From: Sphingobacteriales bacterium
GTDB lineage: Bacteria; Bacteroidota; Bacteroidia; Chitinophagales; JADIYW01
Direction of reading: 5' to 3'
Length of the DNA stretch: 64,000 bases
NCBI GenBank assembly: GCA_947460245.1
Contig: CANHGL010000006.1
Span: 1-64,000 of the forward strand
The position numbers and the translations under genes are program-made. The notes under the pieces are model-generated. The model searched no databases. It had not been told where the DNA came from and was given only the letters and a program-made list of their open reading frames with translations. Of this stretch, positions 1 to 64,000 are shown piece after piece (position 1 is the stretch's first letter; every line of letters begins with the position of its first letter).

Positions 1-2773
1 CTGCTGCAATGGTAGTTATATTAATGGAGGTTGTAGTATAGTTACAAGATCCTCCACCCAAGGTGCTCACTAATACAGCTCTAAAAAAATTAGCTGTACT
101 CGCTGTTAATGGACCTGTTATATAGGTAGAAGAGGTTGCTCCTGAAATATTTGTATAAGTTCCACCAGATGTGGAAGCAGACTGCCATTGTATGGTCATT
201 CCATTAAGGTCTCCCATAGATAAAGTAGCAGATTCACCGCTACAGATTGTCAGAGGGCTACCGGTTGGAACAGGGGCATTACCGCTGGCTTTAGTATCAT
301 AAATTTTGATAGTATAATTATAGGTACATGCGCCATAAATAATCAGCCTTAAATATTGTGGTCCTGAATATCCTCCGTTGGAATAACCACTTACAGTAAC
401 ATTGGCGGAGTCCTTCGGAGAAGTTCTAATATATGGAGTAAAGGTTGCTCCTGAAGGACTTACCGTAGAGGTAAAGATGGTATAGGCCCCCGTATCCGTT
501 GTGGCATATGCCCACTTCATAGAGTCTACAGCTTGTGTAAGTTTTACAGGCAACACGAAGGAGTTAACTGCCTGTCCGCAGAAAGTATAGGAGTTAAAGG
601 TATATGAATCCCCAACACTATTAGCTAAATCAACTGGGTTGATACTAATATTTACGTTAGTAGTGGCAATACCTTTACAACCGCCCGCAGTAGTTCCTTC
701 TACATAATAGGTAGTACTGGCAGTAGGGGATGCATATACCGTTGCTAAGGATGTTCCTGTATATGGTATTGTACCGGCCGCATTGGTGTATAATCCTGTC
801 GTAGGATACCAGATATAGGTAGATGCTCCGGCAGCCGTTAATGTTTTAATAGATCCTTTACAGATACTACTCCCAGTAGCAGTTACGGTTATGGTTGGTG
901 TCGTTACGGTGACAGTAACAGTGCCTACAGATTGACATCCTGTTATATTTGCAGAAGTAACCGTGTAAGTGGTGGTAATTGTTGGTGCCGCTACAACTAC
1001 ATCACCCGTAGTGGCAGAAAGCCCTGTAGCAGGACTCCAGGAATAGGTATTTCCTCCGCTTGCAGTTAATATCGTAGCATTTCCGCTACAAATACTAGGT
1101 GCTGCTGGTGTAATAGTTAATGATGGTCCTGCTGTAACACTAACAGCAACAGTAGCAGTAGCGGAACATCCATTTGCGGTAGTTCCGGTAACGGTATAAG
1201 TAGTATTGCTATTGACAGTTGGGCTGTATGTTGATCCTGTGCCCAATACAGTTGCAGATGGACTGATAGTCCATGAGTACGAAGACAAGCCTGATGGTGA
1301 AGCTGAAAGCACAACGGTAGAGCCTGCACAGACACTTGTGCTTGCGGCACTTGCTCCCATGTTCGGCAATGCCGCCACGGTTACAGTAAATGGAATGCTT
1401 ACAGATGAACAGGTAGTTGTACTGTTACTCACGCTTAAATTAAAATCATATACACCAACAGCAATATTTGCAGGTATAGTGATAGACATTGGAGAACTGT
1501 TTAGGGTAGCGTTGGTAATAGTGCTGAACCCCGGCATGGCTCTTACTCCTGGTGAAAGCGTGTATTTATTCGGACTTCCGGTAGAAGTATAAGTAAGGAT
1601 AAAACTACTGCCGCCATAACAAATGGTGGCATTGCTCGGCGTTATAGTTGGACTGGCATTAATAGTTGCAGTTATATTTCCAGTAGGGCCACTATTACTA
1701 CAATAAGCATCATATACGCTACTAATAGTATAGGTGGTAGATACCGTGGGACTTACAGAGAAGTAATATGGGCTTGTGGTAATATTGGAAACTGTTGTGC
1801 TTGTAGTTGAACCACCTGAAGGTGTAGTGGAATAGGTGATGCTCCATGGTGCTGTGCCGGTTAAGCTAACTGCCATACTGCGTGTTCCTGTTCCACAAAA
1901 AGAGGTGGTAGAGAATACTGCTGTAGGCTTAGGCTTGGCTACCAATAGGGCAGCAACACTATAAGACGTAGAGCAGCCGGTCTTACCGATGGCTGCCAAA
2001 CGGAATTGATAGCCATCATAACTGCCTGCATTGGCTACAGTTAATGTTGTACTTGTTGCACCGCTGAAGTTTCCTCCATTGGAAATATTCGTCCAGGTTG
2101 TTCCTCCGTTGCTACTCATCTGCCACTGTAGACTAGCCGCTCCAATGGCGGAGGATGAAAATGTTGCACTACCTGATCCGCACAAACTTACGTTGGCTGG
2201 TTGTGCAGAAATAGTTGGAGAACAATCAATAATTGGTGGATCGGTAGTATTATTATTTTGTAGGTCGTAGGTACAGGTAGACACAGGCAGGCCCGTTTGT
2301 GGATCTGTAAACTCTAATGTTATCTTTCCGGCAGGAGGAATATTCTGTACATAGAAACAGTAGTTTACGTAATAGTTCTGCCCAATCACTACTGGTGGAG
2401 GTGGCGGTCCAAACTCAACAGGGGTTAGCGTACCACTGTTGGAGCCACTTACTGTAATCCATACGCGTGTAATTACAGGGATATTTGTAATAGGAGTAGA
2501 AGAAGGCCAGTAGAAATTGATGTTTCCGGTCTTTATAGAGGGATCCAAAGATACTGTATCATAAGGAGTACCCACCACATTGTTAGCAGACGGGTTATGC
2601 TGTCCATTATTAGGAAAATAGCCTGCAGCAGAACTAAATTGTCCGTTTCCGTTATTTCTTTTGTCAATAATTGGACAAGAGGTTGGAAGTCCAGATTGGG
2701 CTAAAACTGATGCTCCATAGAGGAACATAAATGCAGCGATAGCTAGTTGTGATATGGATTTAGGGCTTATCAT
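1..2773 (-). CDS. Giant secreted Ig/PKD-repeat surface protein, C-terminus beyond window
   Basis: This minus-strand frame is open from an ATG at 2773 to the left edge (about 924 codons, no stop). It is missing from the ORF track, probably because it is cut by the window. The N-terminus MISPKSISQLAIAAFMFLYGASVLA-QSG is a clear signal peptide with cleavage after about residue 25. The rest is Ser/Thr-rich and built of Ig-like modules (LQWQMSSNGGTTWTNIS near residues 190-210, and IQWQSASTSGGTYTNIS near the edge) and PKD-like units of the form SxCxGxxxTLTA...YSWxPxTG...TTTYTVT...GCxS. Such repeats are typical of very large Bacteroidota adhesins and T9SS cargo. The sorting domain would lie off the window, so the export route is inferred. 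Plus-strand ORFs here are shadows. Confidence 0.85.
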   Translation of the reverse strand, partial: MISPKSISQLAIAAFMFLYGASVLAQSGLPTSCPIIDKRNNGNGQFSSAAGYFPNNGQHNPSANNVVGTPYDTVSLDPSIKTGNINFYWPSSTPITNIPVITRVWITVSGSNSGTLTPVEFGPPPPPVVIGQNYYVNYCFYVQNIPPAGKITLEFTDPQTGLPVSTCTYDLQNNNTTDPPIIDCSPTISAQPANVSLCGSGSATFSSSAIGAASLQWQMSSNGGTTWTNISNGGNFSGATSTTLTVANAGSYDGYQFRLAAIGKTGCSTSYSVAALLVAKPKPTAVFSTTSFCGTGTRSMAVSLTGTAPWSITYSTTPSGGSTTSTTVSNITTSPYYFSVSPTVSTTYTISSVYDAYCSNSGPTGNITATINASPTITPSNATICYGGSSFILTYTSTGSPNKYTLSPGVRAMPGFSTITNATLNSSPMSITIPANIAVGVYDFNLSVSNSTTTCSSVSIPFTVTVAALPNMGASAASTSVCAGSTVVLSASPSGLSSYSWTISPSATVLGTGSTYSPTVNSNTTYTVTGTTANGCSATATVAVSVTAGPSLTITPAAPSICSGNATILTASGGNTYSWSPATGLSATTGDVVVAAPTITTTYTVTSANITGCQSVGTVTVTVTTPTITVTATGSSICKGSIKTLTAAGASTYIWYPTTGLYTNAAGTIPYTGTSLATVYASPTASTTYYVEGTTAGGCKGIATTNVNISINPVDLANSVGDSYTFNSYTFCGQAVNSFVLPVKLTQAVDSMKWAYATTDTGAYTIFTSTVSPSGATFTPYIRTSPKDSANVTVSGYSNGGYSGPQYLRLIIYGACTYNYTIKIYDTKASGNAPVPTGSPLTICSGESATLSMGDLNGMTIQWQSASTSGGTYTNISGATSSTYITGPLTASTANFFRAVLVSTLGGGSCNYTTTSINITTIAA

Positions 2774-3125
2774 TTTATTTATAGTTGGGGTAAATAAAAT
2801 TCTTTGTTCTCAAGTTCTAAAGGTAATTTACGGAAATTCTAAAAGAATTAAGCGTAATACGACTAAAAAAAATGAAGACATCGAAAAGGATAAAGGGTTT
2901 TATGCTTTTTTAAATGTTTCTAAAAGTAAATTTAGGCTAAAGATTCCAATAAAACAAGGGTTTTTACAGGAATTTTATGGTCAGGAAGCAATTTTAAATT
3001 CGCAGAGACTCGTTAGTCGTATTTCTATTAAATAACTTATTGATAAACAAATTATTATACTTATTAACGCATCGTTAGAAGATTAATTTGTGCTTCCCAT
3101 TCAGAAGTAGGAATTTAGCAACCGC
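2774..3125. other. 352-bp AT-rich intergenic region between divergent genes
   Basis: This gap lies between the minus-strand repeat protein and the plus-strand flippase and must hold both promoters. A -7-like box TACCTTTA on the minus strand (2818-2825) could serve the repeat protein. The 93-aa plus ORF at 2754-3035 overlaps the repeat protein's start, has no recognisable family and is probably not a gene. A perfect 11-bp inverted repeat (2856-2866 and 3013-3023) is listed separately. Confidence 0.5.
2856..3023. repeat. 168-bp segment bounded by 11-bp inverted repeats
   Basis: AATACGACTAA at 2856-2866 is matched by its exact reverse complement TTAGTCGTATT at 3013-3023. I see no transposase and no flanking target duplication. 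It could be a MITE-like remnant or chance in AT-rich DNA. Confidence 0.35.
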
Positions 3126-4595
3126 ATGAGTTTAATCCGCAAATTAGCCTCTGATACGGCTGCCTATGGCATCAGTAGTATCTTAGCCAGATTGATTAAT
3201 TTCTTTTTTGGCTTTTTGATTATCCGGTACATTTCCCCTGTAGAGTATGGAGTTTATGGGAAATTCTATGCGTTCGCCGGATTCTTTCTGGTCTTACTCA
3301 CCCATGGAATGGAAACGGCATATTTCAGGCATTATAGCCAAGAAAAATTCAAACAAAAAGCGTTTGCAACAGCGTTTGCTTCCATCTTTTCTGTAACGCT
3401 GTTTTATATATTGTTTTCTTATGTTTTTATGGCAGACATTGCAACTTGGGTAGAAGAATCCAAAGGATTTGTAGTGCTCTTTACCTGGATGATGGCTTTT
3501 GATGTATTAGCGGCATTGCCATTTGCCAGCTTAAGGGCGACCGGCAGGCCTATGCGTTTTGCTGTGCTCAAAATAATTAATATTCTATTGTTTATTGGGT
3601 TCAATATCTTCTTCTTTATTCTTTTGCCATACCTTCCCGTAAGTGCATCCTGGAATTTAAATTTCGGATTACCAAAGGTGGTATTTGTATTTACTGCCAA
3701 TCTTCTGGCAAGTGCATTTACGTTAGTGTTCCTGATGCCGCAGTTTCGTCTTATAAGATCGGGGCTTGATGTTGGCCTTTACAAACGTATGTTGCAATAT
3801 GCTTTACCTATTATGATAGTTGGGTTTGCAGGTATGATTAATGAGATGCTTGATCGCGCCCTAATGACGAAATTGCTCCCCGGAACCCAGCAGGAGAATA
3901 ATATTCAACTTGGTATTTACAGTTTCAATTATAAGTTTTCCATGCTGATGACATTGTTCTTGCAAGCTTACAGATATGCTGCGGAGCCCTTCTTTTTTGC
4001 GCAGGCTCAACATGAAGACAGTAAAAAAATATATGCTGACACGATGAAATATTTTATCATCTGCGGCTGTGTCATATTTCTGCTGATTACGCTTAATATT
4101 CCAATGCTTCAGGGGATATTAAGCATTTATTCTCCTGCTGCCAAACACTACTTTGTTGGTAAGGGGGTCATCCCCATTTTGCTCCTCGCAAATCTATGTC
4201 TAGGGATTTATTTCAATATTTCCACCTGGTATAAGATCATAGATAAGACACATATTGGTGCTTTGGTTTCTGTTTTCGGAGCGCTCCTTACATTAGTGCT
4301 TAATTATCTCTGGATACCTACAATGGGATATATGGGATCAGCATGGGCAACCCTTATTTGTTATCTTTCAATGGTACTCCTAGGATACCTTCTGGAGATG
4401 AAATATTACCCTATTCGTTATGATCTGTCCGGGATATTTTCCTATATCGCACTCGCTCTATTCTTCTTTTCCGGGGCGCATTATCTTTCTACCTCTTATG
4501 CTTTATCCGCAGGTATGCAGACGCTGTGTGCCATTCTACTCATTAGTCTATTTATTGCTTTTGCCTATTTCAGAGAGCGCAGCAAAAAAATATAA
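3126..4595 (+). CDS. Polysaccharide/oligosaccharide flippase (Wzx/MurJ-like MOP superfamily)
   Basis: A 489-aa polytopic membrane protein with roughly 12-14 hydrophobic segments. The N-terminus (SDTAAYGISSILARLINFFFGFLIIRYISPVEYGVYG) is the usual start of Wzx-type exporters, where an amphipathic segment is followed by TM1 and a YGxYG-like turn. Family members flip lipid-linked sugars across the inner membrane for surface polysaccharide assembly. The substrate cannot be read from sequence. Its neighbour dut has its own promoter box 30-37 bp after this stop codon. A flippase-dut-TPR-DUF4292-EnvC order is, to my knowledge, common in Chitinophagales. Confidence 0.85.
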   Translation: MSLIRKLASDTAAYGISSILARLINFFFGFLIIRYISPVEYGVYGKFYAFAGFFLVLLTHGMETAYFRHYSQEKFKQKAFATAFASIFSVTLFYILFSYVFMADIATWVEESKGFVVLFTWMMAFDVLAALPFASLRATGRPMRFAVLKIINILLFIGFNIFFFILLPYLPVSASWNLNFGLPKVVFVFTANLLASAFTLVFLMPQFRLIRSGLDVGLYKRMLQYALPIMIVGFAGMINEMLDRALMTKLLPGTQQENNIQLGIYSFNYKFSMLMTLFLQAYRYAAEPFFFAQAQHEDSKKIYADTMKYFIICGCVIFLLITLNIPMLQGILSIYSPAAKHYFVGKGVIPILLLANLCLGIYFNISTWYKIIDKTHIGALVSVFGALLTLVLNYLWIPTMGYMGSAWATLICYLSMVLLGYLLEMKYYPIRYDLSGIFSYIALALFFFSGAHYLSTSYALSAGMQTLCAILLISLFIAFAYFRERSKKI

Positions 4596-4624
4596 CTTAT
4601 TCGCCGTACATAAACTCGAATACT

Positions 4625-4632
4625 TATATTTG
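4625..4632 (+). promoter_or_regulatory. -7 promoter box for dut
   Basis: TATATTTG is an exact match to the Bacteroidota -7 consensus TAnnTTTG, 50 bp upstream of the dut ATG. The predicted leader is about 45 nt. No clear -33 TTTG is visible. Confidence 0.5.
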
Positions 4633-4682
4633 CAAAAAGGAATACTCTTTTGAGTAGTGTGTAATGCAATAAAAATTGATTT

Positions 4683-5117
4683 ATGAAATTAAAGATTGTA
4701 AATACGTCTGATAATCCGTTACCGGAATATGAAACATCAGGCTCCGCCGGAATGGATTTGAGAGCTCAGCTTCAAGAGCCTGTGATGTTAAAGCCACTGC
4801 AACGTGCACTCATCCCCACGGGATTGTATATAGAACTTCCGGATGGCTGTGAGGCGCAAATACGACCAAGAAGCGGATTGGCGCTAAAGAAAGGAGTTAC
4901 AGTGCTGAATACACCAGGTACCATCGATTCAGATTATCGAGGGGAGATAAAGATTATTTTAATTAACCTTTCCAATGAAACTACCGTAATTAATACCGGC
5001 GAACGTATAGCGCAAATGATTATTGCGAAGTACGAAAAGGCAACACTTAAAGAGGTAGATACACTCAACGAAACAGAGCGGGGAGAAGGGGGTTTTGGCC
5101 ATACGGGCGTAAAATAG
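4683..5117 (+). CDS. dut: dUTP diphosphatase (dUTPase)
   Basis: A 144-aa trimeric-type dUTPase that hydrolyses dUTP to dUMP and pyrophosphate, supplying dTMP synthesis and keeping uracil out of DNA. All five family motifs are present in order: [34 protein letters not shown] (containing the catalytic Asp), GERIAQMII, and the C-terminal glycine-rich [10 protein letters not shown] that closes over the nucleotide. The length is normal. A promoter box lies upstream and a palindrome plus hairpin follow the stop codon, so it may be transcribed alone. Confidence 0.97.
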
Positions 5118-5123
5118 CAGATT

Positions 5124-5138
5124 CGTCATGGCATGACG
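5124..5138. repeat. 15-bp palindrome after dut
   Basis: CGTCATG-G-CATGACG has perfect 7-bp arms around one central base, 7 bp after the dut stop. Its size and symmetry suit a regulator operator for the downstream TPR gene, but no regulator is indicated. Confidence 0.4.
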
Positions 5139-5171
5139 GCAAACTTAACCGCTATAATTAATGTTAATTGT

Positions 5172-5212
5172 ATACCATCTGCATGTCTTCTTATGCATGA
5201 AAATGGTATTTT
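5172..5212 (+). terminator. Probable terminator hairpin after dut
   Basis: ATACCAT (5172-5178) pairs with ATGGTAT (5203-5209), and an inner TGCAT/ATGCA pairing extends the stem. A short T-run (5209-5212) follows. The U-tract is weak, so it may be a leader structure of the TPR gene instead. Confidence 0.4.
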
Positions 5213-5273
5213 AGTTCACAAGGATAATGGGGAATATGTGCCATGTCTAATAATCATAAAAACCTGAAGGCAG

Positions 5274-7031
5274 ATGCTGAATGTGATTCGATATTTTTTC
5301 TTAGGACTCGTGTTCTGCAGTATGTGTGGAGTTTCTATTGCGCGCGATAGGAATAAGATGCTACATTCATCTTCGGCAGATTTGCCAATTACAAAGAAAG
5401 TGGTTGAGGAACAAGCAGTCTTTATTGAGGGCATGCAGGCCTATATTTTAGGAAACAATATTGATGCTATAGCGCGTTTTAATGAAGTACTGAAAAGAGA
5501 TCCCAGAAACGATGCGGCCATGTACGTTCTGGCAAAGATTGCGTATGTATCTGGCAATATGGATAAAGTGATAGAATACGCAGAGGCGGCTATCAAGATT
5601 AATCCGGATAATGAGTATTATTACCAGTACCTCGCTGAAGCAAAAGGAGAGAAGAAAGATTTTTTAGGAGCCTCAAATACTTATGAGCGACTTATTAAAT
5701 TAAGGCCCAAGGATTACGATTATTATTATGATTGGGCCTATATGCTCACAAAAGCAGATCGGCTCAAAGAGGCAATAGAAGCGTACAATTTACTTGAAGT
5801 AAAAACAGGGGTACAAGAAGAAATTATCTTTCAGAAACAACCCTTGTGGATTAAACTGGGTAGGATAGAGGAATCGATAAAAGATATAGAGAAACTAGTT
5901 AAGCTTTACCCGTCAGAGACAAGGTATGTTGGGCTTATTGGTGAAATATATCAGGCAAATAAGATGTATGAGAAGGCTATCCAGACATATGAGCGTATGC
6001 TTGCTGCAGATGCCAATAACTCAGATGCTTTGCTCGCTATGGCGGAGACTTATCGTAAGAAAGGGGATCAGGCGAAACACGATGAAATTATACAAAAGCT
6101 ATTTAATAGCAAGGATGTGGGGATAGATGCAAAGATACTCACCTTCATTCCTTATATCGAGAAACTGGCAAGAGATTCGTCCATAAAAGAGGAGGTGTTA
6201 AAGATGGCAGATATGATTGTGGCAGCGCATCCCAATAATGTTAAGGCGACTACAGCACGTGCTGATGTACTGTATAATATCGGCAGAAAGAAAGAAGCGC
6301 AGTCTGAGTACAGCAAGGTAATCCGCATGAGCGATGTGCCGGCCACAGTATGGATGCAGTTATATATCCTTAATTTTGAATTAGAAGAATTTGATACGTT
6401 GATTGCCTGTACACAGCAGGGTATGGATAAATATCCGAGAGATGCTTTTGGATATTTTTATAACGCACTTGCCCATCAGCAATTGAAGCAATTCAGCTCG
6501 GCTAGCAAGGTATTACTTCGTGTTCTATCTCTGGAAAAAGCAGATAAAGAAAAGGCAGTATCCTTACCGCCACAGCTCAAATTACAAATGTTGATTTCCC
6601 TGGGTGACGTCTCTTATGAGATTAAAAATTATGAACGTTCAGATAGTGCATATGAGGCTGCCTTAGAAATAGATCCCAATAATGCTACGGTGCTGAATAA
6701 CTATGCTTATTATCTTTCGGAACGGGCTGATATGTTGGAAAAGGCAGAGCGAATGAGCAAAAAGGCCAACTTGCTGGTAGATAATAATTCAGCCTATATG
6801 GATACCTATGCATGGATTATGTATAAGATGAAGAATTATACAGAAGCCTTGGAATGGATGGAGCAGGTGATGCAATTATCAGATGCCCAGGAACGTCCGG
6901 AGTTGCTCATACATTATGGAGATATTCTTTTCCAGGCAGGCCAGAAGGATAGAGCAAGGGAGCAGTGGCAGAAAGCCATCAACAAGGGTGGAGATAAGTT
7001 AATTTTGGAGGAAAAAATACAACATCAATAG
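5274..7031 (+). CDS. Secreted tetratricopeptide-repeat protein
   Basis: A 585-aa protein with an N-terminal signal sequence (MLNVIRYFFLGLVFCSMCGVSIA) followed by TPR-type helical repeats through the whole chain. Clear units include AIARFNEVLKRDPRNDAAMYVLAKIAYVSGN, KAIQTYERMLAADANNSDALLAMAETYRKKGD and SDSAYEAALEIDPNNATVLNNYAYYLSERAD. TPR arrays are protein-protein scaffolds; no catalytic domain is visible. Its fixed place between dut and the DUF4292 lipoprotein, 29 bp from the latter, suggests a periplasmic scaffold linked to envelope assembly (inference). No specific family name is claimed. Confidence 0.85.
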   Translation: MLNVIRYFFLGLVFCSMCGVSIARDRNKMLHSSSADLPITKKVVEEQAVFIEGMQAYILGNNIDAIARFNEVLKRDPRNDAAMYVLAKIAYVSGNMDKVIEYAEAAIKINPDNEYYYQYLAEAKGEKKDFLGASNTYERLIKLRPKDYDYYYDWAYMLTKADRLKEAIEAYNLLEVKTGVQEEIIFQKQPLWIKLGRIEESIKDIEKLVKLYPSETRYVGLIGEIYQANKMYEKAIQTYERMLAADANNSDALLAMAETYRKKGDQAKHDEIIQKLFNSKDVGIDAKILTFIPYIEKLARDSSIKEEVLKMADMIVAAHPNNVKATTARADVLYNIGRKKEAQSEYSKVIRMSDVPATVWMQLYILNFELEEFDTLIACTQQGMDKYPRDAFGYFYNALAHQQLKQFSSASKVLLRVLSLEKADKEKAVSLPPQLKLQMLISLGDVSYEIKNYERSDSAYEAALEIDPNNATVLNNYAYYLSERADMLEKAERMSKKANLLVDNNSAYMDTYAWIMYKMKNYTEALEWMEQVMQLSDAQERPELLIHYGDILFQAGQKDRAREQWQKAINKGGDKLILEEKIQHQ

Positions 7032-7060
7032 TTGTTTGTACTTCAGCAAAGAAATTCAAT

Positions 7061-7870
7061 ATGAAGTTAGAGGATCTGCATATAAAGTTATTTGGTTATT
7101 GCCTAGCCGTAATATTGCTGTCTGGTTGTCATCACTCCACTAATATCCGCCCCACTCAGCTCAAGGATACTACAATCTCATCCAATTTAGGAAAGCCGCT
7201 TGATACAATTGCTCAGGTATTGCTCAGCCACTTGAAAGCTAATGAGCCTGTCTTTAATGAAATAGCTGCTCGCATGAAGACCAAACTTTCTACCTCTTCT
7301 ATCAATCAGAATTTCATAACTAACATTCGTTGGAAAAAGGGAGAAAAAATATGGATGTCTATGTCTATTATTGGGATTGAAGGAGCTCGTGTAGTGATTA
7401 CCCGAGACAGTATTAAAATCATGGACAAGCTCAACGAACGCTATATTCTGAAACCGATATCTTATATAAAGGAGAAAACATTTATAGATCTTTCTTTTAC
7501 GGATATTGAGCAGCTATTATTGGGACAGTTGATTTTTACTGATCTTACCGCAGCAAGATATTTGGAATCTGCTGCTACCACTACTATTCATGCAGATGGA
7601 CTTCGCTTTCTCACAACGATGATATTTGATAAGTCTACAAAAGGATTGGATACGATGATGGTGACGGATAAGTTTAATGCACAGAAGGTAATTTCTACAT
7701 ATTCTAATTATCAACCACAGCTCGGCTGTTCTTTTCCTATGAACAGAAGTCTAAGCATTACCAGTGGTCCTCAGATTTTTGATATGGAAATGGAAATGCA
7801 GTCTATGGAGATAAAGGATCGGCTCGACTATCCTTTCAGTATAAACCCAAATTATAAGATTGAGAATTAG
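7061..7870 (+). CDS. DUF4292-type lipoprotein
   Basis: A 269-aa predicted lipoprotein with a lipobox at LLSGC (about residue 23) after a hydrophobic stretch. The mature part matches my knowledge of DUF4292, with features such as WKKGEKIWMSMSIIGIEGARVVITRDSIKIMDKLNERY, a fold thought to resemble LolA-like half-barrels that bind lipid or lipoprotein. The function is not established. It overlaps the next ORF's earliest start by 11 bp, so it is probably co-transcribed with the EnvC-like gene, pointing to outer-membrane or peptidoglycan biogenesis. Confidence 0.75.
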   Translation: MKLEDLHIKLFGYCLAVILLSGCHHSTNIRPTQLKDTTISSNLGKPLDTIAQVLLSHLKANEPVFNEIAARMKTKLSTSSINQNFITNIRWKKGEKIWMSMSIIGIEGARVVITRDSIKIMDKLNERYILKPISYIKEKTFIDLSFTDIEQLLLGQLIFTDLTAARYLESAATTTIHADGLRFLTTMIFDKSTKGLDTMMVTDKFNAQKVISTYSNYQPQLGCSFPMNRSLSITSGPQIFDMEMEMQSMEIKDRLDYPFSINPNYKIEN

Positions 7871-9269
7871 ACCGTCTATAGAATTAGTTGTGGATTATTT
7901 CCGCAAAGATTGTTGCTTGTCCTTTGCATGCTTGAGGATGTCATTGCTTATAGTCTTTATGGGGATAAGTGCTCTTGCTTTTACGCAGGATAAGAAGGCT
8001 GCATTGGAAGCAAAGAAGAAAATACTTTTAGAAGAAATAGAGTTCACACAAAAGTTACTGACCAAGACTAAGGCGTCTAAGGCTTCTACTATGGCAGACC
8101 TCACAGCGTTATCTAAACAGATAGAGTTACGCAAAAAGCTTATCCGTGAGGTGGAGGGAGAGATTGATTTATTTGAGGATAAGATCGATCAGAATATGGA
8201 CTCCTTGAGGCTAAAAGAGGAACAGTTGGAGCGACTTAAAAAAGAATATGCAGATGCGGTAGTTCGCATCTATAAAAATCAAAGATTTGCGGATAAGCTA
8301 TTATTTGTTGTAAATGCAAGTTCTTTTTCAGAAGCATTACGACGCGTAAATTATTTGCGCAAGTATGCTACTTTTCGGGAACAGCAGGCCGTACAAATTA
8401 TAGAAAAGAAATCGGAGATCAGCCAGGAGATTGCATCTATCGATGAGAAGAAAAAAACCAAGGAAGAACTGCTCAGCGGACAGGTAAAAGAAAAAATGCA
8501 GCTTAATAAATCTGTTACACAAAAGAATGTGGTGGTCCAGTCGCTGAAGAAACAAGAAAAGGAGCTGCAGTCTAATATATCTAAAAAACAAGCAGAGGCT
8601 GCCAAGCTTAATAGTCAGATAGAGGCGATTATCAGGAAAGAGATAGAAACTGCCCGACTTGAAGAAGAGAGGAAACAACGGGAAGCAGCAGGAAAGGCTA
8701 CTGCTGCAGAGGCAGCTAAGAAAAAAGCAGCACAAGAAGCCATCGCAAAAGCAAAAGCAGAAGGCAAGAAGGTGACAAAGGAAATGGAAGATGCTGCCAA
8801 CAAGAAGGTAGAGATTCCGGTAAAGCTGGGTAATACTCCAGAATATGATCTTCTTACTTCCAACTTTTATGGCAACAAGGGTAAGCTTCCATGGCCGGTG
8901 GAGAAGGGCTTTATAAGCAAAGCATTTGGAAGGTATAATCACCCAGAACTGGATAATGTATCATTAGAAAATAATGGTATCGATATCCGTACGGATGGAG
9001 GTGCAAATGTTCGCTGTGTTTTTGAAGGAAAAGTAGTGGGTATTTTAAATAACCCCACCTTTAAGAATGCAGTTATCATTAGCCATGGAGAATACTTCAC
9101 CGTATATTCTAAATTAGCCTCAATTAATGTTTCTAAAGGTCAGAAAATATCTACCAAGCAAGGGATAGGCACTGCTTACACAGATGAAGAAAATATCACA
9201 GAAATTCATCTTGAAGTTTGGAAGGGCTCTGCTAAATTGAATCCTTCCGATTGGCTGTATAGGAAATAG
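7860..9269 (+). CDS. EnvC-like murein hydrolase activator, degenerate M23/LytM domain
   Basis: A 469-aa protein with a hydrophobic export segment (LLIVFMGISALAFTQ), a long charged coiled coil (about residues 45-305) including an Ala/Lys-rich part, and a C-terminal LytM fold. Zinc and catalytic positions of active M23 enzymes are altered: the HxxxD site reads NNGID, the YxHL histidine reads YSKL, and the HxH motif reads EIHLEVW, keeping one His. This matches EnvC-type activators, which stimulate amidases rather than cut peptidoglycan. The start is uncertain: ATG 7860 adds 26 residues before a second ATG at 7938, which places the signal sequence at the N-terminus. Confidence 0.85.
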   Translation: MRIRPSIELVVDYFRKDCCLSFACLRMSLLIVFMGISALAFTQDKKAALEAKKKILLEEIEFTQKLLTKTKASKASTMADLTALSKQIELRKKLIREVEGEIDLFEDKIDQNMDSLRLKEEQLERLKKEYADAVVRIYKNQRFADKLLFVVNASSFSEALRRVNYLRKYATFREQQAVQIIEKKSEISQEIASIDEKKKTKEELLSGQVKEKMQLNKSVTQKNVVVQSLKKQEKELQSNISKKQAEAAKLNSQIEAIIRKEIETARLEEERKQREAAGKATAAEAAKKKAAQEAIAKAKAEGKKVTKEMEDAANKKVEIPVKLGNTPEYDLLTSNFYGNKGKLPWPVEKGFISKAFGRYNHPELDNVSLENNGIDIRTDGGANVRCVFEGKVVGILNNPTFKNAVIISHGEYFTVYSKLASINVSKGQKISTKQGIGTAYTDEENITEIHLEVWKGSAKLNPSDWLYRK

Positions 9270-9402
9270 CAGTTGCTTTTCTTAACTATTTTATCAGATT
9301 AGTTTATTGAGATTCTACGATGATTTTAATCATTAGTAGACACCAACAGAACTTTTACTATTGTAAAGAGACGGGCATATACTACTCTTTTGATGAGTTC
9401 AA

Positions 9403-9419
9403 AAAGGGTGCCACCCTTT
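9403..9419. repeat. Short perfect inverted repeat upstream of lptC
   Basis: AAAGGGT-GCC-ACCCTTT forms a 7-bp stem with a 3-nt loop. It lacks a following T-tract, so it is a poor intrinsic terminator. It lies about 60 bp upstream of the lptC -7 box. Confidence 0.4.
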
Positions 9420-9474
9420 ACGAGTTTTAGAGTTTGTCCCTTTGTACGGATGACTGTAAAACTATTATTCTTTA

Positions 9475-9482
9475 TATCTTTG
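9475..9482 (+). promoter_or_regulatory. -7 promoter box for lptC, leaderless geometry
   Basis: TATCTTTG matches TAnnTTTG exactly and ends four bases (AGGT) before the ATG at 9487, so transcription should begin at or next to the start codon. Confidence 0.6.
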
Positions 9483-9486
9483 AGGT

Positions 9487-10038
9487 ATGCGTTTGGTTGC
9501 TGTTATTATACTTTCCGTGCTTTTTCTTTCCTCCTGTAAGGAGAATGATATGAAAAAAGTAAAGGCTATGTTTAATGAAAAGGAGATGGATATGGAGGTC
9601 GCAGATAGCGTCCGTTTTATATACAAGGAAGGAGCCTATAAACGCGCAATTGTGACTGGCGAGACAATAAGGCGATATACAAAATCACAGAATAAGATTG
9701 AATTTCCGGATGGTTTACTGGTGCGCTTTTTTGATCAGCTGCGCTTGATATCCATTTTAAAGGCCCATTATGCAGAGAACAATGAAAGTGACCAATTAAT
9801 GCGCGTGTCGGGAGAGGTATACATGGAGAATGAGCGGAACGAAAAACTGGAAACAGAAGAGTTAATGTGGAATGTCAGGACAAAAAAGATTTATACAGAC
9901 AAACCAATTAAGATAAAAACACCTGATCATATAATCTACGGCATAGGCTTCGATTCCGATGAGAATTTTTCTAATTATACTATTCGGAAAGTAACAGGAA
10001 TCGTCTCTGTGGATGATAGCAAAGGGTTTAAGGAATAA
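9487..10038 (+). CDS. lptC: LPS export periplasmic protein LptC
   Basis: A 183-aa protein with a lipobox-like N-terminus (IILSVLFLSSC) followed by the LptC/OstA-type beta-jellyroll repeats, for example DSVRFIYKEGAYKRAIVTGETIRRYTKSQNKIEFPDGLLVRFFDQ and GEVYMENERNEKLETEELMWNVRTKKIYTDKPIKI. LptC passes lipopolysaccharide from the LptBFG transporter to the periplasmic LptA bridge. Bacteroidota versions are often lipid-anchored rather than spanning the membrane (inference from the Cys). It sits just upstream of a CNNM protein and a PPIase, a common neighbourhood in this phylum. Confidence 0.9.
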   Translation: MRLVAVIILSVLFLSSCKENDMKKVKAMFNEKEMDMEVADSVRFIYKEGAYKRAIVTGETIRRYTKSQNKIEFPDGLLVRFFDQLRLISILKAHYAENNESDQLMRVSGEVYMENERNEKLETEELMWNVRTKKIYTDKPIKIKTPDHIIYGIGFDSDENFSNYTIRKVTGIVSVDDSKGFKE

Positions 10039-10053
10039 GATTTAATTTTTCTA

Positions 10054-10061
10054 TATCTTTA
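10054..10061 (+). promoter_or_regulatory. -7-like box for the CNNM gene
   Basis: TATCTTTA is one base from TAnnTTTG and ends seven bases before the ATG at 10069, implying a leader of only a few nucleotides at most. Confidence 0.45.
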
Positions 10062-10068
10062 CAACGCA

Positions 10069-11331
10069 ATGGCAACTACCATTTTTTTAATTGTTTTGAT
10101 GCTGGTCTTGTCGGCAATGTTCTCAGGTATAGAGATTGCCTTTTTGTCTGCCAACAAACTAAAAATAGAATTAAGTTTCCAGCGTGGAACTTTATCAGGA
10201 AGGATTTTGAATGACTATATCAAAAATCCGTCAAAATTTATTGTCACTACCCTGTTGGGAAATAATATAGCGTTAATCTCTTTCGGTATTTTGTGTGCGG
10301 GTATAACAGAGCCTCTATTTAGAGATTCAGGACTCTCTAAATTTTTAGTTTTGTCTATTCAGACGCTCATTTCTACAACGATAGTATTGCTCTTAGGAGA
10401 ATTTGTGCCGAAGGTTTTGTTCAAAGTTTTTGCTGATAGCATACTCCCTGTTCTGGCTTTGCCATTTCGGGTGCTACACTGGTTGCTTACACCCGGAGTA
10501 TTAATTATAACAGGATTATCCTCTCTATTATTTAAGATGGTGGGGGTAAAAGTTTCCGAGCGCGATATAGAGTTTTCTTCGGTAGATCTGGAGAAGTTTA
10601 TCAAAGAACACCATCAAACAGATGGCGAAGAAGAAGAAGAGGTAGATACCGAATTGTTTGAGAATGCTTTATTTCTTAAGAAACTTAGGGTGCGCGATTG
10701 CATGGTGCCACGTAGGGAAATCACAGCTATAGATATTAATGATACGGTTGAGGACTTAAAAAAGTTAATTATTGAAACCTATCATTCCCGTATTTTGGTA
10801 TATGAGGATACGATAGATAAGATGGCAGGATATATTCACCATTTTGATCTGCACAAGAAACCTACCTCCATCTCCTCTATACTGATATCCATCAAAGTAG
10901 TTCCGGAGACAATGCATATTCAGAAGCTGTTAAACGAGTTTATCAAGGAAAATAAAAGTATCGCCTGGGTCGTGAATGAGTACGGTGGTACTGCAGGTAT
11001 TATTACCCTGGAAGATATATTGGAGGAGATATTTGGAGAGATAGAAGATGAGTACGATAAAGATGAATTGGTGGGCAATCAGCTCTCTAGAAATGAATTC
11101 ATCTTATCAGGCAGGATGGAAATTGACCGCATCAACCAGGAATATGACCTGGATTTGCCGGTAGGAGATTATGAGACCCTTTCGGGATTAATCACTGAGC
11201 ATCACGAAACTATACCCGAACGCGACGAAGTCATTAATATTGGAAAATATACCTTTAAAATATTAGATGTATCAGATATCAAGATCGAGACGGTAAAACT
11301 GATTATTAATGATGGTATTGAAAATCAGTAA
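10069..11331 (+). CDS. CNNM/CBS-domain membrane protein (CorC/hemolysin family)
   Basis: A 420-aa protein with an N-terminal CNNM membrane domain (MATTIFLIVLMLVLSAMFSGIEIAFLSANKLKIEL and LLLGEFVPKVLFK), a CBS pair (LRVRDCMVPRREITAID; IAWVVNEYGGTAGIITLEDILEEIFGEIEDEYD) and a C-terminal CorC/HlyC domain (FILSGRMEIDRINQEYDLDLP...YETLSGLITE). The family is linked to Mg2+/Co2+ efflux or sodium-coupled divalent cation transport. The gliding protein GldE is a relative, but no gldD neighbour is present, so I do not call it GldE. Confidence 0.92.
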   Translation: MATTIFLIVLMLVLSAMFSGIEIAFLSANKLKIELSFQRGTLSGRILNDYIKNPSKFIVTTLLGNNIALISFGILCAGITEPLFRDSGLSKFLVLSIQTLISTTIVLLLGEFVPKVLFKVFADSILPVLALPFRVLHWLLTPGVLIITGLSSLLFKMVGVKVSERDIEFSSVDLEKFIKEHHQTDGEEEEEVDTELFENALFLKKLRVRDCMVPRREITAIDINDTVEDLKKLIIETYHSRILVYEDTIDKMAGYIHHFDLHKKPTSISSILISIKVVPETMHIQKLLNEFIKENKSIAWVVNEYGGTAGIITLEDILEEIFGEIEDEYDKDELVGNQLSRNEFILSGRMEIDRINQEYDLDLPVGDYETLSGLITEHHETIPERDEVINIGKYTFKILDVSDIKIETVKLIINDGIENQ

Positions 11332-11349
11332 GTTGTAAATACACTCCAA

Positions 11350-11370
11350 CTTATTGTATCATACGATAAG
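11350..11370. repeat. 21-bp near-palindrome
   Basis: CTTATTGTAT-C-ATACGATAAG has 10-bp arms with one mismatch (a G-U pair in RNA). It lies just after the CNNM stop and could be a terminator stem lacking a U-tract, or an operator. Confidence 0.35.
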
Positions 11371-11381
11371 TGCTCCAATTT

Positions 11382-11427
11382 AAATTTGAGGCAGGCAGCC
11401 CCACATTAGCCCTTACTGCCTAAATTT
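11382..11427. repeat. Stem-loop between the CNNM and PPIase genes
   Basis: AAATTTGAGGCAG (11382-11394) pairs with CTGCCTAAATTT (11416-11427) apart from one bulged G, across a 21-nt loop. It sits just upstream of the PPIase -7 box, so it could act as a weak terminator for the preceding gene. Confidence 0.35.
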
Positions 11428-11442
11428 TATCAATTTTCCTTG

Positions 11443-11450
11443 TATCTTTG
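11443..11450 (+). promoter_or_regulatory. -7 promoter box for the PpiD-like gene
   Basis: TATCTTTG is a perfect TAnnTTTG match 22 bp before the ATG at 11473. It rules out the ORF-track start, a TTG at 11440 that lies upstream of the expected transcription start. Confidence 0.6.
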
Positions 11451-11472
11451 CAGTCCAAAATTAAGACAGAAC

Positions 11473-13644
11473 ATGGCAATTATTGGCAAAATCAGACAGC
11501 GCTCTTGGATCTTGGTGGGATTTATTGCGGTAGCATTACTCATCTTTATTATAGAGGCAGCATTAGAAAGAAATTCTCTGTTCGGCGGAGGTGGTAAAAG
11601 TAATGCCGTAGGCAAGATCAACGGAACAACGATTTCTGCAAAACAATACGGAGAGCAGGTTACCGGATATGAAGAAGGTTTGAAGTTCATCAATCCTACT
11701 TTGCAATTAAATGATCAATTACGCTCGCAGATTCAGGAAGAAGTGTGGAATACCATCGCGGCTAATGAGTTATTGAATGATGCCTATGCTTCTTTAGGAT
11801 TGAATGTTTCAGAAGGCGAGATGGGAGAGTTAATGTGGGGACAGCAACCACATCCTTTGGCACAACGCTTTTTAATGAAAGTGCGGGAAGTAAAACAGGA
11901 TATTATTAATCCGCAAACAGGACAATTGGATCAGGCTAAAGTTCGCGAGTTTATCGGAAGTATAGATCAATATGATAAACAGAATAAGACTAATTTCCGT
12001 CAGATGCTTAGTCATGTAGAGCGTCTTATACAGGATGATCAGGTAAAACAAAAATATGCTACGCTCGTTGGACAATCATTATATGTTCCTACATTCCTCG
12101 CAGATGAATTTGCAAATTCCGGCAGAAGTGCAACCGTGGCATCAGTAAGTATTCCCTATACTGCTCTCTCGGATGATAAATACAAAGTTTCAGATGCCGA
12201 CATAACTTCTTATATAAAGGCTCATCAGGCAAAATACCAGCAACAAGCCTCTAGGGTGGTAGATATCGTTTCGTTTAATGTAGTTCCATCTGCTGATGAT
12301 ACTGCACAAACACTTTCGAAGATTTCTAAAATGCGCGAAGAATATTTGGCATCTATGCCAAACGACTCTGCTTACATTGCTCGCAACTCTCAACAGGGAG
12401 CCGATATAACCTATTACTCTAAGAATGACGTTTTACAGACACAGCGTAACCCGGATAGCTTATTCTCTCTTCCTGTTGGTACTCTGACACAAGTATATAA
12501 GGAAGGTTCATTTTATGTATTTACCAAAATCATAGGAAAGAAAACAGCACCGGATACAGTTCGTGCTGCACATATATTATTATCTGAAGGTAATGGTACA
12601 GATGAAGACAAGAAGGCAGCTAATGTATTAGCAGATAGCTTAATTCGCCTGGTGCAATCTAAGACAAAAGAGTTTGGACAGCTTGCGGTAGATAACTCCA
12701 GAGATGAGGGTTCTAAAAATAAAGGTGGAGACCTCGGGTATTTTACGCGAGGACAGATGGTTAAGGCATTTAATGATAAAGTATTCTATGAAGGTATGCA
12801 GCCGGGACAGATAGCCAAGGTGGAATCTCCTTATGGATTACATATTATCTTGCTAATAGATACCAAGGGCTTACAACAGGTAACTAAGTTCGCGGATTTT
12901 GCGGTAGAACTTATTCCAAGTAACGAGACAGAGAAACTGGCATACAGCATGGCGGTAGATTTTCAGCAAAAGAACCCTACTGCTGAATCCTTTGATAAGG
13001 CTGCAAAAGAGCAGAATACGTACAAGAACATTGTGCTTACACAAGCCATGGTAGATGTACCACAAATTGGCGCTGCACGCAAAATGGTACAGTGGGCATT
13101 TCAGCAAGAAAAAGCCAATGTTATCGATTTCTTTGACACCGATAATAAGTACATGATTGTAAAGCTGAATAAAGTAATGCAGAAAGGCTTAGCAAATGCG
13201 GAAGATGTAAAAGAAGAAGTATCCTTATTGGTACGAAATGAGAAGAAGGGGAAAGACCTGGTTGATCAGTTGAATAAAGCTGCTGCAGGAGCTTCGGATG
13301 TGAATAGCATAGCTGCAAAGGTTAGCGGTGCAACGACATCTGATACTATGCTTGTTCGTTTCTCTTCAGCATATGTACCTGGCTTAGGCAATGAACCAAA
13401 GTTTGTTGGAACAGCATTTGGAGCGCAGGTTGGTAAGCTATCAAAAGCAGTAGCCGGCGAAAGGGCGGCATTTATTTTGATGCCAAAAGTAGTGGAAGCG
13501 CAATCAGCAGAGGCTATACCAGACAAGAATATGTACAAGCAACAAATACAGCGCATGCTAAGCAGTAGAATAAATTTCCAAACGATACTGGAAGCTATTG
13601 TTAAAAAAGCAGACGTGGAGGATACTCGTTATAAATTTTATTAA
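11473..13644 (+). CDS. PpiD/SurA-like peptidyl-prolyl isomerase, membrane-anchored foldase
   Basis: A 723-aa protein from the ATG at 11473 (MAIIGKIRQRSWILVGFIAVALLIFIIEAAL), giving a single N-terminal anchor, then a SurA/PpiD-type helical chaperone region (VGKINGTTISAKQYGEQV...) and a parvulin domain (VRAAHILLSEGNG...NSRDEGSKNKGGDLGYFTRGQMVKAFNDKVF...GLHIILL). Such proteins assist folding of secreted and outer-membrane proteins in the periplasm. The track's TTG start at 11440 lies inside the promoter region and is rejected. A strong terminator follows. Confidence 0.93.
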   Translation: MAIIGKIRQRSWILVGFIAVALLIFIIEAALERNSLFGGGGKSNAVGKINGTTISAKQYGEQVTGYEEGLKFINPTLQLNDQLRSQIQEEVWNTIAANELLNDAYASLGLNVSEGEMGELMWGQQPHPLAQRFLMKVREVKQDIINPQTGQLDQAKVREFIGSIDQYDKQNKTNFRQMLSHVERLIQDDQVKQKYATLVGQSLYVPTFLADEFANSGRSATVASVSIPYTALSDDKYKVSDADITSYIKAHQAKYQQQASRVVDIVSFNVVPSADDTAQTLSKISKMREEYLASMPNDSAYIARNSQQGADITYYSKNDVLQTQRNPDSLFSLPVGTLTQVYKEGSFYVFTKIIGKKTAPDTVRAAHILLSEGNGTDEDKKAANVLADSLIRLVQSKTKEFGQLAVDNSRDEGSKNKGGDLGYFTRGQMVKAFNDKVFYEGMQPGQIAKVESPYGLHIILLIDTKGLQQVTKFADFAVELIPSNETEKLAYSMAVDFQQKNPTAESFDKAAKEQNTYKNIVLTQAMVDVPQIGAARKMVQWAFQQEKANVIDFFDTDNKYMIVKLNKVMQKGLANAEDVKEEVSLLVRNEKKGKDLVDQLNKAAAGASDVNSIAAKVSGATTSDTMLVRFSSAYVPGLGNEPKFVGTAFGAQVGKLSKAVAGERAAFILMPKVVEAQSAEAIPDKNMYKQQIQRMLSSRINFQTILEAIVKKADVEDTRYKFY

Positions 13645-13674
13645 TTCTAAAGAATACGGTAATTATATTTTAGC

Positions 13675-13703
13675 AAAAAGCGGAACTCTGGTTTCGCTTT
13701 TTT
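13675..13703 (+). terminator. Intrinsic terminator after the PpiD-like gene
   Basis: The stem AAAAAGCGGAAC / GTTTCGCTTTTT (one G-U pair) has a TCTG loop and runs into a T-tract. Confidence 0.85.
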
Positions 13704-13749
13704 GTTTTATATTGGTGATAATCTATTCTATCAATTATAATTCATCTTG

Positions 13750-13757
13750 TATATTTC
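13750..13757 (+). promoter_or_regulatory. -7-like box for the DUF2480 gene, leaderless geometry
   Basis: TATATTTC (one base off TAnnTTTG) ends four bases before the ATG at 13762, the same spacing as at lptC, scpB, rpoN and pheS. Confidence 0.45.
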
Positions 13758-13761
13758 TATC

Positions 13762-14268
13762 ATGGCAGACACCCTAATAAATAAAGTGGCACAAAGCGGT
13801 ATAGTTACCCTTGATCTGGAGGATTTTTTTCCTAAGGAAGAAGTTCAGGTAGTTGATCTGAAAGATTTTTTATTCAAAGGTCTGATATTAAAAGAGAAGG
13901 AGTTTCGTTTAGCATTAAAAGAATATGAGTGGTTGTCCTATAAAGATAAGACGGTGGCTATCGGTTGTTCAACAGATGCCATACTCCCGCAATGGTCGTA
14001 TATGTTATTGACATCTTATTTATCTCCGTACACTACAACAATATATTATGGAAGTAAAGAAGAAGTAGAATATGCACTTTGTTTGGAGGCCATAAAAAAC
14101 ATGGATACTTCAAAATTTATTAATACGAAGGTGGTTATCAAAGGTTGTGGTAAACATACGGTAACAGGTTCGGTTTATGTAGAGTTAACTAAAAAGCTTC
14201 AACCGGTAGTTCAGTCACTCATGTTTGGCGAGCCTTGTTCAACTGTTCCAATTTATAAAAAGAAGTAG
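13762..14268 (+). CDS. DUF2480 family protein
   Basis: The protein from ATG 13762 is 168 aa; the track's TTG start at 13747 adds five residues and overlaps the -7-like box. The sequence fits DUF2480, a Bacteroidota-specific family: INKVAQSGIVTLDLEDFFP, KDFLFKGLILKEKEFRLALKEYEW, VAIGCSTDAILPQWSYMLL, VIIKGC-type VVIKGCGKH and the C-terminal LQPVVQSLMFGEPCSTVP. Two conserved cysteine sites (GCSTD, GEPCSTVP) and KGC are visible. No function is known to me. The next gene's start immediately follows the stop codon, so both are probably one transcript. Confidence 0.88.
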   Translation: MADTLINKVAQSGIVTLDLEDFFPKEEVQVVDLKDFLFKGLILKEKEFRLALKEYEWLSYKDKTVAIGCSTDAILPQWSYMLLTSYLSPYTTTIYYGSKEEVEYALCLEAIKNMDTSKFINTKVVIKGCGKHTVTGSVYVELTKKLQPVVQSLMFGEPCSTVPIYKKK

Positions 14269-15207
14269 TTGAAATACGTGAAACATAAACTATTATTTTT
14301 TACCCTCGCAGCTACAGCATCATTGGCAGGTGGATTATTTATATACGCTACCATAGATACCTCAAGGGTCTATTTTGCTTTTGATAAACTGAACAGTAAG
14401 GCAGAGCAAGTAGCCCTTGGAAAAGAAGCGGCATACGCAGTAAGAATTCCAGAACGTATCAGCTTCGCGGAGGAAGCAGTTTTGCTGGAAGATCCTGAGG
14501 TGCGCGAGCGTCTTGATAGAGAACTTACTGTAAACACGTATTGGCATTCATCTACTATACTTTTGATGAAGCGCGCTAATCGTTTCTTTCCTGTTATAGA
14601 AAAAATTCTTAGGGAAGAGGGATTGCCTGATGATTTCAAATATCTTGCAGCCATAGAAAGTAATCTGGAAAATGTGGTCTCTCCTTCTGGGGCTGCAGGA
14701 TTTTGGCAGTTAATGAAACCCGTGTCTGCACAATATGGATTGGTGGTTAACGCAGAAGTAGATGAACGCTATCATTTGGAAAAAGCGACACGAACTGCAT
14801 GCAAGTATCTTATCGACGCGAAACTAAAAACTGGATCTTGGACCGCAGCAGCGGCAGCTTACAATATGGGTATTGGAGGCATAACAAGAGCACAGCAGCA
14901 ACAGCAGGAAACAGCCTACTATCATCTTCTGGTAAATTCAGAAACCAGTCGTTATATACAACGTATCATTGCATTTAAGACAATCTATGAGCATCCCGAA
15001 GATTTTGGTTTTTATTTAGATCCATCAGACTTGTATCCTGAATTGAAATTCACCTTAAAAGAGGTAGACACTTCTGTAAATTGGGTAGCGTTTGCCAAGC
15101 AGCATAATACGAGTTATAAAATGATTAGAATTTATAATCCCTGGATAAGAGACATCTCGCTGATAAATAAAGAGCATCGTATATATGCCGTAAAAATTCC
15201 TGATTAG
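14269..15207 (+). CDS. Lytic transglycosylase (SLT domain)
   Basis: A 312-aa protein starting at TTG 14269 directly after the DUF2480 stop (GTG 14278 is an alternative). An N-terminal membrane/signal segment (LLFFTLAATASLAGGLFIYATI) precedes an SLT goose-lysozyme-like domain: ILREEGLPDDFKYLAAIESNLENVVSPSGAAGFWQLMKP, where the Glu in AAIES is the expected catalytic acid, then AAAAAYNMGIGGI. MltD-like enzymes cleave the glycan strand to 1,6-anhydro-MurNAc. The C-terminal ~60 residues may be a degenerate LysM-like segment. It converges on the next gene with only 2 bp between stop codons. Confidence 0.9.
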   Translation: MKYVKHKLLFFTLAATASLAGGLFIYATIDTSRVYFAFDKLNSKAEQVALGKEAAYAVRIPERISFAEEAVLLEDPEVRERLDRELTVNTYWHSSTILLMKRANRFFPVIEKILREEGLPDDFKYLAAIESNLENVVSPSGAAGFWQLMKPVSAQYGLVVNAEVDERYHLEKATRTACKYLIDAKLKTGSWTAAAAAYNMGIGGITRAQQQQQETAYYHLLVNSETSRYIQRIIAFKTIYEHPEDFGFYLDPSDLYPELKFTLKEVDTSVNWVAFAKQHNTSYKMIRIYNPWIRDISLINKEHRIYAVKIPD

Positions 15208-15209
15208 GA

Positions 15210-17084
15210 TTAGCGGATTAGCATTACCATTCCTGTTTGCGTATATTCCTTATTATTCTTTCCGGTAAATTTTATAATGTATATATATCCATCTGCAGGA
15301 GCCCGCTTGCCGTCAAAATTACCATCCCAGCGTTCGTCTACATTTTGTGTCGAAAATACTAACTGATACCACCGGTCGTAAATCCTGAAGTCATAATTGT
15401 CGCGCTTGGAATACAATAAGAATGGCTTGAAGGTATTATTCACACCATCCGGCAAAAATGCCTGAGGAACGAAGGCAATAGGCTCTGGTTCAACGCAGAT
15501 AATATTGGAATGGCTTTCCAGTATCTCCCGAGGAGCAGGATCATTATTATTGGTAAAGACTGCAGTGATGCGATAGCATACTCCCTGAACACTGTCTGCT
15601 GTGAAATCAAAAAGCGTATTTTCTAAATAAGAATTTTCATTTCTGTTAAAAGTGCCGACAGTAATGGTATCTGTTCCTGTAATTTTTTCTAGCCGAAAAT
15701 AATTAAAGGTGATGTCTGCTATCTCAAATCCACTCCACAGAATATCTGCTTTATTATTGTTTTTCTTTTTTATTCCTATACGCAATGTAGCGGCAGTATC
15801 GGAGATATGTTCGTTAAAACATAAATCGCGTAAGTTCAGTCGGTAGAAGTAAACATTATCATTCACTGCTAAATTTTCATCGGAAAAGATATACTTATAC
15901 CTGTCCTGAACATCTGGATTTTTTATTAATGGCCGGAATACAATCCCATCCAAACTTCTGTTTAAAATACGCAGCGTGTCAGGGCTTGCCAATGTATCTT
16001 TACGATATTCTATATAGATAGTCCCATTCTCAACTGTGATGTTTCGGATATAATCATTTACAGGCGTTTGGATAGCGTTCGCGCTGAATCTTCGTTCATT
16101 GGAATAAGTAATAGTGCCATTGGGTAATAGCGCTGCAACCCGAACGGCAACGGTATCTCTATAAGGAATATTTTGTAGAGTATACAGAAATGGCGGAGCA
16201 GATCCCGGAGGTGGGATACTGGCATCTGTTGTAAAAACCCCTCCATTTACACTCCTTTGAATTTCGTAAGTAATTACCTGTGCACTTCCGGCATCATAAG
16301 GATCCCAGCGTATACTTACCGTCCTATTACAGGAATCAATATCTACGTAAGGGCTGATATTTCTTAAAAATATAGTAGTATGGTCTGCTGTATCCGGAGT
16401 TGCGGTACCTTGTAATCCCAAGGGGCTCTCACAATATTCAAGCGCACGAATTTTATAGCGTATGGGTGTAAAGCTGGGATCGCCAACCGTATCAATATAG
16501 GTAGTGTTGAAGCGTCCATAGACAGTATCAAAAGTATTGAATCCATCTTTACTGCTCAGTATCAGATAGGCTACTACTTCCGGACTAGGTGATGGATACC
16601 AGGTAAGATGCACTTGATTATTGATGACGCTGGCACTGCTAATAATTATATAGGGTTGTGGCTTTACATTATCCAGTGTATCTGAAGTTGGATTAAGCGG
16701 AGGTATAGGATTATTACAGCTTCCTCTGTTTATCATATAAAAATAGGTAACGGATGCTGCTATACCAGAGTAGAGGGGCACCGTTGGAGGATTTATTTGA
16801 ATAGAGGTCTGTAATGGATTGTTAACCGTGGCTACTAAACTGAAAGGTCCATTACTATTCCCTGTTGAGGCGTAGATTTCGTATCCAGTAAAACATGGAT
16901 TAACGGCAACGGGGAGCGACCAATTCAACTCCGTTCCTGAAGGAGCAGTGGAAATATTGCGCACACAATTTAGAGTAGGAGCTTCAAATGCGGTTTGCGC
17001 AAATAGCATAGAGTGCAGCAGTAATATGTAAATCACCAACATAGTAGTTAGCCATTTGTATGCTCTATTTTTTATACTGATCAT
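15210..17084 (-). CDS. T9SS-exported protein with CHU_C/gliding-type C-terminal domain
   Basis: A 624-aa protein. The signal peptide MISIKNRAYKWLTTMLVIYILLLHSMLFAQ precedes several fibronectin-III-like beta modules (GTELNWSLPVAVNPCFTGYEIYAS; NQVHLTWYPSPSPEVVAYLIL; VSIRWDPYDAGSAQVITYEIQRS). The C-terminus (AFVPQAFLPDGVNNTFKPF...YDFRIYDRWYQLVFSTQNVDERWDGNFDGKRAPADGYIYIIKFTGK...GMVMLIR) is the type-B sorting domain recognised by the type IX secretion system. The ATG overlaps the upstream M16 stop codon by one base (TAATG), so the genes are translationally coupled. Its surface role is unknown. Confidence 0.93.
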   Translation of the reverse strand: MISIKNRAYKWLTTMLVIYILLLHSMLFAQTAFEAPTLNCVRNISTAPSGTELNWSLPVAVNPCFTGYEIYASTGNSNGPFSLVATVNNPLQTSIQINPPTVPLYSGIAASVTYFYMINRGSCNNPIPPLNPTSDTLDNVKPQPYIIISSASVINNQVHLTWYPSPSPEVVAYLILSSKDGFNTFDTVYGRFNTTYIDTVGDPSFTPIRYKIRALEYCESPLGLQGTATPDTADHTTIFLRNISPYVDIDSCNRTVSIRWDPYDAGSAQVITYEIQRSVNGGVFTTDASIPPPGSAPPFLYTLQNIPYRDTVAVRVAALLPNGTITYSNERRFSANAIQTPVNDYIRNITVENGTIYIEYRKDTLASPDTLRILNRSLDGIVFRPLIKNPDVQDRYKYIFSDENLAVNDNVYFYRLNLRDLCFNEHISDTAATLRIGIKKKNNNKADILWSGFEIADITFNYFRLEKITGTDTITVGTFNRNENSYLENTLFDFTADSVQGVCYRITAVFTNNNDPAPREILESHSNIICVEPEPIAFVPQAFLPDGVNNTFKPFLLYSKRDNYDFRIYDRWYQLVFSTQNVDERWDGNFDGKRAPADGYIYIIKFTGKNNKEYTQTGMVMLIR

Positions 17085-18346
17085 TATCCTACAATGGTTT
17101 CAAACATACTTTCTCTTTGTAAGTAGGTTTGCGCCATTTGCTGTAAAGTTACAGCATCTGTCTGTTTTATGGTTTCCTCAATTTCCTCAAACTTGTGGAT
17201 ATTCACGCCTTCTATGAAATATCCTTTAAACACCTCTACCTGATTAAATGGCCCATCTGTTCTGCTTAGAAATTTACCCAACAAATAGTTCCTTGCCAGT
17301 GTAATTTCCTTTTCAGGAATCAATGTCTGATGTAAACGGTCTATCTCTTTATATATTTCCTCCAGACACAAATCCAGCGTATCCAGATTGGTATCTGTCT
17401 GAATAGAAAAAATACCACCATGTTTAAGTGTAGCTAATCCGGAATAGATTCCATACGTAAGACCTTTTTCTTCCCGTATATTACCCATTAGTCGGGAGCC
17501 AAAATATCCACCGAAGATGGTATTGAGCAACAGGAAGGGGGCAAAATCCTGGTGGTGTTTATTAAAGAGTTGCTTCCCAATGATAATAGAAGCTTGAACT
17601 GATTTATCTTTTACGATTCTTATTTTTTTTTCTCCGGGGGTTACCAAAAAATCTTTTGATGTTATAGTTTCTATATCCGTACTATGCTTCCACTTACCAA
17701 GATACTGTTCAATAAGACTAAGTTCGTGATCCGCATATTTTCCGGCAATAAAGAGGGTGCAATTTTTGGGATGTATATCGGTCTGGTAAAATTTTTGTAA
17801 GAGGTCTTGTCGGATATTTTTTATGGCCTCTTCTGTTGTTTCATATCCATAAGGATGATCTTTTCCATACACTGCATTTTTGAATGCCACATCTGCGAGG
17901 TAATCATTTTTTTCCTGACTTACTCTTAGTTTGGAGATAGCATTTTTTTGAATCAAACTAATTTCTTTTTCCGGAAAAATAATTTCCGTCAGGCACTTCA
18001 TCAGCAGCTCCAATGAAGGCTCCAGAAATCGGTTCATACAATACATAGAAACAGTGAACGTATTATATCCTGCACTTGCCTTAATGGTAGATCCATAGAA
18101 ATCAATTTGCTCACTCAGCGTAAAAGCATCCATTTCTGCAGTCCCACTTTTTATTAACCTCGCCGCAAAATCTGCAGTTAGTTTTGCTGGCTCAGTCCAC
18201 CTGCCTGAATTGAACACAAGTTCGATGCGCAAAATATCATTCTTGGTTCCATTAAATCCAAATACCGGAATAGCGTTACCTAAGCGTATCTCTTCAGGAT
18301 CCGGAAAAACTATTTTATCAATGGCGTGTATTGTAGGTAAGTGCAT
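17084..18346 (-). CDS. M16 family peptidase-like subunit, non-catalytic
   Basis: A 420-aa protein with the two-lobed M16 (insulinase/MPP-like) architecture but no HxxEH zinc motif where one is expected; that region reads RWTEPAKLTADFAARLIKSGTAEM. It keeps the C-terminal-lobe signature YFGSRLMGNIREEKGLTYGIYSG, the R/Y substrate-binding element found in partner subunits. It is 36 bp downstream of a catalytic M16 gene, so the two probably form a heterodimer as in mitochondrial processing peptidase and bacterial PqqF/YmxG-like pairs (inference). It lacks an obvious signal peptide. Confidence 0.9.
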   Translation of the reverse strand: MHLPTIHAIDKIVFPDPEEIRLGNAIPVFGFNGTKNDILRIELVFNSGRWTEPAKLTADFAARLIKSGTAEMDAFTLSEQIDFYGSTIKASAGYNTFTVSMYCMNRFLEPSLELLMKCLTEIIFPEKEISLIQKNAISKLRVSQEKNDYLADVAFKNAVYGKDHPYGYETTEEAIKNIRQDLLQKFYQTDIHPKNCTLFIAGKYADHELSLIEQYLGKWKHSTDIETITSKDFLVTPGEKKIRIVKDKSVQASIIIGKQLFNKHHQDFAPFLLLNTIFGGYFGSRLMGNIREEKGLTYGIYSGLATLKHGGIFSIQTDTNLDTLDLCLEEIYKEIDRLHQTLIPEKEITLARNYLLGKFLSRTDGPFNQVEVFKGYFIEGVNIHKFEEIEETIKQTDAVTLQQMAQTYLQRESMFETIVG

Positions 18347-18382
18347 GTATTATTTTTAAATGCTTCCCGCACGGGATAGCGA

Positions 18383-19627
18383 TTAATGTGCTTTGTCTTT
18401 TTTAAGATAGAAGAGGGTATTGCTTTTTTCTTTCAGTAGTAATTGATTAACTAAGTCATGAATGCCTTTTGCACTTACTTCCTCGTAATTTTTTTCTTCT
18501 TCATTGATGTGGTTAGCATCACCCAGAGATTCATAATATGCCAGACTAATAGATCGATTTAATAAGCTGGCTTCTGAGAAACTCATGTAGGTGAGCATTT
18601 TATTTTTGCACTTTCGTACTTCTGTTTCACTCACACCCCCTTCCCTTAATTTTTCAAGCTCTCGCCAAATAAGTGCATTAGCCTTGGCAACATCATATCC
18701 TTCAGAAACTTTTCCTTCAATCACCAGCATGCCTATATCATCGCTTGCAGTAATGTAAGCATCAATCTCTACAAAAGCTTTCTCTTCCTTCACCAGTTGT
18801 TGATAGAGCCTTGAAGAAGAACCAGTAGACAAAATATCCGTTACCACATCTGTACTGTAATAAGAAGGGTCTAGTCGGTCGCACATTTTAAAGGCGATAT
18901 AAATAGCATTCAGCGGAACATCTTCATAGACCTTTTTTTCCTTAGCATGAAGTTGTTCTGGTTCTGTAAATTTTTTCTCAGGAATCTGCACGGCAGGAAT
19001 AGCTCCAAAATATTTTTCTGTGAGTTGTATTGCAATTTCTTTTTCTATATGCCCGGAGATAACCATGATAGCATCATTGGGCGCATAGTATTGTTGGTAG
19101 AAATTTTTTACTTCTTCTAACGTAGCTTCTTCAATATGTTTTAAATCTTTTCCTATAGTTGGCCACTGATAAGGATGTTCTTCGTAAACCATCTCTCTGA
19201 TTAGATGCCATACATTTCCATAGGGGAGGTTAATGTAGTTTTCTTTAAACTCTTCGCATACTACTTTTCTTTGTACCTCGAGGCATTTTTTATTAATGTT
19301 GAGATTTGTCATTCTGTCTGCTTCCAAACACAGAGGGATTTCTATATTGATGGCAGGAACGATATCGTAGTAGTTGGTATAGTCATTATTGGTAAATGCA
19401 TTATTTTCTCCGCCTGCTTCCTGCAGGGGTTTGTCGAAATCCGGGAAGTTCTTGCTTCCGGAGAACATAAGATGTTCAAATAGGTGTGCAAATCCTGTTC
19501 TGTGTTTTTCTTCATGCTTAGCTCCAACTTTGTACAGGGTATTCACCACCACAAATGGGGTTGTGTCGTCATAATGATGTAGCAGCGTCAGGCCATTTTT
19601 CAATACTACTTTCGAATATTCAATCAT
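18383..19627 (-). CDS. M16 family zinc peptidase, catalytic subunit
   Basis: A 414-aa protein with the inverted zinc motif HLFEH (HxxEH) in GFAHLFEHLMFSGSKNF near residue 50, followed by GGENNAFTNNDYTNYYDIVP and a downstream acidic ligand region (VVCEEFKENYIN), as in active M16 enzymes. No signal peptide is evident, so a cytoplasmic or non-classically exported enzyme is likely. It is the first gene of a three-gene minus-strand operon with its inactive partner and a T9SS cargo protein. Substrates are likely short peptides (family knowledge). Confidence 0.92.
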   Translation of the reverse strand: MIEYSKVVLKNGLTLLHHYDDTTPFVVVNTLYKVGAKHEEKHRTGFAHLFEHLMFSGSKNFPDFDKPLQEAGGENNAFTNNDYTNYYDIVPAINIEIPLCLEADRMTNLNINKKCLEVQRKVVCEEFKENYINLPYGNVWHLIREMVYEEHPYQWPTIGKDLKHIEEATLEEVKNFYQQYYAPNDAIMVISGHIEKEIAIQLTEKYFGAIPAVQIPEKKFTEPEQLHAKEKKVYEDVPLNAIYIAFKMCDRLDPSYYSTDVVTDILSTGSSSRLYQQLVKEEKAFVEIDAYITASDDIGMLVIEGKVSEGYDVAKANALIWRELEKLREGGVSETEVRKCKNKMLTYMSFSEASLLNRSISLAYYESLGDANHINEEEKNYEEVSAKGIHDLVNQLLLKEKSNTLFYLKKDKAH

Positions 19628-19705
19628 TTGGTGAAAATACGATTAACGATTTACAATTAACAATCAAAAAACAATTGCAAATAACTAAAGTTCTGATTAA
19701 CCTTT

Positions 19706-19713
19706 TACCTTTA
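19706..19713 (+). promoter_or_regulatory. -7-like box for mqnC
   Basis: TACCTTTA is one base off TAnnTTTG and lies 23 bp before the GTG start at 19737. Confidence 0.4.
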
Positions 19714-19736
19714 GCGTTGTTTATCAAACATATTCC

Positions 19737-20861
19737 GTGACGTTAGCAGACATCTATAAAAAGGCCTTACAACTAGAATTTCTCTCGATAGAGGAAGGAG
19801 TATATTTATTTGAGCAGGCACCCACTGCAGAGTTGATGGCTGTAGGACACCAGCTGAGGCTGTTACATAAACCGGATAATATCGTCACCTGGCAGATAGA
19901 TAGAAATGTAAACACCACGAATGTTTGTGTAGCCAATTGCAAGTTTTGTAATTTTTATCGCAAACCGGGTCATGAGGAGGCTTATATTACAACTATAGAA
20001 ACGTATAAGCAGAAAATTGAGGAAACCATACGTTATGGAGGAGATCAATTGCTGTTGCAGGGGGGGCATCACCCAGAGTTAGGGCTGAAGTTTTATACCG
20101 ATACGTTTACTTCTTTAAAACGCTTGTACCCTCAGATTAAATTGCATGCGCTGGGTCCGCCCGAAATTGCACATATTGCTAAGTTGGAAGGATTATCGCA
20201 TTCAGCGGTGCTCTCAGCCTTAAAGGAGTCTGGTTTGGACTCCTTGCCTGGTGCAGGTGCCGAGATTCTGAATGATCGGGTGCGTCGTTTGTTGGCCAAG
20301 GGAAAATGTAGCGGTCAGGAATGGCTGGAGGTGATGAGAGCCGCCCATAAATTGAACATAACTACCTCAGCAACAATGATGTTTGGCCATATAGAAACCA
20401 TAGAAGAGCGTATGGAGCATCTGGTTTGGTTGAGACAGGTGCAAAGTGAAAAGCCGGCTGGTGCTAAAGGGTTTCTGGCTTTCATACCATGGCCATATCA
20501 GGATGAAGGAACATTATTGAAGAAAATGCGTAACATTAGGAATCAGGTAACTGGTGATGAATATCTGCGGATGCTCGCCATTTGCAGAATGATGTTGCCG
20601 AATATCAAAAATATACAGGCTTCCTGGCTAACGGTAGGAAAACAAGTGGCGGAACTTTGTCTGCACGCTGGAGCTAATGATTTTGGTTCCATTATGATTG
20701 AGGAAAATGTAGTTTCTGCTGCCGGTGCACCCCACCGTTTTACCTCCAGATCCATCCAAATGGCTATCAAAGAAGCCGGATTTGAGCCTAAGTTGCGCAA
20801 TCAACAGTATGAATTCCGCGAAATACCCGAGGGTATGGAGGAGCAAGTGGTTGATTACTAG
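19737..20861 (+). CDS. mqnC: Cyclic dehypoxanthinyl futalosine synthase MqnC
   Basis: A 374-aa radical SAM enzyme of the futalosine route to menaquinone. It cyclises dehypoxanthine futalosine. The radical SAM cluster motif CxxxCxxC is seen as CVANCKFCNFYRKPG, and family stretches include LQGGHHPELGLKFY, LHALGPPEIAHIAKLEG, LDSLPGAGAEILNDRVRRLL and SATMMFGHIE. MqnE is the nearest paralogue, but GGHHPELGL and the spacing of LPGAGAEIL favour MqnC. The start is GTG with no better in-frame ATG. It implies menaquinone-based respiration; other mqn genes are not in the window. Confidence 0.93.
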   Translation: MTLADIYKKALQLEFLSIEEGVYLFEQAPTAELMAVGHQLRLLHKPDNIVTWQIDRNVNTTNVCVANCKFCNFYRKPGHEEAYITTIETYKQKIEETIRYGGDQLLLQGGHHPELGLKFYTDTFTSLKRLYPQIKLHALGPPEIAHIAKLEGLSHSAVLSALKESGLDSLPGAGAEILNDRVRRLLAKGKCSGQEWLEVMRAAHKLNITTSATMMFGHIETIEERMEHLVWLRQVQSEKPAGAKGFLAFIPWPYQDEGTLLKKMRNIRNQVTGDEYLRMLAICRMMLPNIKNIQASWLTVGKQVAELCLHAGANDFGSIMIEENVVSAAGAPHRFTSRSIQMAIKEAGFEPKLRNQQYEFREIPEGMEEQVVDY

Positions 20862-21000
20862 ATCTGGGATGCCTGGCATTACAAATTAGGAAAATGAAAA
20901 ATATTCCTTTAATATTCTTGTTTCTGAAAAAAATATATTAATATTGCAGATTAACATACATTAACTTCTTAAGAATTATTAACAAAACCAGTTAGTCTTT

Positions 21001-24000
21001 ATGAAAAAAACGTTATTATTATGGTTATTTGGGTTGCTAATTACAACTCAGGTATTTGCGCAGAACCGTTCATTAAGCGGTACTGTTAAAGATGCTGCCA
21101 ATGGCGAAGCGCTGATAGGTGTGAACGTTACGGGAAAGGGTACCACAATTGGTACAGTTACGGACATTGATGGTAAATACACATTGGATTTGCCAAAAGA
21201 TGTTACAGCATTGGTGTTCACTTATGTTGGTTACACCACATTAGAAAAACCTATCTTATCTCTTAAAATTGATGCAGCATTATCTGTAGATGGACAAACT
21301 TTAGATGAGTTAGTCGTTACTGGTATGCAAATCAAAAGAGAAGCGAGAAGTACATCATTCGCAAATAATACAGTAAAGAGCGATGATTTCAACAAGACAG
21401 CTACCAACCCATTCAGTGCGTTGCAGTCTAAGTCTCCGGGTGTTAGAATCAGTAATGCTTCTGGTGCTGTGGGTTCTTCTACACGTATCGTTTTACAAGG
21501 TGAGGCATCTTTTTCTAATGGCAACAACCCACTAATTGTAGTGGATGGTAACCCGATCAATAACAACACGAGTAGTAACTTAGAAAACTCTTCTGGTAGT
21601 TTCGTTGACTTTGGAAACAGAGGAAATGACATCAACCCAGATGATATTGAGTCTATCACTGTACTTAAGGGTGCATCTGCTGTGGCAATCTACGGTTCTC
21701 GTGGTACCAGTGGTGTTATCTTAATTACAACCAAGAGTGGTAAGGGTTTTGCTAAACAAGACAAGAAATTCAGCGTATCTATCAATACAGGTTTAACTTT
21801 TGATAAGGCTTACTTGCAAATAAAGAGACAAAACAAATACGGTCAGGGTTACGATTTTGCACCAGATCCAATTGAAAACTTCTCTTGGGGTCCTGCATTT
21901 GACGGCGTGGTTAGACCATGGACGCCTGCTATTGAGACTCCAAACGGAACTTCTCAGTTAATCAGACCTTACAGCGCAGTAAAGAATCAACTCGAAGCAG
22001 GATTCAATGTGGGTATCACTAGCAAGAGTGGTATTGCAATTGAAGGTGGAGATGATAAATACTCTTACTATTTCGCTTATGGAAACCTAACAAACAAAGG
22101 GATTTTCCAAAACACATTCTATAAGAGACACAATTTTACTGGAAATGCATCTGTTAAGTTCAGCGACAACCTGAGCAGTAGATTTAGCATCCAATACTCT
22201 AAGATCTATCAAAGAGCATTGGAAGGTGCAGGTTCTTCTAATTTTGGTGGTCCATTCCAGGCATTGCTACAGCAAGCTGTTAATATTCCAATTAACGAGT
22301 TAAGAGACTACAATAGTCCTTATCAGGATTTCGGTGGCTATTATGGTGGTTATACTGCAAATCCATTCTATTTAATGGATAATATCAATAACGACAATAA
22401 AGTAGATAACTTAATTGCTTCTGCTGAAATTGAATACAAACCAGTTAGCTATCTTTCTATGACAGCTAGAATTGGGGATAACATGACAATGGGTAATACC
22501 TATTTACAAAGTCCTAAATTCCAGTATGTTAGAAGTGGTGCAACGCCAGGAAGCTATGCTGAAGTTTTTGAAAAGAGAAATCAATTAAACTTTGATGGTT
22601 TCATTACTTTCAATAAGGAGATCGTTAAAAAGTTAAACTTATCTGTGATGGGTGGATTTAACTACACTCAAAATAAAGGTGGTTCTTTAGTTGGACAAAC
22701 TCAAGGAGGGTTGGTAATTCCAGCATTCTATGATTTGAGTAACTCAGCTTCTACCGTATTAACTTCAAGTGATGCATTCCAAAGAAGACTTATGGGTCTT
22801 TATGGACAGTTAACATTAGGATACAGAAATATGATCTTTGCAGAGTATACTGCAAGAAATGACTGGTCTTCTACGCTTCCAGAAGGTAATAGAGGATTCT
22901 TCTTCCAAGGTGGAGGGGTTTCATTTGTTCCTACAGAATTATTTAAGACTCAAAATGATTGGTTGAGTTATGCTAAGATTCGTGCTAACGCAGGTACACA
23001 GGGGAAAGACCCAGGCTTGTATTTATTGAAGTCTACCTATTCAGCGAATCCATTATATGATGATTATTCAGAAAGTAACTATCCTATCCGTTTCCCGGTT
23101 GTAACATCTAGCGGAGCTCAGATAAGTGGTTTTACTGCAGATAATACCATTGGAAATCCAGCATTGAAGCCAGAATTGACTTTTGAATGGAGTGTGGGTG
23201 CAGATGTAGATCTACTTAAGGATTATTTACATGTAGAATATACCTACTATGACAAAACATCTAAGGATTTAGTGGTAAACGTACAGTTACCTGCATCTAG
23301 TGGTTTCACAAGAGCAGCTAAGAACGTTGGTAAAATCAGTAACAAAGGACATGAGTTATTGGCTCGTGTAACAGCATTGAAAAACGTTAAAGGAATTAAT
23401 TGGGATTTCAGATTACAGTTTGCTAAGAACATAAGTAAGGTGCTCAAGGTTTCTGACGAGAATGATGAAGTGAGTTTAAATTCAGGTGGTATTCAAGTGG
23501 TAGTTAAAGAAGGCTTACCATTTGGAACATACAAAGCATTTGACTTTGAAAAAACTCCGGAAGGCAATGTCGTTGTTAATGCTGCAGGTGTTCCTGTTGT
23601 ATCTACTACATATTCTTACTATGGTTCGTTCCAACCAAAATACACAATGGGTGTTGGATCAACACTTTCTTGGAAGGGATTGTCTTTGGATATTCAGTTT
23701 GACATCAAACAAGGTGGTTTGTTCTATTCAGGAACTAAAGACGCTACCGACTTTAACGGAACCTCTTTATCTTCTTTAGTGAACGACAGACAGCCTTATG
23801 TTATACCTGGAAGTGTTCAGTTACAGGATGATGGCTCTTATACAGAGAATACTACTCCGATTACTAACTTATTTAGCTTGATAGGTGCTTTACCAGAGTC
23901 TCAACATTTAATAGACGCAAGTTATATTAAACTTAGAGAAGCTAGTATTTCTTATACTTTGGATAAAAAATATTTAGGTAAGTCAAAGATTTCCGGTATC

Positions 24001-24168
24001 ACGTTCTCCGTTGTTGGAAGAAACTTGAAGTTCTGGTTACCTAAAGAAAACGTATTCGCTGATCCGGAGTCTAACTCCTTTGGTCAAGCAGGAGATATTC
24101 AAGGTCTTGAATTTAGTTCAGTTCCTTCTGCAAGAAGCATAGGATTTGATGTAAGAGTAAAATTCTAA
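21001..24168 (+). CDS. SusC/RagA-family TonB-dependent outer-membrane transporter
   Basis: A 1055-aa protein. Signal peptide MKKTLLLWLFGLLITTQVFA, an N-terminal carboxypeptidase-like extension (LSGTVKDAANGEALIGVNVTGKGTTIGTVTDIDGKYTLDLP), a TonB-box-like stretch (LDELVVTG), a plug (NPFSALQSKSPGVRISNASGAVGSSTRIVLQGEASFS...NPLIVVDGNPINN...IESITVLKGASAVAIYGSRGTSGVILITTKSG) and a long barrel ending in RSIGFDVRVKF with a C-terminal Phe. SusC proteins form the channel of SusCD importers energised by TonB-ExbBD. A -7-like TAATATTG at 20939-20946 lies 17 bp after a TTG. No sensor or ECF sigma gene is adjacent. Confidence 0.96.
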   Translation: MKKTLLLWLFGLLITTQVFAQNRSLSGTVKDAANGEALIGVNVTGKGTTIGTVTDIDGKYTLDLPKDVTALVFTYVGYTTLEKPILSLKIDAALSVDGQTLDELVVTGMQIKREARSTSFANNTVKSDDFNKTATNPFSALQSKSPGVRISNASGAVGSSTRIVLQGEASFSNGNNPLIVVDGNPINNNTSSNLENSSGSFVDFGNRGNDINPDDIESITVLKGASAVAIYGSRGTSGVILITTKSGKGFAKQDKKFSVSINTGLTFDKAYLQIKRQNKYGQGYDFAPDPIENFSWGPAFDGVVRPWTPAIETPNGTSQLIRPYSAVKNQLEAGFNVGITSKSGIAIEGGDDKYSYYFAYGNLTNKGIFQNTFYKRHNFTGNASVKFSDNLSSRFSIQYSKIYQRALEGAGSSNFGGPFQALLQQAVNIPINELRDYNSPYQDFGGYYGGYTANPFYLMDNINNDNKVDNLIASAEIEYKPVSYLSMTARIGDNMTMGNTYLQSPKFQYVRSGATPGSYAEVFEKRNQLNFDGFITFNKEIVKKLNLSVMGGFNYTQNKGGSLVGQTQGGLVIPAFYDLSNSASTVLTSSDAFQRRLMGLYGQLTLGYRNMIFAEYTARNDWSSTLPEGNRGFFFQGGGVSFVPTELFKTQNDWLSYAKIRANAGTQGKDPGLYLLKSTYSANPLYDDYSESNYPIRFPVVTSSGAQISGFTADNTIGNPALKPELTFEWSVGADVDLLKDYLHVEYTYYDKTSKDLVVNVQLPASSGFTRAAKNVGKISNKGHELLARVTALKNVKGINWDFRLQFAKNISKVLKVSDENDEVSLNSGGIQVVVKEGLPFGTYKAFDFEKTPEGNVVVNAAGVPVVSTTYSYYGSFQPKYTMGVGSTLSWKGLSLDIQFDIKQGGLFYSGTKDATDFNGTSLSSLVNDRQPYVIPGSVQLQDDGSYTENTTPITNLFSLIGALPESQHLIDASYIKLREASISYTLDKKYLGKSKISGITFSVVGRNLKFWLPKENVFADPESNSFGQAGDIQGLEFSSVPSARSIGFDVRVKF

Positions 24169-24187
24169 AAAATAAAATATTAATATC

Positions 24188-25639
24188 ATGAAGTATACTA
24201 AATTATTCTTTATTACAGCTTTCGTGGCGCTCTTGGGTCTAACAGGATGCAAGAAGGTGCTGGATATAAATACAGATCCAAACAAAGCGAGCACTGCTAC
24301 CCCTGAGTTATTATTGCCTACTGCTCAAACAGAGTTAGGTCAAACGATAGGGTATACATGGAATTATATTGGCTCTATGTGGGCTCAATATTGGACAGGC
24401 GGTTATGGTGTGTCAACATCAGGACTTGAATTTTACAATATGACCTCTGGTAGTACAGAAGGATCTTGGACTAGAGCATATGCTAGAACGTTGCAAGATC
24501 TTACTGCAATTACAAAGAGCGGTCAGCCTATCTATTCAGGGATGTCTAAGATTATGAAAGCCTATTTATTCCAGATGTTAACGGATTTGCATGGTGCAAT
24601 TCCTTTCAGTCAGGCAAATAAAGGCTCCATCGAAGATGGATCTGTTCTGACTCCATCTTATGATTCAGAAGAAGATGTTTATGCTGCATTAATCCCATTA
24701 ATTGATGAAGGCTTGGCGGAGATAGCTGCTACAGGTGGTACAGTTGTTGAGCCTGGGGAAGAGGATTTAATCTATGGCGGAGACTTAGAAAAATGGGAAA
24801 AGTTTGCAAATACATTAAAGCTTAAAATTCTGGTTAGAAAAGGTGACTATGCTGGTGCATTGGCCTTAATTAACAGTGGAGCTAACCTAATTGGTGCAGG
24901 AGATGCTGCTGCCATGAACTATTATGAATCTTCTCAGAATACAAATCCATTGTATGCTCAGTTTGAATCTAGAACTTCAGTAGGAATGTATTATGTTGCT
25001 GCTTGGTCTAGTGTAAATGAGATGGTGAATTTGAGCGATCCAAGAGTAAAATTGATTTACGATGAAGGAACTGCTGGAGACTCTGGCGTATATTCAGGTG
25101 AAATCAACGAGCTTACAGATGCATATCCACCTCCAGGAACAGATCCAAACAAGAAGTTTAGCAGGCCAAGTACATTTACATTTGATGCAAATGTGCCGGT
25201 ATTCTTTATAAGTGAGTGGGAAAGTTATTTCCTTCAGGCAGAAACTTTGGTTAGAAACAATCAGAATGCAGATTCAAAATTTGCAGATGCGGTTACAGCT
25301 TCTTTCGATTACTATGGCGATGCAAGTTCTGCACCGGGTTACATTGCTGGCTTAGGTTTCTCTACGGCATCTCCAGACGATCAATTGAACATTCTTGGTA
25401 TTCAAAAATGGATTTCTATGAATGGTTTACAAATGATTGAAGGTTGGTTAGAAACTTTGAGATTTGACAGACCAGGTAATAGAATATTTACAGAGGGTAT
25501 TTTCCGTAGTCCTTCACAAAATGTTATAAGCGGAGGAAAGTTCCCAAGTTCATTCTTATATCCAACTCAGGAATTGACTTTAAATCCAAATTCACCAAAG
25601 GATAGAACAACAACATCTAAGAGATTCTGGGATAATTAA
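24188..25639 (+). CDS. SusD-like outer-membrane lipoprotein (SusD/RagB, SusD-like_2 type)
   Basis: A 483-aa lipoprotein with lipobox LLGLTGC followed by KK. The mature part begins DINTDPNKASTATPELLLPTAQTEL and contains MKAYLFQMLTDLHGAIPFSQA and a C-terminal FRSPSQNVISGGKFPSSFLYPTQELTLNPNSP, features of the SusD-like family that caps SusC and binds substrate. It starts 19 bp after susC. The absence of glycoside hydrolase genes argues against a classic polysaccharide locus. A peptide or small-molecule substrate is possible but not shown. Confidence 0.94.
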   Translation: MKYTKLFFITAFVALLGLTGCKKVLDINTDPNKASTATPELLLPTAQTELGQTIGYTWNYIGSMWAQYWTGGYGVSTSGLEFYNMTSGSTEGSWTRAYARTLQDLTAITKSGQPIYSGMSKIMKAYLFQMLTDLHGAIPFSQANKGSIEDGSVLTPSYDSEEDVYAALIPLIDEGLAEIAATGGTVVEPGEEDLIYGGDLEKWEKFANTLKLKILVRKGDYAGALALINSGANLIGAGDAAAMNYYESSQNTNPLYAQFESRTSVGMYYVAAWSSVNEMVNLSDPRVKLIYDEGTAGDSGVYSGEINELTDAYPPPGTDPNKKFSRPSTFTFDANVPVFFISEWESYFLQAETLVRNNQNADSKFADAVTASFDYYGDASSAPGYIAGLGFSTASPDDQLNILGIQKWISMNGLQMIEGWLETLRFDRPGNRIFTEGIFRSPSQNVISGGKFPSSFLYPTQELTLNPNSPKDRTTTSKRFWDN

Positions 25640-25661
25640 TAAAAATTAAACAATAGTAATT

Positions 25662-26354
25662 ATGAAAACTAAATATTTCAAACAAACTGCTTTAATCTTT
25701 TTTGCATCCCTACTTCTATTTGGTTGTAAGAAGGAGTATGTAGACTCTAAGCCTACATTCTGGCCGGTTATTAAGATAAATGGTGATGAGGTCACTGTTA
25801 TTAATCAGGGTGATACCTATACAGAGCAGGGTGCTACTGTAACAGAGAATGGTGCTCCTATTGATTATCTAACAGAAGGAACAGTAGATAATACTGAATA
25901 CGGTGCATACCTTGTTTCCTATTCTGCAGTAAATGTAGATGGCATTGCAGCAACTAAAACAAGAATTGTTTTGGTAGTTGATCCTGCTGCGTTAAATGAT
26001 GACATCAGTGGTGATTATTACAGATCCACCACGGCATGTGTAAGTACATGGGCTAAGGCACCTCAAAGCAGTCCTTACACATATACCTTAAACAATCCGG
26101 GAGGAGTTGGTGCTGCGGGTGTTCCAAATGCTGCTTTCAATGTAATTGCAACAGCATACTATGTAGCTCCTGGTGTAGTGGTACTTCCTTTACAACAAGC
26201 GGGTGGTTTATCGCCTTTCTTCGCTTCAACTAGCATAGGAGGTTCTTTACAGATTCCTTTTAACCCTGCTGCTGCAAGTGGAAGTACGGCTTATGTATGG
26301 GCCATGAATGGACCTAATTTTGGACCAAGTGCAAGAACATTTAAAAAACAATAA
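25662..26354 (+). CDS. Surface lipoprotein with Ig-like (DUF5011/5012-type) domain
   Basis: A 230-aa lipoprotein (lipobox LLLFGC, then KK). Residues about 35-105 (WPVIKINGDEVTVINQGDTYTEQGATVTENGAPIDYLTEGTVDNTEYGAYLVSYSAVNVDGIAATKTRIVLVV) form an Ig-like module of the DUF5011/HYR kind seen in SusCD accessory proteins. The C-terminal half is a separate beta-rich domain. It begins 22 bp after the SusD-like gene and is presumably a surface-exposed component of the same importer. A comparable SusC-SusD-lipoprotein-lipid_bd order occurs in the Bacteroides BT2261-2264 locus (from memory). Confidence 0.8.
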   Translation: MKTKYFKQTALIFFASLLLFGCKKEYVDSKPTFWPVIKINGDEVTVINQGDTYTEQGATVTENGAPIDYLTEGTVDNTEYGAYLVSYSAVNVDGIAATKTRIVLVVDPAALNDDISGDYYRSTTACVSTWAKAPQSSPYTYTLNNPGGVGAAGVPNAAFNVIATAYYVAPGVVVLPLQQAGGLSPFFASTSIGGSLQIPFNPAAASGSTAYVWAMNGPNFGPSARTFKKQ

Positions 26355-26365
26355 ATAGAGCGTAT

Positions 26366-26911
26366 ATGAAAAAGCATTTAAACATATTAGTTATAGCTAT
26401 AGTACTTCTTATTTCTTCTTGTAAGAAAGAAGAATATAAGGCGGCACAATCAGGTGTTGTGGGTATGAGCGGCACTTGGTGGACAGAAGTATATTATGAT
26501 GGTAACCAGGATGGCAGAATTGATGGATTAGACAACCCTGATTCTTTGGATGCCCTTATCATTAGCTATAGTGATTTCGGTGAACCTGCTTTGTTAACCT
26601 CTAACACTGCTTCTAACACTGGAGATAGTATTCTAATGGATGACATTTTGGATGTATGGCCATTTAAAGCAAAATTCGGTGTGGATTATGCCTCATTAAC
26701 AATGAAACCGTCTTCAGGCAATGCTAATCTTAAAATAGATGGTGAGTCAATATCAATAATCAGTGGTAAAGTGCTCAAGGGTGCTGCTACTACATTATCT
26801 GGTGGAAAGACAGACAGTATCTTTGTAGAGTTTGAGTTCTCTGATGATCCGGGAAGCTATTACGTTTTCTCTGGACATAAGAATACAGGATTCCCTGAGG
26901 ATGTGCACTAA
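26366..26911 (+). CDS. Lipoprotein of the lipid-binding/putative hydrolase (Lipid_bd) family
   Basis: A 181-aa lipoprotein (LLISSC, then KKEE) starting 11 bp after the previous gene. MSGTWWTEVYYDGNQDGRIDGLDN resembles the start of the Lipid_bd domain found as the last gene of SusCD loci. The name is historical; no catalytic residues are evident to me and the ligand is unknown. DGNQDGRIDG could bind calcium in a loop (inference). A strong terminator 21 bp downstream ends the four-gene unit. Confidence 0.75.
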   Translation: MKKHLNILVIAIVLLISSCKKEEYKAAQSGVVGMSGTWWTEVYYDGNQDGRIDGLDNPDSLDALIISYSDFGEPALLTSNTASNTGDSILMDDILDVWPFKAKFGVDYASLTMKPSSGNANLKIDGESISIISGKVLKGAATTLSGGKTDSIFVEFEFSDDPGSYYVFSGHKNTGFPEDVH

Positions 26912-26932
26912 GAAATTATAACGTATATACAT

Positions 26933-26963
26933 AAAAAGCCATCTGTTTTCAGGTGGCTTTTTT
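26933..26963 (+). terminator. Intrinsic terminator of the SusCD locus
   Basis: AAAAAGCCATCTG / CAGGTGGCTTTTT (one G-U pair) with a TTTT loop and T6 tract. It separates the locus from the ATP synthase operon. Confidence 0.9.
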
Positions 26964-27021
26964 AATGTACTTAACACACATTTAATTTGAGTGTTAGCCC
27001 AAAAGTTTCTTTAAGAATAAG

Positions 27022-27029
27022 TATATTTG
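27022..27029 (+). promoter_or_regulatory. -7 promoter box of the ATP synthase operon
   Basis: TATATTTG is a perfect TAnnTTTG match 21 bp before the atpB ATG at 27051. The track's TTG start at 27027 is part of this box. Confidence 0.6.
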
Positions 27030-27050
27030 CATCGCATTTTATCAAAAGCA

Positions 27051-28407
<1,357 letters not shown>

Positions 28408-28419
28408 AGTAAAATATTT

Positions 28420-28455
28420 TCGCTTTAAAGCGAGTAACATTACCGCGTAGGTAAT
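28420..28455 (+). other. Two tandem hairpins between atpE and atpF
   Basis: TCGCTTTAAAGCGA (28420-28433) is a 14-bp perfect palindrome, and ATTACC-GCGTA-GGTAAT (28439-28455) a 6-bp stem with 5-nt loop. Neither has a T-tract, so they are unlikely terminators. They could stabilise the atpE segment or limit translation of atpF. Confidence 0.5.
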
Positions 28456-28469
28456 TTAAACTGAATCGT

Positions 28470-28988
28470 ATGCATATTTTAGCATTTGATCCAATGAGTT
28501 TAATCTTGCCCGATTTGGGTTTGCTGTTTTGGACAACCATTATATTTCTATTGTTTTGGTTCTTGATGGGCAAGTTTGCATTTAAGCCTATCGTGAAGGC
28601 CATCAAAGACAGAGAGCAGTTCATTAATGAATCGCTGTCTGCGGCAGATAAAGCAAAACATGAAATGCAACAGTTGCAATCGGATAATGCTGCTTTGTTA
28701 AAAGAGGCAAGAGACGAAGGCGCTAAAATTCTCAAGGAAGCAAAAGAAGTGAAAGAGTCCATGATTGCAGATGCGCAAAATAGAGCCAAGGAAGAAGCTG
28801 CAAAAATTATAGCAGATGCCAAACTGGAGATTGACGCACAAAAGAAATCCGCGTTGGCAGAAGTTAAAAATGAAGTAAGCAGAATTTCTATAGATATTGC
28901 TCAGAAAGTGTTGGCCCGTGAATTGGATTCCAGCAAAGATCAGCAGACATATATTAACTCATTGGTAGAAAAAATCAAAGCAAATTAA
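28470..28988 (+). CDS. atpF: F-type ATP synthase subunit b
   Basis: A 172-aa protein with one N-terminal membrane helix (LPDLGLLFWTTIIFLLFWFLMGKFAFKPIVKAI) and a long charged coiled coil (about residues 45-150) forming the peripheral stalk. An internal Met at residue 9 is a possible start. Its stop codon overlaps the atpH start (28988), showing tight coupling. Confidence 0.95.
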   Translation: MHILAFDPMSLILPDLGLLFWTTIIFLLFWFLMGKFAFKPIVKAIKDREQFINESLSAADKAKHEMQQLQSDNAALLKEARDEGAKILKEAKEVKESMIADAQNRAKEEAAKIIADAKLEIDAQKKSALAEVKNEVSRISIDIAQKVLARELDSSKDQQTYINSLVEKIKAN

Positions 28989-29530
28989 TGTCAACAGAGA
29001 AACTATCCAGACGTTACGCAAAGGCACTGTTTGATGAAGCTGTAAGTAAGGCTTCATTGGATGCTGTTTATGCAGATTTGGATTTCATAAAGAAGACATT
29101 GGCATCTAGCAGAGAGTTGAAAGCAGTGTTAAAAAGCCCTGTTATACAGAGCTACAAGAAACAAGCTATTATTACGCAGACCTTATCTGTACATATCGGA
29201 GTATTAACACAAGATCTTTTAAAACTGCTCATTACTCAAAGTAGAACAGGTTATTTGCCAGACATCATTGTGTCTTTCTTCAGAATGTACAATGAGAGTA
29301 AAGGTATCTCAGAAGTGAAAGTAACTACAGCAACAGAACTGGATTCGGCTAATGAACAAAAGATAGTAGAGTATATCAAATCCAAATCAGGATATCCAAA
29401 TGTTAAAATCAATAAAAAAATTGATGTATCTATATTAGGTGGATTTATTATTGATTTTGGAGGTAGAATGCTCGACAATTCCGTTCGATATAAATTAAAT
29501 AAGATAGAAAAAGAATTATCCTCAAACTAA
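28988..29530 (+). CDS. atpH: F-type ATP synthase subunit delta
   Basis: A 180-aa OSCP/delta-type subunit: SRRYAKALFDEAVSKASLDAVYADLDFIKKTL at the N-terminus and the conserved C-terminal KINKKIDVSILGGFIIDFGGRMLDNSVRYKLNKIEKEL. It joins the peripheral stalk to the alpha/beta head. It overlaps atpF by one base and precedes atpA by 15 bp. Confidence 0.96.
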   Translation: MSTEKLSRRYAKALFDEAVSKASLDAVYADLDFIKKTLASSRELKAVLKSPVIQSYKKQAIITQTLSVHIGVLTQDLLKLLITQSRTGYLPDIIVSFFRMYNESKGISEVKVTTATELDSANEQKIVEYIKSKSGYPNVKINKKIDVSILGGFIIDFGGRMLDNSVRYKLNKIEKELSSN

Positions 29531-29545
29531 GATAAATACAACAAA

Positions 29546-31123
29546 ATGGTAGAAGTAAGACCGGATGAAATATCAGCGATACTGCGTAAACAGTTGGGAA
29601 ATGTTTCCACTGAAGCAGAACTGGAAGAAATTGGTAGCGTATTGCAAGTGGGTGATGGTATTGCCCGCATCTACGGATTATCTCAGGTGAAAGCCGGAGA
29701 GTTGGTAGAATTCTCCAATGGTATGAAGGCTATCGCACTAAATCTTGAAGAAGATAACGTGGGTGTTGTATTGATGGGCTCTTCAGAAGAAATCAAAGAA
29801 GGCGATAGTGTTAAACGTACAGGACAGATTGCATCTATCAATGTAGGTGAAGGGATGTTAGGGCGTGTGGTGAATACACTCGGAGAAGCTATTGATGGAA
29901 AAGGGCCTATAACAGGAGAATTATTTGCTATGCCTTTGGAAAGAAAAGCACCGGGCGTAATTTTCCGTCAACCAGTAAATGAGCCATTACAGACCGGTAT
30001 CAAATCTATTGATGCAATGATTCCTGTTGGCCGCGGACAGCGCGAGTTAATCATCGGTGACCGTCAAACAGGTAAGACTGCCATTGCTATAGATGCAATT
30101 ATTAATCAGAGAGAATTTTATGATAAAGGGGAGCCTGTATTCTGTATTTATGTAGCATGCGGACAGAAAGCATCCACAGTAGCTAATATTGCAAAAACAT
30201 TAGAAGAGCGTGGTGCGATGCCGTATACAGTAATCGTTTCTGCAAGTGCTGCTGATCCCGCACCTATTCAGTTCTACGCGCCATTCGCAGGAGCTGCAAT
30301 TGGAGAGTTCTTCCGCGATACAGGTCGTCCGGCTTTGATAGTATATGATGATTTATCCAAGCAAGCAGTTGCTTATCGCGAGGTTTCCTTGCTGCTAAAA
30401 AGGCCTCCGGGTCGCGAGGCTTATCCTGGTGATGTATTCTATTTACACTCTCGTTTATTAGAACGTGCAGCTAAGGTGATTAACAAAGATGAGATAGCTC
30501 AGAAGATGAATGATCTTCCTGAATCCTTAAAAGGAAGAGTAAGAGGTGGTGGATCATTAACAGCATTACCTATTATTGAAACACAGGCAGGAGACGTCTC
30601 TGCATATATTCCAACTAACGTTATCTCTATTACAGACGGACAGATATTCTTGGAAGCTAACCTCTTCAATGCAGGTATTCGTCCTGCGATTAACGTAGGT
30701 ATATCTGTATCGCGTGTGGGTGGAAATGCACAGATCAAATCCATGAAAAAAGTAGCGGGTACCTTAAAGCTGGATCAGGCTCAGTATCGAGAATTAGAGG
30801 CATTCTCTAAATTCGGATCAGACCTTGATGCTGCTACTAAATCCGTTCTTGATAAAGGAAAGAGAAACGTGGAAATTTTAAAGCAACCACAATACTCTCC
30901 AGTTACTGTAGAGAAACAAGTAGCAATTATCTATTTAGGATCTAAAGGATTATTAAAAAATATTGCTGTAGATAAAGTAAGTGCCTTTGAAGAAGACTTT
31001 TTAAGCGCATTGGAAGCAAAGCACCCTGAGGTGTTGACTGAATTCAGAAAAGGTGGATTAAGTGATGAGGCTACAGGTAAGGTAGAGGCATTGGCAAAAT
31101 CATTGGAAGGTGCTTACGCATAA
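29546..31123 (+). CDS. atpA: F-type ATP synthase subunit alpha
   Basis: A 525-aa non-catalytic nucleotide-binding head subunit. Walker [10 protein letters not shown], the Walker B region [48 protein letters not shown] and the family signature [17 protein letters not shown] are present. The length is usual. The beta subunit (atpD) is not in the window, in line with the split operon of Bacteroidota. Confidence 0.98.
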
Positions 31124-31149
31124 TTTGTAGAGTAAAAAATTAAGTTACA

Positions 31150-32031
31150 GTGGCAGGAAATTTAAAAGAAGTACGATTCAGAATGGTTTCTGTGAAGTCT
31201 ACGACACAGATTACTAAGGCTATGAAGATGGTGTCTGCTGCCAAACTGAGAAGGGCTACAGAAAGAATTATTCAGATACGTCCTTATGCAAATCAGCTGA
31301 ATAAGATTTTACAGAACCTTGCCGGTGGAGATGCAAATATTTCTCTGGCACAGCAAAGATCTGTTCAGAAAGCACTTATTGTTATAATTACTTCTGATAA
31401 AGGATTAGCGGGAGGCTTTAACTCTAATTCCATTAAACTGGTGAAAGAGTTACTAAATGGCAGATATGCTACAGCTGCAGCAAATGGCAAAGTAGATATT
31501 TTATCTATTGGAAAGAAAGGTCATGATGCTTTTCGTTCCAGTAAACTTAAGGTGAATAATGATTTTATAGATTTGTTTAAGCAGCTTACTTTCGAGAATG
31601 CTTCTACAGCTGCAGAGTTTATCATGAATGCCTTTGAACAAAAGGAGTATGACGTTGTGGAGGTGGTTTATGGCCAGTTTAAGAATGCAGGAACGCAATT
31701 GCCCACAGTTGAGCAGTTCTTGCCTATCAATACAGCTAAGGTAGAAAAAGGCGCATCTAAAGCCAACGCGGATTATATCTACGAACCTAGACAGGAAGTG
31801 ATATTGAAAGACTTGGTGCCCAAAATATTAAAGACACAATTCTTCAGATATCTGTTAGATTCCAATGCTTCTGAGCATGGAGCCCGTATGACAGCTATGG
31901 ATAAGGCTACTGAGAATGCAAATGAGTTGCTTAAGTCCTTGAATATTATGTATAATCGAGCTCGTCAGGCGGCTATTACAACAGAGCTATCAGAAATTGT
32001 ATCTGGTGCAGCATCATTGAGTAACGGATAA
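31150..32031 (+). CDS. atpG: F-type ATP synthase subunit gamma
   Basis: A 293-aa central rotor subunit with start GTG (GTG-GCA-GGA). The N-terminal coiled-coil helix LKEVRFRMVSVKSTTQITKAMKMVSAAKLRRA and the C-terminal helix SEHGARMTAMDKATENANELLKSLNIMYNRARQAAITTELSEIVSGAASL are canonical. It ends the atpBEFHAG unit before a clear terminator. Confidence 0.97.
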   Translation: MAGNLKEVRFRMVSVKSTTQITKAMKMVSAAKLRRATERIIQIRPYANQLNKILQNLAGGDANISLAQQRSVQKALIVIITSDKGLAGGFNSNSIKLVKELLNGRYATAAANGKVDILSIGKKGHDAFRSSKLKVNNDFIDLFKQLTFENASTAAEFIMNAFEQKEYDVVEVVYGQFKNAGTQLPTVEQFLPINTAKVEKGASKANADYIYEPRQEVILKDLVPKILKTQFFRYLLDSNASEHGARMTAMDKATENANELLKSLNIMYNRARQAAITTELSEIVSGAASLSNG

Positions 32032-32059
32032 TATAGAAATATCAATACCATGTATAAAG

Positions 32060-32084
32060 TCCGGATTTTGTATCCGGATTTTTT
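32060..32084 (+). terminator. Intrinsic terminator after atpG
   Basis: TCCGGAT-TTTGT-ATCCGGA forms a perfect 7-bp stem followed by T6. Confidence 0.88.
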
Positions 32085-32147
32085 ATTTCAGGCTGTAAGT
32101 AGCATTGTAAATTATAGTATTACTTATCCTTTTTCTTAAGCATTTTG

Positions 32148-32155
32148 TATATTTA
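32148..32155 (+). promoter_or_regulatory. -7-like box for scpB, leaderless geometry
   Basis: TATATTTA (one base off TAnnTTTG) ends four bases (CATA) before a GTG at 32160 that is a natural scpB start. Confidence 0.45.
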
Positions 32156-32159
32156 CATA

Positions 32160-32756
32160 GTGGAAGAAGTACAAAAAAATATAGAGGCAATCATTTTTGC
32201 GGCAGAAAGCCCCATCAAAATAGATGAGTTGATGGCTTACCTGAATAAGACTGCAGAGACCCCATTTACAGCAGAGGAAATAGAGGGGATTATCCATGTT
32301 ATTTCTGATAAGTATGCAAATGACCTTTTCCCTTTTGAATTGGGAGAAGTAGGTGGAGGGTATCAGTTTCTTACCAAGCCGCATTACCATAATAGTGTGT
32401 CTGCATTTTTAAACAGGAACACGGTTAAACGCTTAACAACAGCAGCGTTGGAATCTCTGGCTATTATTGCATACAAGCAACCGGTTACCAGAAACATTAT
32501 TGAAACGATAAGAGGGGTAAATGCAGACTACACGATTCAGAAATTAATGGAGAAAGAATTGGTAGAGATTGCAGGCAGAAGTACTGAGCCTGGCAAACCC
32601 TTACTATACAGAACAACACAACAATTTTTAGATTATTTTGGCATCAATTCGTTGGAGGAGTTACCGAAATTAAAAGAATTTGAAGAACTTCAAAATCAGA
32701 TAGGTGAGAAAGAGAATATCGAAAACACAGACATCGACGTCGTCCAACAAAACTAA
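32160..32756 (+). CDS. scpB: Segregation and condensation protein ScpB
   Basis: A 198-aa protein from GTG 32160 (VEEVQKNIEAIIFAAESPIKIDELMAYLN), tandem winged-helix ScpB. It includes RLTTAALESLAIIAYKQPVTRNIIETIRGVNADYTIQKLMEKELVEIAGRSTEPGKPLLYRTTQQFLDYFGINSLEELPKL, nearly a family consensus. ScpB works with ScpA and SMC in chromosome condensation; scpA is not in the window. The track start TTG 32145 precedes the -7 box and is unlikely. Its 3' end overlaps the next gene by 53 bp. Confidence 0.95.
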   Translation: MEEVQKNIEAIIFAAESPIKIDELMAYLNKTAETPFTAEEIEGIIHVISDKYANDLFPFELGEVGGGYQFLTKPHYHNSVSAFLNRNTVKRLTTAALESLAIIAYKQPVTRNIIETIRGVNADYTIQKLMEKELVEIAGRSTEPGKPLLYRTTQQFLDYFGINSLEELPKLKEFEELQNQIGEKENIENTDIDVVQQN

Positions 32757-33597
32757 TTTCCAAAAGAATAATAAGTTTGCTTCGAAGAGCGATCCCTTTG
32801 CTCTAAAGATAGAGCAAACGGTAAATAAATTTACACCTCCCAAAGAGACTTTTGCTCAGGATGAAACCCGATTGAATAAGTTCATATCCAATGCGGGGGT
32901 TTGCTCCAGACGTCAGGCAGATGAATATATTAAAGCGGGATACGTTACGGTAAATGATGCTGTAGTTTTAGAGATGGGCTATAAGGTAAAGCCTAAGGAC
33001 ATCGTTAAATTCAAGAAAAAGAAAGTACAGAATGAGAAGAAGGTATATGTCCTGTTAAATAAACCTAAAGGATATCTTACTACTACCTCTGATGATAGAG
33101 AACGTAAAACGGTGATGGATTTAGTGAGCACAGTAAAGGATGTGCGCCTGTATCCTGTCGGACGTTTAGATAGGAATTCAACAGGGATTATCCTGCTTAC
33201 TAATGACGGAGAGTTAGCACAAAAATTATCGCATCCCAGCGGTGAGGTTACAAAAGTATATCAGGTAGAGCTAGACAAAAAACTAGAGATGAAGGATCTG
33301 CATGCTATCAGAGAAGGGGTATTATTGGAAGATGGAAAAGCAAATGTAGATCAGGCAGACTATACGCTACCAAGAGGGGATGATCGTGTTGTTGGCGTGG
33401 AACTACACAGTGGTAAGAATCGTATTGTGCGTCGTATATTTGAGCATCTGGGATATGAGGTTGTAAAGCTCGACCGAGTATTATATGCAGGATTAACCAA
33501 GAAGAATTTACCGAGAGGAAAGTGGCGCTTTCTAACAGAAAAAGAGATTGTCTTTCTCAAGTATTTTATTTCCAATAAGAAAGAAAAGAAAGCTTAA
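32704..33597 (+). CDS. rRNA pseudouridine synthase (RsuA/RluB/RluE/RluF family)
   Basis: A 297-aa enzyme that isomerises uridine in rRNA. A basic, low-complexity N-terminus (~50 aa) is followed by an S4 RNA-binding domain (TRLNKFISNAGVCSRRQADEYIKAGYVTVNDAVV) and the catalytic core with VGRLDRNSTGIILLTNDGELAQKLSHPSGEVTKVYQV, the Asp in GRLD being the nucleophile. GTG 32704 directly follows an in-frame TAG and is the only usable start upstream of the S4 domain, so the 53-bp overlap with scpB is real. The ScpB-RluB pairing is common in bacteria. Confidence 0.93.
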   Translation: MRKRISKTQTSTSSNKTNFQKNNKFASKSDPFALKIEQTVNKFTPPKETFAQDETRLNKFISNAGVCSRRQADEYIKAGYVTVNDAVVLEMGYKVKPKDIVKFKKKKVQNEKKVYVLLNKPKGYLTTTSDDRERKTVMDLVSTVKDVRLYPVGRLDRNSTGIILLTNDGELAQKLSHPSGEVTKVYQVELDKKLEMKDLHAIREGVLLEDGKANVDQADYTLPRGDDRVVGVELHSGKNRIVRRIFEHLGYEVVKLDRVLYAGLTKKNLPRGKWRFLTEKEIVFLKYFISNKKEKKA

Positions 33598-33623
33598 TTT
33601 ACCTAACCACTATCTGATTATAC

Positions 33624-35054
33624 TTACCAGAATTTTATTTTTCCGGCAGCAAACCAGCACATCCTTAAGAGCATAAAGCCATTCTGGAAACGGGATATAT
33701 TGGTGTCACCATAAGTCCGTTCTCTGTATCTAATTGGTAAATCAATAATCTTCAGATTGAGTTTATAGGCGCCAAATAATAAATCAAAGTCGCCGAATGG
33801 ATCAAAGTCGCCAAAGAATTTTCTATTTTGGATAAGCTTTAAGTAGTCCTCCCTGAACATCACCTTGGTTCCACATAAGCTGTCTTTTATGGGCTGCTCG
33901 AGTAACCAGGAGAAAACCTTGCTGAAGAATTTATTGCCTAAGGTATTTAAGAATCTCATAGCATCTTTATCCATAGGATATACCAATCGAGATCCATTGA
34001 TAAACTCTCCTTTGCCGGTAGCAATAGCATTAAAAAATTTTGGTAATTCCTCCGGAGGCATTGTAAGGTCTGCATCTAAAATCATTAGTATGTCTTGAGT
34101 GGCTATGGAATAACCCTTTCGAACAGCATCTCCTTTGCCTTTCCCTCCTTGTTGTGCAATTTTAATATCATGGGTGTGCTGATACTTTTGTTGTATCTCC
34201 TTAATCTTTTGCCAGGTATCATCTGTAGAATTTCCTTCTATAAATATAATTTCCTGATGTTTGCCAAACTTTGGTAGGCGCAGAATTGCATTTTCAATAT
34301 TGCCACTTTCATTGCGTGCTGGAATACAGATGCTCACAGAATATTTTTCAGCAACCTCTTCTTCTTTTAAATTTAGTAATGGACGCGCAAATAAAAACTG
34401 GTTAAGAGATAAGGAGCGGAAGATGGGCAGCTTGGCAATATATTTATTAACAAGCCATGAAAGTATAGGTATGTATACCGGAATCAAAAGTCGCCTGTTG
34501 GTTCTGTATGTTTCGAAGCCAGATAGGTATAAAAGATTAGAGATATCTTTTTCATCCAGCCAGTTCTGTTGCGGCGATTTCTTCTTATAACCTGTTGTCT
34601 CCCCTAAATTCAACAAAGGTTCCCAATAGTGATTGTAGTAAGAGATGATAATTCGAGTATGTTCATGGCAATTTTTTTTCACAGAATAGAAGACATCCTG
34701 AATGTTATCTAAATAGCCAATAATATTATTAAAAATAATGACATCGAATTTCTTATCTAGTGTGATATGCGCTGCATCCATCACATAGAAATTCACGTCC
34801 CTATAATTTGTTTTTGCTGCATCAATCATCTTAGGACTGAAATCAATCCCGGTTTTATCATTGCCTTTTAATTGATGAATAGTTTCTCCAGAGCCACAGC
34901 CTACTTCTAATATAGAATCTGATTCACTGATGTAGAAATTAAGATAATTTTCGATGTCTTTATTATAGTAAGAGAAACGCCTTCGATATTGCTGATAATT
35001 ATCGGCAACTGATTCGAAGTGTTTGAATATGGTTTCTTTTCGTACAGAAGACAT
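33624..35054 (-). CDS. Fusion: SAM methyltransferase + GT2 glycosyltransferase
   Basis: A 476-aa two-domain protein. Residues about 1-230 are a class I methyltransferase (motif I ILEVGCGSGE near 48-57; VIIFNNIIGYLDNIQDVFYSV motif region). Residues about 238-476 are a GT-A family 2 glycosyltransferase of the DPM1/polyprenyl-phosphate type (SVSICIPARNESGNIENAI, DxD as ILDADLTMPPEEL near 325-335, YRERTYGDTNISRF). No stop or frameshift separates the halves. It is the last gene of the minus-strand glycan operon, 7 bp after another methyltransferase. It likely adds and methylates a sugar on a lipid carrier or glycan (inference). Confidence 0.9.
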   Translation of the reverse strand: MSSVRKETIFKHFESVADNYQQYRRRFSYYNKDIENYLNFYISESDSILEVGCGSGETIHQLKGNDKTGIDFSPKMIDAAKTNYRDVNFYVMDAAHITLDKKFDVIIFNNIIGYLDNIQDVFYSVKKNCHEHTRIIISYYNHYWEPLLNLGETTGYKKKSPQQNWLDEKDISNLLYLSGFETYRTNRRLLIPVYIPILSWLVNKYIAKLPIFRSLSLNQFLFARPLLNLKEEEVAEKYSVSICIPARNESGNIENAILRLPKFGKHQEIIFIEGNSTDDTWQKIKEIQQKYQHTHDIKIAQQGGKGKGDAVRKGYSIATQDILMILDADLTMPPEELPKFFNAIATGKGEFINGSRLVYPMDKDAMRFLNTLGNKFFSKVFSWLLEQPIKDSLCGTKVMFREDYLKLIQNRKFFGDFDPFGDFDLLFGAYKLNLKIIDLPIRYRERTYGDTNISRFQNGFMLLRMCWFAAGKIKFW

Positions 35055-35061
35055 AGTAGAT

Positions 35062-35811
35062 TTATTTTTTTCTTACATTGATAGTTTGAAAAAGTGCTGT
35101 CTTTGAAGAAAGAGAAGAAAACATTTTTTCTATTAAAGAGATAAAGCCAAATAACTTATATGGGACTAGATTTGGTTTTGATAGTCCTCCGGATAACAGA
35201 TATTTGAATGGTGTATGATGCTCAAACGAAATTAGCTCCAGTTCTGGAAACAGCTTTTGGAATTTTGAATAATCTCGCTGGAATACTATCCATGGTATAG
35301 CACCATTAGCATCGCTTAACGGACCTTTGCTGTTAAACTTCCAATCTCTAACATTTTCATCAAAAGGTTCATGATGGAAGTTTTTATAAATAAATTTTGA
35401 AAACCAGGTTGTGGCAGGCTCTATCATATAAATTACACCACCTTTCTTTAACGTGCGTTGTGCCTCGTGGAAGAAGGCTTCAGTATCTGGTATGTGATGC
35501 AATACATTCAGCATAAAGATGGCTTTTAGTGTATCATTTTCAAATGGCATCTCCTGTGCAGAAAATTGCATATCACATACAGAGAGTGGCATTATGTCGG
35601 ACGTAATTACCTCTGGATAAATATCTTTTAGAAACCCTCCGCCAGATCCAATCTCCACTACATCTCCGGATAGCTGCAGCGATTCGCTATAGCTCTTAAA
35701 CTGCAAATACCAATCCACATAAATACGCTTAAGGAATGGCTTTGACAGAATTATATTTCTGTGCTCCAGACTGGTTTCTGGTAAATCTAGATAAGATAGC
35801 GGCTCGTTCAT
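35062..35811 (-). CDS. Class I SAM-dependent methyltransferase
   Basis: A 249-aa Methyltransf_11-type enzyme: motif I VVEIGSGGGFLKDI, then ITSDIMPL, then FMLNVLHHIPDTEAFFHEAQRTLKKGGVIYMIEPA. The substrate is unknown; the C-terminal third (hydrophobic, SGGLSKPNLVPYKLFGFISLIEKMFSSLS) could associate with the membrane. It lies 69 bp after the membrane glycosyltransferase gene and 7 bp before the methyltransferase-GT fusion, suggesting a role in tailoring a surface glycan or lipid-linked sugar. Confidence 0.88.
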   Translation of the reverse strand: MNEPLSYLDLPETSLEHRNIILSKPFLKRIYVDWYLQFKSYSESLQLSGDVVEIGSGGGFLKDIYPEVITSDIMPLSVCDMQFSAQEMPFENDTLKAIFMLNVLHHIPDTEAFFHEAQRTLKKGGVIYMIEPATTWFSKFIYKNFHHEPFDENVRDWKFNSKGPLSDANGAIPWIVFQRDYSKFQKLFPELELISFEHHTPFKYLLSGGLSKPNLVPYKLFGFISLIEKMFSSLSSKTALFQTINVRKK

Positions 35812-35880
35812 GAAATTGTTGCAGTAAAAATACGAAACATATGCTTAGCTTCTATGTGCTTATTCCAGCATATCACCTGA

Positions 35881-37635
35881 TTACTTAGGTTTAGTAGCTC
35901 TAACAGAATCTATATAAGCATAATTAATTTTATACAGTAAGGACTTTTCTAGTTCTCCCTCCCGATGAATGAAAGCAAATGCACGGTCTCCATATTGCCG
36001 CGCAATATAACCTGCATATCGGTGCATAGTGCCAATGAATTGGTTCTCCAAATATCTGCTAGGGTCTAGTCGTAATTCGGGTAACATGATATAGTTTACC
36101 TTATTAGCCCTCAGTGGCATCAGCAGCGAGTCTGCATTCTCCGTAGGGGTACTATAGATAGGATAGAATTCTTTCCCATTGGAGAATATGAAAGACATCG
36201 GCGCTTTACGAACTGCAATAGTTTCATTAGAAAGATTTTCGGCACACCACTGCGTCATCTTTATATAATTTTGCCAATCAGGTGTGTAACCATATGTTGG
36301 ATCTCCTGTAATGTTCTCTATAAATACCGGTAATCGGTTCTTGGCTTCTCGTAGCGTTACAGAAATACTGGTAAAAAAAAGAAAAAAGAATAAAAATGGA
36401 TAGGCTACTTGTAGAAAGGTAAACTGATTTCCATAATGGAAGAAGATATAAAATACCGAGAACAAGATAAACGGAAGAAAAATCATGATGAGACGTGTTT
36501 GTCCCCAAGAAGTATGCAGTGTGATGAAGGTAGTTCCCAATAAAACACAAAAGAATAAGGTAGTAAACAACAGGTAATACTGTTTCTTCCTGTGCATCAG
36601 TACTATCGACCATATAATGAGTCCAATAGAGAACAAGGTTAGTGAGAGATTATTGGGGGTCATCTCTTCCCGCATGCCTAAAACATAATATAATCTGGAA
36701 GAAATATAAATCTGACAATTATCCCAGAAGCGAATTACAAAACCCCATAAGGTCTCGTTACCAAGTTGTGGCTGATAGGCATCCTTTTGCAACATCAACT
36801 TCCCCTGAGATGCAAATTGAGAGCCATCAATCTTCCATATAAATTTTAGTGCAAGCTTATAAACGATATAGAAAAAGCCAAAGCTTAGAGAGGATGTTGT
36901 CGCAGCTAAGTATTTTTTTCTATAAATGAGGAAGATTACTACCACACCAATAGCAGCTAACGCAACATTTCGTGTAATCATCATCAGGAAAACAAGAAAT
37001 CCGAGTAGAATCGTAGCACCTACATTCTGTTTAAATGTTTTTTCTATATCTTCTAATTGGTCGAGGATAGGGAAAATGAACATAAAACAAATACCGAATA
37101 CCATAAGAGAAAAGGTCTCTGTATAGGTAAGACTAGCATACATCAGGTAAGGGAAATTAATACTAGTAAGCAATAAAGAGGGAACCAATAAGATATAGGG
37201 AATTCTTTTTTCAAATGCCTTGAAGATAAAAATAATAGCCAGACAGAAACAGATGACGGAAAATACCTTTAGTAAGAATAATCGAACGCCCACTATCTTA
37301 ATTAATAATCCGAGCACCATAGGATAAAGCGGTGCATTTGCAAGATAGAAGTAACTGAAGAAATGCTTGGCATAACTAGCCCCGGACTCGATGTATAAGG
37401 CATCATCATTTGCTGTTGAAATCTTATTGTCAAAACAAGCAAATGATAGTGCTCCGGTCAGCAGTACGAGAAAGGTTAGGTAGCCATTCCTTTTCAAGGC
37501 AAAATGGTCTTCCAGAAATTCATAGAGACTCTTGCTGGAAGTATGATTACTGTTTGCAGCTTTTCTGACATTTTGCGCTGAAACAGTTTCTTTTATTAAA
37601 GATGGGCTACCTTTTTTAGTAGATTTCTTATTCAT
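35881..37635 (-). CDS. Polytopic membrane glycosyltransferase (GT39/ArnT-like, GT-C fold)
   Basis: About 584 aa from the ATG at 37635; an ATG six codons upstream (37653) is in the track. A basic N-terminus is followed by TM1, a short loop with an acidic pair (STANDDALYIESGASYAKHF) typical of GT-C first-loop catalytic sites, about 10-11 further TM segments, and a ~180-aa periplasmic C-terminal domain. GT-C enzymes use polyprenyl-phosphate sugars outside the membrane. The 37635 start overlaps the FkbM stop as ATGAATAA, a coupling arrangement. Acceptor unknown. Confidence 0.82.
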   Translation of the reverse strand: MNKKSTKKGSPSLIKETVSAQNVRKAANSNHTSSKSLYEFLEDHFALKRNGYLTFLVLLTGALSFACFDNKISTANDDALYIESGASYAKHFFSYFYLANAPLYPMVLGLLIKIVGVRLFLLKVFSVICFCLAIIFIFKAFEKRIPYILLVPSLLLTSINFPYLMYASLTYTETFSLMVFGICFMFIFPILDQLEDIEKTFKQNVGATILLGFLVFLMMITRNVALAAIGVVVIFLIYRKKYLAATTSSLSFGFFYIVYKLALKFIWKIDGSQFASQGKLMLQKDAYQPQLGNETLWGFVIRFWDNCQIYISSRLYYVLGMREEMTPNNLSLTLFSIGLIIWSIVLMHRKKQYYLLFTTLFFCVLLGTTFITLHTSWGQTRLIMIFLPFILFSVFYIFFHYGNQFTFLQVAYPFLFFFLFFTSISVTLREAKNRLPVFIENITGDPTYGYTPDWQNYIKMTQWCAENLSNETIAVRKAPMSFIFSNGKEFYPIYSTPTENADSLLMPLRANKVNYIMLPELRLDPSRYLENQFIGTMHRYAGYIARQYGDRAFAFIHREGELEKSLLYKINYAYIDSVRATKPK

Positions 37636-38383
37636 GGGTATGATTTTTTTCAATAAATAGATCTACAAAAGTAAATTCATCTTTGACCTTTGTGTAGCGA
37701 TCAATATCATTGATAGTGAATATAGTAGCTTGTCCGTTTTCAGTTTTAAATACAGAAAAATTATTTTGCCAAAGCAGATTAAAGAATGATGTATAGTCTA
37801 CTTTTGCATTTTGCATACCTAGTGGATAGAACTCTGTGATAATTTTAAGATTTGGGTTTTTATCAAAGATGGCCTGCATGCCCTTAAAAGCAAAATATTC
37901 AAAACCTTGAATGTCTATTTTAATAAAATCTACTTTTTGGTTGGGTATAATATCATCTATTGCAATCCCATCGATAGCTGTTTTGGAAGTGTAATGTTCA
38001 GTGGGATATGTCTTGTGATCTACATTAAGTAGATCTGAATGATAAAGTGTGATTGTTCCGGTATGTTCGCTTGCTGCTTTATTATGGAATACTACATTGG
38101 TTAAATGAGCAGCATTAGACAGTAGATGTTTGTAATTGGTTTTGTCGGGTTCAAAAGCATATACCCTTCCTGTGTTTCCTACTAAATCGGATAATATTTT
38201 TGTATAGAAGCCAATATTTGCTCCGATATCTAATACAATATCTCCTTTTTTAATATGCTTTTCCATCAAGGCAATATCTATCTTATCTTGTCTGCGTTTA
38301 AAAAACGGATAGATGATATTATAGATAGGAAACGCATTTTTATACAAGAAATCCCCCAATTTTATAGAAAATGAAGATGGCAT
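37628..38383 (-). CDS. FkbM family methyltransferase
   Basis: A 251-aa protein with the FkbM pattern: IKKGDIVLDIGANIGFYTKILSDLVGNTGRVYAFEPDKTNYKHLLSNA (SAM motif I and the EPD/E motif), VVFHNKAASEHTGTITLYHS and VDFIKIDIQGFEYFAFKGM. FkbM enzymes O-methylate diverse substrates, often sugars. It is 39 bp after the oxygenase and overlaps the next gene's start, so it belongs to this operon. Confidence 0.92.
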   Translation of the reverse strand: MPSSFSIKLGDFLYKNAFPIYNIIYPFFKRRQDKIDIALMEKHIKKGDIVLDIGANIGFYTKILSDLVGNTGRVYAFEPDKTNYKHLLSNAAHLTNVVFHNKAASEHTGTITLYHSDLLNVDHKTYPTEHYTSKTAIDGIAIDDIIPNQKVDFIKIDIQGFEYFAFKGMQAIFDKNPNLKIITEFYPLGMQNAKVDYTSFFNLLWQNNFSVFKTENGQATIFTINDIDRYTKVKDEFTFVDLFIEKNHTHE

Positions 38384-38422
38384 AGTTTTGTTTTTATGGC
38401 ATAGCGGATAAAAAAGAAGACC

Positions 38423-39373
38423 TTATTTCTTTAGTCCAATCTGCCTTAAGCGTTCATCCAGATATTCACCTGCCGTAATCGGTTCGTAAGCAATAGGATG
38501 TTCAGCAGTTATACAACTTTCCAGACAGTCTAGTTTAACCTCACTTCGAGGATGTAAGAAGAAAGGAATAGAATAGCGGTGCGTGTGCCATCTTTCTTTC
38601 GGTGGATTTATAACTCGATGTGTAGTTGATTTTAGTTTATTATTACACAAGCGCTGCAACATATCTCCTACGTTTACCATTATTTGATGCGGTTCTGCTT
38701 TGGCATCGTGCCAGTTTCCTTCCACATCCTGAACTTGTAAGCCGTCTGCACTAGCTCCTACCAGTAAGGTAATTAAGTTGATATCCTCATGTGCCTCTGC
38801 GCGGATGGCTGACTTTGGTTCTTGTGAGATAGGAGGATAATGAATAGCGCGCAATATGCTATTTCCATTATGGATTTTAGAATCAAAATAGTTGATTTCA
38901 AGTCCAAGATACTCTGCAACGGCACGCAAGAGATGCCTTCCGGACGTTTCAAAACTTTTATATAATTGTCTGCCTGTTTCATTGAATTCCGTAAGTTCTG
39001 CAACTTCTATATTGTCTGGGTAGTCGTCTGCCGGCATTATTTCTCCGTCTTCAATATACTGGCCTACCTGCCAGAATTCCTTAAGGTCTGCAACCTCGCT
39101 TTGTTTCGCCTTCTCTCTTCCAAAGGAAGTATATCCCCGCTGTCCGGCATATTCTACTTTTTCGTATCCTAGTTTTGCTTCCAGCGGTAGGGCATAGAAC
39201 TGCTCTACAAGGCTATAATATTTATTAATAACATCTTGAGAAATGCCGTGATTATCGATGGCAGCAAATCCAATCTCTGAATAGGCTTTACCAAATCCCT
39301 GAATAAATTTTTGCCTTCTTGCCTCATCATCTGATAAGTAATCAGCCAGGTCAAGTACAGGAATATAACTCAT
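38423..39373 (-). CDS. Isopenicillin N synthase-like 2OG/Fe(II) oxygenase
   Basis: A 316-aa non-haem iron oxygenase. An N-terminal DIOX_N part (IPVLDLADYL...GFAAIDNHGISQDVINKYYSLVEQFYALP) precedes the double-stranded beta-helix core with iron ligands HxD (AHEDINLITLLV) and distal His (STTHRVINPP), plus RYSIPFFLHP carrying the Arg-x-Ser co-substrate motif. The substrate is unknown and beta-lactam synthesis is not implied. A possible -7 box TATCTTTA (39390-39397, minus strand) lies 16 bp before the ATG. It is the first gene of the minus-strand operon. Confidence 0.9.
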   Translation of the reverse strand: MSYIPVLDLADYLSDDEARRQKFIQGFGKAYSEIGFAAIDNHGISQDVINKYYSLVEQFYALPLEAKLGYEKVEYAGQRGYTSFGREKAKQSEVADLKEFWQVGQYIEDGEIMPADDYPDNIEVAELTEFNETGRQLYKSFETSGRHLLRAVAEYLGLEINYFDSKIHNGNSILRAIHYPPISQEPKSAIRAEAHEDINLITLLVGASADGLQVQDVEGNWHDAKAEPHQIMVNVGDMLQRLCNNKLKSTTHRVINPPKERWHTHRYSIPFFLHPRSEVKLDCLESCITAEHPIAYEPITAGEYLDERLRQIGLKK

Positions 39374-39475
39374 ATAGGTAATTTTACAGTAAAGATAAGG
39401 ATTTGTCTAAACTATGTTATCTAAAGCGATGCACATTTATTGAAAACCTTAAACTTATAAAAATATAGAAAAATG

Positions 39476-39483
39476 TATTTTTG
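39476..39483 (+). promoter_or_regulatory. -7 promoter box for asnS
   Basis: TATTTTTG matches TAnnTTTG exactly, 22 bp before the asnS ATG. Confidence 0.5.
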
Positions 39484-39485
39484 AG

Positions 39486-39509
39486 ATGGAATATCAGACA
39501 CATATATGA
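39486..39509 (+). other. Seven-codon mini-ORF overlapping the asnS start
   Basis: ATG-GAA-TAT-CAG-ACA-CAT-ATA-TGA begins two bases after the -7 box and its stop overlaps the asnS start as ATGA. It contains no Asn codon, so it is not a classic asparagine attenuator. It may be fortuitous. Confidence 0.25.
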
Positions 39510-40933
39510 GCAAACAGTACATTAAACAGATCTTAGCAGATGCAGCTATCGATACAGCAGTGGTGGTTAGGGGTTGGGTGCGCACCAAACGTCAGAGTAA
39601 GAATGTAACGTTTATTAATTTGAATGACGGCACTACAATCAATAATATTCAGGCGGTAGTTGAAGCAGATACGATAACGGAAGAGGTGCTGGCAAAAATT
39701 AATACGGGCGCTTGCTTAGAGATTTATGGTAAATTAATTGCTTCACAAGGCGGTAATCAGAAGGTAGAAGTGCAAGTAGAAAATATTAAGATATTAGGTG
39801 AGGCAGATCCTGATACATATCCTATACAACCCAAGAAGCATTCTTTCGAATTTCTGAGAGAGAAGGCGCATCTTCGTCCTCGGACAAATACATTTGGTGC
39901 AATATTCCGTATTAGACATGCCCTGTCTTTCGCAATACATAATTATTTTAATGATCATGGTTTTTTCTACCTACATACGCCTATCATTACGGGCTCTGAT
40001 GCAGAAGGAGCAGGAGAAATGTTTAGGGTTACGACATTAGATTTGAAGAATCCGCCCAAGACAGAAGAGGGTAATATTGATTACAGGGAAGACTTCTTTG
40101 GAAAAGAAACTAACTTAACGGTATCCGGTCAGCTAGAAGGTGAATTGGGGGCATTGGCATTATCTAAGGTATATACCTTTGGGCCCACTTTCAGGGCAGA
40201 GAACTCCAATACTTCAAGGCATCTTGCAGAGTTCTGGATGATAGAACCTGAGGTGGCATTTAATGATTTAACTGACAATATGGATCTTGCAGAAGATTTT
40301 CTGCAATACCTTGTGCGGTATGCCTTGCAACATTGTGAAGATGATCTTGCATTCCTGGATGCCCGTTTTGCCGAAGAGGAAAAACAGAAACCGCAACAGG
40401 AGCGAAGTGAGCTTGGATTACTGGGCAAGCTGAAATTTGTAACAGAAAATAGTTTTGAAAGACTTACCTATACAGAGGCTGTATCCATATTGAAAAATGC
40501 AAAAAAGAAATTCCAGTTCCCTGTAGATTGGGGTACTGATCTGCAAAGTGAACATGAGCGCTATCTAGTAGAGAAGCATTTTAAGAAACCCGTTATACTA
40601 ACACACTACCCAAAAGATATTAAGGCATTCTACATGAAGATGGATGAGGATGGCAAAACAGTAAAAGCTATGGATGTTTTGTTTCCGGGAATTGGAGAAA
40701 TCATTGGCGGGTCGCAGCGAGAAGATGACTATCAGAAGTTGAAAGATAGGGCAGCCCAGGTCGGTATTGAGGAAGAAAGTATATGGTGGTATTTGGAAAC
40801 CCGTAAGTTTGGTTCATGCCCACATGCTGGCTTCGGACTGGGCTTTGAACGGCTGGTACTTTTTGTTACAGGGATGGGTAATATCCGCGACGTAATTCCT
40901 TTTCCTCGAACACCCAAAAATGCGGATTTCTAA
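39506..40933 (+). CDS. asnS: Asparaginyl-tRNA synthetase
   Basis: A 475-aa class IIb synthetase. N-terminal OB-fold anticodon-binding domain ([34 protein letters not shown]), class II motif 2 ([24 protein letters not shown]) and motif 3 ([29 protein letters not shown]) are all present. The [10 protein letters not shown] ending suits AsnRS rather than AspRS. Its presence suggests direct Asn-tRNA charging. Confidence 0.97.
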
Positions 40934-40973
40934 TAAATGATAATCACGAAGTGCTTTATTGCAAAGCTATTCT

Positions 40974-40981
40974 TAATTTTA
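40974..40981 (+). promoter_or_regulatory. -7-like box for rpoN, leaderless geometry
   Basis: TAATTTTA (one base off TAnnTTTG) ends four bases (GTAA) before the rpoN ATG at 40986. Confidence 0.4.
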
Positions 40982-40985
40982 GTAA

Positions 40986-42452
40986 ATGCTTAACCAACGC
41001 CTGTCACAGAAATTACTTCAGAAGCTATCGCCTCAGCAGATACAGCTTATGAAATTACTACAGGTGCCCACGGCTAACCTGGAACAGCGCATAAAGGAAG
41101 AATTAGAGATTAACCCGGCATTGGAAGAGAGCGCTTTGGAGTTTGCTTCAGAGAAAGAAGATCTTACGGAGCCTGAACAAATTAGAGATGAGGAAGAGGA
41201 TGGGTTTAATGAAGATGAAAACCATATAGATACTCTTGATGTGGATGATTATACGAAAGGAGAATACGAGTATAATGATGGAGATGACTTTAGAGGCAAC
41301 GAAGAGAAAAAACAACTGCCTTATGCAGTTGGAAAAACATTTCACGATTTTCTTGACGAGCAATTACATTTATTAGATCTGGACGAACAGGAATGGCAAA
41401 TTGCAGATCAGCTGATTGGTAGTATTGATGATGATGGTTATCTGCGCCGGGAACTACCGGCTATTGCAGATGATCTCGCTTTTCAGAAGAATATTGTTAC
41501 TACCGAAGCAGAGGTCTTGGAGGTGCTTAGAATCATTCAGCGTTTTGATCCCTCGGGAGTGGGAGCAAGGAATTTACAAGAATGCCTTCAAATTCAGTTA
41601 GAGCGTAAGGAGCAGAATAAAAACGTTAAGCTTGCACTGAAGATTATTACAAATCATTTCGAGGCATTTACTAAGAAACATTATGATAAGTTAGCACGGT
41701 CTCTGAGCGTAGATGAGCCAACACTGAAAGCTGCTGTCGATGTTATCTTACACCTAAATCCAAAGCCGGGGGGTGATACAGGTACTTCTTCTGTGAACCA
41801 CCAAACAATAATTCCGGATTTTACAATAGAGAATAATAATGGTGAATTAGAAGTCTTACTGAATGGGAAGAATGCCCCTGATTTAAGAATCAGTGATTCG
41901 TTTAAGGAAATGCTTACTTCCTACTCCAAGGGCAATGTAAAGGACAAGAAACAGAAAGAGGCAGTAGTATTTATTAAACAGAAAATAGACTCAGCAAAGT
42001 GGTTTATTGATGCCATAAAGCAACGTCAGCACACGCTATTTGTAACGATGCAGGCAATATTGAGTTTTCAAAAAGAATACTTTCTATCAGGTGATGAAAT
42101 GAAATTACGACCAATGATATTGAAAGATATAGCTGAAATTACAGGATTGGATATTTCTACAGTTTCGCGAGTAGCTAACAGTAAATATTGCCAAACCGAG
42201 TTTGGTATTTTTTCACTAAAACATTTTTTTTCTGAAGGATTACAAATGGAAGGAGGAGAGGAAGTGTCGACCCGCGAAGTTAAGATGATCCTGGAAGAGT
42301 TTATTAATGCGGAAGATAAATCCAAACCATTAGGAGATGAGGTTTTAATGGAGATGCTTAAACAGAAAGGGTATAATATTGCAAGACGTACGGTTGCAAA
42401 ATACAGAGAGACATTAAATATTCCTGTGGCACGACTAAGAAAAGAATTATAA
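40986..42452 (+). CDS. rpoN: RNA polymerase sigma-54 factor
   Basis: A 488-aa sigma-54. Region I is Gln/Leu-rich (LNQRLSQKLLQKLSPQQIQLMKLLQVPTANLEQRIKEELEINPALEE); an acidic linker (about residues 60-100) is followed by the core-binding domain, a helix-turn-helix (LKDIAEITGLDISTVSRVANSKYCQTEFGIFSLKHFFSEG) and the RpoN box ARRTVAKYRE near the C-terminus, which reads the -24 element. It needs AAA+ activators; none is in this window. The next gene follows after 7 bp. Confidence 0.97.
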   Translation: MLNQRLSQKLLQKLSPQQIQLMKLLQVPTANLEQRIKEELEINPALEESALEFASEKEDLTEPEQIRDEEEDGFNEDENHIDTLDVDDYTKGEYEYNDGDDFRGNEEKKQLPYAVGKTFHDFLDEQLHLLDLDEQEWQIADQLIGSIDDDGYLRRELPAIADDLAFQKNIVTTEAEVLEVLRIIQRFDPSGVGARNLQECLQIQLERKEQNKNVKLALKIITNHFEAFTKKHYDKLARSLSVDEPTLKAAVDVILHLNPKPGGDTGTSSVNHQTIIPDFTIENNNGELEVLLNGKNAPDLRISDSFKEMLTSYSKGNVKDKKQKEAVVFIKQKIDSAKWFIDAIKQRQHTLFVTMQAILSFQKEYFLSGDEMKLRPMILKDIAEITGLDISTVSRVANSKYCQTEFGIFSLKHFFSEGLQMEGGEEVSTREVKMILEEFINAEDKSKPLGDEVLMEMLKQKGYNIARRTVAKYRETLNIPVARLRKEL

Positions 42453-42459
42453 TACTGAC

Positions 42460-43062
42460 ATGAAAATTTTTTCCAAGATATTATCTTATTGTTTTCATCC
42501 GCTTACCATACCTACGTGGATGGTCTTGCTGTTATTATATTCTAATCCATTTCTGTTCGCAGGTATGCCATCAGGGCTTGCTATTGCTATTGTTTGGGTG
42601 AACACATTTATGTTCCCCGCAATATCTATCCTTATGATGCGTAAGCTAGGTTTGGTAGACAGCATAGAAGTGCCTGATCATAAGCAGCGCATAATACCTT
42701 TAGTCGCAACTATTATATTTTATGTATGGGCATACCTTGCACTAAGAAAGACAAACTTCCCCTACTTGATGGGTGTCTTCATGATGGGAACTTTAGTCTC
42801 TATTTTTATTTCTTTCTTCATCAATGTTTTTTATAAACTTAGCCTTCATATGGTAGGTATGGGCGGGGCATTGACGGCGGTATTATTTATAATTTTATTT
42901 TCCCAGACCGATATCAGTTATATTTTCCTTGCCTTGGTGGTGCTTACAGGCGCTGTTGCCTCAGCAAGATTATATTTGGATGCACATACCTTACAGGAGG
43001 TCTATGCGGGATTTATGGTTGGAATGTTTGGGCAGGTATTGGGCTTGTTTCTCTATCAATAG
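42460..43062 (+). CDS. PAP2-like integral membrane protein
   Basis: A 200-aa protein with about 5-6 TM helices. Motif traces of the type 2 phosphatidic acid phosphatase superfamily are VPDHKQRIIP (C1-like), KLSLHMVGMGG (C2-like, SxH) and SARLYLDAHTLQEVYAG (C3-like, with the usual Asp replaced by Glu). PAP2 enzymes dephosphorylate lipid phosphates such as undecaprenyl pyrophosphate. The divergence leaves activity open. It is 7 bp after rpoN and likely co-transcribed. Confidence 0.65.
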   Translation: MKIFSKILSYCFHPLTIPTWMVLLLLYSNPFLFAGMPSGLAIAIVWVNTFMFPAISILMMRKLGLVDSIEVPDHKQRIIPLVATIIFYVWAYLALRKTNFPYLMGVFMMGTLVSIFISFFINVFYKLSLHMVGMGGALTAVLFIILFSQTDISYIFLALVVLTGAVASARLYLDAHTLQEVYAGFMVGMFGQVLGLFLYQ

Positions 43063-43121
43063 AAAGGATATTCTTGCCATTTCAAGAATCATTATACAAA
43101 TAATTAGCAGATTTATTGCAG

Positions 43122-43129
43122 TACCTTTG
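43122..43129 (+). promoter_or_regulatory. -7 promoter box for the Omp85-like gene
   Basis: TACCTTTG is a perfect TAnnTTTG match 14 bp before the GTG start at 43144. Confidence 0.55.
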
Positions 43130-43143
43130 TTTTAACAGTTTAG

Positions 43144-44568
43144 GTGAGAAAGTACCTCCTACATATCTTAGTTTTAGCGAGCTCTTATGCATTAGCACAA
43201 GATTCCACAGGGTATATTAAAATCAGAAATCTTTTTATTGAAGGAAATAAAAAAACAAAAGTATTTGTTATCAGGAGAGAAATGACATTGCATGAGAATG
43301 ACTCCTTTCCCTCTAAAGATATGTTCTCTGTACTTCAGCAGAATAAACAAAACATCTTTAACCTCAATTTATTTAATGATGTAAGTGTAAATATTAAAAA
43401 TTGGGAGAATGATAGTTTAGATTTAATTACAACAGTACATGAACGATGGGTGATTGTGCCTGTACCTATTATAAAATTTGCAGACCGAAATGTTGCAGAG
43501 TGGTGGAGACAGTATCGACATGATTTTAAAAGGCTTCAGTATGGTGCTCAGTTAAACTGGGATAATTTTACCGGTAGAAATGATCGATTTTTGTTTGGAA
43601 TGAGTTTTGGTTTTGCACAAAGAATGGATATTGGGTATGTATTGCCACAATTCAATAAAGGTAAACAACAGATAGGATTCTCTGTTTTTTTGACATTATT
43701 ACGTACAAAGTATGTCGCCTATAATACCATCAATGATCAGTTGGCATTCCTCGACCTTAGTAAAAGCTGGCTGCTTAAAAAAATTGAGATTACGCCACAG
43801 ATATCTTACCGAAAAAGAATTTATAATACACATTTTATTAGTATTGGTTATGGTTATACCGCTATCAATGATTCAGTAGCAAAAGCTAATCCAGGGTATT
43901 TCTTAAATGGTGATCGTACTCAACAATACTTTAAAGTAGGGTATATATTTGAGTCAGATCACAGAGACTTTAGAACCTATGCGACCAGCGGTTGGCTCTT
44001 CTCCTTTAATTTCACCAACTATGGGCTGGGCTTCCTTAAAACGAGAATGTCTGCTACAGGAATAAAGTTTAATAAGTATTTTCAATGGAAGAAACATCCA
44101 ATATTTTCGATGGCAGGAATGTTTAAATGGCAGTTTTCTTGGCCATTTAATCAGCCTTATAACCTACAGTATACAAAGTCTTTGGGGTATGAAGAAAATG
44201 CAATCAGGGGGTATGAAGTAAATGTGTTGGACGGGCGCCATTTTTTATTGGCAAAGAACGAGTATCGTCTCCGGGTTTTCGATTTCCAAATTAAGAATAT
44301 GAAAAGGTTACAGGCCAAGAATTCAGCCATACTAAATTCTTCATTGGCTTATCTGCCATTGAAGCTTTACCTCACAGCATATTTTGATGCGGGGTATGTT
44401 TGGGATAATTACTTCATCGCCAATAATCAACTTAAGAATAAGTGGCAGTTTGGTTATGGTGTCGGTCTGAATCTGGTAACTGCTGGAGAAAAGGTCTTGC
44501 GTATTGAGTACAGCTTGAACAGATATCTGCAGAAAGGTTTATATTTACACTTCGAGCAGCCTTTGTAG
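43144..44568 (+). CDS. POTRA/Omp85-like outer-membrane barrel protein
   Basis: A 474-aa protein with a GTG start. Signal peptide (MRKYLLHILVLASSYALAQ), one POTRA domain (YIKIRNLFIEGNKKTKVFVIRREMTLHENDSFPSKD...NLFNDVSVNI) and a C-terminal barrel of the BamA/TamA/FhaC superfamily (RGYEVNVLDGRHFLLAKNEYRLRVFDF; GVGLNLVTAGEKVLRIEYSLNR). A single POTRA and short length set it apart from BamA itself. The role is perhaps assembly or secretion of surface proteins; the exact substrate is unknown. Confidence 0.85.
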   Translation: MRKYLLHILVLASSYALAQDSTGYIKIRNLFIEGNKKTKVFVIRREMTLHENDSFPSKDMFSVLQQNKQNIFNLNLFNDVSVNIKNWENDSLDLITTVHERWVIVPVPIIKFADRNVAEWWRQYRHDFKRLQYGAQLNWDNFTGRNDRFLFGMSFGFAQRMDIGYVLPQFNKGKQQIGFSVFLTLLRTKYVAYNTINDQLAFLDLSKSWLLKKIEITPQISYRKRIYNTHFISIGYGYTAINDSVAKANPGYFLNGDRTQQYFKVGYIFESDHRDFRTYATSGWLFSFNFTNYGLGFLKTRMSATGIKFNKYFQWKKHPIFSMAGMFKWQFSWPFNQPYNLQYTKSLGYEENAIRGYEVNVLDGRHFLLAKNEYRLRVFDFQIKNMKRLQAKNSAILNSSLAYLPLKLYLTAYFDAGYVWDNYFIANNQLKNKWQFGYGVGLNLVTAGEKVLRIEYSLNRYLQKGLYLHFEQPL

Positions 44569-44632
44569 AGATATTTTTTTGTCATAGCAGATACTAGGCA
44601 GACATAGACCATCATTAGAAAAAAGTATAGAT

Positions 44633-45511
44633 ATGACTATCGGAATATATAGCAGACTCTTTAAGGAGGAACAGCTTCCTTGTATCCTTGAGTTATTGAC
44701 TCAATTTGATAGAAAAAATATACAGGTCATGCTGTTTGAGGATTATTATAAATCCATAAAGAAATACCTGCCTAATCAAAAGATGCGCACTTTTAAGCAT
44801 GCAGAGGATGTTAAAAACTATCTTAGTTTATTGATTACATTGGGAGGAGATGGAACGCTTTTGGATACTTTGAAGCTGATAGGAGATAGTGAAATTCCCG
44901 TAGCAGGAATTAATATGGGTCGCTTGGGATTCCTGGCAGATATACATAAACAAGAGATAAAAGAGTTGACAGATGCTATAGATCAAGGTTCTTATACTAT
45001 AGAAGATAGAACCCTACTATCTGTAACATCTAATAAGCCTATTTTTGGAGATGTCAATTTCGGTTTGAATGATTTGACAATACACAAAACGGATTCTTCC
45101 TCTATGATTACGGTACATGTGTATCTAAATGGAGAATTCTTAAATTCATTTTGGGCGGATGGTCTTATTGTTGCAACCCCTACAGGATCTACGGCCTACT
45201 CTTTGAGCTGTGGCGGGCCTATTGTATTTCCATCTTCGGGGACTTTTGTTCTTACGCCGGTGGCACCACATAATCTCAACGCCAGACCTATCATCATAGC
45301 AGATGATACGGTGCTGTCTTTTGAAGTAGAATGCCGTTCCAATAACTTCCTCTGTTCCATTGATTCAAGATCTTTCAATGTTGACAATTCCTTTCAGTTG
45401 GCAGTGAGAAAGGCAAATTTTACTTTGAAATTATTGCGCCTTCCGGAGAGTTCTTACCTCAAGACATTAAGAGAAAAGTTATCCTGGGGTGAGGACACCA
45501 GAAATTCCTAA
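44633..45511 (+). CDS. nadK: NAD kinase
   Basis: A 292-aa enzyme that phosphorylates NAD to NADP. Key motifs are LITLGGDGTLLDTLKL (GGDG, ATP site), GINMGRLGFLADI, NDLTIHK (NE/D-type motif) and the glycine-rich WADGLIVATPTGSTAYSLSCGGPIV. It sits between the Omp85-like and the asnB-type gene, 22 bp from the latter. Confidence 0.96.
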   Translation: MTIGIYSRLFKEEQLPCILELLTQFDRKNIQVMLFEDYYKSIKKYLPNQKMRTFKHAEDVKNYLSLLITLGGDGTLLDTLKLIGDSEIPVAGINMGRLGFLADIHKQEIKELTDAIDQGSYTIEDRTLLSVTSNKPIFGDVNFGLNDLTIHKTDSSSMITVHVYLNGEFLNSFWADGLIVATPTGSTAYSLSCGGPIVFPSSGTFVLTPVAPHNLNARPIIIADDTVLSFEVECRSNNFLCSIDSRSFNVDNSFQLAVRKANFTLKLLRLPESSYLKTLREKLSWGEDTRNS

Positions 45512-45532
45512 TACGTAAACTAGTATTGATAT

Positions 45533-47428
45533 ATGTGCGGTATAGCAGGGGCTTATTCTTTTAAAAATAAAATTGTAGAAAAAGAATGGCTGCAGCAAGT
45601 TGCGCATGCTATGAACAGACGTGGCCCGGACAATCAAAACGCCGTTACTATTGGTAAATCATCACTTGTACACGCCCGGTTGTCTATTATTGATACTTCA
45701 GAAAGTGCAAACCATCCTATTTATGATGAAAGCGGACGGTATGCGATTATTTTGAATGGAGAGATATTTAATTATCTATCTATTCGAAAGGAGTTGGAGC
45801 AAAGGGGGGTTATGTTTAAGACCCATTCTGATACAGAGGTTTTATTATACGCATTTATACATTTTGGCAAAGACTGTCTGCAAAAACTTAATGGCTTCTT
45901 TGCTTTTGCTATTCACGATCAACAGAAAGATCAGCTCTTTATAGCCTGTGATCGTTTCGGCATAAAGCCACTCTATTACTACCAAGAGGATGATTTCTTA
46001 TTTTTTGCCTCTGAGCTAAAGGCCTTAATGAAATTTCCCGTACCCAGAGCAATAGACTGGAGTGCTGTAGCATTATATTTCCAGCTTAATTATATTCCTG
46101 GCAAGAATGCAATCTTTAAAAATGTGCGCAGGCTGGAGCCTGGTAGTTTCATGATAGTAGGTGATACACCTATGCAGCTACATAAATGGTATGAAATACC
46201 CTATCAATCTGTTACTGCGGAAAATAATTCATTGACCTATTCCGAACAAAAGAAGAAACTCGTGGAGTTGATGGATGATGCTGTTCGCTTACGCCTGATT
46301 GCAGATGTACCTGTTGGTGCATTTCTAAGCGGAGGGATTGATTCTTCTGTTGTTACCGCAATGGCTGCCCGCCATACTGAGCATCTCAATACTTTTTCTA
46401 TTGGGTTCAAAGACGATGCTTTCTTTGATGAGACTCCTTATGCTAACTTGGTGGCCAAACATTTTAAAACGAATCATACGGTTTTTAAATTAAGTAATGA
46501 TGATTTATTAGAAAGTTTGCAGGAGCTTCTGGAATATAGTGATGAGCCCTTCGCAGATTCCTCTGCATTGTTGGTGAATACACTCTCCAGGTTGACTAGG
46601 CAACATGTAACTGTAGCGCTTTCCGGAGATGGAGGAGACGAACTCTTCGCAGGCTATAACAAACATTACGGTGAGTTTCAAATGCGAAATAAGAATTGGA
46701 AGGCTAATTTAATTCATCGTCTTCAGCCGTTATGGGGGGTATTGCCCAAGTCCAGGAGTGGCAAGTTCAGTAACAGGATTCGCCAGTTAGAAAGGTTTAG
46801 TGCTGGAATGGATTTATCTCCTGCCGAACGATGGTGGCAGTGGTGTTGTATCAACAATCTTTCTTATGTAGATACATTATTAAATGGAAAGACAGCGGAT
46901 GTGATGGTAGATATTATTGCGGCAAGACAGCATTTTTCATCGGCGGTTCATTTTGATGGAACTTTAAATGATTGTCTGCTGGCAGATGTTGGTATGGTAT
47001 TGCCCTATGATATGTTGGTAAAGGTAGATAGGATGAGTATGCGCAATTCTCTGGAGGTGCGGGTGCCTTTTCTGGATTATCGCATTGTGGAATTTGCATT
47101 CTCACTTCCGGTATCGAGTAAAATTGATGGCCACCTAAAAAAGAAGATAGTTCAGGATGCGTTTAGAGACATATTACCTAAAGCGCTTTATAACAGGCCG
47201 AAGAAGGGTTTTGAAGTACCTTTGTTGCAATGGTTTAGGGGAGATTTAAGAGATAAGATAATGAAGGATTGGTTAGCAGATGAGTATATTATTGAGCAAG
47301 GAATCTTTAATTTGCAACACATTCAACAATTAAAAAAGCAATTATTCTCTAATGATCCGGGTGATGTGCAAGCACAGATTTGGGCATTGATTGTATTCCA
47401 GAATTTTTGGAGAAAATATATGGACTAG
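45533..47428 (+). CDS. asnB: Glutamine-hydrolysing asparagine synthase-type amidotransferase
   Basis: A 631-aa protein. N-terminal class II glutaminase begins with the catalytic Cys2 (MCGIAGAYSF) and shows RRGPDNQ, ARLSIID, LNGEIFNY. The synthetase domain has the ATP pyrophosphatase loop GAFLSGGIDSSVVTAMAA and SGDGGDELFAGYNKHY. It may make asparagine, but the next genes are a GT4 glycosyltransferase (13 bp away) and a WecA-like transferase, and related amidotransferases amidate sugar acids in surface polysaccharides, so the specific role is open. Confidence 0.9.
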   Translation: MCGIAGAYSFKNKIVEKEWLQQVAHAMNRRGPDNQNAVTIGKSSLVHARLSIIDTSESANHPIYDESGRYAIILNGEIFNYLSIRKELEQRGVMFKTHSDTEVLLYAFIHFGKDCLQKLNGFFAFAIHDQQKDQLFIACDRFGIKPLYYYQEDDFLFFASELKALMKFPVPRAIDWSAVALYFQLNYIPGKNAIFKNVRRLEPGSFMIVGDTPMQLHKWYEIPYQSVTAENNSLTYSEQKKKLVELMDDAVRLRLIADVPVGAFLSGGIDSSVVTAMAARHTEHLNTFSIGFKDDAFFDETPYANLVAKHFKTNHTVFKLSNDDLLESLQELLEYSDEPFADSSALLVNTLSRLTRQHVTVALSGDGGDELFAGYNKHYGEFQMRNKNWKANLIHRLQPLWGVLPKSRSGKFSNRIRQLERFSAGMDLSPAERWWQWCCINNLSYVDTLLNGKTADVMVDIIAARQHFSSAVHFDGTLNDCLLADVGMVLPYDMLVKVDRMSMRNSLEVRVPFLDYRIVEFAFSLPVSSKIDGHLKKKIVQDAFRDILPKALYNRPKKGFEVPLLQWFRGDLRDKIMKDWLADEYIIEQGIFNLQHIQQLKKQLFSNDPGDVQAQIWALIVFQNFWRKYMD

Positions 47429-47441
47429 TAAATATTAAGCA

Positions 47442-48569
47442 TTGAACAAGCGTCTACATATAGCTATTGTTGCCAATACAGCCTTTAACTTGTATAACTT
47501 CCGTCTTGGTTTACTCAAGATGTTAATAGAGGAGGGCCACCACGTATTTGCTATAGCTCCTGCAGACGGATATGAACAGCTATTATTGAAAGAGGGTATT
47601 CAGTTTATACCCTTACAACATTTATCTCGTAAAGGCACTAATCCCTTTGAAGATATCCAATTGATAAACGAATTGCGAAAGCTATATAAGACACATCAGC
47701 TAGATGTTGTTTTGCAGTATACCATAAAACCAAATATCTATGGTGCTCTGGCTACTTGGTTTACAAAAACTAAAGCAATTTGTACAGTTACCGGATTAGG
47801 CTATACCTTTTTAAATAAAAGTTTAGCCTCTTCTGTTGCGCGCTATTTATATCGCTTAGCATTCACATCTGCACATAAGATTTTATTTCAGAACGAAGAC
47901 GATCTGAAAGTTTTTGTAGAAAATGGATTAGTCAAAAAATCAAAGACGCTCATTGTCCCTGGGTCCGGCATTGATATTAAGCAATTTAATCCTGACTTTT
48001 GTAAGGAAGATAAAAGCAATCAGATTACTCGTTTCTTGATGATAGGTAGATTATTAAAAGATAAGGGAGTTTATGAGTATATAAATGCCGCAAAGATTAT
48101 TCTTAGTCGTTATAATTCTGTAGAGTTCCATTTGTTAGGAGATATCGATGATGAAAATCCTGCGGCAATAAAACAGGAAGAATTACAACAGTGGATCAAA
48201 GCGGGAATAATTCATTATCACCCACATGCATTGGATATTCGACTACATATTTGTTTAGCAGATTGTATTGTACTACCATCCTATAGGGAAGGTCTTCCAC
48301 GCGTAATACTGGAAGGTATGGCTATGGGTAAGCCTTGTATTACTTCAGATGTTCCTGGATGTAGAGATGCTGTTGTGGATGGGCAGCAAGGCTTTCTATG
48401 CAAATCTAAGGATAGTGAAGCTTTGGTTTCGGCATGCACGAGGTTCTTAGAGGCAGATGAGATATATATAAACAAACTATGTGTAAGTGCAAGAAAACGT
48501 GTAGAAGAAAAATTCTCAAAAGAGACCATAAATGCTATCTATAGTCAGCTTCTAAAAAAGCTAAATTGA
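47442..48569 (+). CDS. GT4-family glycosyltransferase
   Basis: A 375-aa GT-B enzyme starting at TTG 47442, the first usable codon after an in-frame stop. The N-terminal domain has IAIVANTAFNLYNFRLGLLKMLIEEGHHVFAIAP. The C-terminal donor-binding domain has LMIGRLLKDKGVYEYINAA and the E-x7-E region CIVLPSYREGLPRVILEGMAMGKPCITSDVPGCRDAV. It resembles PglA/CapM-like enzymes that extend lipid-linked sugars (inference). Between asnB and a WecA-like gene. Confidence 0.92.
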   Translation: MNKRLHIAIVANTAFNLYNFRLGLLKMLIEEGHHVFAIAPADGYEQLLLKEGIQFIPLQHLSRKGTNPFEDIQLINELRKLYKTHQLDVVLQYTIKPNIYGALATWFTKTKAICTVTGLGYTFLNKSLASSVARYLYRLAFTSAHKILFQNEDDLKVFVENGLVKKSKTLIVPGSGIDIKQFNPDFCKEDKSNQITRFLMIGRLLKDKGVYEYINAAKIILSRYNSVEFHLLGDIDDENPAAIKQEELQQWIKAGIIHYHPHALDIRLHICLADCIVLPSYREGLPRVILEGMAMGKPCITSDVPGCRDAVVDGQQGFLCKSKDSEALVSACTRFLEADEIYINKLCVSARKRVEEKFSKETINAIYSQLLKKLN

Positions 48570-48619
48570 ATTGTTAATAGTTTGAAAAATATTTTTTATC
48601 TTGTTATATCTGAAAGGGT

Positions 48620-49762
48620 ATGAATAATAATTATATACTATTAGTTTCCGCTTTTTTCTCCTCGCTAATACTTACATACGCGTTTATTCCTTCTATTATT
48701 AAAGTTGCAAAAATTAAGCAGCTCTTTGATGAAGAAGATCTAAGGACGTCGCATGAAGGTGTTGTTCCAACACTAGGAGGTGTAGCAATATTTGCGGGGT
48801 TTATTATTGGATTCTGTCTTTTTGCAACATTCGCGCATACTCAATCTAATTTAACTGGGGTATATGAAATAAAATATATCCTTGCTGCAATGTGTTTTAT
48901 GTTTATGCTGGGAGCTAAGGATGATATTGTAGAATTGGTGCATACGAAGAAGTTTATTGGTCAGATTTTTGCAGCATGTATGATAGTGTTATTAGGCGAT
49001 ATCAGGATTACCAGTTTGTACGGGTTATTTGGAATCTCACAAATTAGTTATCTGTTTAGTGTACTACTCACTATTACAACTATAATATTTATTATGAATG
49101 CTTTTAATATCATTGATGGTATTAATACGCTCGCTGCTAGTGTTGGGATATTATCATTAATAGCATTTGGCTCCTGGTTTTATTATTATGGCTTCTTGGA
49201 CTATGCCATCATGGCTATGGCTATGACAGGAGCCTTATTTGCCTTTTTCAGATTTAACTACACCCCTGCCCGAATATTTATGGGCGATTCAGGGAGTTTA
49301 ACTATCGGGTTATTGATGTCAGTATTGGCTATTCAATTTATAGAGAAGAATGAAGTAGAATTACTAAGAGGCGCGACAGCAAGAATACATATTATAGCTG
49401 CTCCGGCAATGGCAGTAGCCGTTTTGATTATTCCATTATTTGATACTTTACGAGTTTTTGCGCTTAGGACGCAGAAAAAAAAATCCCCTTTTCTCGCAGA
49501 CAGAAATCATATACATCATCGAATCATTGATCTCGGATTTTCTCATATTCAGGCCACAGCATTACTAATCTTAGTAAATGTGCTGATCGTCATCCTTAGC
49601 TATTTGCTCCAATCTTTGGGTAATTTTTATTTGATGCTCTTACAGCTATTTGTATGTATGCTTCTTACATATTTGCTTTTCTCTATCCGATTGAAGAAGT
49701 TTATCACGGCGCGCAAGGATGAGAATACAACTCAGCTTTCTTTGGAAATGGAGATAGAATAA
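48620..49762 (+). CDS. MraY/WecA-family polyprenyl-phosphate sugar-1-phosphate transferase
   Basis: A 380-aa protein with about 10-11 TM segments. Motifs are TSHEGVVPTLGGVAIFAGF (uridine/Mg site), FMLGAKDDIVEL (DD pair), NAFNIIDGINTLA (DGxxxL), RIFMGDSGSLTIGLL and the HIHH loop DRNHIHHRIIDLGFSH, the last marking WecA-type GlcNAc-1-P transferases rather than MraY. It would start assembly of a lipid-linked surface glycan at the inner membrane, with the GT4 upstream adding the next sugar. Confidence 0.93.
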   Translation: MNNNYILLVSAFFSSLILTYAFIPSIIKVAKIKQLFDEEDLRTSHEGVVPTLGGVAIFAGFIIGFCLFATFAHTQSNLTGVYEIKYILAAMCFMFMLGAKDDIVELVHTKKFIGQIFAACMIVLLGDIRITSLYGLFGISQISYLFSVLLTITTIIFIMNAFNIIDGINTLAASVGILSLIAFGSWFYYYGFLDYAIMAMAMTGALFAFFRFNYTPARIFMGDSGSLTIGLLMSVLAIQFIEKNEVELLRGATARIHIIAAPAMAVAVLIIPLFDTLRVFALRTQKKKSPFLADRNHIHHRIIDLGFSHIQATALLILVNVLIVILSYLLQSLGNFYLMLLQLFVCMLLTYLLFSIRLKKFITARKDENTTQLSLEMEIE

Positions 49763-49769
49763 AATGCTT

Positions 49770-50411
49770 CTAAATTTCAATTTTGTGCTGTGTAATAATG
49801 GTACAAAGTTCACTCACCATCATTGCAGTTGCGCCCCATAATACTTTTCCATTAAGATCATAGTATGGAGCATTTAGTGTGAGTCCTAAAGCACTCTGAA
49901 TGGGTTTCTCTTTAAGGATATATGGATCGAAAAAAGTATGCACAGGTATCTCTAAGATACCGGCAACCTCTTTCTCTTCCCGAATAATCTTAGGCGCTTC
50001 ATTTATTATCCCTACATAGGGGAAGACAAGAAAGTTGCTTGCAAAAACAAATACTTCTGTGAGTGAGCCGGCCACTTTGATTACTTCATGACCTATGCCG
50101 ACTTCTTCCTTTGTTTCCCGTAAAGCCGCGGATAAACTGTTCGCATCTGTTGCATCTATCTTTCCACCTGGAAATGCAAGTTGTCCGCTATGCACACCTT
50201 CATAAACAGGTCGTTCAATTAATAATAAGTGTGGGATGTTTTCTATGGGATAAATTAGTGCCATTACCGCACCTTTTCGGGTGCTCAACAATTGTGGAGG
50301 TTGAATATGTTTATTGATCTTTAAATAAGGCATCAGCTGCTTATGAGCAGATTTACCCGGTAAAGGGTGCTTAAAGGCCTCTAGTAACTCTTCAGAAAAT
50401 TTCTCAAACAT
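49770..50411 (-). CDS. Nudix CoA pyrophosphatase-like hydrolase
   Basis: A 213-aa Nudix protein. The combined signature LLLIERPVYEGVHSGQLAFPGGKIDATDANSLSAALRETKEEVGIG carries both the CoA-pyrophosphatase hallmark (SGQLAFPGG) and the Nudix REtxEE core. Members cleave CoA to 3',5'-ADP and phosphopantetheine. It converges on the WecA-like gene with 7 bp between stops and diverges from the PhoD-like gene. Confidence 0.92.
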   Translation of the reverse strand: MFEKFSEELLEAFKHPLPGKSAHKQLMPYLKINKHIQPPQLLSTRKGAVMALIYPIENIPHLLLIERPVYEGVHSGQLAFPGGKIDATDANSLSAALRETKEEVGIGHEVIKVAGSLTEVFVFASNFLVFPYVGIINEAPKIIREEKEVAGILEIPVHTFFDPYILKEKPIQSALGLTLNAPYYDLNGKVLWGATAMMVSELCTIITQHKIEI

Positions 50412-50528
50412 TCCTTAAATTTAAGAATTAATGCTTCTTTTGTTTTTATAACGTTCTGATTTGAACATTAAGTGAATAATATGATTAATATCAGTGAATC
50501 ATTAAATAGTAATTTCACATAAATTCCA

Positions 50529-50536
50529 TAAATTTA
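50529..50536 (+). promoter_or_regulatory. -7-like box for the PhoD-like gene
   Basis: TAAATTTA (one base off TAnnTTTG) lies 23 bp before the ATG at 50560; a perfect palindrome GATACGTATC (50550-50559) abuts that ATG. Confidence 0.35.
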
Positions 50537-50559
50537 GTCATCTCTATCAGATACGTATC

Positions 50560-51621
50560 ATGAAAAAACTCGTTTCAATTTTTACAATCAGTATTTTGCT
50601 GTTTGGTTGCAAGAAATCAACCGAAAATTCTCAGGAACCACTGTCAAGAATTGCCTTTGGCTCTTGCTGTGAGCAGTTCATTGCCGATAAGTCCATATAC
50701 AGTAGGATATTGGAAAAGAATCCGCAACTATACATTGCCGGTGGTGATAATATTTATGGCGACTTTTTTGCTTTAGCTCCAGGTACACCAGACTATATTC
50801 AGGGTGCTTATAACCAGTTAGCCGGGGATGCTTATTGGAAAACATTTAGAGCAAGTGTTCCTATTATAGCAACATGGGATGATCACGATACAGGCGATAA
50901 TGACGGTACCTCCACAGGTCCGGTAATTGGAGTAGCTAAGGATTTATTCTTTAAATTCTGGGATATACCTGCAGATGCTCCAAGGCATAATAGACCTGAT
51001 GGCGGTATATATGATGCTTGTTATTATGGGGATGATGCCCACAGGGTACAGATTATATTGCTAGATCTTCGTTGGAATCACACACCGTATAAAGAAACGC
51101 AGCGTCCTGCCTTAAATCATGATACATTGATGAGCCCGGATGCAACGATGTTGGGTGCAGCACAATGGGCATGGTTGGAAGCAGAGTTGAAAAAGCCTGC
51201 AAAGGTTAGAATTATAATGTCTTCTTTGCAATTTAATTGTTTCTATAATGGAGGAGAGAATTGGGCAGTACTTCCATTGGAGAAACAGAAAATGCTCGAC
51301 CTAATTAAGAGTACTGGGGCTAATGGGTTATTTTTTATCAGTGGTGATGTACATTTCGCAGAGTTTACGAAAACTCAACCAGCAGGGATGTATCCAATTT
51401 ATGAATTTACTTCAAGTGGCATTTCACATCATGAGGATAGGGTGCCTAATACTAATGATGCTATCAGAATTGGTGATGGATGGCAATATGTTAACTTTGG
51501 ATTATTAACAATAGACTGGAATGTCTCGCCTGTTACTATAAAAGCAGAGATATTCGGAAATACGACGCCATTGGATGCCAAGGTATCACACACCGTTACG
51601 TTAGATGAATTAAAATTCTAA
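50560..51621 (+). CDS. PhoD-like metallophosphatase lipoprotein
   Basis: A 353-aa lipoprotein (lipobox SILLFGC, then KK) with a calcineurin-like/PhoD core: RIAFGSCCEQ, IAGGDNIYGDFFA, ATWDDHDTGDNDG, and FISGDVHFAEFTK, which supply the Fe/Ca ligands of alkaline phosphatase D family enzymes. These release phosphate from phosphodiesters or monoesters outside the cytoplasm. A terminator follows at 51645. Confidence 0.92.
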   Translation: MKKLVSIFTISILLFGCKKSTENSQEPLSRIAFGSCCEQFIADKSIYSRILEKNPQLYIAGGDNIYGDFFALAPGTPDYIQGAYNQLAGDAYWKTFRASVPIIATWDDHDTGDNDGTSTGPVIGVAKDLFFKFWDIPADAPRHNRPDGGIYDACYYGDDAHRVQIILLDLRWNHTPYKETQRPALNHDTLMSPDATMLGAAQWAWLEAELKKPAKVRIIMSSLQFNCFYNGGENWAVLPLEKQKMLDLIKSTGANGLFFISGDVHFAEFTKTQPAGMYPIYEFTSSGISHHEDRVPNTNDAIRIGDGWQYVNFGLLTIDWNVSPVTIKAEIFGNTTPLDAKVSHTVTLDELKF

Positions 51622-51644
51622 CTTATTTATCATCTTATAAACTT

Positions 51645-51674
51645 AAAAGAGGCAGTTTTGTGCCTCTTTTTTTT
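51645..51674 (+). terminator. Intrinsic terminator after the PhoD-like gene
   Basis: AAAAGAGGCA / TGCCTCTTTT with a GTTTTG loop gives a perfect 10-bp stem followed by more Ts. Its last T is the first base of the pheS -7 box. Confidence 0.92.
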
Positions 51675-51681
51675 ATTTTTG
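51674..51681 (+). promoter_or_regulatory. -7 promoter box for pheS, fused to the terminator
   Basis: TATTTTTG matches TAnnTTTG exactly and ends four bases (AGCT) before the ATG at 51686, the leaderless spacing. It shares its first T with the terminator's T-tract. Confidence 0.55.
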
Positions 51682-51685
51682 AGCT

Positions 51686-52714
51686 ATGGATATTTTTCAT
51701 AAAACTGAAGCATTATTAAAAGAGATAGGAGAGGCTGTAATTCCCAGTTCAGAAGTACTGGAATTATTTCGTATTCGTTTTTTGGGAACTAAGAATGTGC
51801 TAAAGGATGTTTTTGCAGAGATGAAAAATATTCCCAGCGATCGTAAAAAAGAATTCGGACAACTCATAAATAGCGTTAAACTTGCTGCAGAAGAGCGATA
51901 TGCTTCCGAAAAAGATAAATTTGAAAGTACAGTTTCTTCCAGCACAGAGCAGTTGGATCTTACATTGCCCGGAGACGTGATTACAGTGGGTGCCAGGCAT
52001 CCTATTCAGCTGGTAAGGAATAGAATCATAGAGATTTTTAAAAGGCTTGGCTTTGCCGTAGAAGAGAACCGTGAGATTGAGGATGACTGGCATAATTTTA
52101 CTGCTTTGAACATGCCTGAAGATCATCCCGCAAGAGACATGCAGGATACCTTCTTTGTAAACTTTAATCCTGATATTGTTTTGCGTACCCATACTTCTTC
52201 CGTTCAGGTTAGAGTGATGGAAAATCAAAAGCCCCCAATCCGAATTTTATCACCGGGTAGAGTGTACAGAAACGAAACTATTTCTGCACGTTCGCATTGT
52301 TTCTTTCATCAGATAGAAGGATTATATATTGATGAAAAGGTATCCTTTGCAGATTTATTGCAGACGTTGGATTTTTTTGCTAAGGAATTCTTTGGAAAGG
52401 ATATTAAGATCAAAGTCAGACCTTCTTACTTTCCATTTACAGAGCCTTCAGCAGAAGTAGATGTTACCTGTTTTATCTGTGCGGGTAAAGGTTGTAACGT
52501 TTGTAAGTATTCCGGATGGGTAGAAATTCTTGGTTGTGGTATGGTGGATCCAAAAGTATTAGAAAATTGTAATATTGATTCAAAGAAATATTCAGGCTTT
52601 GCCTTCGGTATGGGAGTAGAGCGTATTACCATGTTGAAATATCAGATAAAAGACATACGCCTATTGTCTGAAAATGACACACGTTTTCTGGAGCAGTTTA
52701 AATCAGCAATGTAA
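51686..52714 (+). CDS. pheS: Phenylalanyl-tRNA synthetase alpha subunit
   Basis: A 342-aa class IIc synthetase subunit. An N-terminal coiled coil is followed by DHPARDMQDTFFV, RTHTSSVQVRVME, FHQIEGLYIDEKVSFADL and motif 3 GFAFGMGVERITMLKYQIKDIRL. A Cys-rich insert CFICAGKGCNVCKYSGWVEILGCGMV looks like a zinc knuckle and recurs in Bacteroidota PheS (from memory). pheT is not adjacent, as often in this phylum. It converges with the IscA-type gene. Confidence 0.97.
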   Translation: MDIFHKTEALLKEIGEAVIPSSEVLELFRIRFLGTKNVLKDVFAEMKNIPSDRKKEFGQLINSVKLAAEERYASEKDKFESTVSSSTEQLDLTLPGDVITVGARHPIQLVRNRIIEIFKRLGFAVEENREIEDDWHNFTALNMPEDHPARDMQDTFFVNFNPDIVLRTHTSSVQVRVMENQKPPIRILSPGRVYRNETISARSHCFFHQIEGLYIDEKVSFADLLQTLDFFAKEFFGKDIKIKVRPSYFPFTEPSAEVDVTCFICAGKGCNVCKYSGWVEILGCGMVDPKVLENCNIDSKKYSGFAFGMGVERITMLKYQIKDIRLLSENDTRFLEQFKSAM

Positions 52715-52726
52715 TATTTTGTGAGC

Positions 52727-53053
52727 TTATAGGCTGAAACTCTCGCCACAGCTGCATGTACGGGCAGCATTAGGATTGTTGAAATAGAATCCCTTGCCTT
52801 CCAGTCCTTCTGAGAAGTCTAATGTAGTTCCAAGCAGGTATAAAATACTTTTAGGATCTACAACGAGCTTTATCCCTTTGTCTTCGAACACTTCATCTGA
52901 GGGCAGTTGTTCATTATCAAATTTCATGTTATAGCTCAGTCCGCTGCAGCCACCGCTGGTTACGGCCACACGCACAAAATGAGCATCTGAAAGTTGTTCC
53001 TCTTTCCAGGTTTTCAAAACACGTTCTTTGGCAATATCTGAGATGTATATCAT
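52727..53053 (-). CDS. A-type iron-sulfur cluster carrier (IscA/SufA/ErpA family)
   Basis: A 108-aa protein with the three conserved cysteines: VAVTSGGCSGLSYNMKFD and the C-terminal AARTCSCGESFSL (CxC). A-type carriers pass Fe-S clusters to client enzymes. It starts 18 bp after serS on the same strand and is probably co-transcribed. The exact subtype cannot be set from sequence alone. Confidence 0.95.
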   Translation of the reverse strand: MIYISDIAKERVLKTWKEEQLSDAHFVRVAVTSGGCSGLSYNMKFDNEQLPSDEVFEDKGIKLVVDPKSILYLLGTTLDFSEGLEGKGFYFNNPNAARTCSCGESFSL

Positions 53054-53071
53054 ACTATGTAAACGATATTT

Positions 53072-54343
53072 TTAGTGGATTAGTTCAAACCGGGTATAAG
53101 GCACTAATGCTTTTGGAATCTTTATACCTTCTGAAGTCTGATGATTCTCTAATAAAGAAGCCACTATGCGTGCCAGGGCGAGTGCGCTGCCATTTAAGGT
53201 ATGCGCCAATACTTTCTTATGCTCAGCATCTTTAATACGAAGCTTTAAACGATTAGCCTGGAAAGTTTCAAAATTAGATACAGAACTAACTTCCAGCCAT
53301 CTTTGTTGCGCAGCAGAATAGACTTCAAAATCGTAGGTTAGAGAAGAAGCAAATGTCATATCTCCTCCACATAATCGCAATATTCTGTAAGGTAATTCGA
53401 GGGCCTGTAATAAGCTTTCTACATGTTTCAGCATCTCCTCCAGTGCAGCGTAAGAATTTTCTGGCTTTTCTATTCTTACAATTTCAACCTTGTCAAACTG
53501 ATGTAATCTGTTTAGTCCACGCACATCCTTTCCATAACTTCCTGCCTCCCTTCTAAAGCACGGCGTATAACCAACATTTTTTATAGGCAAAGTCCTTTCG
53601 TCTATGATTTCTTCCCTGTACATATTGGTGATTGGAACCTCAGCAGTAGGGATTAGATAGAAATCATCGGCATTAACATAATACATTTGCCCTTCCTTGT
53701 CTGGTAACTGCCCGGTTGCAAATGCGGATTCCTTATTGACCATATGAGGCACCTGTACTTCATTATAACCGGCGTCAGTTGCTCTATCTAAAAAGAAAGC
53801 AATAAGTGCTCGTTGTAGGGCGGCTCCCTTTCCTTTGTAGACTGGAAATCCTGCCCCCGTTAACTTGTTACCCAGCTCAAAATCTATGATATCATATTTC
53901 TTAGCAAGTTCCCAATGCGGTAATGCTCCAACTGGTAGCTGGGGTAGCGCCGTAACAGAAAATATAATCTCATTTTCTTCAGGGGTTCTTCCTTTCGGAA
54001 CGAGTTGATCTGGTAGGTTGGGTAACTTAACAAGTTGATTGAATATCTTTTCTTCAAGTGTTAGATATTCTTGTTCTAATTTATCTGCATTTTCTTTAAT
54101 TCCGGTGATGGTATCCTTTAATTGTTCAGACTCTGTTTTCTTGCCCTCCTTCATTAAAGCACCAATTTCTTTTGATATAGAGTTTCTCTGTGCTAGCAGG
54201 ATATCTAAATCTGTCTTAATAGCCTTTCTGCTGTCATCTAATGTTATAATCTCATCTACCAGATGGGTTTCGGAAAAGCCTTTGTGTGCCAGGCGTTCCT
54301 TTACAAATAGGGTATCTTTTCGTAATTGGTCTAGGGTAAGCAT
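53072..54343 (-). CDS. serS: Seryl-tRNA synthetase
   Basis: A 423-aa class II synthetase from the ATG at 54343 (MLTLDQLRKDTLFVKERLAHKGF); the track adds 12 residues. The N-terminal long antiparallel coiled coil (about residues 30-105) clasps tRNA-Ser. Motif 2 is FRREAGSYGKDVRGLNRLHQFDKVE and motif 3 NGSALALARIVASLLENHQ. A possible -7 box TATCTTTA (minus strand, 54361-54368) is 17 bp upstream and would exclude the longer start. Confidence 0.97.
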   Translation of the reverse strand: MLTLDQLRKDTLFVKERLAHKGFSETHLVDEIITLDDSRKAIKTDLDILLAQRNSISKEIGALMKEGKKTESEQLKDTITGIKENADKLEQEYLTLEEKIFNQLVKLPNLPDQLVPKGRTPEENEIIFSVTALPQLPVGALPHWELAKKYDIIDFELGNKLTGAGFPVYKGKGAALQRALIAFFLDRATDAGYNEVQVPHMVNKESAFATGQLPDKEGQMYYVNADDFYLIPTAEVPITNMYREEIIDERTLPIKNVGYTPCFRREAGSYGKDVRGLNRLHQFDKVEIVRIEKPENSYAALEEMLKHVESLLQALELPYRILRLCGGDMTFASSLTYDFEVYSAAQQRWLEVSSVSNFETFQANRLKLRIKDAEHKKVLAHTLNGSALALARIVASLLENHQTSEGIKIPKALVPYTRFELIH

Positions 54344-54379
54344 GATGTTGATTTGTTTGGTAAAGATAAGTTTTAACAA

Positions 54380-54699
54380 ATAAGGAATGGAGATTAGGCC
54401 TTATAAATCACGGTTTTAAAAAAAAAGTAACATAAAACGAGCATTTTTCATAAAAAACCTTTTACTTTGTGCCATCAATAAAAATATTTCCGCACGGTTT
54501 ATTGAATTATCAATCGGCAAGTTCAGAATCCAAAAGTTTAATGTTTTCAACTTCTCAAACTTAACCAGTTAGACGTGTGTATGATATTTCAAAGCTTTAA
54601 GTAGTGTTAGCCCTAACTAATAGCTTTACCCAAAAGATTATTTCCCACATACCCATATTTCAATCATTTCAACTATAATTTATTCTCAAAAAACAAGAT
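54380..54699 (+). promoter_or_regulatory. Long rho leader with C-rich, G-poor segment
   Basis: This 320-bp gap upstream of rho holds no gene I can recognise. The last ~90 bases (54611-54699) contain 22 C against 3 G by hand count, with CCC runs spaced by A/T, the composition of a Rho utilisation (rut) site. Rho autoregulation through its leader is known in E. coli. No convincing promoter box could be fixed. Confidence 0.45.
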
Positions 54700-56181
54700 A
54701 TGTTAGACAGCAACGAAGAAGAAATAATTAATGGCGAGTCCAATGATGATGATGGCAAGAAAGCTAAGAGGGAGCGCGCCCGAATACCTCGTAAGGCAGC
54801 TGAAAAGTCGAGTGCACCAAAAAAAGCGAAAGAAAATCCATTTTCCGATAGAAATGCTATGAACGCTGAGTTCGAGCGTGAAGAGATGGTTTCCAACATT
54901 GAACCTCCCGTTTATCAGCCTAAGAAAGAGAAGGCGCCAGAGAAGAAGGTGGTAGAAGATACTCATGAAGTACCAGCGCCTTCAGCATCAGTTTCCATGT
55001 CACAATCGGATGATGTAGTCACAGAATCCGGTCCTGAAGAGAAGAAGGTAGATTTCAATATCGATTTAGATGGAGTTATATTGGGAGAAGGGGTATTGGA
55101 AATCATCCCGGAAGGATATGGCTTCCTGCGCTCATCAGATTATAATTATCTCTCCTCTCCAGATGATGTTTATGTATCTCCATCACAGATTAAATTAATA
55201 GGATTAAAAACAGGGGATACCATAGTGGGTGCAATGCGTCCACCAAAAGAAGGAGAAAAATATTTTGCTTTATTGCGCGTAGAAAGCATCAACGGGAAGT
55301 CGCCACAGGAAATTCGTGATAGGGTACCGTTTGATTACCTTACACCGTTATTCCCTGAAGAGAAATTAGATCTTTTTCAGGATGCAACCAATTATTCTAC
55401 CCGTATTGTAGATCTCTTTACGCCAATTGGTAAAGGTCAGCGTGGTATGATTGTGGCACAACCAAAGACAGGTAAAACAATGTTGTTGAAAGACATTGCC
55501 AACTCTATTGCTAAAAACCATCCTGAAGTTTACCTCATCATCTTATTGATTGATGAGCGTCCTGAGGAGGTAACCGATATGCAACGCAGTGTAAATGCAG
55601 AGGTAGTTGCATCTACCTTTGATGAGCCTGCAGACCGACATGTGAAGGTGTCTAACATTGTATTACAGAAAGCTAAACGCTTAGTGGAATGCGGCCATGA
55701 TGTAGTTATCCTTTTGGACTCTATTACCCGTTTGGCCAGAGCACATAACACGGTAGCGCCTTCTTCCGGTAAGGTATTGTCAGGTGGTGTGGAGGCAAAT
55801 GCCCTGCATAAACCTAAGCAGTTCTTTGGAGCAGCAAGAAATATAGAAAATGGAGGATCCCTAACCATAATTGCTACGGCGTTAACGGATACAGGCTCAA
55901 AGATGGATGAGGTTATCTTTGAAGAGTTTAAGGGTACCGGTAACATGGAGTTACAGTTGGAGCGTAAACTGTCTAACAAGCGTATCTTCCCTGCTATTGA
56001 CGTAATTTCCTCTTCTACTCGTAGGGATGACCTATTATTAGATAAGGAGGCTTTACAGAAAATGTGGGTGTTGCGTAACCATTTAGCGGATATGAATTCA
56101 GAGGAATCTATGAAATTCTTGCTCCAACAAATGAAGGGAACACGCAGTAATGAGGAGTTTTTATTGACAATGAACCGTTAA
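54700..56181 (+). CDS. rho: Transcription termination factor Rho
   Basis: A 493-aa hexameric RNA helicase. The first ~120 residues are a charged, low-complexity region lacking the usual N-terminal helical start, a lineage feature. Then comes the cold-shock-like RNA-binding domain ([34 protein letters not shown]), Walker [16 protein letters not shown], Walker [17 protein letters not shown], the Q-loop region [35 protein letters not shown], and the R-loop [10 protein letters not shown]. Its leader is C-rich, suggesting autoregulation. Confidence 0.97.
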
Positions 56182-56284
56182 AATCAGTCTGTAAACTGAA
56201 ACTTAAGCAGTTGAAAAGGTTTTTTTAATGTTAATTGAGTCTAAAAGCGTTAAATTTTAAAGTAAATCACTATCTTCGCAATCC

Positions 56285-56329
56285 GAAAATTTGGGAAATG
56301 GCCTTAAATTTTCAGATTTTCAAATTTTC
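56285..56329 (+). other. Alternative stem-loops in the rpmH leader
   Basis: GAAAATTTG (56285-56293) can pair with AAATTTTC at 56306-56313 or with CAAATTTTC at 56321-56329, giving two mutually exclusive hairpins just upstream of rpmH. AT-rich repeats make chance possible. Confidence 0.3.
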
Positions 56330-56341
56330 AAATAGAGTCAA

Positions 56342-56497
56342 ATGAAAAGAACGTTTCAACCATCGGTAAGAAAAAGAAAGAACAAGCATGGCTTTCGTGA
56401 ACGTATGAAAACCAAGGGCGGTAGAGCGGTTTTGAACGCCAGAAGAGCTAAGGGTAGAAAGAAATTATCTATTTCGGACGAAATCAAAGGCAAATAA
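56342..56497 (+). CDS. rpmH: 50S ribosomal protein L34
   Basis: A 51-aa protein too short for the ORF track: [51 protein letters not shown]. The start KRTFQPS and the core HGFRxRMxTKxGRxVLxxRRxKGRxxL are diagnostic for L34. It ends in TAATAG and overlaps or abuts rnpA, the near-universal rpmH-rnpA-yidD order. A weak -7-like TATCTTCG lies about 65 bp upstream. Confidence 0.98.
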
Positions 56498-56895
56498 TAG
56501 CTGAATCAGATAAGCAGACTGGGTTTACCTTCACCAAAGATGAACGACTGAAAAGTAAGAAGAGTATCGACGAACTTTTCAGATTAAAGTTATTTATACA
56601 ACATCCTTCCTTAAGAATTTATTATGCTCCTACTGAAATGGATACCGGCTTCCCAGCCAGGTTCGCATTTGTAGTGACTAAAAAACATTTCCCGTTCGCA
56701 AAAGATCGTAATCGTATTAAACGTTTGATGCGGGAGAGTGTGCGTCTGTACAAGCCTGTTTTTTATGATAATCTGCAACAGAAGGGAAAACAATTGAGTA
56801 TAATGCTGAGTTATCAGGGTAAGCTTCCGGAATCATTCAAAGACGTGGATAGTATTGTAAAAACATTATTACATAGGCTGTCAGAATTATTATGA
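56494..56895 (+). CDS. rnpA: Ribonuclease P protein component, non-standard start
   Basis: The track gives only an 85-aa fragment from ATG 56638, but the same frame is open back to 56458 and encodes the conserved N-terminus ([43 protein letters not shown]). The rest has [30 protein letters not shown], the RNR basic signature that binds RNase P RNA for tRNA 5' processing. No ATG, GTG or TTG exists between the upstream stop (56455) and the conserved part. I set the start at ATA 56494 overlapping the rpmH stop; ATA 56497, ATC 56467 and ATT 56464 are alternatives. Confidence 0.85.
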
Positions 56896-56943
56896 ATTCA
56901 GAATGGAAGATTTAGAAACACTAGCTATACAATTAAAGAGTAA

Positions 56944-57177
56944 ATGGAGTTACTGAAAAAATTATTGATTCTGCCCTTTATACTGTTTATAAAAGCGTAC
57001 AAGTACACCCTGTCTCCAATGTTGGGTGCCAACAAGTGCAGGTATCAGCCTTCTTGTTCTACTTATGCCATCGAATGTCTGCAGAAGTATGGACTATTTA
57101 AAGGAGGATATCTTGCTTTGCGTCGCATTCTGTCTTGCCATCCTTGGGGTGGGAGTGGCTATGATCCTGTTCCGTAA
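56944..57177 (+). CDS. yidD: Membrane protein insertion efficiency factor YidD
   Basis: A 77-aa protein with the near-invariant core FIKAYKYTLSPMLGANKCRYQPSCSTYAIECLQKYGLFKGGYLALRRILSCHPWGGSGYDPVP. YidD aids YidC-dependent insertion of inner-membrane proteins. It lies 48 bp after rnpA, keeping the rpmH-rnpA-yidD order. yidC is not next in this genome. Confidence 0.97.
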   Translation: MELLKKLLILPFILFIKAYKYTLSPMLGANKCRYQPSCSTYAIECLQKYGLFKGGYLALRRILSCHPWGGSGYDPVP

Positions 57178-57236
57178 TATTTATATTTTTTAACCATTGG
57201 TAGTTTCTATTTTTAGTAGATTTAGGTTCAATCTGT

Positions 57237-57244
57237 TATTTTTA
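57237..57244 (+). promoter_or_regulatory. -7-like box for the S41 protease
   Basis: TATTTTTA (one base off TAnnTTTG) lies 48 bp upstream of the ATG at 57293. Confidence 0.35.
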
Positions 57245-57292
57245 GAAAGGGTTGTTTTGTAATTCAATCTGTAGATAAATAAATAATAAAAA

Positions 57293-58936
57293 ATGAAAAG
57301 ATTCTTCACCATCCTCTGTTTATGCTTGCTGTTGAATGTAAGTGCTGCAGGGCCTGATCGTTACTTTGAGATAGCGAAGAATATGGAGCTATTCACTCAA
57401 CTATACAAGGAGCTTAATACGTATTATGTAGATGACATCGATCCCAATAAATTAATGACAGATGGAATCACAAAAATGCTCGATGGCTTAGATCCATTTA
57501 CGAATTATATAACAGGTGCTGATTTGGATGAGTATCAACTGCAAACCACAGGTAAGTATGGAGGCATAGGAGCGAGGATAGGCAAGCTGGGAGAGGGCGT
57601 TGTAATTACAGACCCTTATGAAGGCTATCCAGCACAAAAAGCAGGATTACAGGCGGGAGATGCTATTTTGGAAATCGATGGCAAGGTGGCAACGAAATAT
57701 AATTCAGATGAAGTTAGCCAATTGTTGAAAGGAGAACCCGGAACTAAGATTACAGTTAAAGTGCGCAAGGCAGTAACCAATGAAGAAAGGGTAATAACTT
57801 TTAACAGAGAGGAAATAAAAATAGATAATGTTCCTTATTCCGGAATGGTAAATGATAAGATTGGTTATATCAAACTTACCATGTTTACTGATAATGCTGC
57901 TCAGGAAGTACAATCGGCATTGAAGACCTTAAAAAAGAATCCAAGCCTTAAAGGAGTAATCTTAGATTTAAGGGGAAATGGTGGTGGATTATTAAACGAG
58001 GCTGTAAGTATTTGTAACACCTTTATTGATAAAGGTACAACGATTGTTAGCACTAAAGGGAAAATTGCGGAATCTAATATGCAGTATTCTACTACAGAGA
58101 AACCCTTAGATACAGATATACCCTTAGCAATTCTTACAGATGGAGGATCTGCCTCTGCTTCTGAAATTGTATCCGGTTCTATACAAGACTTAGATAGAGG
58201 GATTGTAATTGGTCAGAATACTTACGGAAAAGGGTTGGTGCAAATAACCCGACCTGTAGCCTACAAATCCAAACTAAAGGTTACTATCTCTAAATATTAT
58301 ATTCCCAGTGGAAGATGTATTCAGCGAATTGATTATTCGCACAGGAGTACTGACGGAGTTGCCAGTGCATTACCGGATTCTTTGCGTAAAGAATTTAAAA
58401 CACGTTCAGGGCGAATAGTAAAAGATGGAGCAGGTATTGAGCCTGATGTTAAAACAGAAGAACAGCGCATCTCCCCCATAGCTGTATCGTTATATACCAA
58501 TAATCATATTTTTTATTTTTCCAACCAATATAGAAATGAGCATTCTGAGCTTCGCGATGGTAACCTCTTCTCTCTCTCTGATGATGAATATGGTCAGTTT
58601 ATAGATTTTCTTAAAGGCAAAGAGTACGACTATACAACCCCTACGGAATTAAAATTAAATGAGCTGAAGAAGTCAATTAAAGAAGATAATTTCTCACAAG
58701 AAGTCCAGAAGGTAATTGCAGATCTCGATTTCCAGATTAAACATGATAAATCCAAGGATTTAATTAAGTTCAAGCCAGAGATTAAGAGATTGCTAGAACA
58801 GGAAATTACAAGTAGGTACACTTATGAAAAGGGGAGAATTGCCAATGGGCTGAAAGATGATACTGATATCCTAAAGGCTATTCAGATACTCAGTGATGAT
58901 GCCTTATACAAATCAATGCTTACTTCAAAAAAATAA
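57293..58936 (+). CDS. S41 carboxyl-terminal processing protease (CtpA/Prc-like)
   Basis: A 547-aa periplasmic serine protease. Signal peptide MKRFFTILCLCLLLNVSAAG, a PDZ domain (GIGARIGKLGEGVVITDPYEGYPAQKAGLQAGDAILEIDGKVATKYNSDEVSQLLKGEPGTKITVKV) and the tail-specific protease core with catalytic Ser in TDGGSASASEIVSG and Lys in NTYGKGLVQ. The C-terminal ~150 residues are a helical extension common in Bacteroidota. Only 2 bp separate it from tsaB. Confidence 0.95.
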   Translation: MKRFFTILCLCLLLNVSAAGPDRYFEIAKNMELFTQLYKELNTYYVDDIDPNKLMTDGITKMLDGLDPFTNYITGADLDEYQLQTTGKYGGIGARIGKLGEGVVITDPYEGYPAQKAGLQAGDAILEIDGKVATKYNSDEVSQLLKGEPGTKITVKVRKAVTNEERVITFNREEIKIDNVPYSGMVNDKIGYIKLTMFTDNAAQEVQSALKTLKKNPSLKGVILDLRGNGGGLLNEAVSICNTFIDKGTTIVSTKGKIAESNMQYSTTEKPLDTDIPLAILTDGGSASASEIVSGSIQDLDRGIVIGQNTYGKGLVQITRPVAYKSKLKVTISKYYIPSGRCIQRIDYSHRSTDGVASALPDSLRKEFKTRSGRIVKDGAGIEPDVKTEEQRISPIAVSLYTNNHIFYFSNQYRNEHSELRDGNLFSLSDDEYGQFIDFLKGKEYDYTTPTELKLNELKKSIKEDNFSQEVQKVIADLDFQIKHDKSKDLIKFKPEIKRLLEQEITSRYTYEKGRIANGLKDDTDILKAIQILSDDALYKSMLTSKK

Positions 58937-58938
58937 TT

Positions 58939-59637
58939 GTGAGTACTTTGGCGTATATCCTTTGTATCGAAACAGCTAATGGAGTAACTTCTGTTGCTAT
59001 TTCTAAAGAGGGTACTTATCTCGCAAAGCAAGAGATTCAGCAGCAAAATAAGACAGCAGATAGTTTTCATCTGCTTGTTCAATCGCTTTTAGAGGAAACT
59101 AAGTTAGAATTTTCAGATATAGCGGCTATAGCCATCAGCTCCGGCCCAGGGTCTTATACCGGACTTCGTATTGCAGTTGCTGCAGCAAAGGGCTACTGCT
59201 TTGCTTTGGATATTCCTTTGATTGCTGTTCCCACCTTACAAGCCATGGCCTTTGGATTAAAAAAACGATACAACATGGGAGACATAGACACCTATGTTCC
59301 TATGATAGATGCACGCAGGATGGAGGTATACCTTTCGTTCTATAATGATAAATTGGAGCTAAGCAGGCAGTATAATAGCTATATTATAGATGAAAACTTT
59401 AACCTGTTGTTCAATTCGAGGGATAGGTATATATTATTTGGTAATGGTGCAGATAAATCCAGAAAGTATATAGAAAATAATCGAGTAACTATTTTTGACA
59501 ATTTTGTTCCATCTGCTGAGGATATGTGCTTATTGGCTTATGAGTGTTTACAAAGAAAGGATTTTAAGGATATCGCCTACTTTGAACCAGATTATGCTAA
59601 ACCTTACTATACTACCAGCCCCAAAGCAGAATTATAG
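58939..59637 (+). CDS. tsaB: tRNA t6A biosynthesis protein TsaB
   Basis: A 232-aa ASKHA-fold protein with a GTG start. ILCIETANGVTSVAISKEG and IAAIAISSGPGSYTGLRIAVAAAKGYCFALDIPLIAVPTLQAMA are the family hallmarks. TsaB partners TsaD and TsaE in making N6-threonylcarbamoyladenosine at A37 of ANN-decoding tRNAs; TsaB itself lacks catalytic metal ligands. Two bp after the protease gene. Confidence 0.94.
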   Translation: MSTLAYILCIETANGVTSVAISKEGTYLAKQEIQQQNKTADSFHLLVQSLLEETKLEFSDIAAIAISSGPGSYTGLRIAVAAAKGYCFALDIPLIAVPTLQAMAFGLKKRYNMGDIDTYVPMIDARRMEVYLSFYNDKLELSRQYNSYIIDENFNLLFNSRDRYILFGNGADKSRKYIENNRVTIFDNFVPSAEDMCLLAYECLQRKDFKDIAYFEPDYAKPYYTTSPKAEL

Positions 59638-59695
59638 ATATTTTGAAATATTTTTGTTGTTTTTCACAACTTTTTCAGGATTAAAGCATTTACAT

Positions 59696-59712
59696 TATAC
59701 TTTAATAGTATA
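59696..59712. repeat. Inverted repeat upstream of the first ArsR-type gene
   Basis: TATACT-TTAAT-AGTATA has 6-bp perfect arms and overlaps the start of the following terminator-like stem. It is a possible operator for the adjacent regulator. Confidence 0.35.
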
Positions 59713-59731
59713 GGAGAAATCCTATTTTTTT
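59710..59731 (+). terminator. Terminator-like hairpin in front of the first ArsR-type gene
   Basis: ATAGGA-GAAA-TCCTAT forms a 6-bp stem capped by a GNRA-type GAAA loop and followed by T7, 21 bp before the ATG at 59753. It could end tsaB transcripts or act as an attenuator. Confidence 0.6.
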
Positions 59732-59752
59732 AACTACTTAAATTAGAAGCGT

Positions 59753-60076
59753 ATGTCAGTCAATAGTAAAAGTATTATGAAGCCGGAGTTGAAGATAGAC
59801 TTTCAGGCATTGCGCAAGTCTGTGTTGGTGTTACGTGCTATTAATCATAAGTTGCGTCAGGAAATCATACGTTTATTGGATCAGGAGGGCAAAATGACGG
59901 TAACCGAGTTATATGTCAAGTTGCGTTTAGAGCAATCTGTAGCGTCGCAACATCTTGCCTTATTGCGTCGTGCAGGTGTGGTGCAAACGTCTAGAGTTGG
60001 CAAGTTTATCTATTATTCGGTAGATCATGATAGATTAGAGGAGATTTCTAAACTTTTGCAAGAGTTAGTAAAGTAA
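59753..60076 (+). CDS. ArsR-family winged-helix regulator (first of pair)
   Basis: A 107-aa protein with the ArsR winged helix: LRAINHKLRQEIIRLLDQEGKMTVTELYVKLRLEQSVASQHLALLRRAGVVQTSRVGKFIYYSVDHDRLEEISKLL. It contains no cysteine, and the ELCVCD-type metal site reads TELYVKL, so arsenic/cadmium-type Cys sensing is excluded; another ligand, redox partner or constitutive binding is possible. A second ArsR gene follows after 124 bp. An internal ATG at codon 9 is a possible start. Confidence 0.9.
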   Translation: MSVNSKSIMKPELKIDFQALRKSVLVLRAINHKLRQEIIRLLDQEGKMTVTELYVKLRLEQSVASQHLALLRRAGVVQTSRVGKFIYYSVDHDRLEEISKLLQELVK

Positions 60077-60146
60077 TCTTTGGATTTAATCCTTTTCTTA
60101 GATTAATTCATTAGTTTTTTGATTTAAAGCAATTTGTACCAGTAGA

Positions 60147-60158
60147 AAATACGTATTT
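60147..60158. repeat. Palindrome upstream of the second ArsR-type gene
   Basis: AAATACGTATTT is a 12-bp perfect palindrome, 8 bp before a -7-like box TATTTTTA (60166-60173) and 42 bp before the ATG at 60201. A candidate operator. Confidence 0.35.
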
Positions 60159-60200
60159 ATTTATATATTTTTATACTGAACTAAATTGTAAAAAATCTTC

Positions 60201-60533
60201 ATGGAAAGTTTTGAGTTTAATAATGATAAACTCGAGAAAGCAGCAGAGCTTTTAAGAGCAGTCGCACATCATCTTCGTTTAAAAATTATAAAGCTGATTC
60301 ACGAGCAAAAAGAGGTAAATGTAAACGTCATTTACAATACCCTTAAAATAGAGCAGTCTATTACCTCGCAGCACCTTAAAATTCTCAGAGCAGTAGATGT
60401 TGTCCGCACCCGAAGAGACGGGAAGAAAATTTTCTATTCATTAAACTACGAAAGGTTGGATGCTATGCATAAGGGCATTGACCTTTTCGAAGAATGGACA
60501 CAGGCGCGCAAGGTCGTTAAGAAGAAAAAATAA
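60201..60533 (+). CDS. ArsR-family winged-helix regulator (second of pair)
   Basis: A 110-aa paralogue of the preceding gene: LLRAVAHHLRLKIIKLIHEQKEVNVNVIYNTLKIEQSITSQHLKILRAVDVVRTRRDGKKIFYSLNYERLDAM, with a basic tail ARKVVKKKK. It also lacks cysteine and the classic metal motifs. Recognition helices are similar (EQSVASQHLALLR against EQSITSQHLKILR), so both proteins may bind related sites or form heterodimers (inference). The AhpD-like gene and its large inverted repeat begin 28 bp after the stop. Confidence 0.9.
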   Translation: MESFEFNNDKLEKAAELLRAVAHHLRLKIIKLIHEQKEVNVNVIYNTLKIEQSITSQHLKILRAVDVVRTRRDGKKIFYSLNYERLDAMHKGIDLFEEWTQARKVVKKKK

Positions 60534-60560
60534 CATACTTACTTCTTTAAATCAAATCTT

Positions 60561-60604
60561 AAAAGTATTATTTGTCGTATTTTGGTACGATAAATAATAC
60601 TTTT
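60561..60604 (+). promoter_or_regulatory. 44-bp inverted repeat abutting the AhpD-like start codon
   Basis: AAAAGTATTATTTGTCGTA (60561-60579) and TACGATAAATAATACTTTT (60586-60604) are 19-bp arms with one mismatch around TTTTGG; as RNA the mismatch is a G-U pair. The repeat ends on the base before the ATG at 60605. TATTTTGG at its centre resembles a -7 box. It fits an operator or a leader hairpin. Confidence 0.7.
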
Positions 60605-60949
60605 ATGTCAGATGTAATTCAAGAGTTTAATGACTATCGTTCTAAGATGAATGAGGTCATTCTTGCACAAAAAAATCTTACACTTAATCGCTTTTTCAAT
60701 CTTGATATGCATGCCTATGCGGATGGTGCATTAGATGTTCGCACTAAAGAGATGTTGGGCTTAGTAGCCTCCATGGTTTTAAGGTGTGATGATTGTATAA
60801 AGTATCACCTTGGCAAGTGTAAGGAGCAGCAAGTAAGCACCGAGCAGGTATATGAAGTATTCGCTATTGCTAATCTTGTTGGTGGCAGTATCTGTATCCC
60901 TCATACTCGCAGAGCAGCCGAATACTGGGAAGCGCTCCAAAATATATAA
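60605..60949 (+). CDS. AhpD-like/carboxymuconolactone decarboxylase-family protein
   Basis: A 114-aa protein from ATG 60605; the track's TTG start at 60572 lies inside the inverted repeat. It has the AhpD redox signature E-x11-CxxC-x3-H as KEMLGLVASMVLRCDDCIKYHL, then VYEVFAIANLVGGSICIPHTRRAAEYW. AhpD-like proteins use the CxxC pair in thiol-dependent peroxide or disulfide reduction. This single-domain form probably makes oligomers. Adjacent regulators and an inverted repeat suggest tight control. polA follows 28 bp downstream. Confidence 0.92.
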   Translation: MSDVIQEFNDYRSKMNEVILAQKNLTLNRFFNLDMHAYADGALDVRTKEMLGLVASMVLRCDDCIKYHLGKCKEQQVSTEQVYEVFAIANLVGGSICIPHTRRAAEYWEALQNI

Positions 60950-60977
60950 TAACCGATCATTGTACGGCTCTCTGTCT

Positions 60978-63785
60978 ATGAAAAAACTATACCTCTTCGA
61001 TTCCTTTGCGCTTATCTTTCGTGCATACTTTGCTATGCAAAAAAATCCATTGATTAATTCAAAGGGTTTTAATGTATCTGCTATAAACGGATTTATAAAT
61101 ACGCTTTGGGAAATACGAACAAAATATGATCCTACGCACTTCGCGGTAGTATTTGATGCTGCAGCACAAACAGACAGACAGGCAGCACATGAATTTTATA
61201 AGGCAAACCGTCAAGAGACTCCGGATGATATTGTAGCTTCTATACCATACATTAAGGATATTGTTCGGGCAATGAATATGCCCGTGGTTGAAATAAATGG
61301 ATATGAGGCGGATGATCTTATCGGAACGCTTGCAGAGAAAGCAGCAGCAGAGGGGGTTACTTGTTACATCGTTTCTCCTGATAAGGATTTGGGTCAAGTA
61401 GTGTCAGAAAATATTTTTATTCATAAGCCTCCATTTATGAAAAATCCCGCAGAAGTATTAGGTATAAAAGAAATGCAGGAGCGTTGGGAGATAGAACATC
61501 CAAAACAAATTATAGATATTCTGGCACTTTGGGGGGATGCAGTAGATAATATACCCGGAGTTAAGGGTATTGGTGAAAAGGGTGCTAAAGAGTTGATAAA
61601 ACAGTTCGGTTCTTTAGAGGGTATCTATGAGAATATAGAGGATGTGAGAGGTAAGTTAAAGGATAAGCTGATCGAACATAAGGAGATGGCATTTATCTCT
61701 AAACAACTGGCAACGGTTGTTGTGGATGCGCCTATCGACTGGGATGAAGATGCTTTTAAAATAAAAGAGTTTAACAAAGAAAAGCTATCAGCAATCTTTG
61801 CGGAGTTAGAATTTAGAACCTTAGGTAAAAGAATTATAGGCGAAGACTACTCGATGAAGGAGGCGCCTGCTAAGAAACAGATTTTACCAAAAGATACGGC
61901 ACAGATTTCACTCTTCGGTACTACTGCTAATACTGTCGAGCAGGAGGTAGTAGAGGAAAAGCAGTCATTTGATAAGAATATTTCTAATACTCCTCATCAT
62001 TATATCCTGGCAGATACAGACGAGTTGATGGAGGAGCTTCTGGCCCAATTAAATGCAGTAGATAGATTCTGCTTCGATACGGAAACAACCTCACTGGATG
62101 CCAATAATTGTGAGTTGGTTGGATTATCTTTTAGTATGAAAGCATTTGAGGCCTATTATGTGCCGATACCTTCAGAGGCAAATTCCGCAAATCGTATTGT
62201 TGCTAAATTCAAACCTATATTAGAGAATGAAGGCATTATAAAGATTGGACAAAATATAAAGTTTGATCAACTTGTTTTGAAATGGAATGGTGTGGAGGTG
62301 AAGGGCGTATTATTTGATACTATGCTGGCACATTATCTTATAGATGCCGATACTAAACACAATATGAATGTTTTGTCTGAGAACTATCTCGGATATGCTC
62401 CCATCTCCATTACAGAGCTGATAGGGAAAAAAGGAGCAGGACAGATTACCATGAGGGATGTGCCTGTACAAATTGCAAAAGATTACGCAGCAGAAGATGC
62501 AGATGTAACCTTGCAGTTGCACGATGTATTCAGAAAGGAGATTGATCATACGCATCTTCATCATCTTTTTTACGATGTGGAAACTCCGCTGGTGTCAGTG
62601 TTGACAGATATGGAGTATGAAGGGGTAAGTATTGACACACATTTCCTTAAGCAATATTCTGAAGAGATTGGTAGAGATATTATTGCTCTACAGAAAGAAA
62701 TCTTTACAATGAGCGAATCAACGTTTAACATAGATTCCCCAAAACAACTTGGCGAGATATTATTTGATAAAATGGGAATTGATTATCCAGGTAAGCGCAC
62801 TAAAACAGGACAATACTCTACCGATGAGGATACCTTGCAGAAACTGGTTCATGAACATCCTATTGCAGAGAAGTTACTCGATTATCGGGAATTTACTAAG
62901 TTGAAGAGTACCTATGTAGACGCCTTGCCGAATCTGATTAATCCAAAGACAAATAGACTGCATACTACCTTTAACCAGGCTATAGCTGCAACGGGGAGAT
63001 TAAGTTCTACAAATCCCAATCTACAAAATATTCCTATTCGAACAGAGCGAGGCAAGAGAATCAGAAGGGCCTTTATTCCAAGAGACGCGGAGCATCGAAT
63101 CTTCTCCGCAGATTATTCGCAAATAGAATTACGCATAGTAGCTTCCATAAGTGGAGATGTAAATATGATAGATGCTTTTGAGAAGAATCTTGATATTCAC
63201 GCGGCTACAGCAGCTAATGTATTTGAGGTTTCATTGGATGCCGTAACACAAGAGATGCGCAGACAGGCTAAGATGGTCAACTTCGGAATTATTTATGGTA
63301 TATCTGCATTCGGTCTTGCACAACGCCTGGGTATACCAAGATCAGATGCTGGAAAATTAATTGAGCAGTATTTTGAAAAATATAGTGGTATCAAGCAATA
63401 CATGGAGGATACCATAAAGTTTGCGCGTGCCAATGGATATGTGGAGACACTACTAAATAGAAGAAGATACCTCAGAGATATTAATGCGGGCAACTGGACG
63501 ATAAGAGGTTTTGCCGAAAGAAATGCTATTAATGCACCCATTCAGGGTAGTGCTGCAGATATGATTAAGGTGGCAATGATTAGAATACAACATCAGTTAC
63601 AGCAACGCGGACTTCGTTCTAAAATGTTATTACAAGTGCATGATGAGTTATTATTTGATGCCTATCTTCCAGAGCAGGAAATATTGCAGGAGATAGTATC
63701 TCATGAAATGAAAAATGCGCTACCCCTTAGGGTGCCGGTAGAGGTTTCTACTGGCTTTGGTGCAAACTGGCTAGAGGCACATTAA
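60978..63785 (+). CDS. polA: DNA polymerase I
   Basis: A 935-aa enzyme from ATG 60978 (MKKLYLFDSFALIFRAYFAMQKNPLINSKG); the track start at 60852 lies inside the AhpD-like gene. The 5' nuclease domain (GYEADDLIGTLA, ALWGDAVDNIPGVKGIGEKGAKELI), a proofreading exonuclease with intact Exo I (DTETTSLD), Exo II (NIKFDQ) and Exo III (YAAEDAD), and the polymerase with motif A (ADYSQIELRIVA), B (RRQAKMVNFGIIYGISAFGL) and C (LLQVHDELLFD) are all complete. It serves repair and Okazaki fragment processing. Confidence 0.98.
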   Translation: MKKLYLFDSFALIFRAYFAMQKNPLINSKGFNVSAINGFINTLWEIRTKYDPTHFAVVFDAAAQTDRQAAHEFYKANRQETPDDIVASIPYIKDIVRAMNMPVVEINGYEADDLIGTLAEKAAAEGVTCYIVSPDKDLGQVVSENIFIHKPPFMKNPAEVLGIKEMQERWEIEHPKQIIDILALWGDAVDNIPGVKGIGEKGAKELIKQFGSLEGIYENIEDVRGKLKDKLIEHKEMAFISKQLATVVVDAPIDWDEDAFKIKEFNKEKLSAIFAELEFRTLGKRIIGEDYSMKEAPAKKQILPKDTAQISLFGTTANTVEQEVVEEKQSFDKNISNTPHHYILADTDELMEELLAQLNAVDRFCFDTETTSLDANNCELVGLSFSMKAFEAYYVPIPSEANSANRIVAKFKPILENEGIIKIGQNIKFDQLVLKWNGVEVKGVLFDTMLAHYLIDADTKHNMNVLSENYLGYAPISITELIGKKGAGQITMRDVPVQIAKDYAAEDADVTLQLHDVFRKEIDHTHLHHLFYDVETPLVSVLTDMEYEGVSIDTHFLKQYSEEIGRDIIALQKEIFTMSESTFNIDSPKQLGEILFDKMGIDYPGKRTKTGQYSTDEDTLQKLVHEHPIAEKLLDYREFTKLKSTYVDALPNLINPKTNRLHTTFNQAIAATGRLSSTNPNLQNIPIRTERGKRIRRAFIPRDAEHRIFSADYSQIELRIVASISGDVNMIDAFEKNLDIHAATAANVFEVSLDAVTQEMRRQAKMVNFGIIYGISAFGLAQRLGIPRSDAGKLIEQYFEKYSGIKQYMEDTIKFARANGYVETLLNRRRYLRDINAGNWTIRGFAERNAINAPIQGSAADMIKVAMIRIQHQLQQRGLRSKMLLQVHDELLFDAYLPEQEILQEIVSHEMKNALPLRVPVEVSTGFGANWLEAH

Positions 63786-63824
63786 TCGATTGAATTATTC
63801 AACAATTTTTATAATTTTACATCT

Positions 63825-63854
63825 ACAGTTTGCCATCGCAAGCTGTTTTTTTTT
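63825..63854 (+). terminator. Intrinsic terminator after polA
   Basis: ACAGTTTGC / GCAAGCTGT (one G-U pair) with a CATC loop and a T9 tract. Confidence 0.88.
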
Positions 63855-63878
63855 CAAAGAATACAACAACGTGCAGAG

Positions 63879-64000
63879 ATGAATACACGATTAGTTTTAT
63901 GGGGGGAGTTAGGTGCCGAAAATAAGGTTCTGTTGGCTATTTATCTTGAGGAGGCAGTCGCAAAGATTCATATTTATGCGATTCCGAAGGAGTTTGTTAC
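63879..64000 (+). CDS. Unknown cytoplasmic protein, N-terminus only
   Basis: A partial frame from ATG 63879 reads MNTRLVLWGELGAENKVLLAIYLEEAVAKIHIYAIPKEFV and is open to the window edge. It follows the polA terminator. It resembles, from memory, the start of a long coiled-coil protein conserved in Chitinophagales, but only 40 codons are visible, so no function is assigned. Confidence 0.6.
   Translation, partial: MNTRLVLWGELGAENKVLLAIYLEEAVAKIHIYAIPKEFV

Follow-up and report, generated by a model that had tools for sequence, protein, structure and literature searches.

A predicted five-gene operon of a Chitinophagales bacterium with a methyltransferase-GT2 fusion: a likely extracytoplasmic glycosylation module behind a probably older oxygenase gene

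Five genes were found on the minus strand between positions 33624 and 39373 of the window, i.e., the whole stretch of 64,000 nucleotides analyzed here, which belongs to contig 6 of the 2.2-Mb genome of a sludge-type Chitinophagales bacterium. The cluster is flanked by a pseudouridine synthase gene and asnS and is transcribed in the order oxygenase, FkbM methyltransferase, GT-C glycosyltransferase, separate methyltransferase and methyltransferase-GT2 fusion (Table 1). The intergenic gaps are 39 nt (oxygenase-FkbM), 69 nt (GT-C-methyltransferase) and 7 nt (methyltransferase-fusion), and the FkbM and GT-C genes overlap (...CATGAATAA). When scanned for the Bacteroidota -7 promoter element, the oxygenase-FkbM gap contained nothing resembling it, and the region upstream of the oxygenase had degenerate AT-rich motifs only. 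An earlier note on this DNA had described five co-directed genes with short gaps or overlaps; this was borne out, and all its domain assignments hold in Pfam, in TIGR01444 and in the model fold of the GT-C protein. The predicted organization in one operon is supported by the short co-directional gaps and by conservation within the genus.

Table 1. Features of the cluster and its upstream region (window coordinates).
Feature	Coordinates	Strand	Evidence
IPNS-like Fe(II)/2OG oxygenase, 316 aa	38423..39373	-	Pfam DIOX_N + 2OG-FeII_Oxy; active-site motif; closest solved chain 3oox
FkbM-family methyltransferase, 251 aa	37628..38383	-	PF05050 3.5e-18, TIGR01444 6e-27
GT-C glycosyltransferase, 584 aa, start ATG 37635	35881..37635	-	10 hydrophobic segments (hydropathy); AF2 model + Foldseek; invariant D77, D78, Y81
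ATGAATAA overlap, FkbM stop / GT-C start, 8 nt	37628..37635	-	sequence inspected
Methyltransf_11/23 class I SAM methyltransferase, 249 aa, variable in genus	35062..35811	-	PF13489 2.9e-10, PF08241 9e-10
Bifunctional class I SAM methyltransferase / GT2 fusion, 476 aa	33624..35054	-	Pfam Methyltransf_31 + Glycos_transf_2; DPMS/ArnC matches
132-nt divergent intergenic stretch, oxygenase/asnS	39374..39505	.	presumed operon promoter region

The fusion protein matches the Methyltransf_31/11/25 families and Glycos_transf_2 (9e-24) and has no TM helix according to its hydropathy profile (no segment above 1.5 on the Kyte-Doolittle scale). Both by sequence and by fold (phmmer, Foldseek), the nearest solved relatives of its GT2 half are Pyrococcus DPMS and ArnC; in the search of solved chains DPMS (5mlz) was matched at 8.5e-16. 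Weaker matches included AglJ, GpgS and exopolysaccharide glycosyltransferases, and the fusion scored 104 bits against the AglJ model, under the cut-off of that model. The DAD motif at positions 327-329 and R356 are invariant among the 18 members aligned, and R356 is aligned with R117 of PfDPMS (chain offset 22), which takes part in dolichyl-phosphate binding (PMC5526996). From these similarities and residues we infer that the GT2 half is a polyprenyl-phosphate sugar synthase.

It should be mentioned that RefSeq already lists the fusion as a "bifunctional class I SAM-dependent methyltransferase/glycosyltransferase family 2 protein" (e.g., WP_137143692.1 of Azospirillum). The Azospirillum protein shares the same two-domain architecture across 99% of the length at ~46% identity, but its neighbours are different: galE, many methyltransferases and a nonulosonate-type locus, or LPG_synthase_TM, with no oxygenase adjoining. 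The fusion is rare in Bacteroidota (eight of 396 genomes in the phylum draw) and was also revealed in genomes labelled Chloroflexota and Verrucomicrobiota and on Azospirillum plasmids. A literature search for methyltransferase-GT2 fusions or methylated Chitinophagales glycans gave nothing on point.

The GT-C protein of the window itself has no Pfam match; its family has no Pfam or NCBIfam model of its own, and PMT_2 was weakly matched by four of 13 family members. A search of PDB sequences with the GT-C profile returned nothing, and a fold search was therefore used. With the AF2 model (pLDDT 83.9) Foldseek revealed OST (E 1.6e-7), AglB, ALG12, Pmt4, AftB and ArnT, the best matches being oligosaccharyltransferases of the STT3/AglB type. 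The residues D77, D78 and Y81, invariant in all 13 members, open the first loop, which in GT-C enzymes is the site of the catalytic acidic residues. Judged by its model, the protein is a GT-C-fold transferase, and its predicted reaction is the transfer of a sugar from a lipid to a surface acceptor.

The preference of the fold search for oligosaccharyltransferases could also mean that the GT2 half extends a lipid-linked oligosaccharide or polysaccharide directly, while the GT-C protein acts as a ligase or OST that moves the whole oligosaccharide. The weaker GT2 matches, in particular AglJ, which adds the first sugar onto dolichol phosphate, would fit such a scheme as well. However, further glycosyltransferases, a PGT and Wzx/Wzy are all lacking in the operon, and ArnT and ALG12, both users of single lipid-P-sugars, were matched with about equally good TM-scores. 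At only ~0.5 TM the GT-C fold match does not discriminate between the two schemes. We regard transfer of a whole oligosaccharide as improbable.

Assignment of the FkbM protein to its family is well above the cut-offs (66.7 bits vs 22.7 for Methyltransf_21/FkbM PF05050 and 94.8 bits vs 37.7 for TIGR01444), and the separate methyltransferase was matched by Methyltransf_23/11 at ~3e-10. The SAM motifs, judged by eye, are kept in all three methyltransferase domains. The distribution of the cluster was analyzed in 61 relatives; those with names are metagenome genomes of Chitinophagales and Bacteroidota. The order oxygenase, FkbM, GT-C, variable gene and fusion was revealed in all eight genomes of the genus, although in four of them (G001, G002, G003, G007) it was read over a contig break or up to the contig end. 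The complete five-gene set is present in three genus genomes. The variable slot contains Methyltransf_11 in G000, G001 and G007 and a second FkbM gene in its place in G002, G003 and G006, and is empty in G004 and G005. Thus the same three methyltransferase domains are not kept across the genus. A heavily O-methylated product, which the earlier note had deduced from the three domains, is a plausible guess that is only partly supported: the SAM motifs are retained, but two of the eight genomes lack Methyltransf_11 and three others have a second FkbM instead.

Because the same order is found in eight out of eight genus genomes despite GT-C proteins that are only ~51-73% identical, the gene arrangement reflects more than chance. 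Outside the genus we analyzed 23 fusion loci and found within six genes of the fusion a member of the GT-C family in nine, Methyltransf_11 in 12, FkbM in eight and the oxygenase in a single one. The latter belongs to G010 from a sister genus, where oxygenase, Methyltransf_11 and fusion lie together and FkbM and GT-C are located ~33 kb away. Other fusion loci carry PMT and TPR, DUF2142 or LPG_synthase_TM proteins (LPG_synthase_TM being a separate neighbour in Azospirillum B510, G275 and G196), NDP-sugar epimerases or GDP-mannose dehydratase. The sugar-nucleotide epimerases adjoining the fusion in other genomes, together with the DPMS/ArnC-like GT2 half and the GT-C fold, support the role in glycan or lipid tailoring that had been suggested for the operon.

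The swapping of methyltransferases among genomes, the split cluster of G010 and the patchy distribution in the phylum draw would also be expected of a loose, recombining surface-glycan islet, in which no single pathway is conserved and adjacency results from turnover at a hot spot. Nevertheless, no more than one gene separates GT-C from the fusion in nine family genomes and several distant genomes, and the cluster genes are under purifying selection, so that this explanation seems very unlikely to us. For the pair G004-G005 dN/dS was ~0.016 for GT2, 0.036 for the oxygenase, 0.045 for the fused methyltransferase, 0.10 for GT-C and 0.13 for FkbM, values that are rough because dS was 1.5-2.1. The grouping is kept within the genus, but its methyltransferases are swapped or lost. 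Since the donor side is constrained and the GT-C and accessory methyltransferases change faster or are swapped, the product probably differs between strains; a fixed donor step with a faster-changing transfer and decoration side would fit a surface glycan that varies from strain to strain.

The oxygenase has both Pfam domains of its family, DIOX_N (5e-24) and 2OG-FeII_Oxy (2e-19), and an intact active-site motif HxD...H...RxS (H195/D197, H252 and R266-Y-S268); its closest solved chain is 3oox (3.6e-71). A literature search on this family yielded nothing useful. In the eight genus genomes and G010 the gene is located directly upstream of the cluster, co-directional and with gaps under ~90 nt. 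The neighbouring asnS gene was considered for marking a fixed insertion site and rejected, being no constant neighbour: it is not adjacent to the oxygenase in G002, G004, G005 and G010, and the linkage of oxygenase and cluster is kept there. This steady place, even where the asnS flank is rearranged, and the intact active site are what a true pathway enzyme would show, one that hydroxylates or oxidizes the sugar or lipid, either ahead of methylation or following it.

Against such a role, the oxygenase is an order-wide gene, present in 49 of the 61 relatives vs 12 of 61 for GT-C; it is ~57-64% identical outside the family and lies mostly in unrelated gene contexts in other lineages and families. 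More than 30 sampled genomes carry it without the fusion, and 22 of the 23 fusion loci outside the genus have no adjoining oxygenase. G012 carries a GT-C and a fusion of the type found in the window's genus, whereas its oxygenase, located elsewhere, is that of its own genus. The G012 GT-C nests inside the window's genus (support 97/97; AU p 0.025 against a genus clade excluding G012), whereas forcing the G012 oxygenase into this genus was rejected (AU p 4e-93) and it belongs with its own genus. This fits a transfer of GT-C and fusion to a different genus in which the oxygenase was left behind, with p = 0.025 being modest and the branches long. We conclude that a dedicated enzymatic role of the oxygenase is doubtful and that it is probably not pathway-specific, which removes an over-reading of the locus. 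As a description of gene order within the genus and in one sister genus, the claim that the operon is led by a 2OG oxygenase thus stands; as a statement on the pathway it is poorly supported. The earlier note had named an unrelated oxygenase as a refutation of its reading, and outside the genus this is largely the case, because the gene is order-wide and lies elsewhere in other lineages. Within the genus its placement is constant and may bring a co-expression benefit.

Taken together, we consider it likely that the operon represents an extracytoplasmic glycosylation module whose leading gene, the oxygenase, is older and independent and came to this position in the window's genus and in one sister genus. 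The GT2 half would act in the cytoplasm, transferring a sugar from a nucleotide sugar to polyprenyl phosphate, and the fused methyltransferase, FkbM and the Methyltransf_11/23 enzyme would O-methylate the sugar or the growing product. The lipid-sugar would be flipped by an unlinked flippase: no flippase gene is present among the five genes, and candidates are encoded elsewhere in the genome, namely two GtrA-family genes (contigs C1 and C2). A search for GtrA-family genes in G001 found none. Finally, outside the cell, the lipid-bound sugar would be handed by the GT-C enzyme to a surface acceptor such as LPS, a polysaccharide or an exported protein. More tentatively, it can be hypothesized that loading of the carrier lipid and methylation of the lipid-bound sugar are both carried out by the fused enzyme, and that GT-C transfers the pre-methylated sugar outside the cell. 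Such a methyl-sugar route could possibly, with similar reserve, be a variant of the lipid-P-sugar/GT-C pathway with an uncharacterised GT-C family.

In this way, an annotated fusion of Bacteroidota, Chloroflexota, Verrucomicrobiota and Azospirillum, for which we found no characterization, is linked to a GT-C partner and to a defined candidate reaction. If the proposed scheme is true, methylated surface sugars become predictable in sludge Chitinophagales and the reaction is open to in vitro assay.

The earlier note knew of no characterized pathway with this exact set of genes and we found none either; the general layout of a polyprenyl-P-sugar synthase with a GT-C enzyme is well known. AglS, for instance, is a GT-C enzyme. 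GtrB/Gtr (PMC11127046), ArnC/ArnT (for ArnT, PMC5526996) and AglD/AglS (PMC3871713) all pair a lipid-P-sugar synthase with a GT-C enzyme. The kind of pathway is known already. By analogy, the mode of action is most likely that of these pairs, plus methyl groups. Three-component systems of periplasmic glycosylation (GtrA/GtrB/Gtr of serotype conversion; the pentofuranose GT136 systems, PMC11127046) likewise combine a polyprenyl-phosphate sugar synthase and a GT-C-fold transferase in one operon. However, the operon described here contains no flippase gene, its GT2 is fused to a methyltransferase and has no C-terminal TM helices of the GtrB type, and FkbM and Methyltransf_11 enzymes are added. 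Because a linked flippase was looked for and not found, we do not assign the operon to the full three-component systems, although by analogy it probably works like one. With ArnC/ArnT of lipid A aminoarabinose modification it shares an ArnC-like GT2 (Foldseek, phmmer) and an ArnT-like GT-C (Foldseek), but the five genes include no ArnA/B/D/E/F homologues and methyltransferases are present. In the Haloferax system AglD/AglR/AglS with the methyltransferase AglP (PMC3871713), one surface glycan is likewise served by a SAM methyltransferase together with a synthase of lipid-P-mannose and a transferase using a lipid-P-sugar, while here the system is bacterial and the methyltransferase is fused to GT2.

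In a genome of another genus (G012), asnS, which in the window is the oxygenase's other neighbour, is adjoined by a GT-C gene and the methyltransferase-GT2 fusion, both of the type of the window's genus, and neither of the two sampled sister species of G012 carries this pair. This looks like a transfer of the pair alone. The oxygenase gene of G001, a member of the window's genus, is split between two contig ends (of L137 and L136), whose overlapping bases are mismatched at several positions, and at 74% it is unusually divergent within the genus; these oddities may reflect mixed strains or replacement.

In the lineage of G015 and G060 the methyltransferase half of the fusion may be inactive, since its SAM motif I is degenerate (LHLRCSTG). 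In two genomes the GT-C cluster is directly adjoined by genes encoding LamG proteins that carry a T9SS sorting tail, and in one genome by a gene with a weak PorV match. The acceptors of the proposed sugar transfer could be such exported proteins encoded beside the cluster.

Coordinates of the features in the compared loci
Feature	Locus and position	Genome
GT-C and fusion beside asnS	L149 9021-12228	G012
Fusion with degenerate SAM motif I	L154 9550-10977; L155 8324-9751	G015, G060
LamG/T9SS-tail (two genomes) and weak PorV (one) genes	L151 11858-12829; L217 2734-4539; L176 5695-6819	
LPG_synthase_TM gene and fusion	L254 10850-13437	Azospirillum sp. B510 (plasmid)

In B510 the start of the plasmid-borne fusion shares 4 nt with an LPG_synthase_TM gene, and members of this family also occur near the fusion in two other genomes (G275 and G196). 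The B510 arrangement resembles a split AglD-type synthase.
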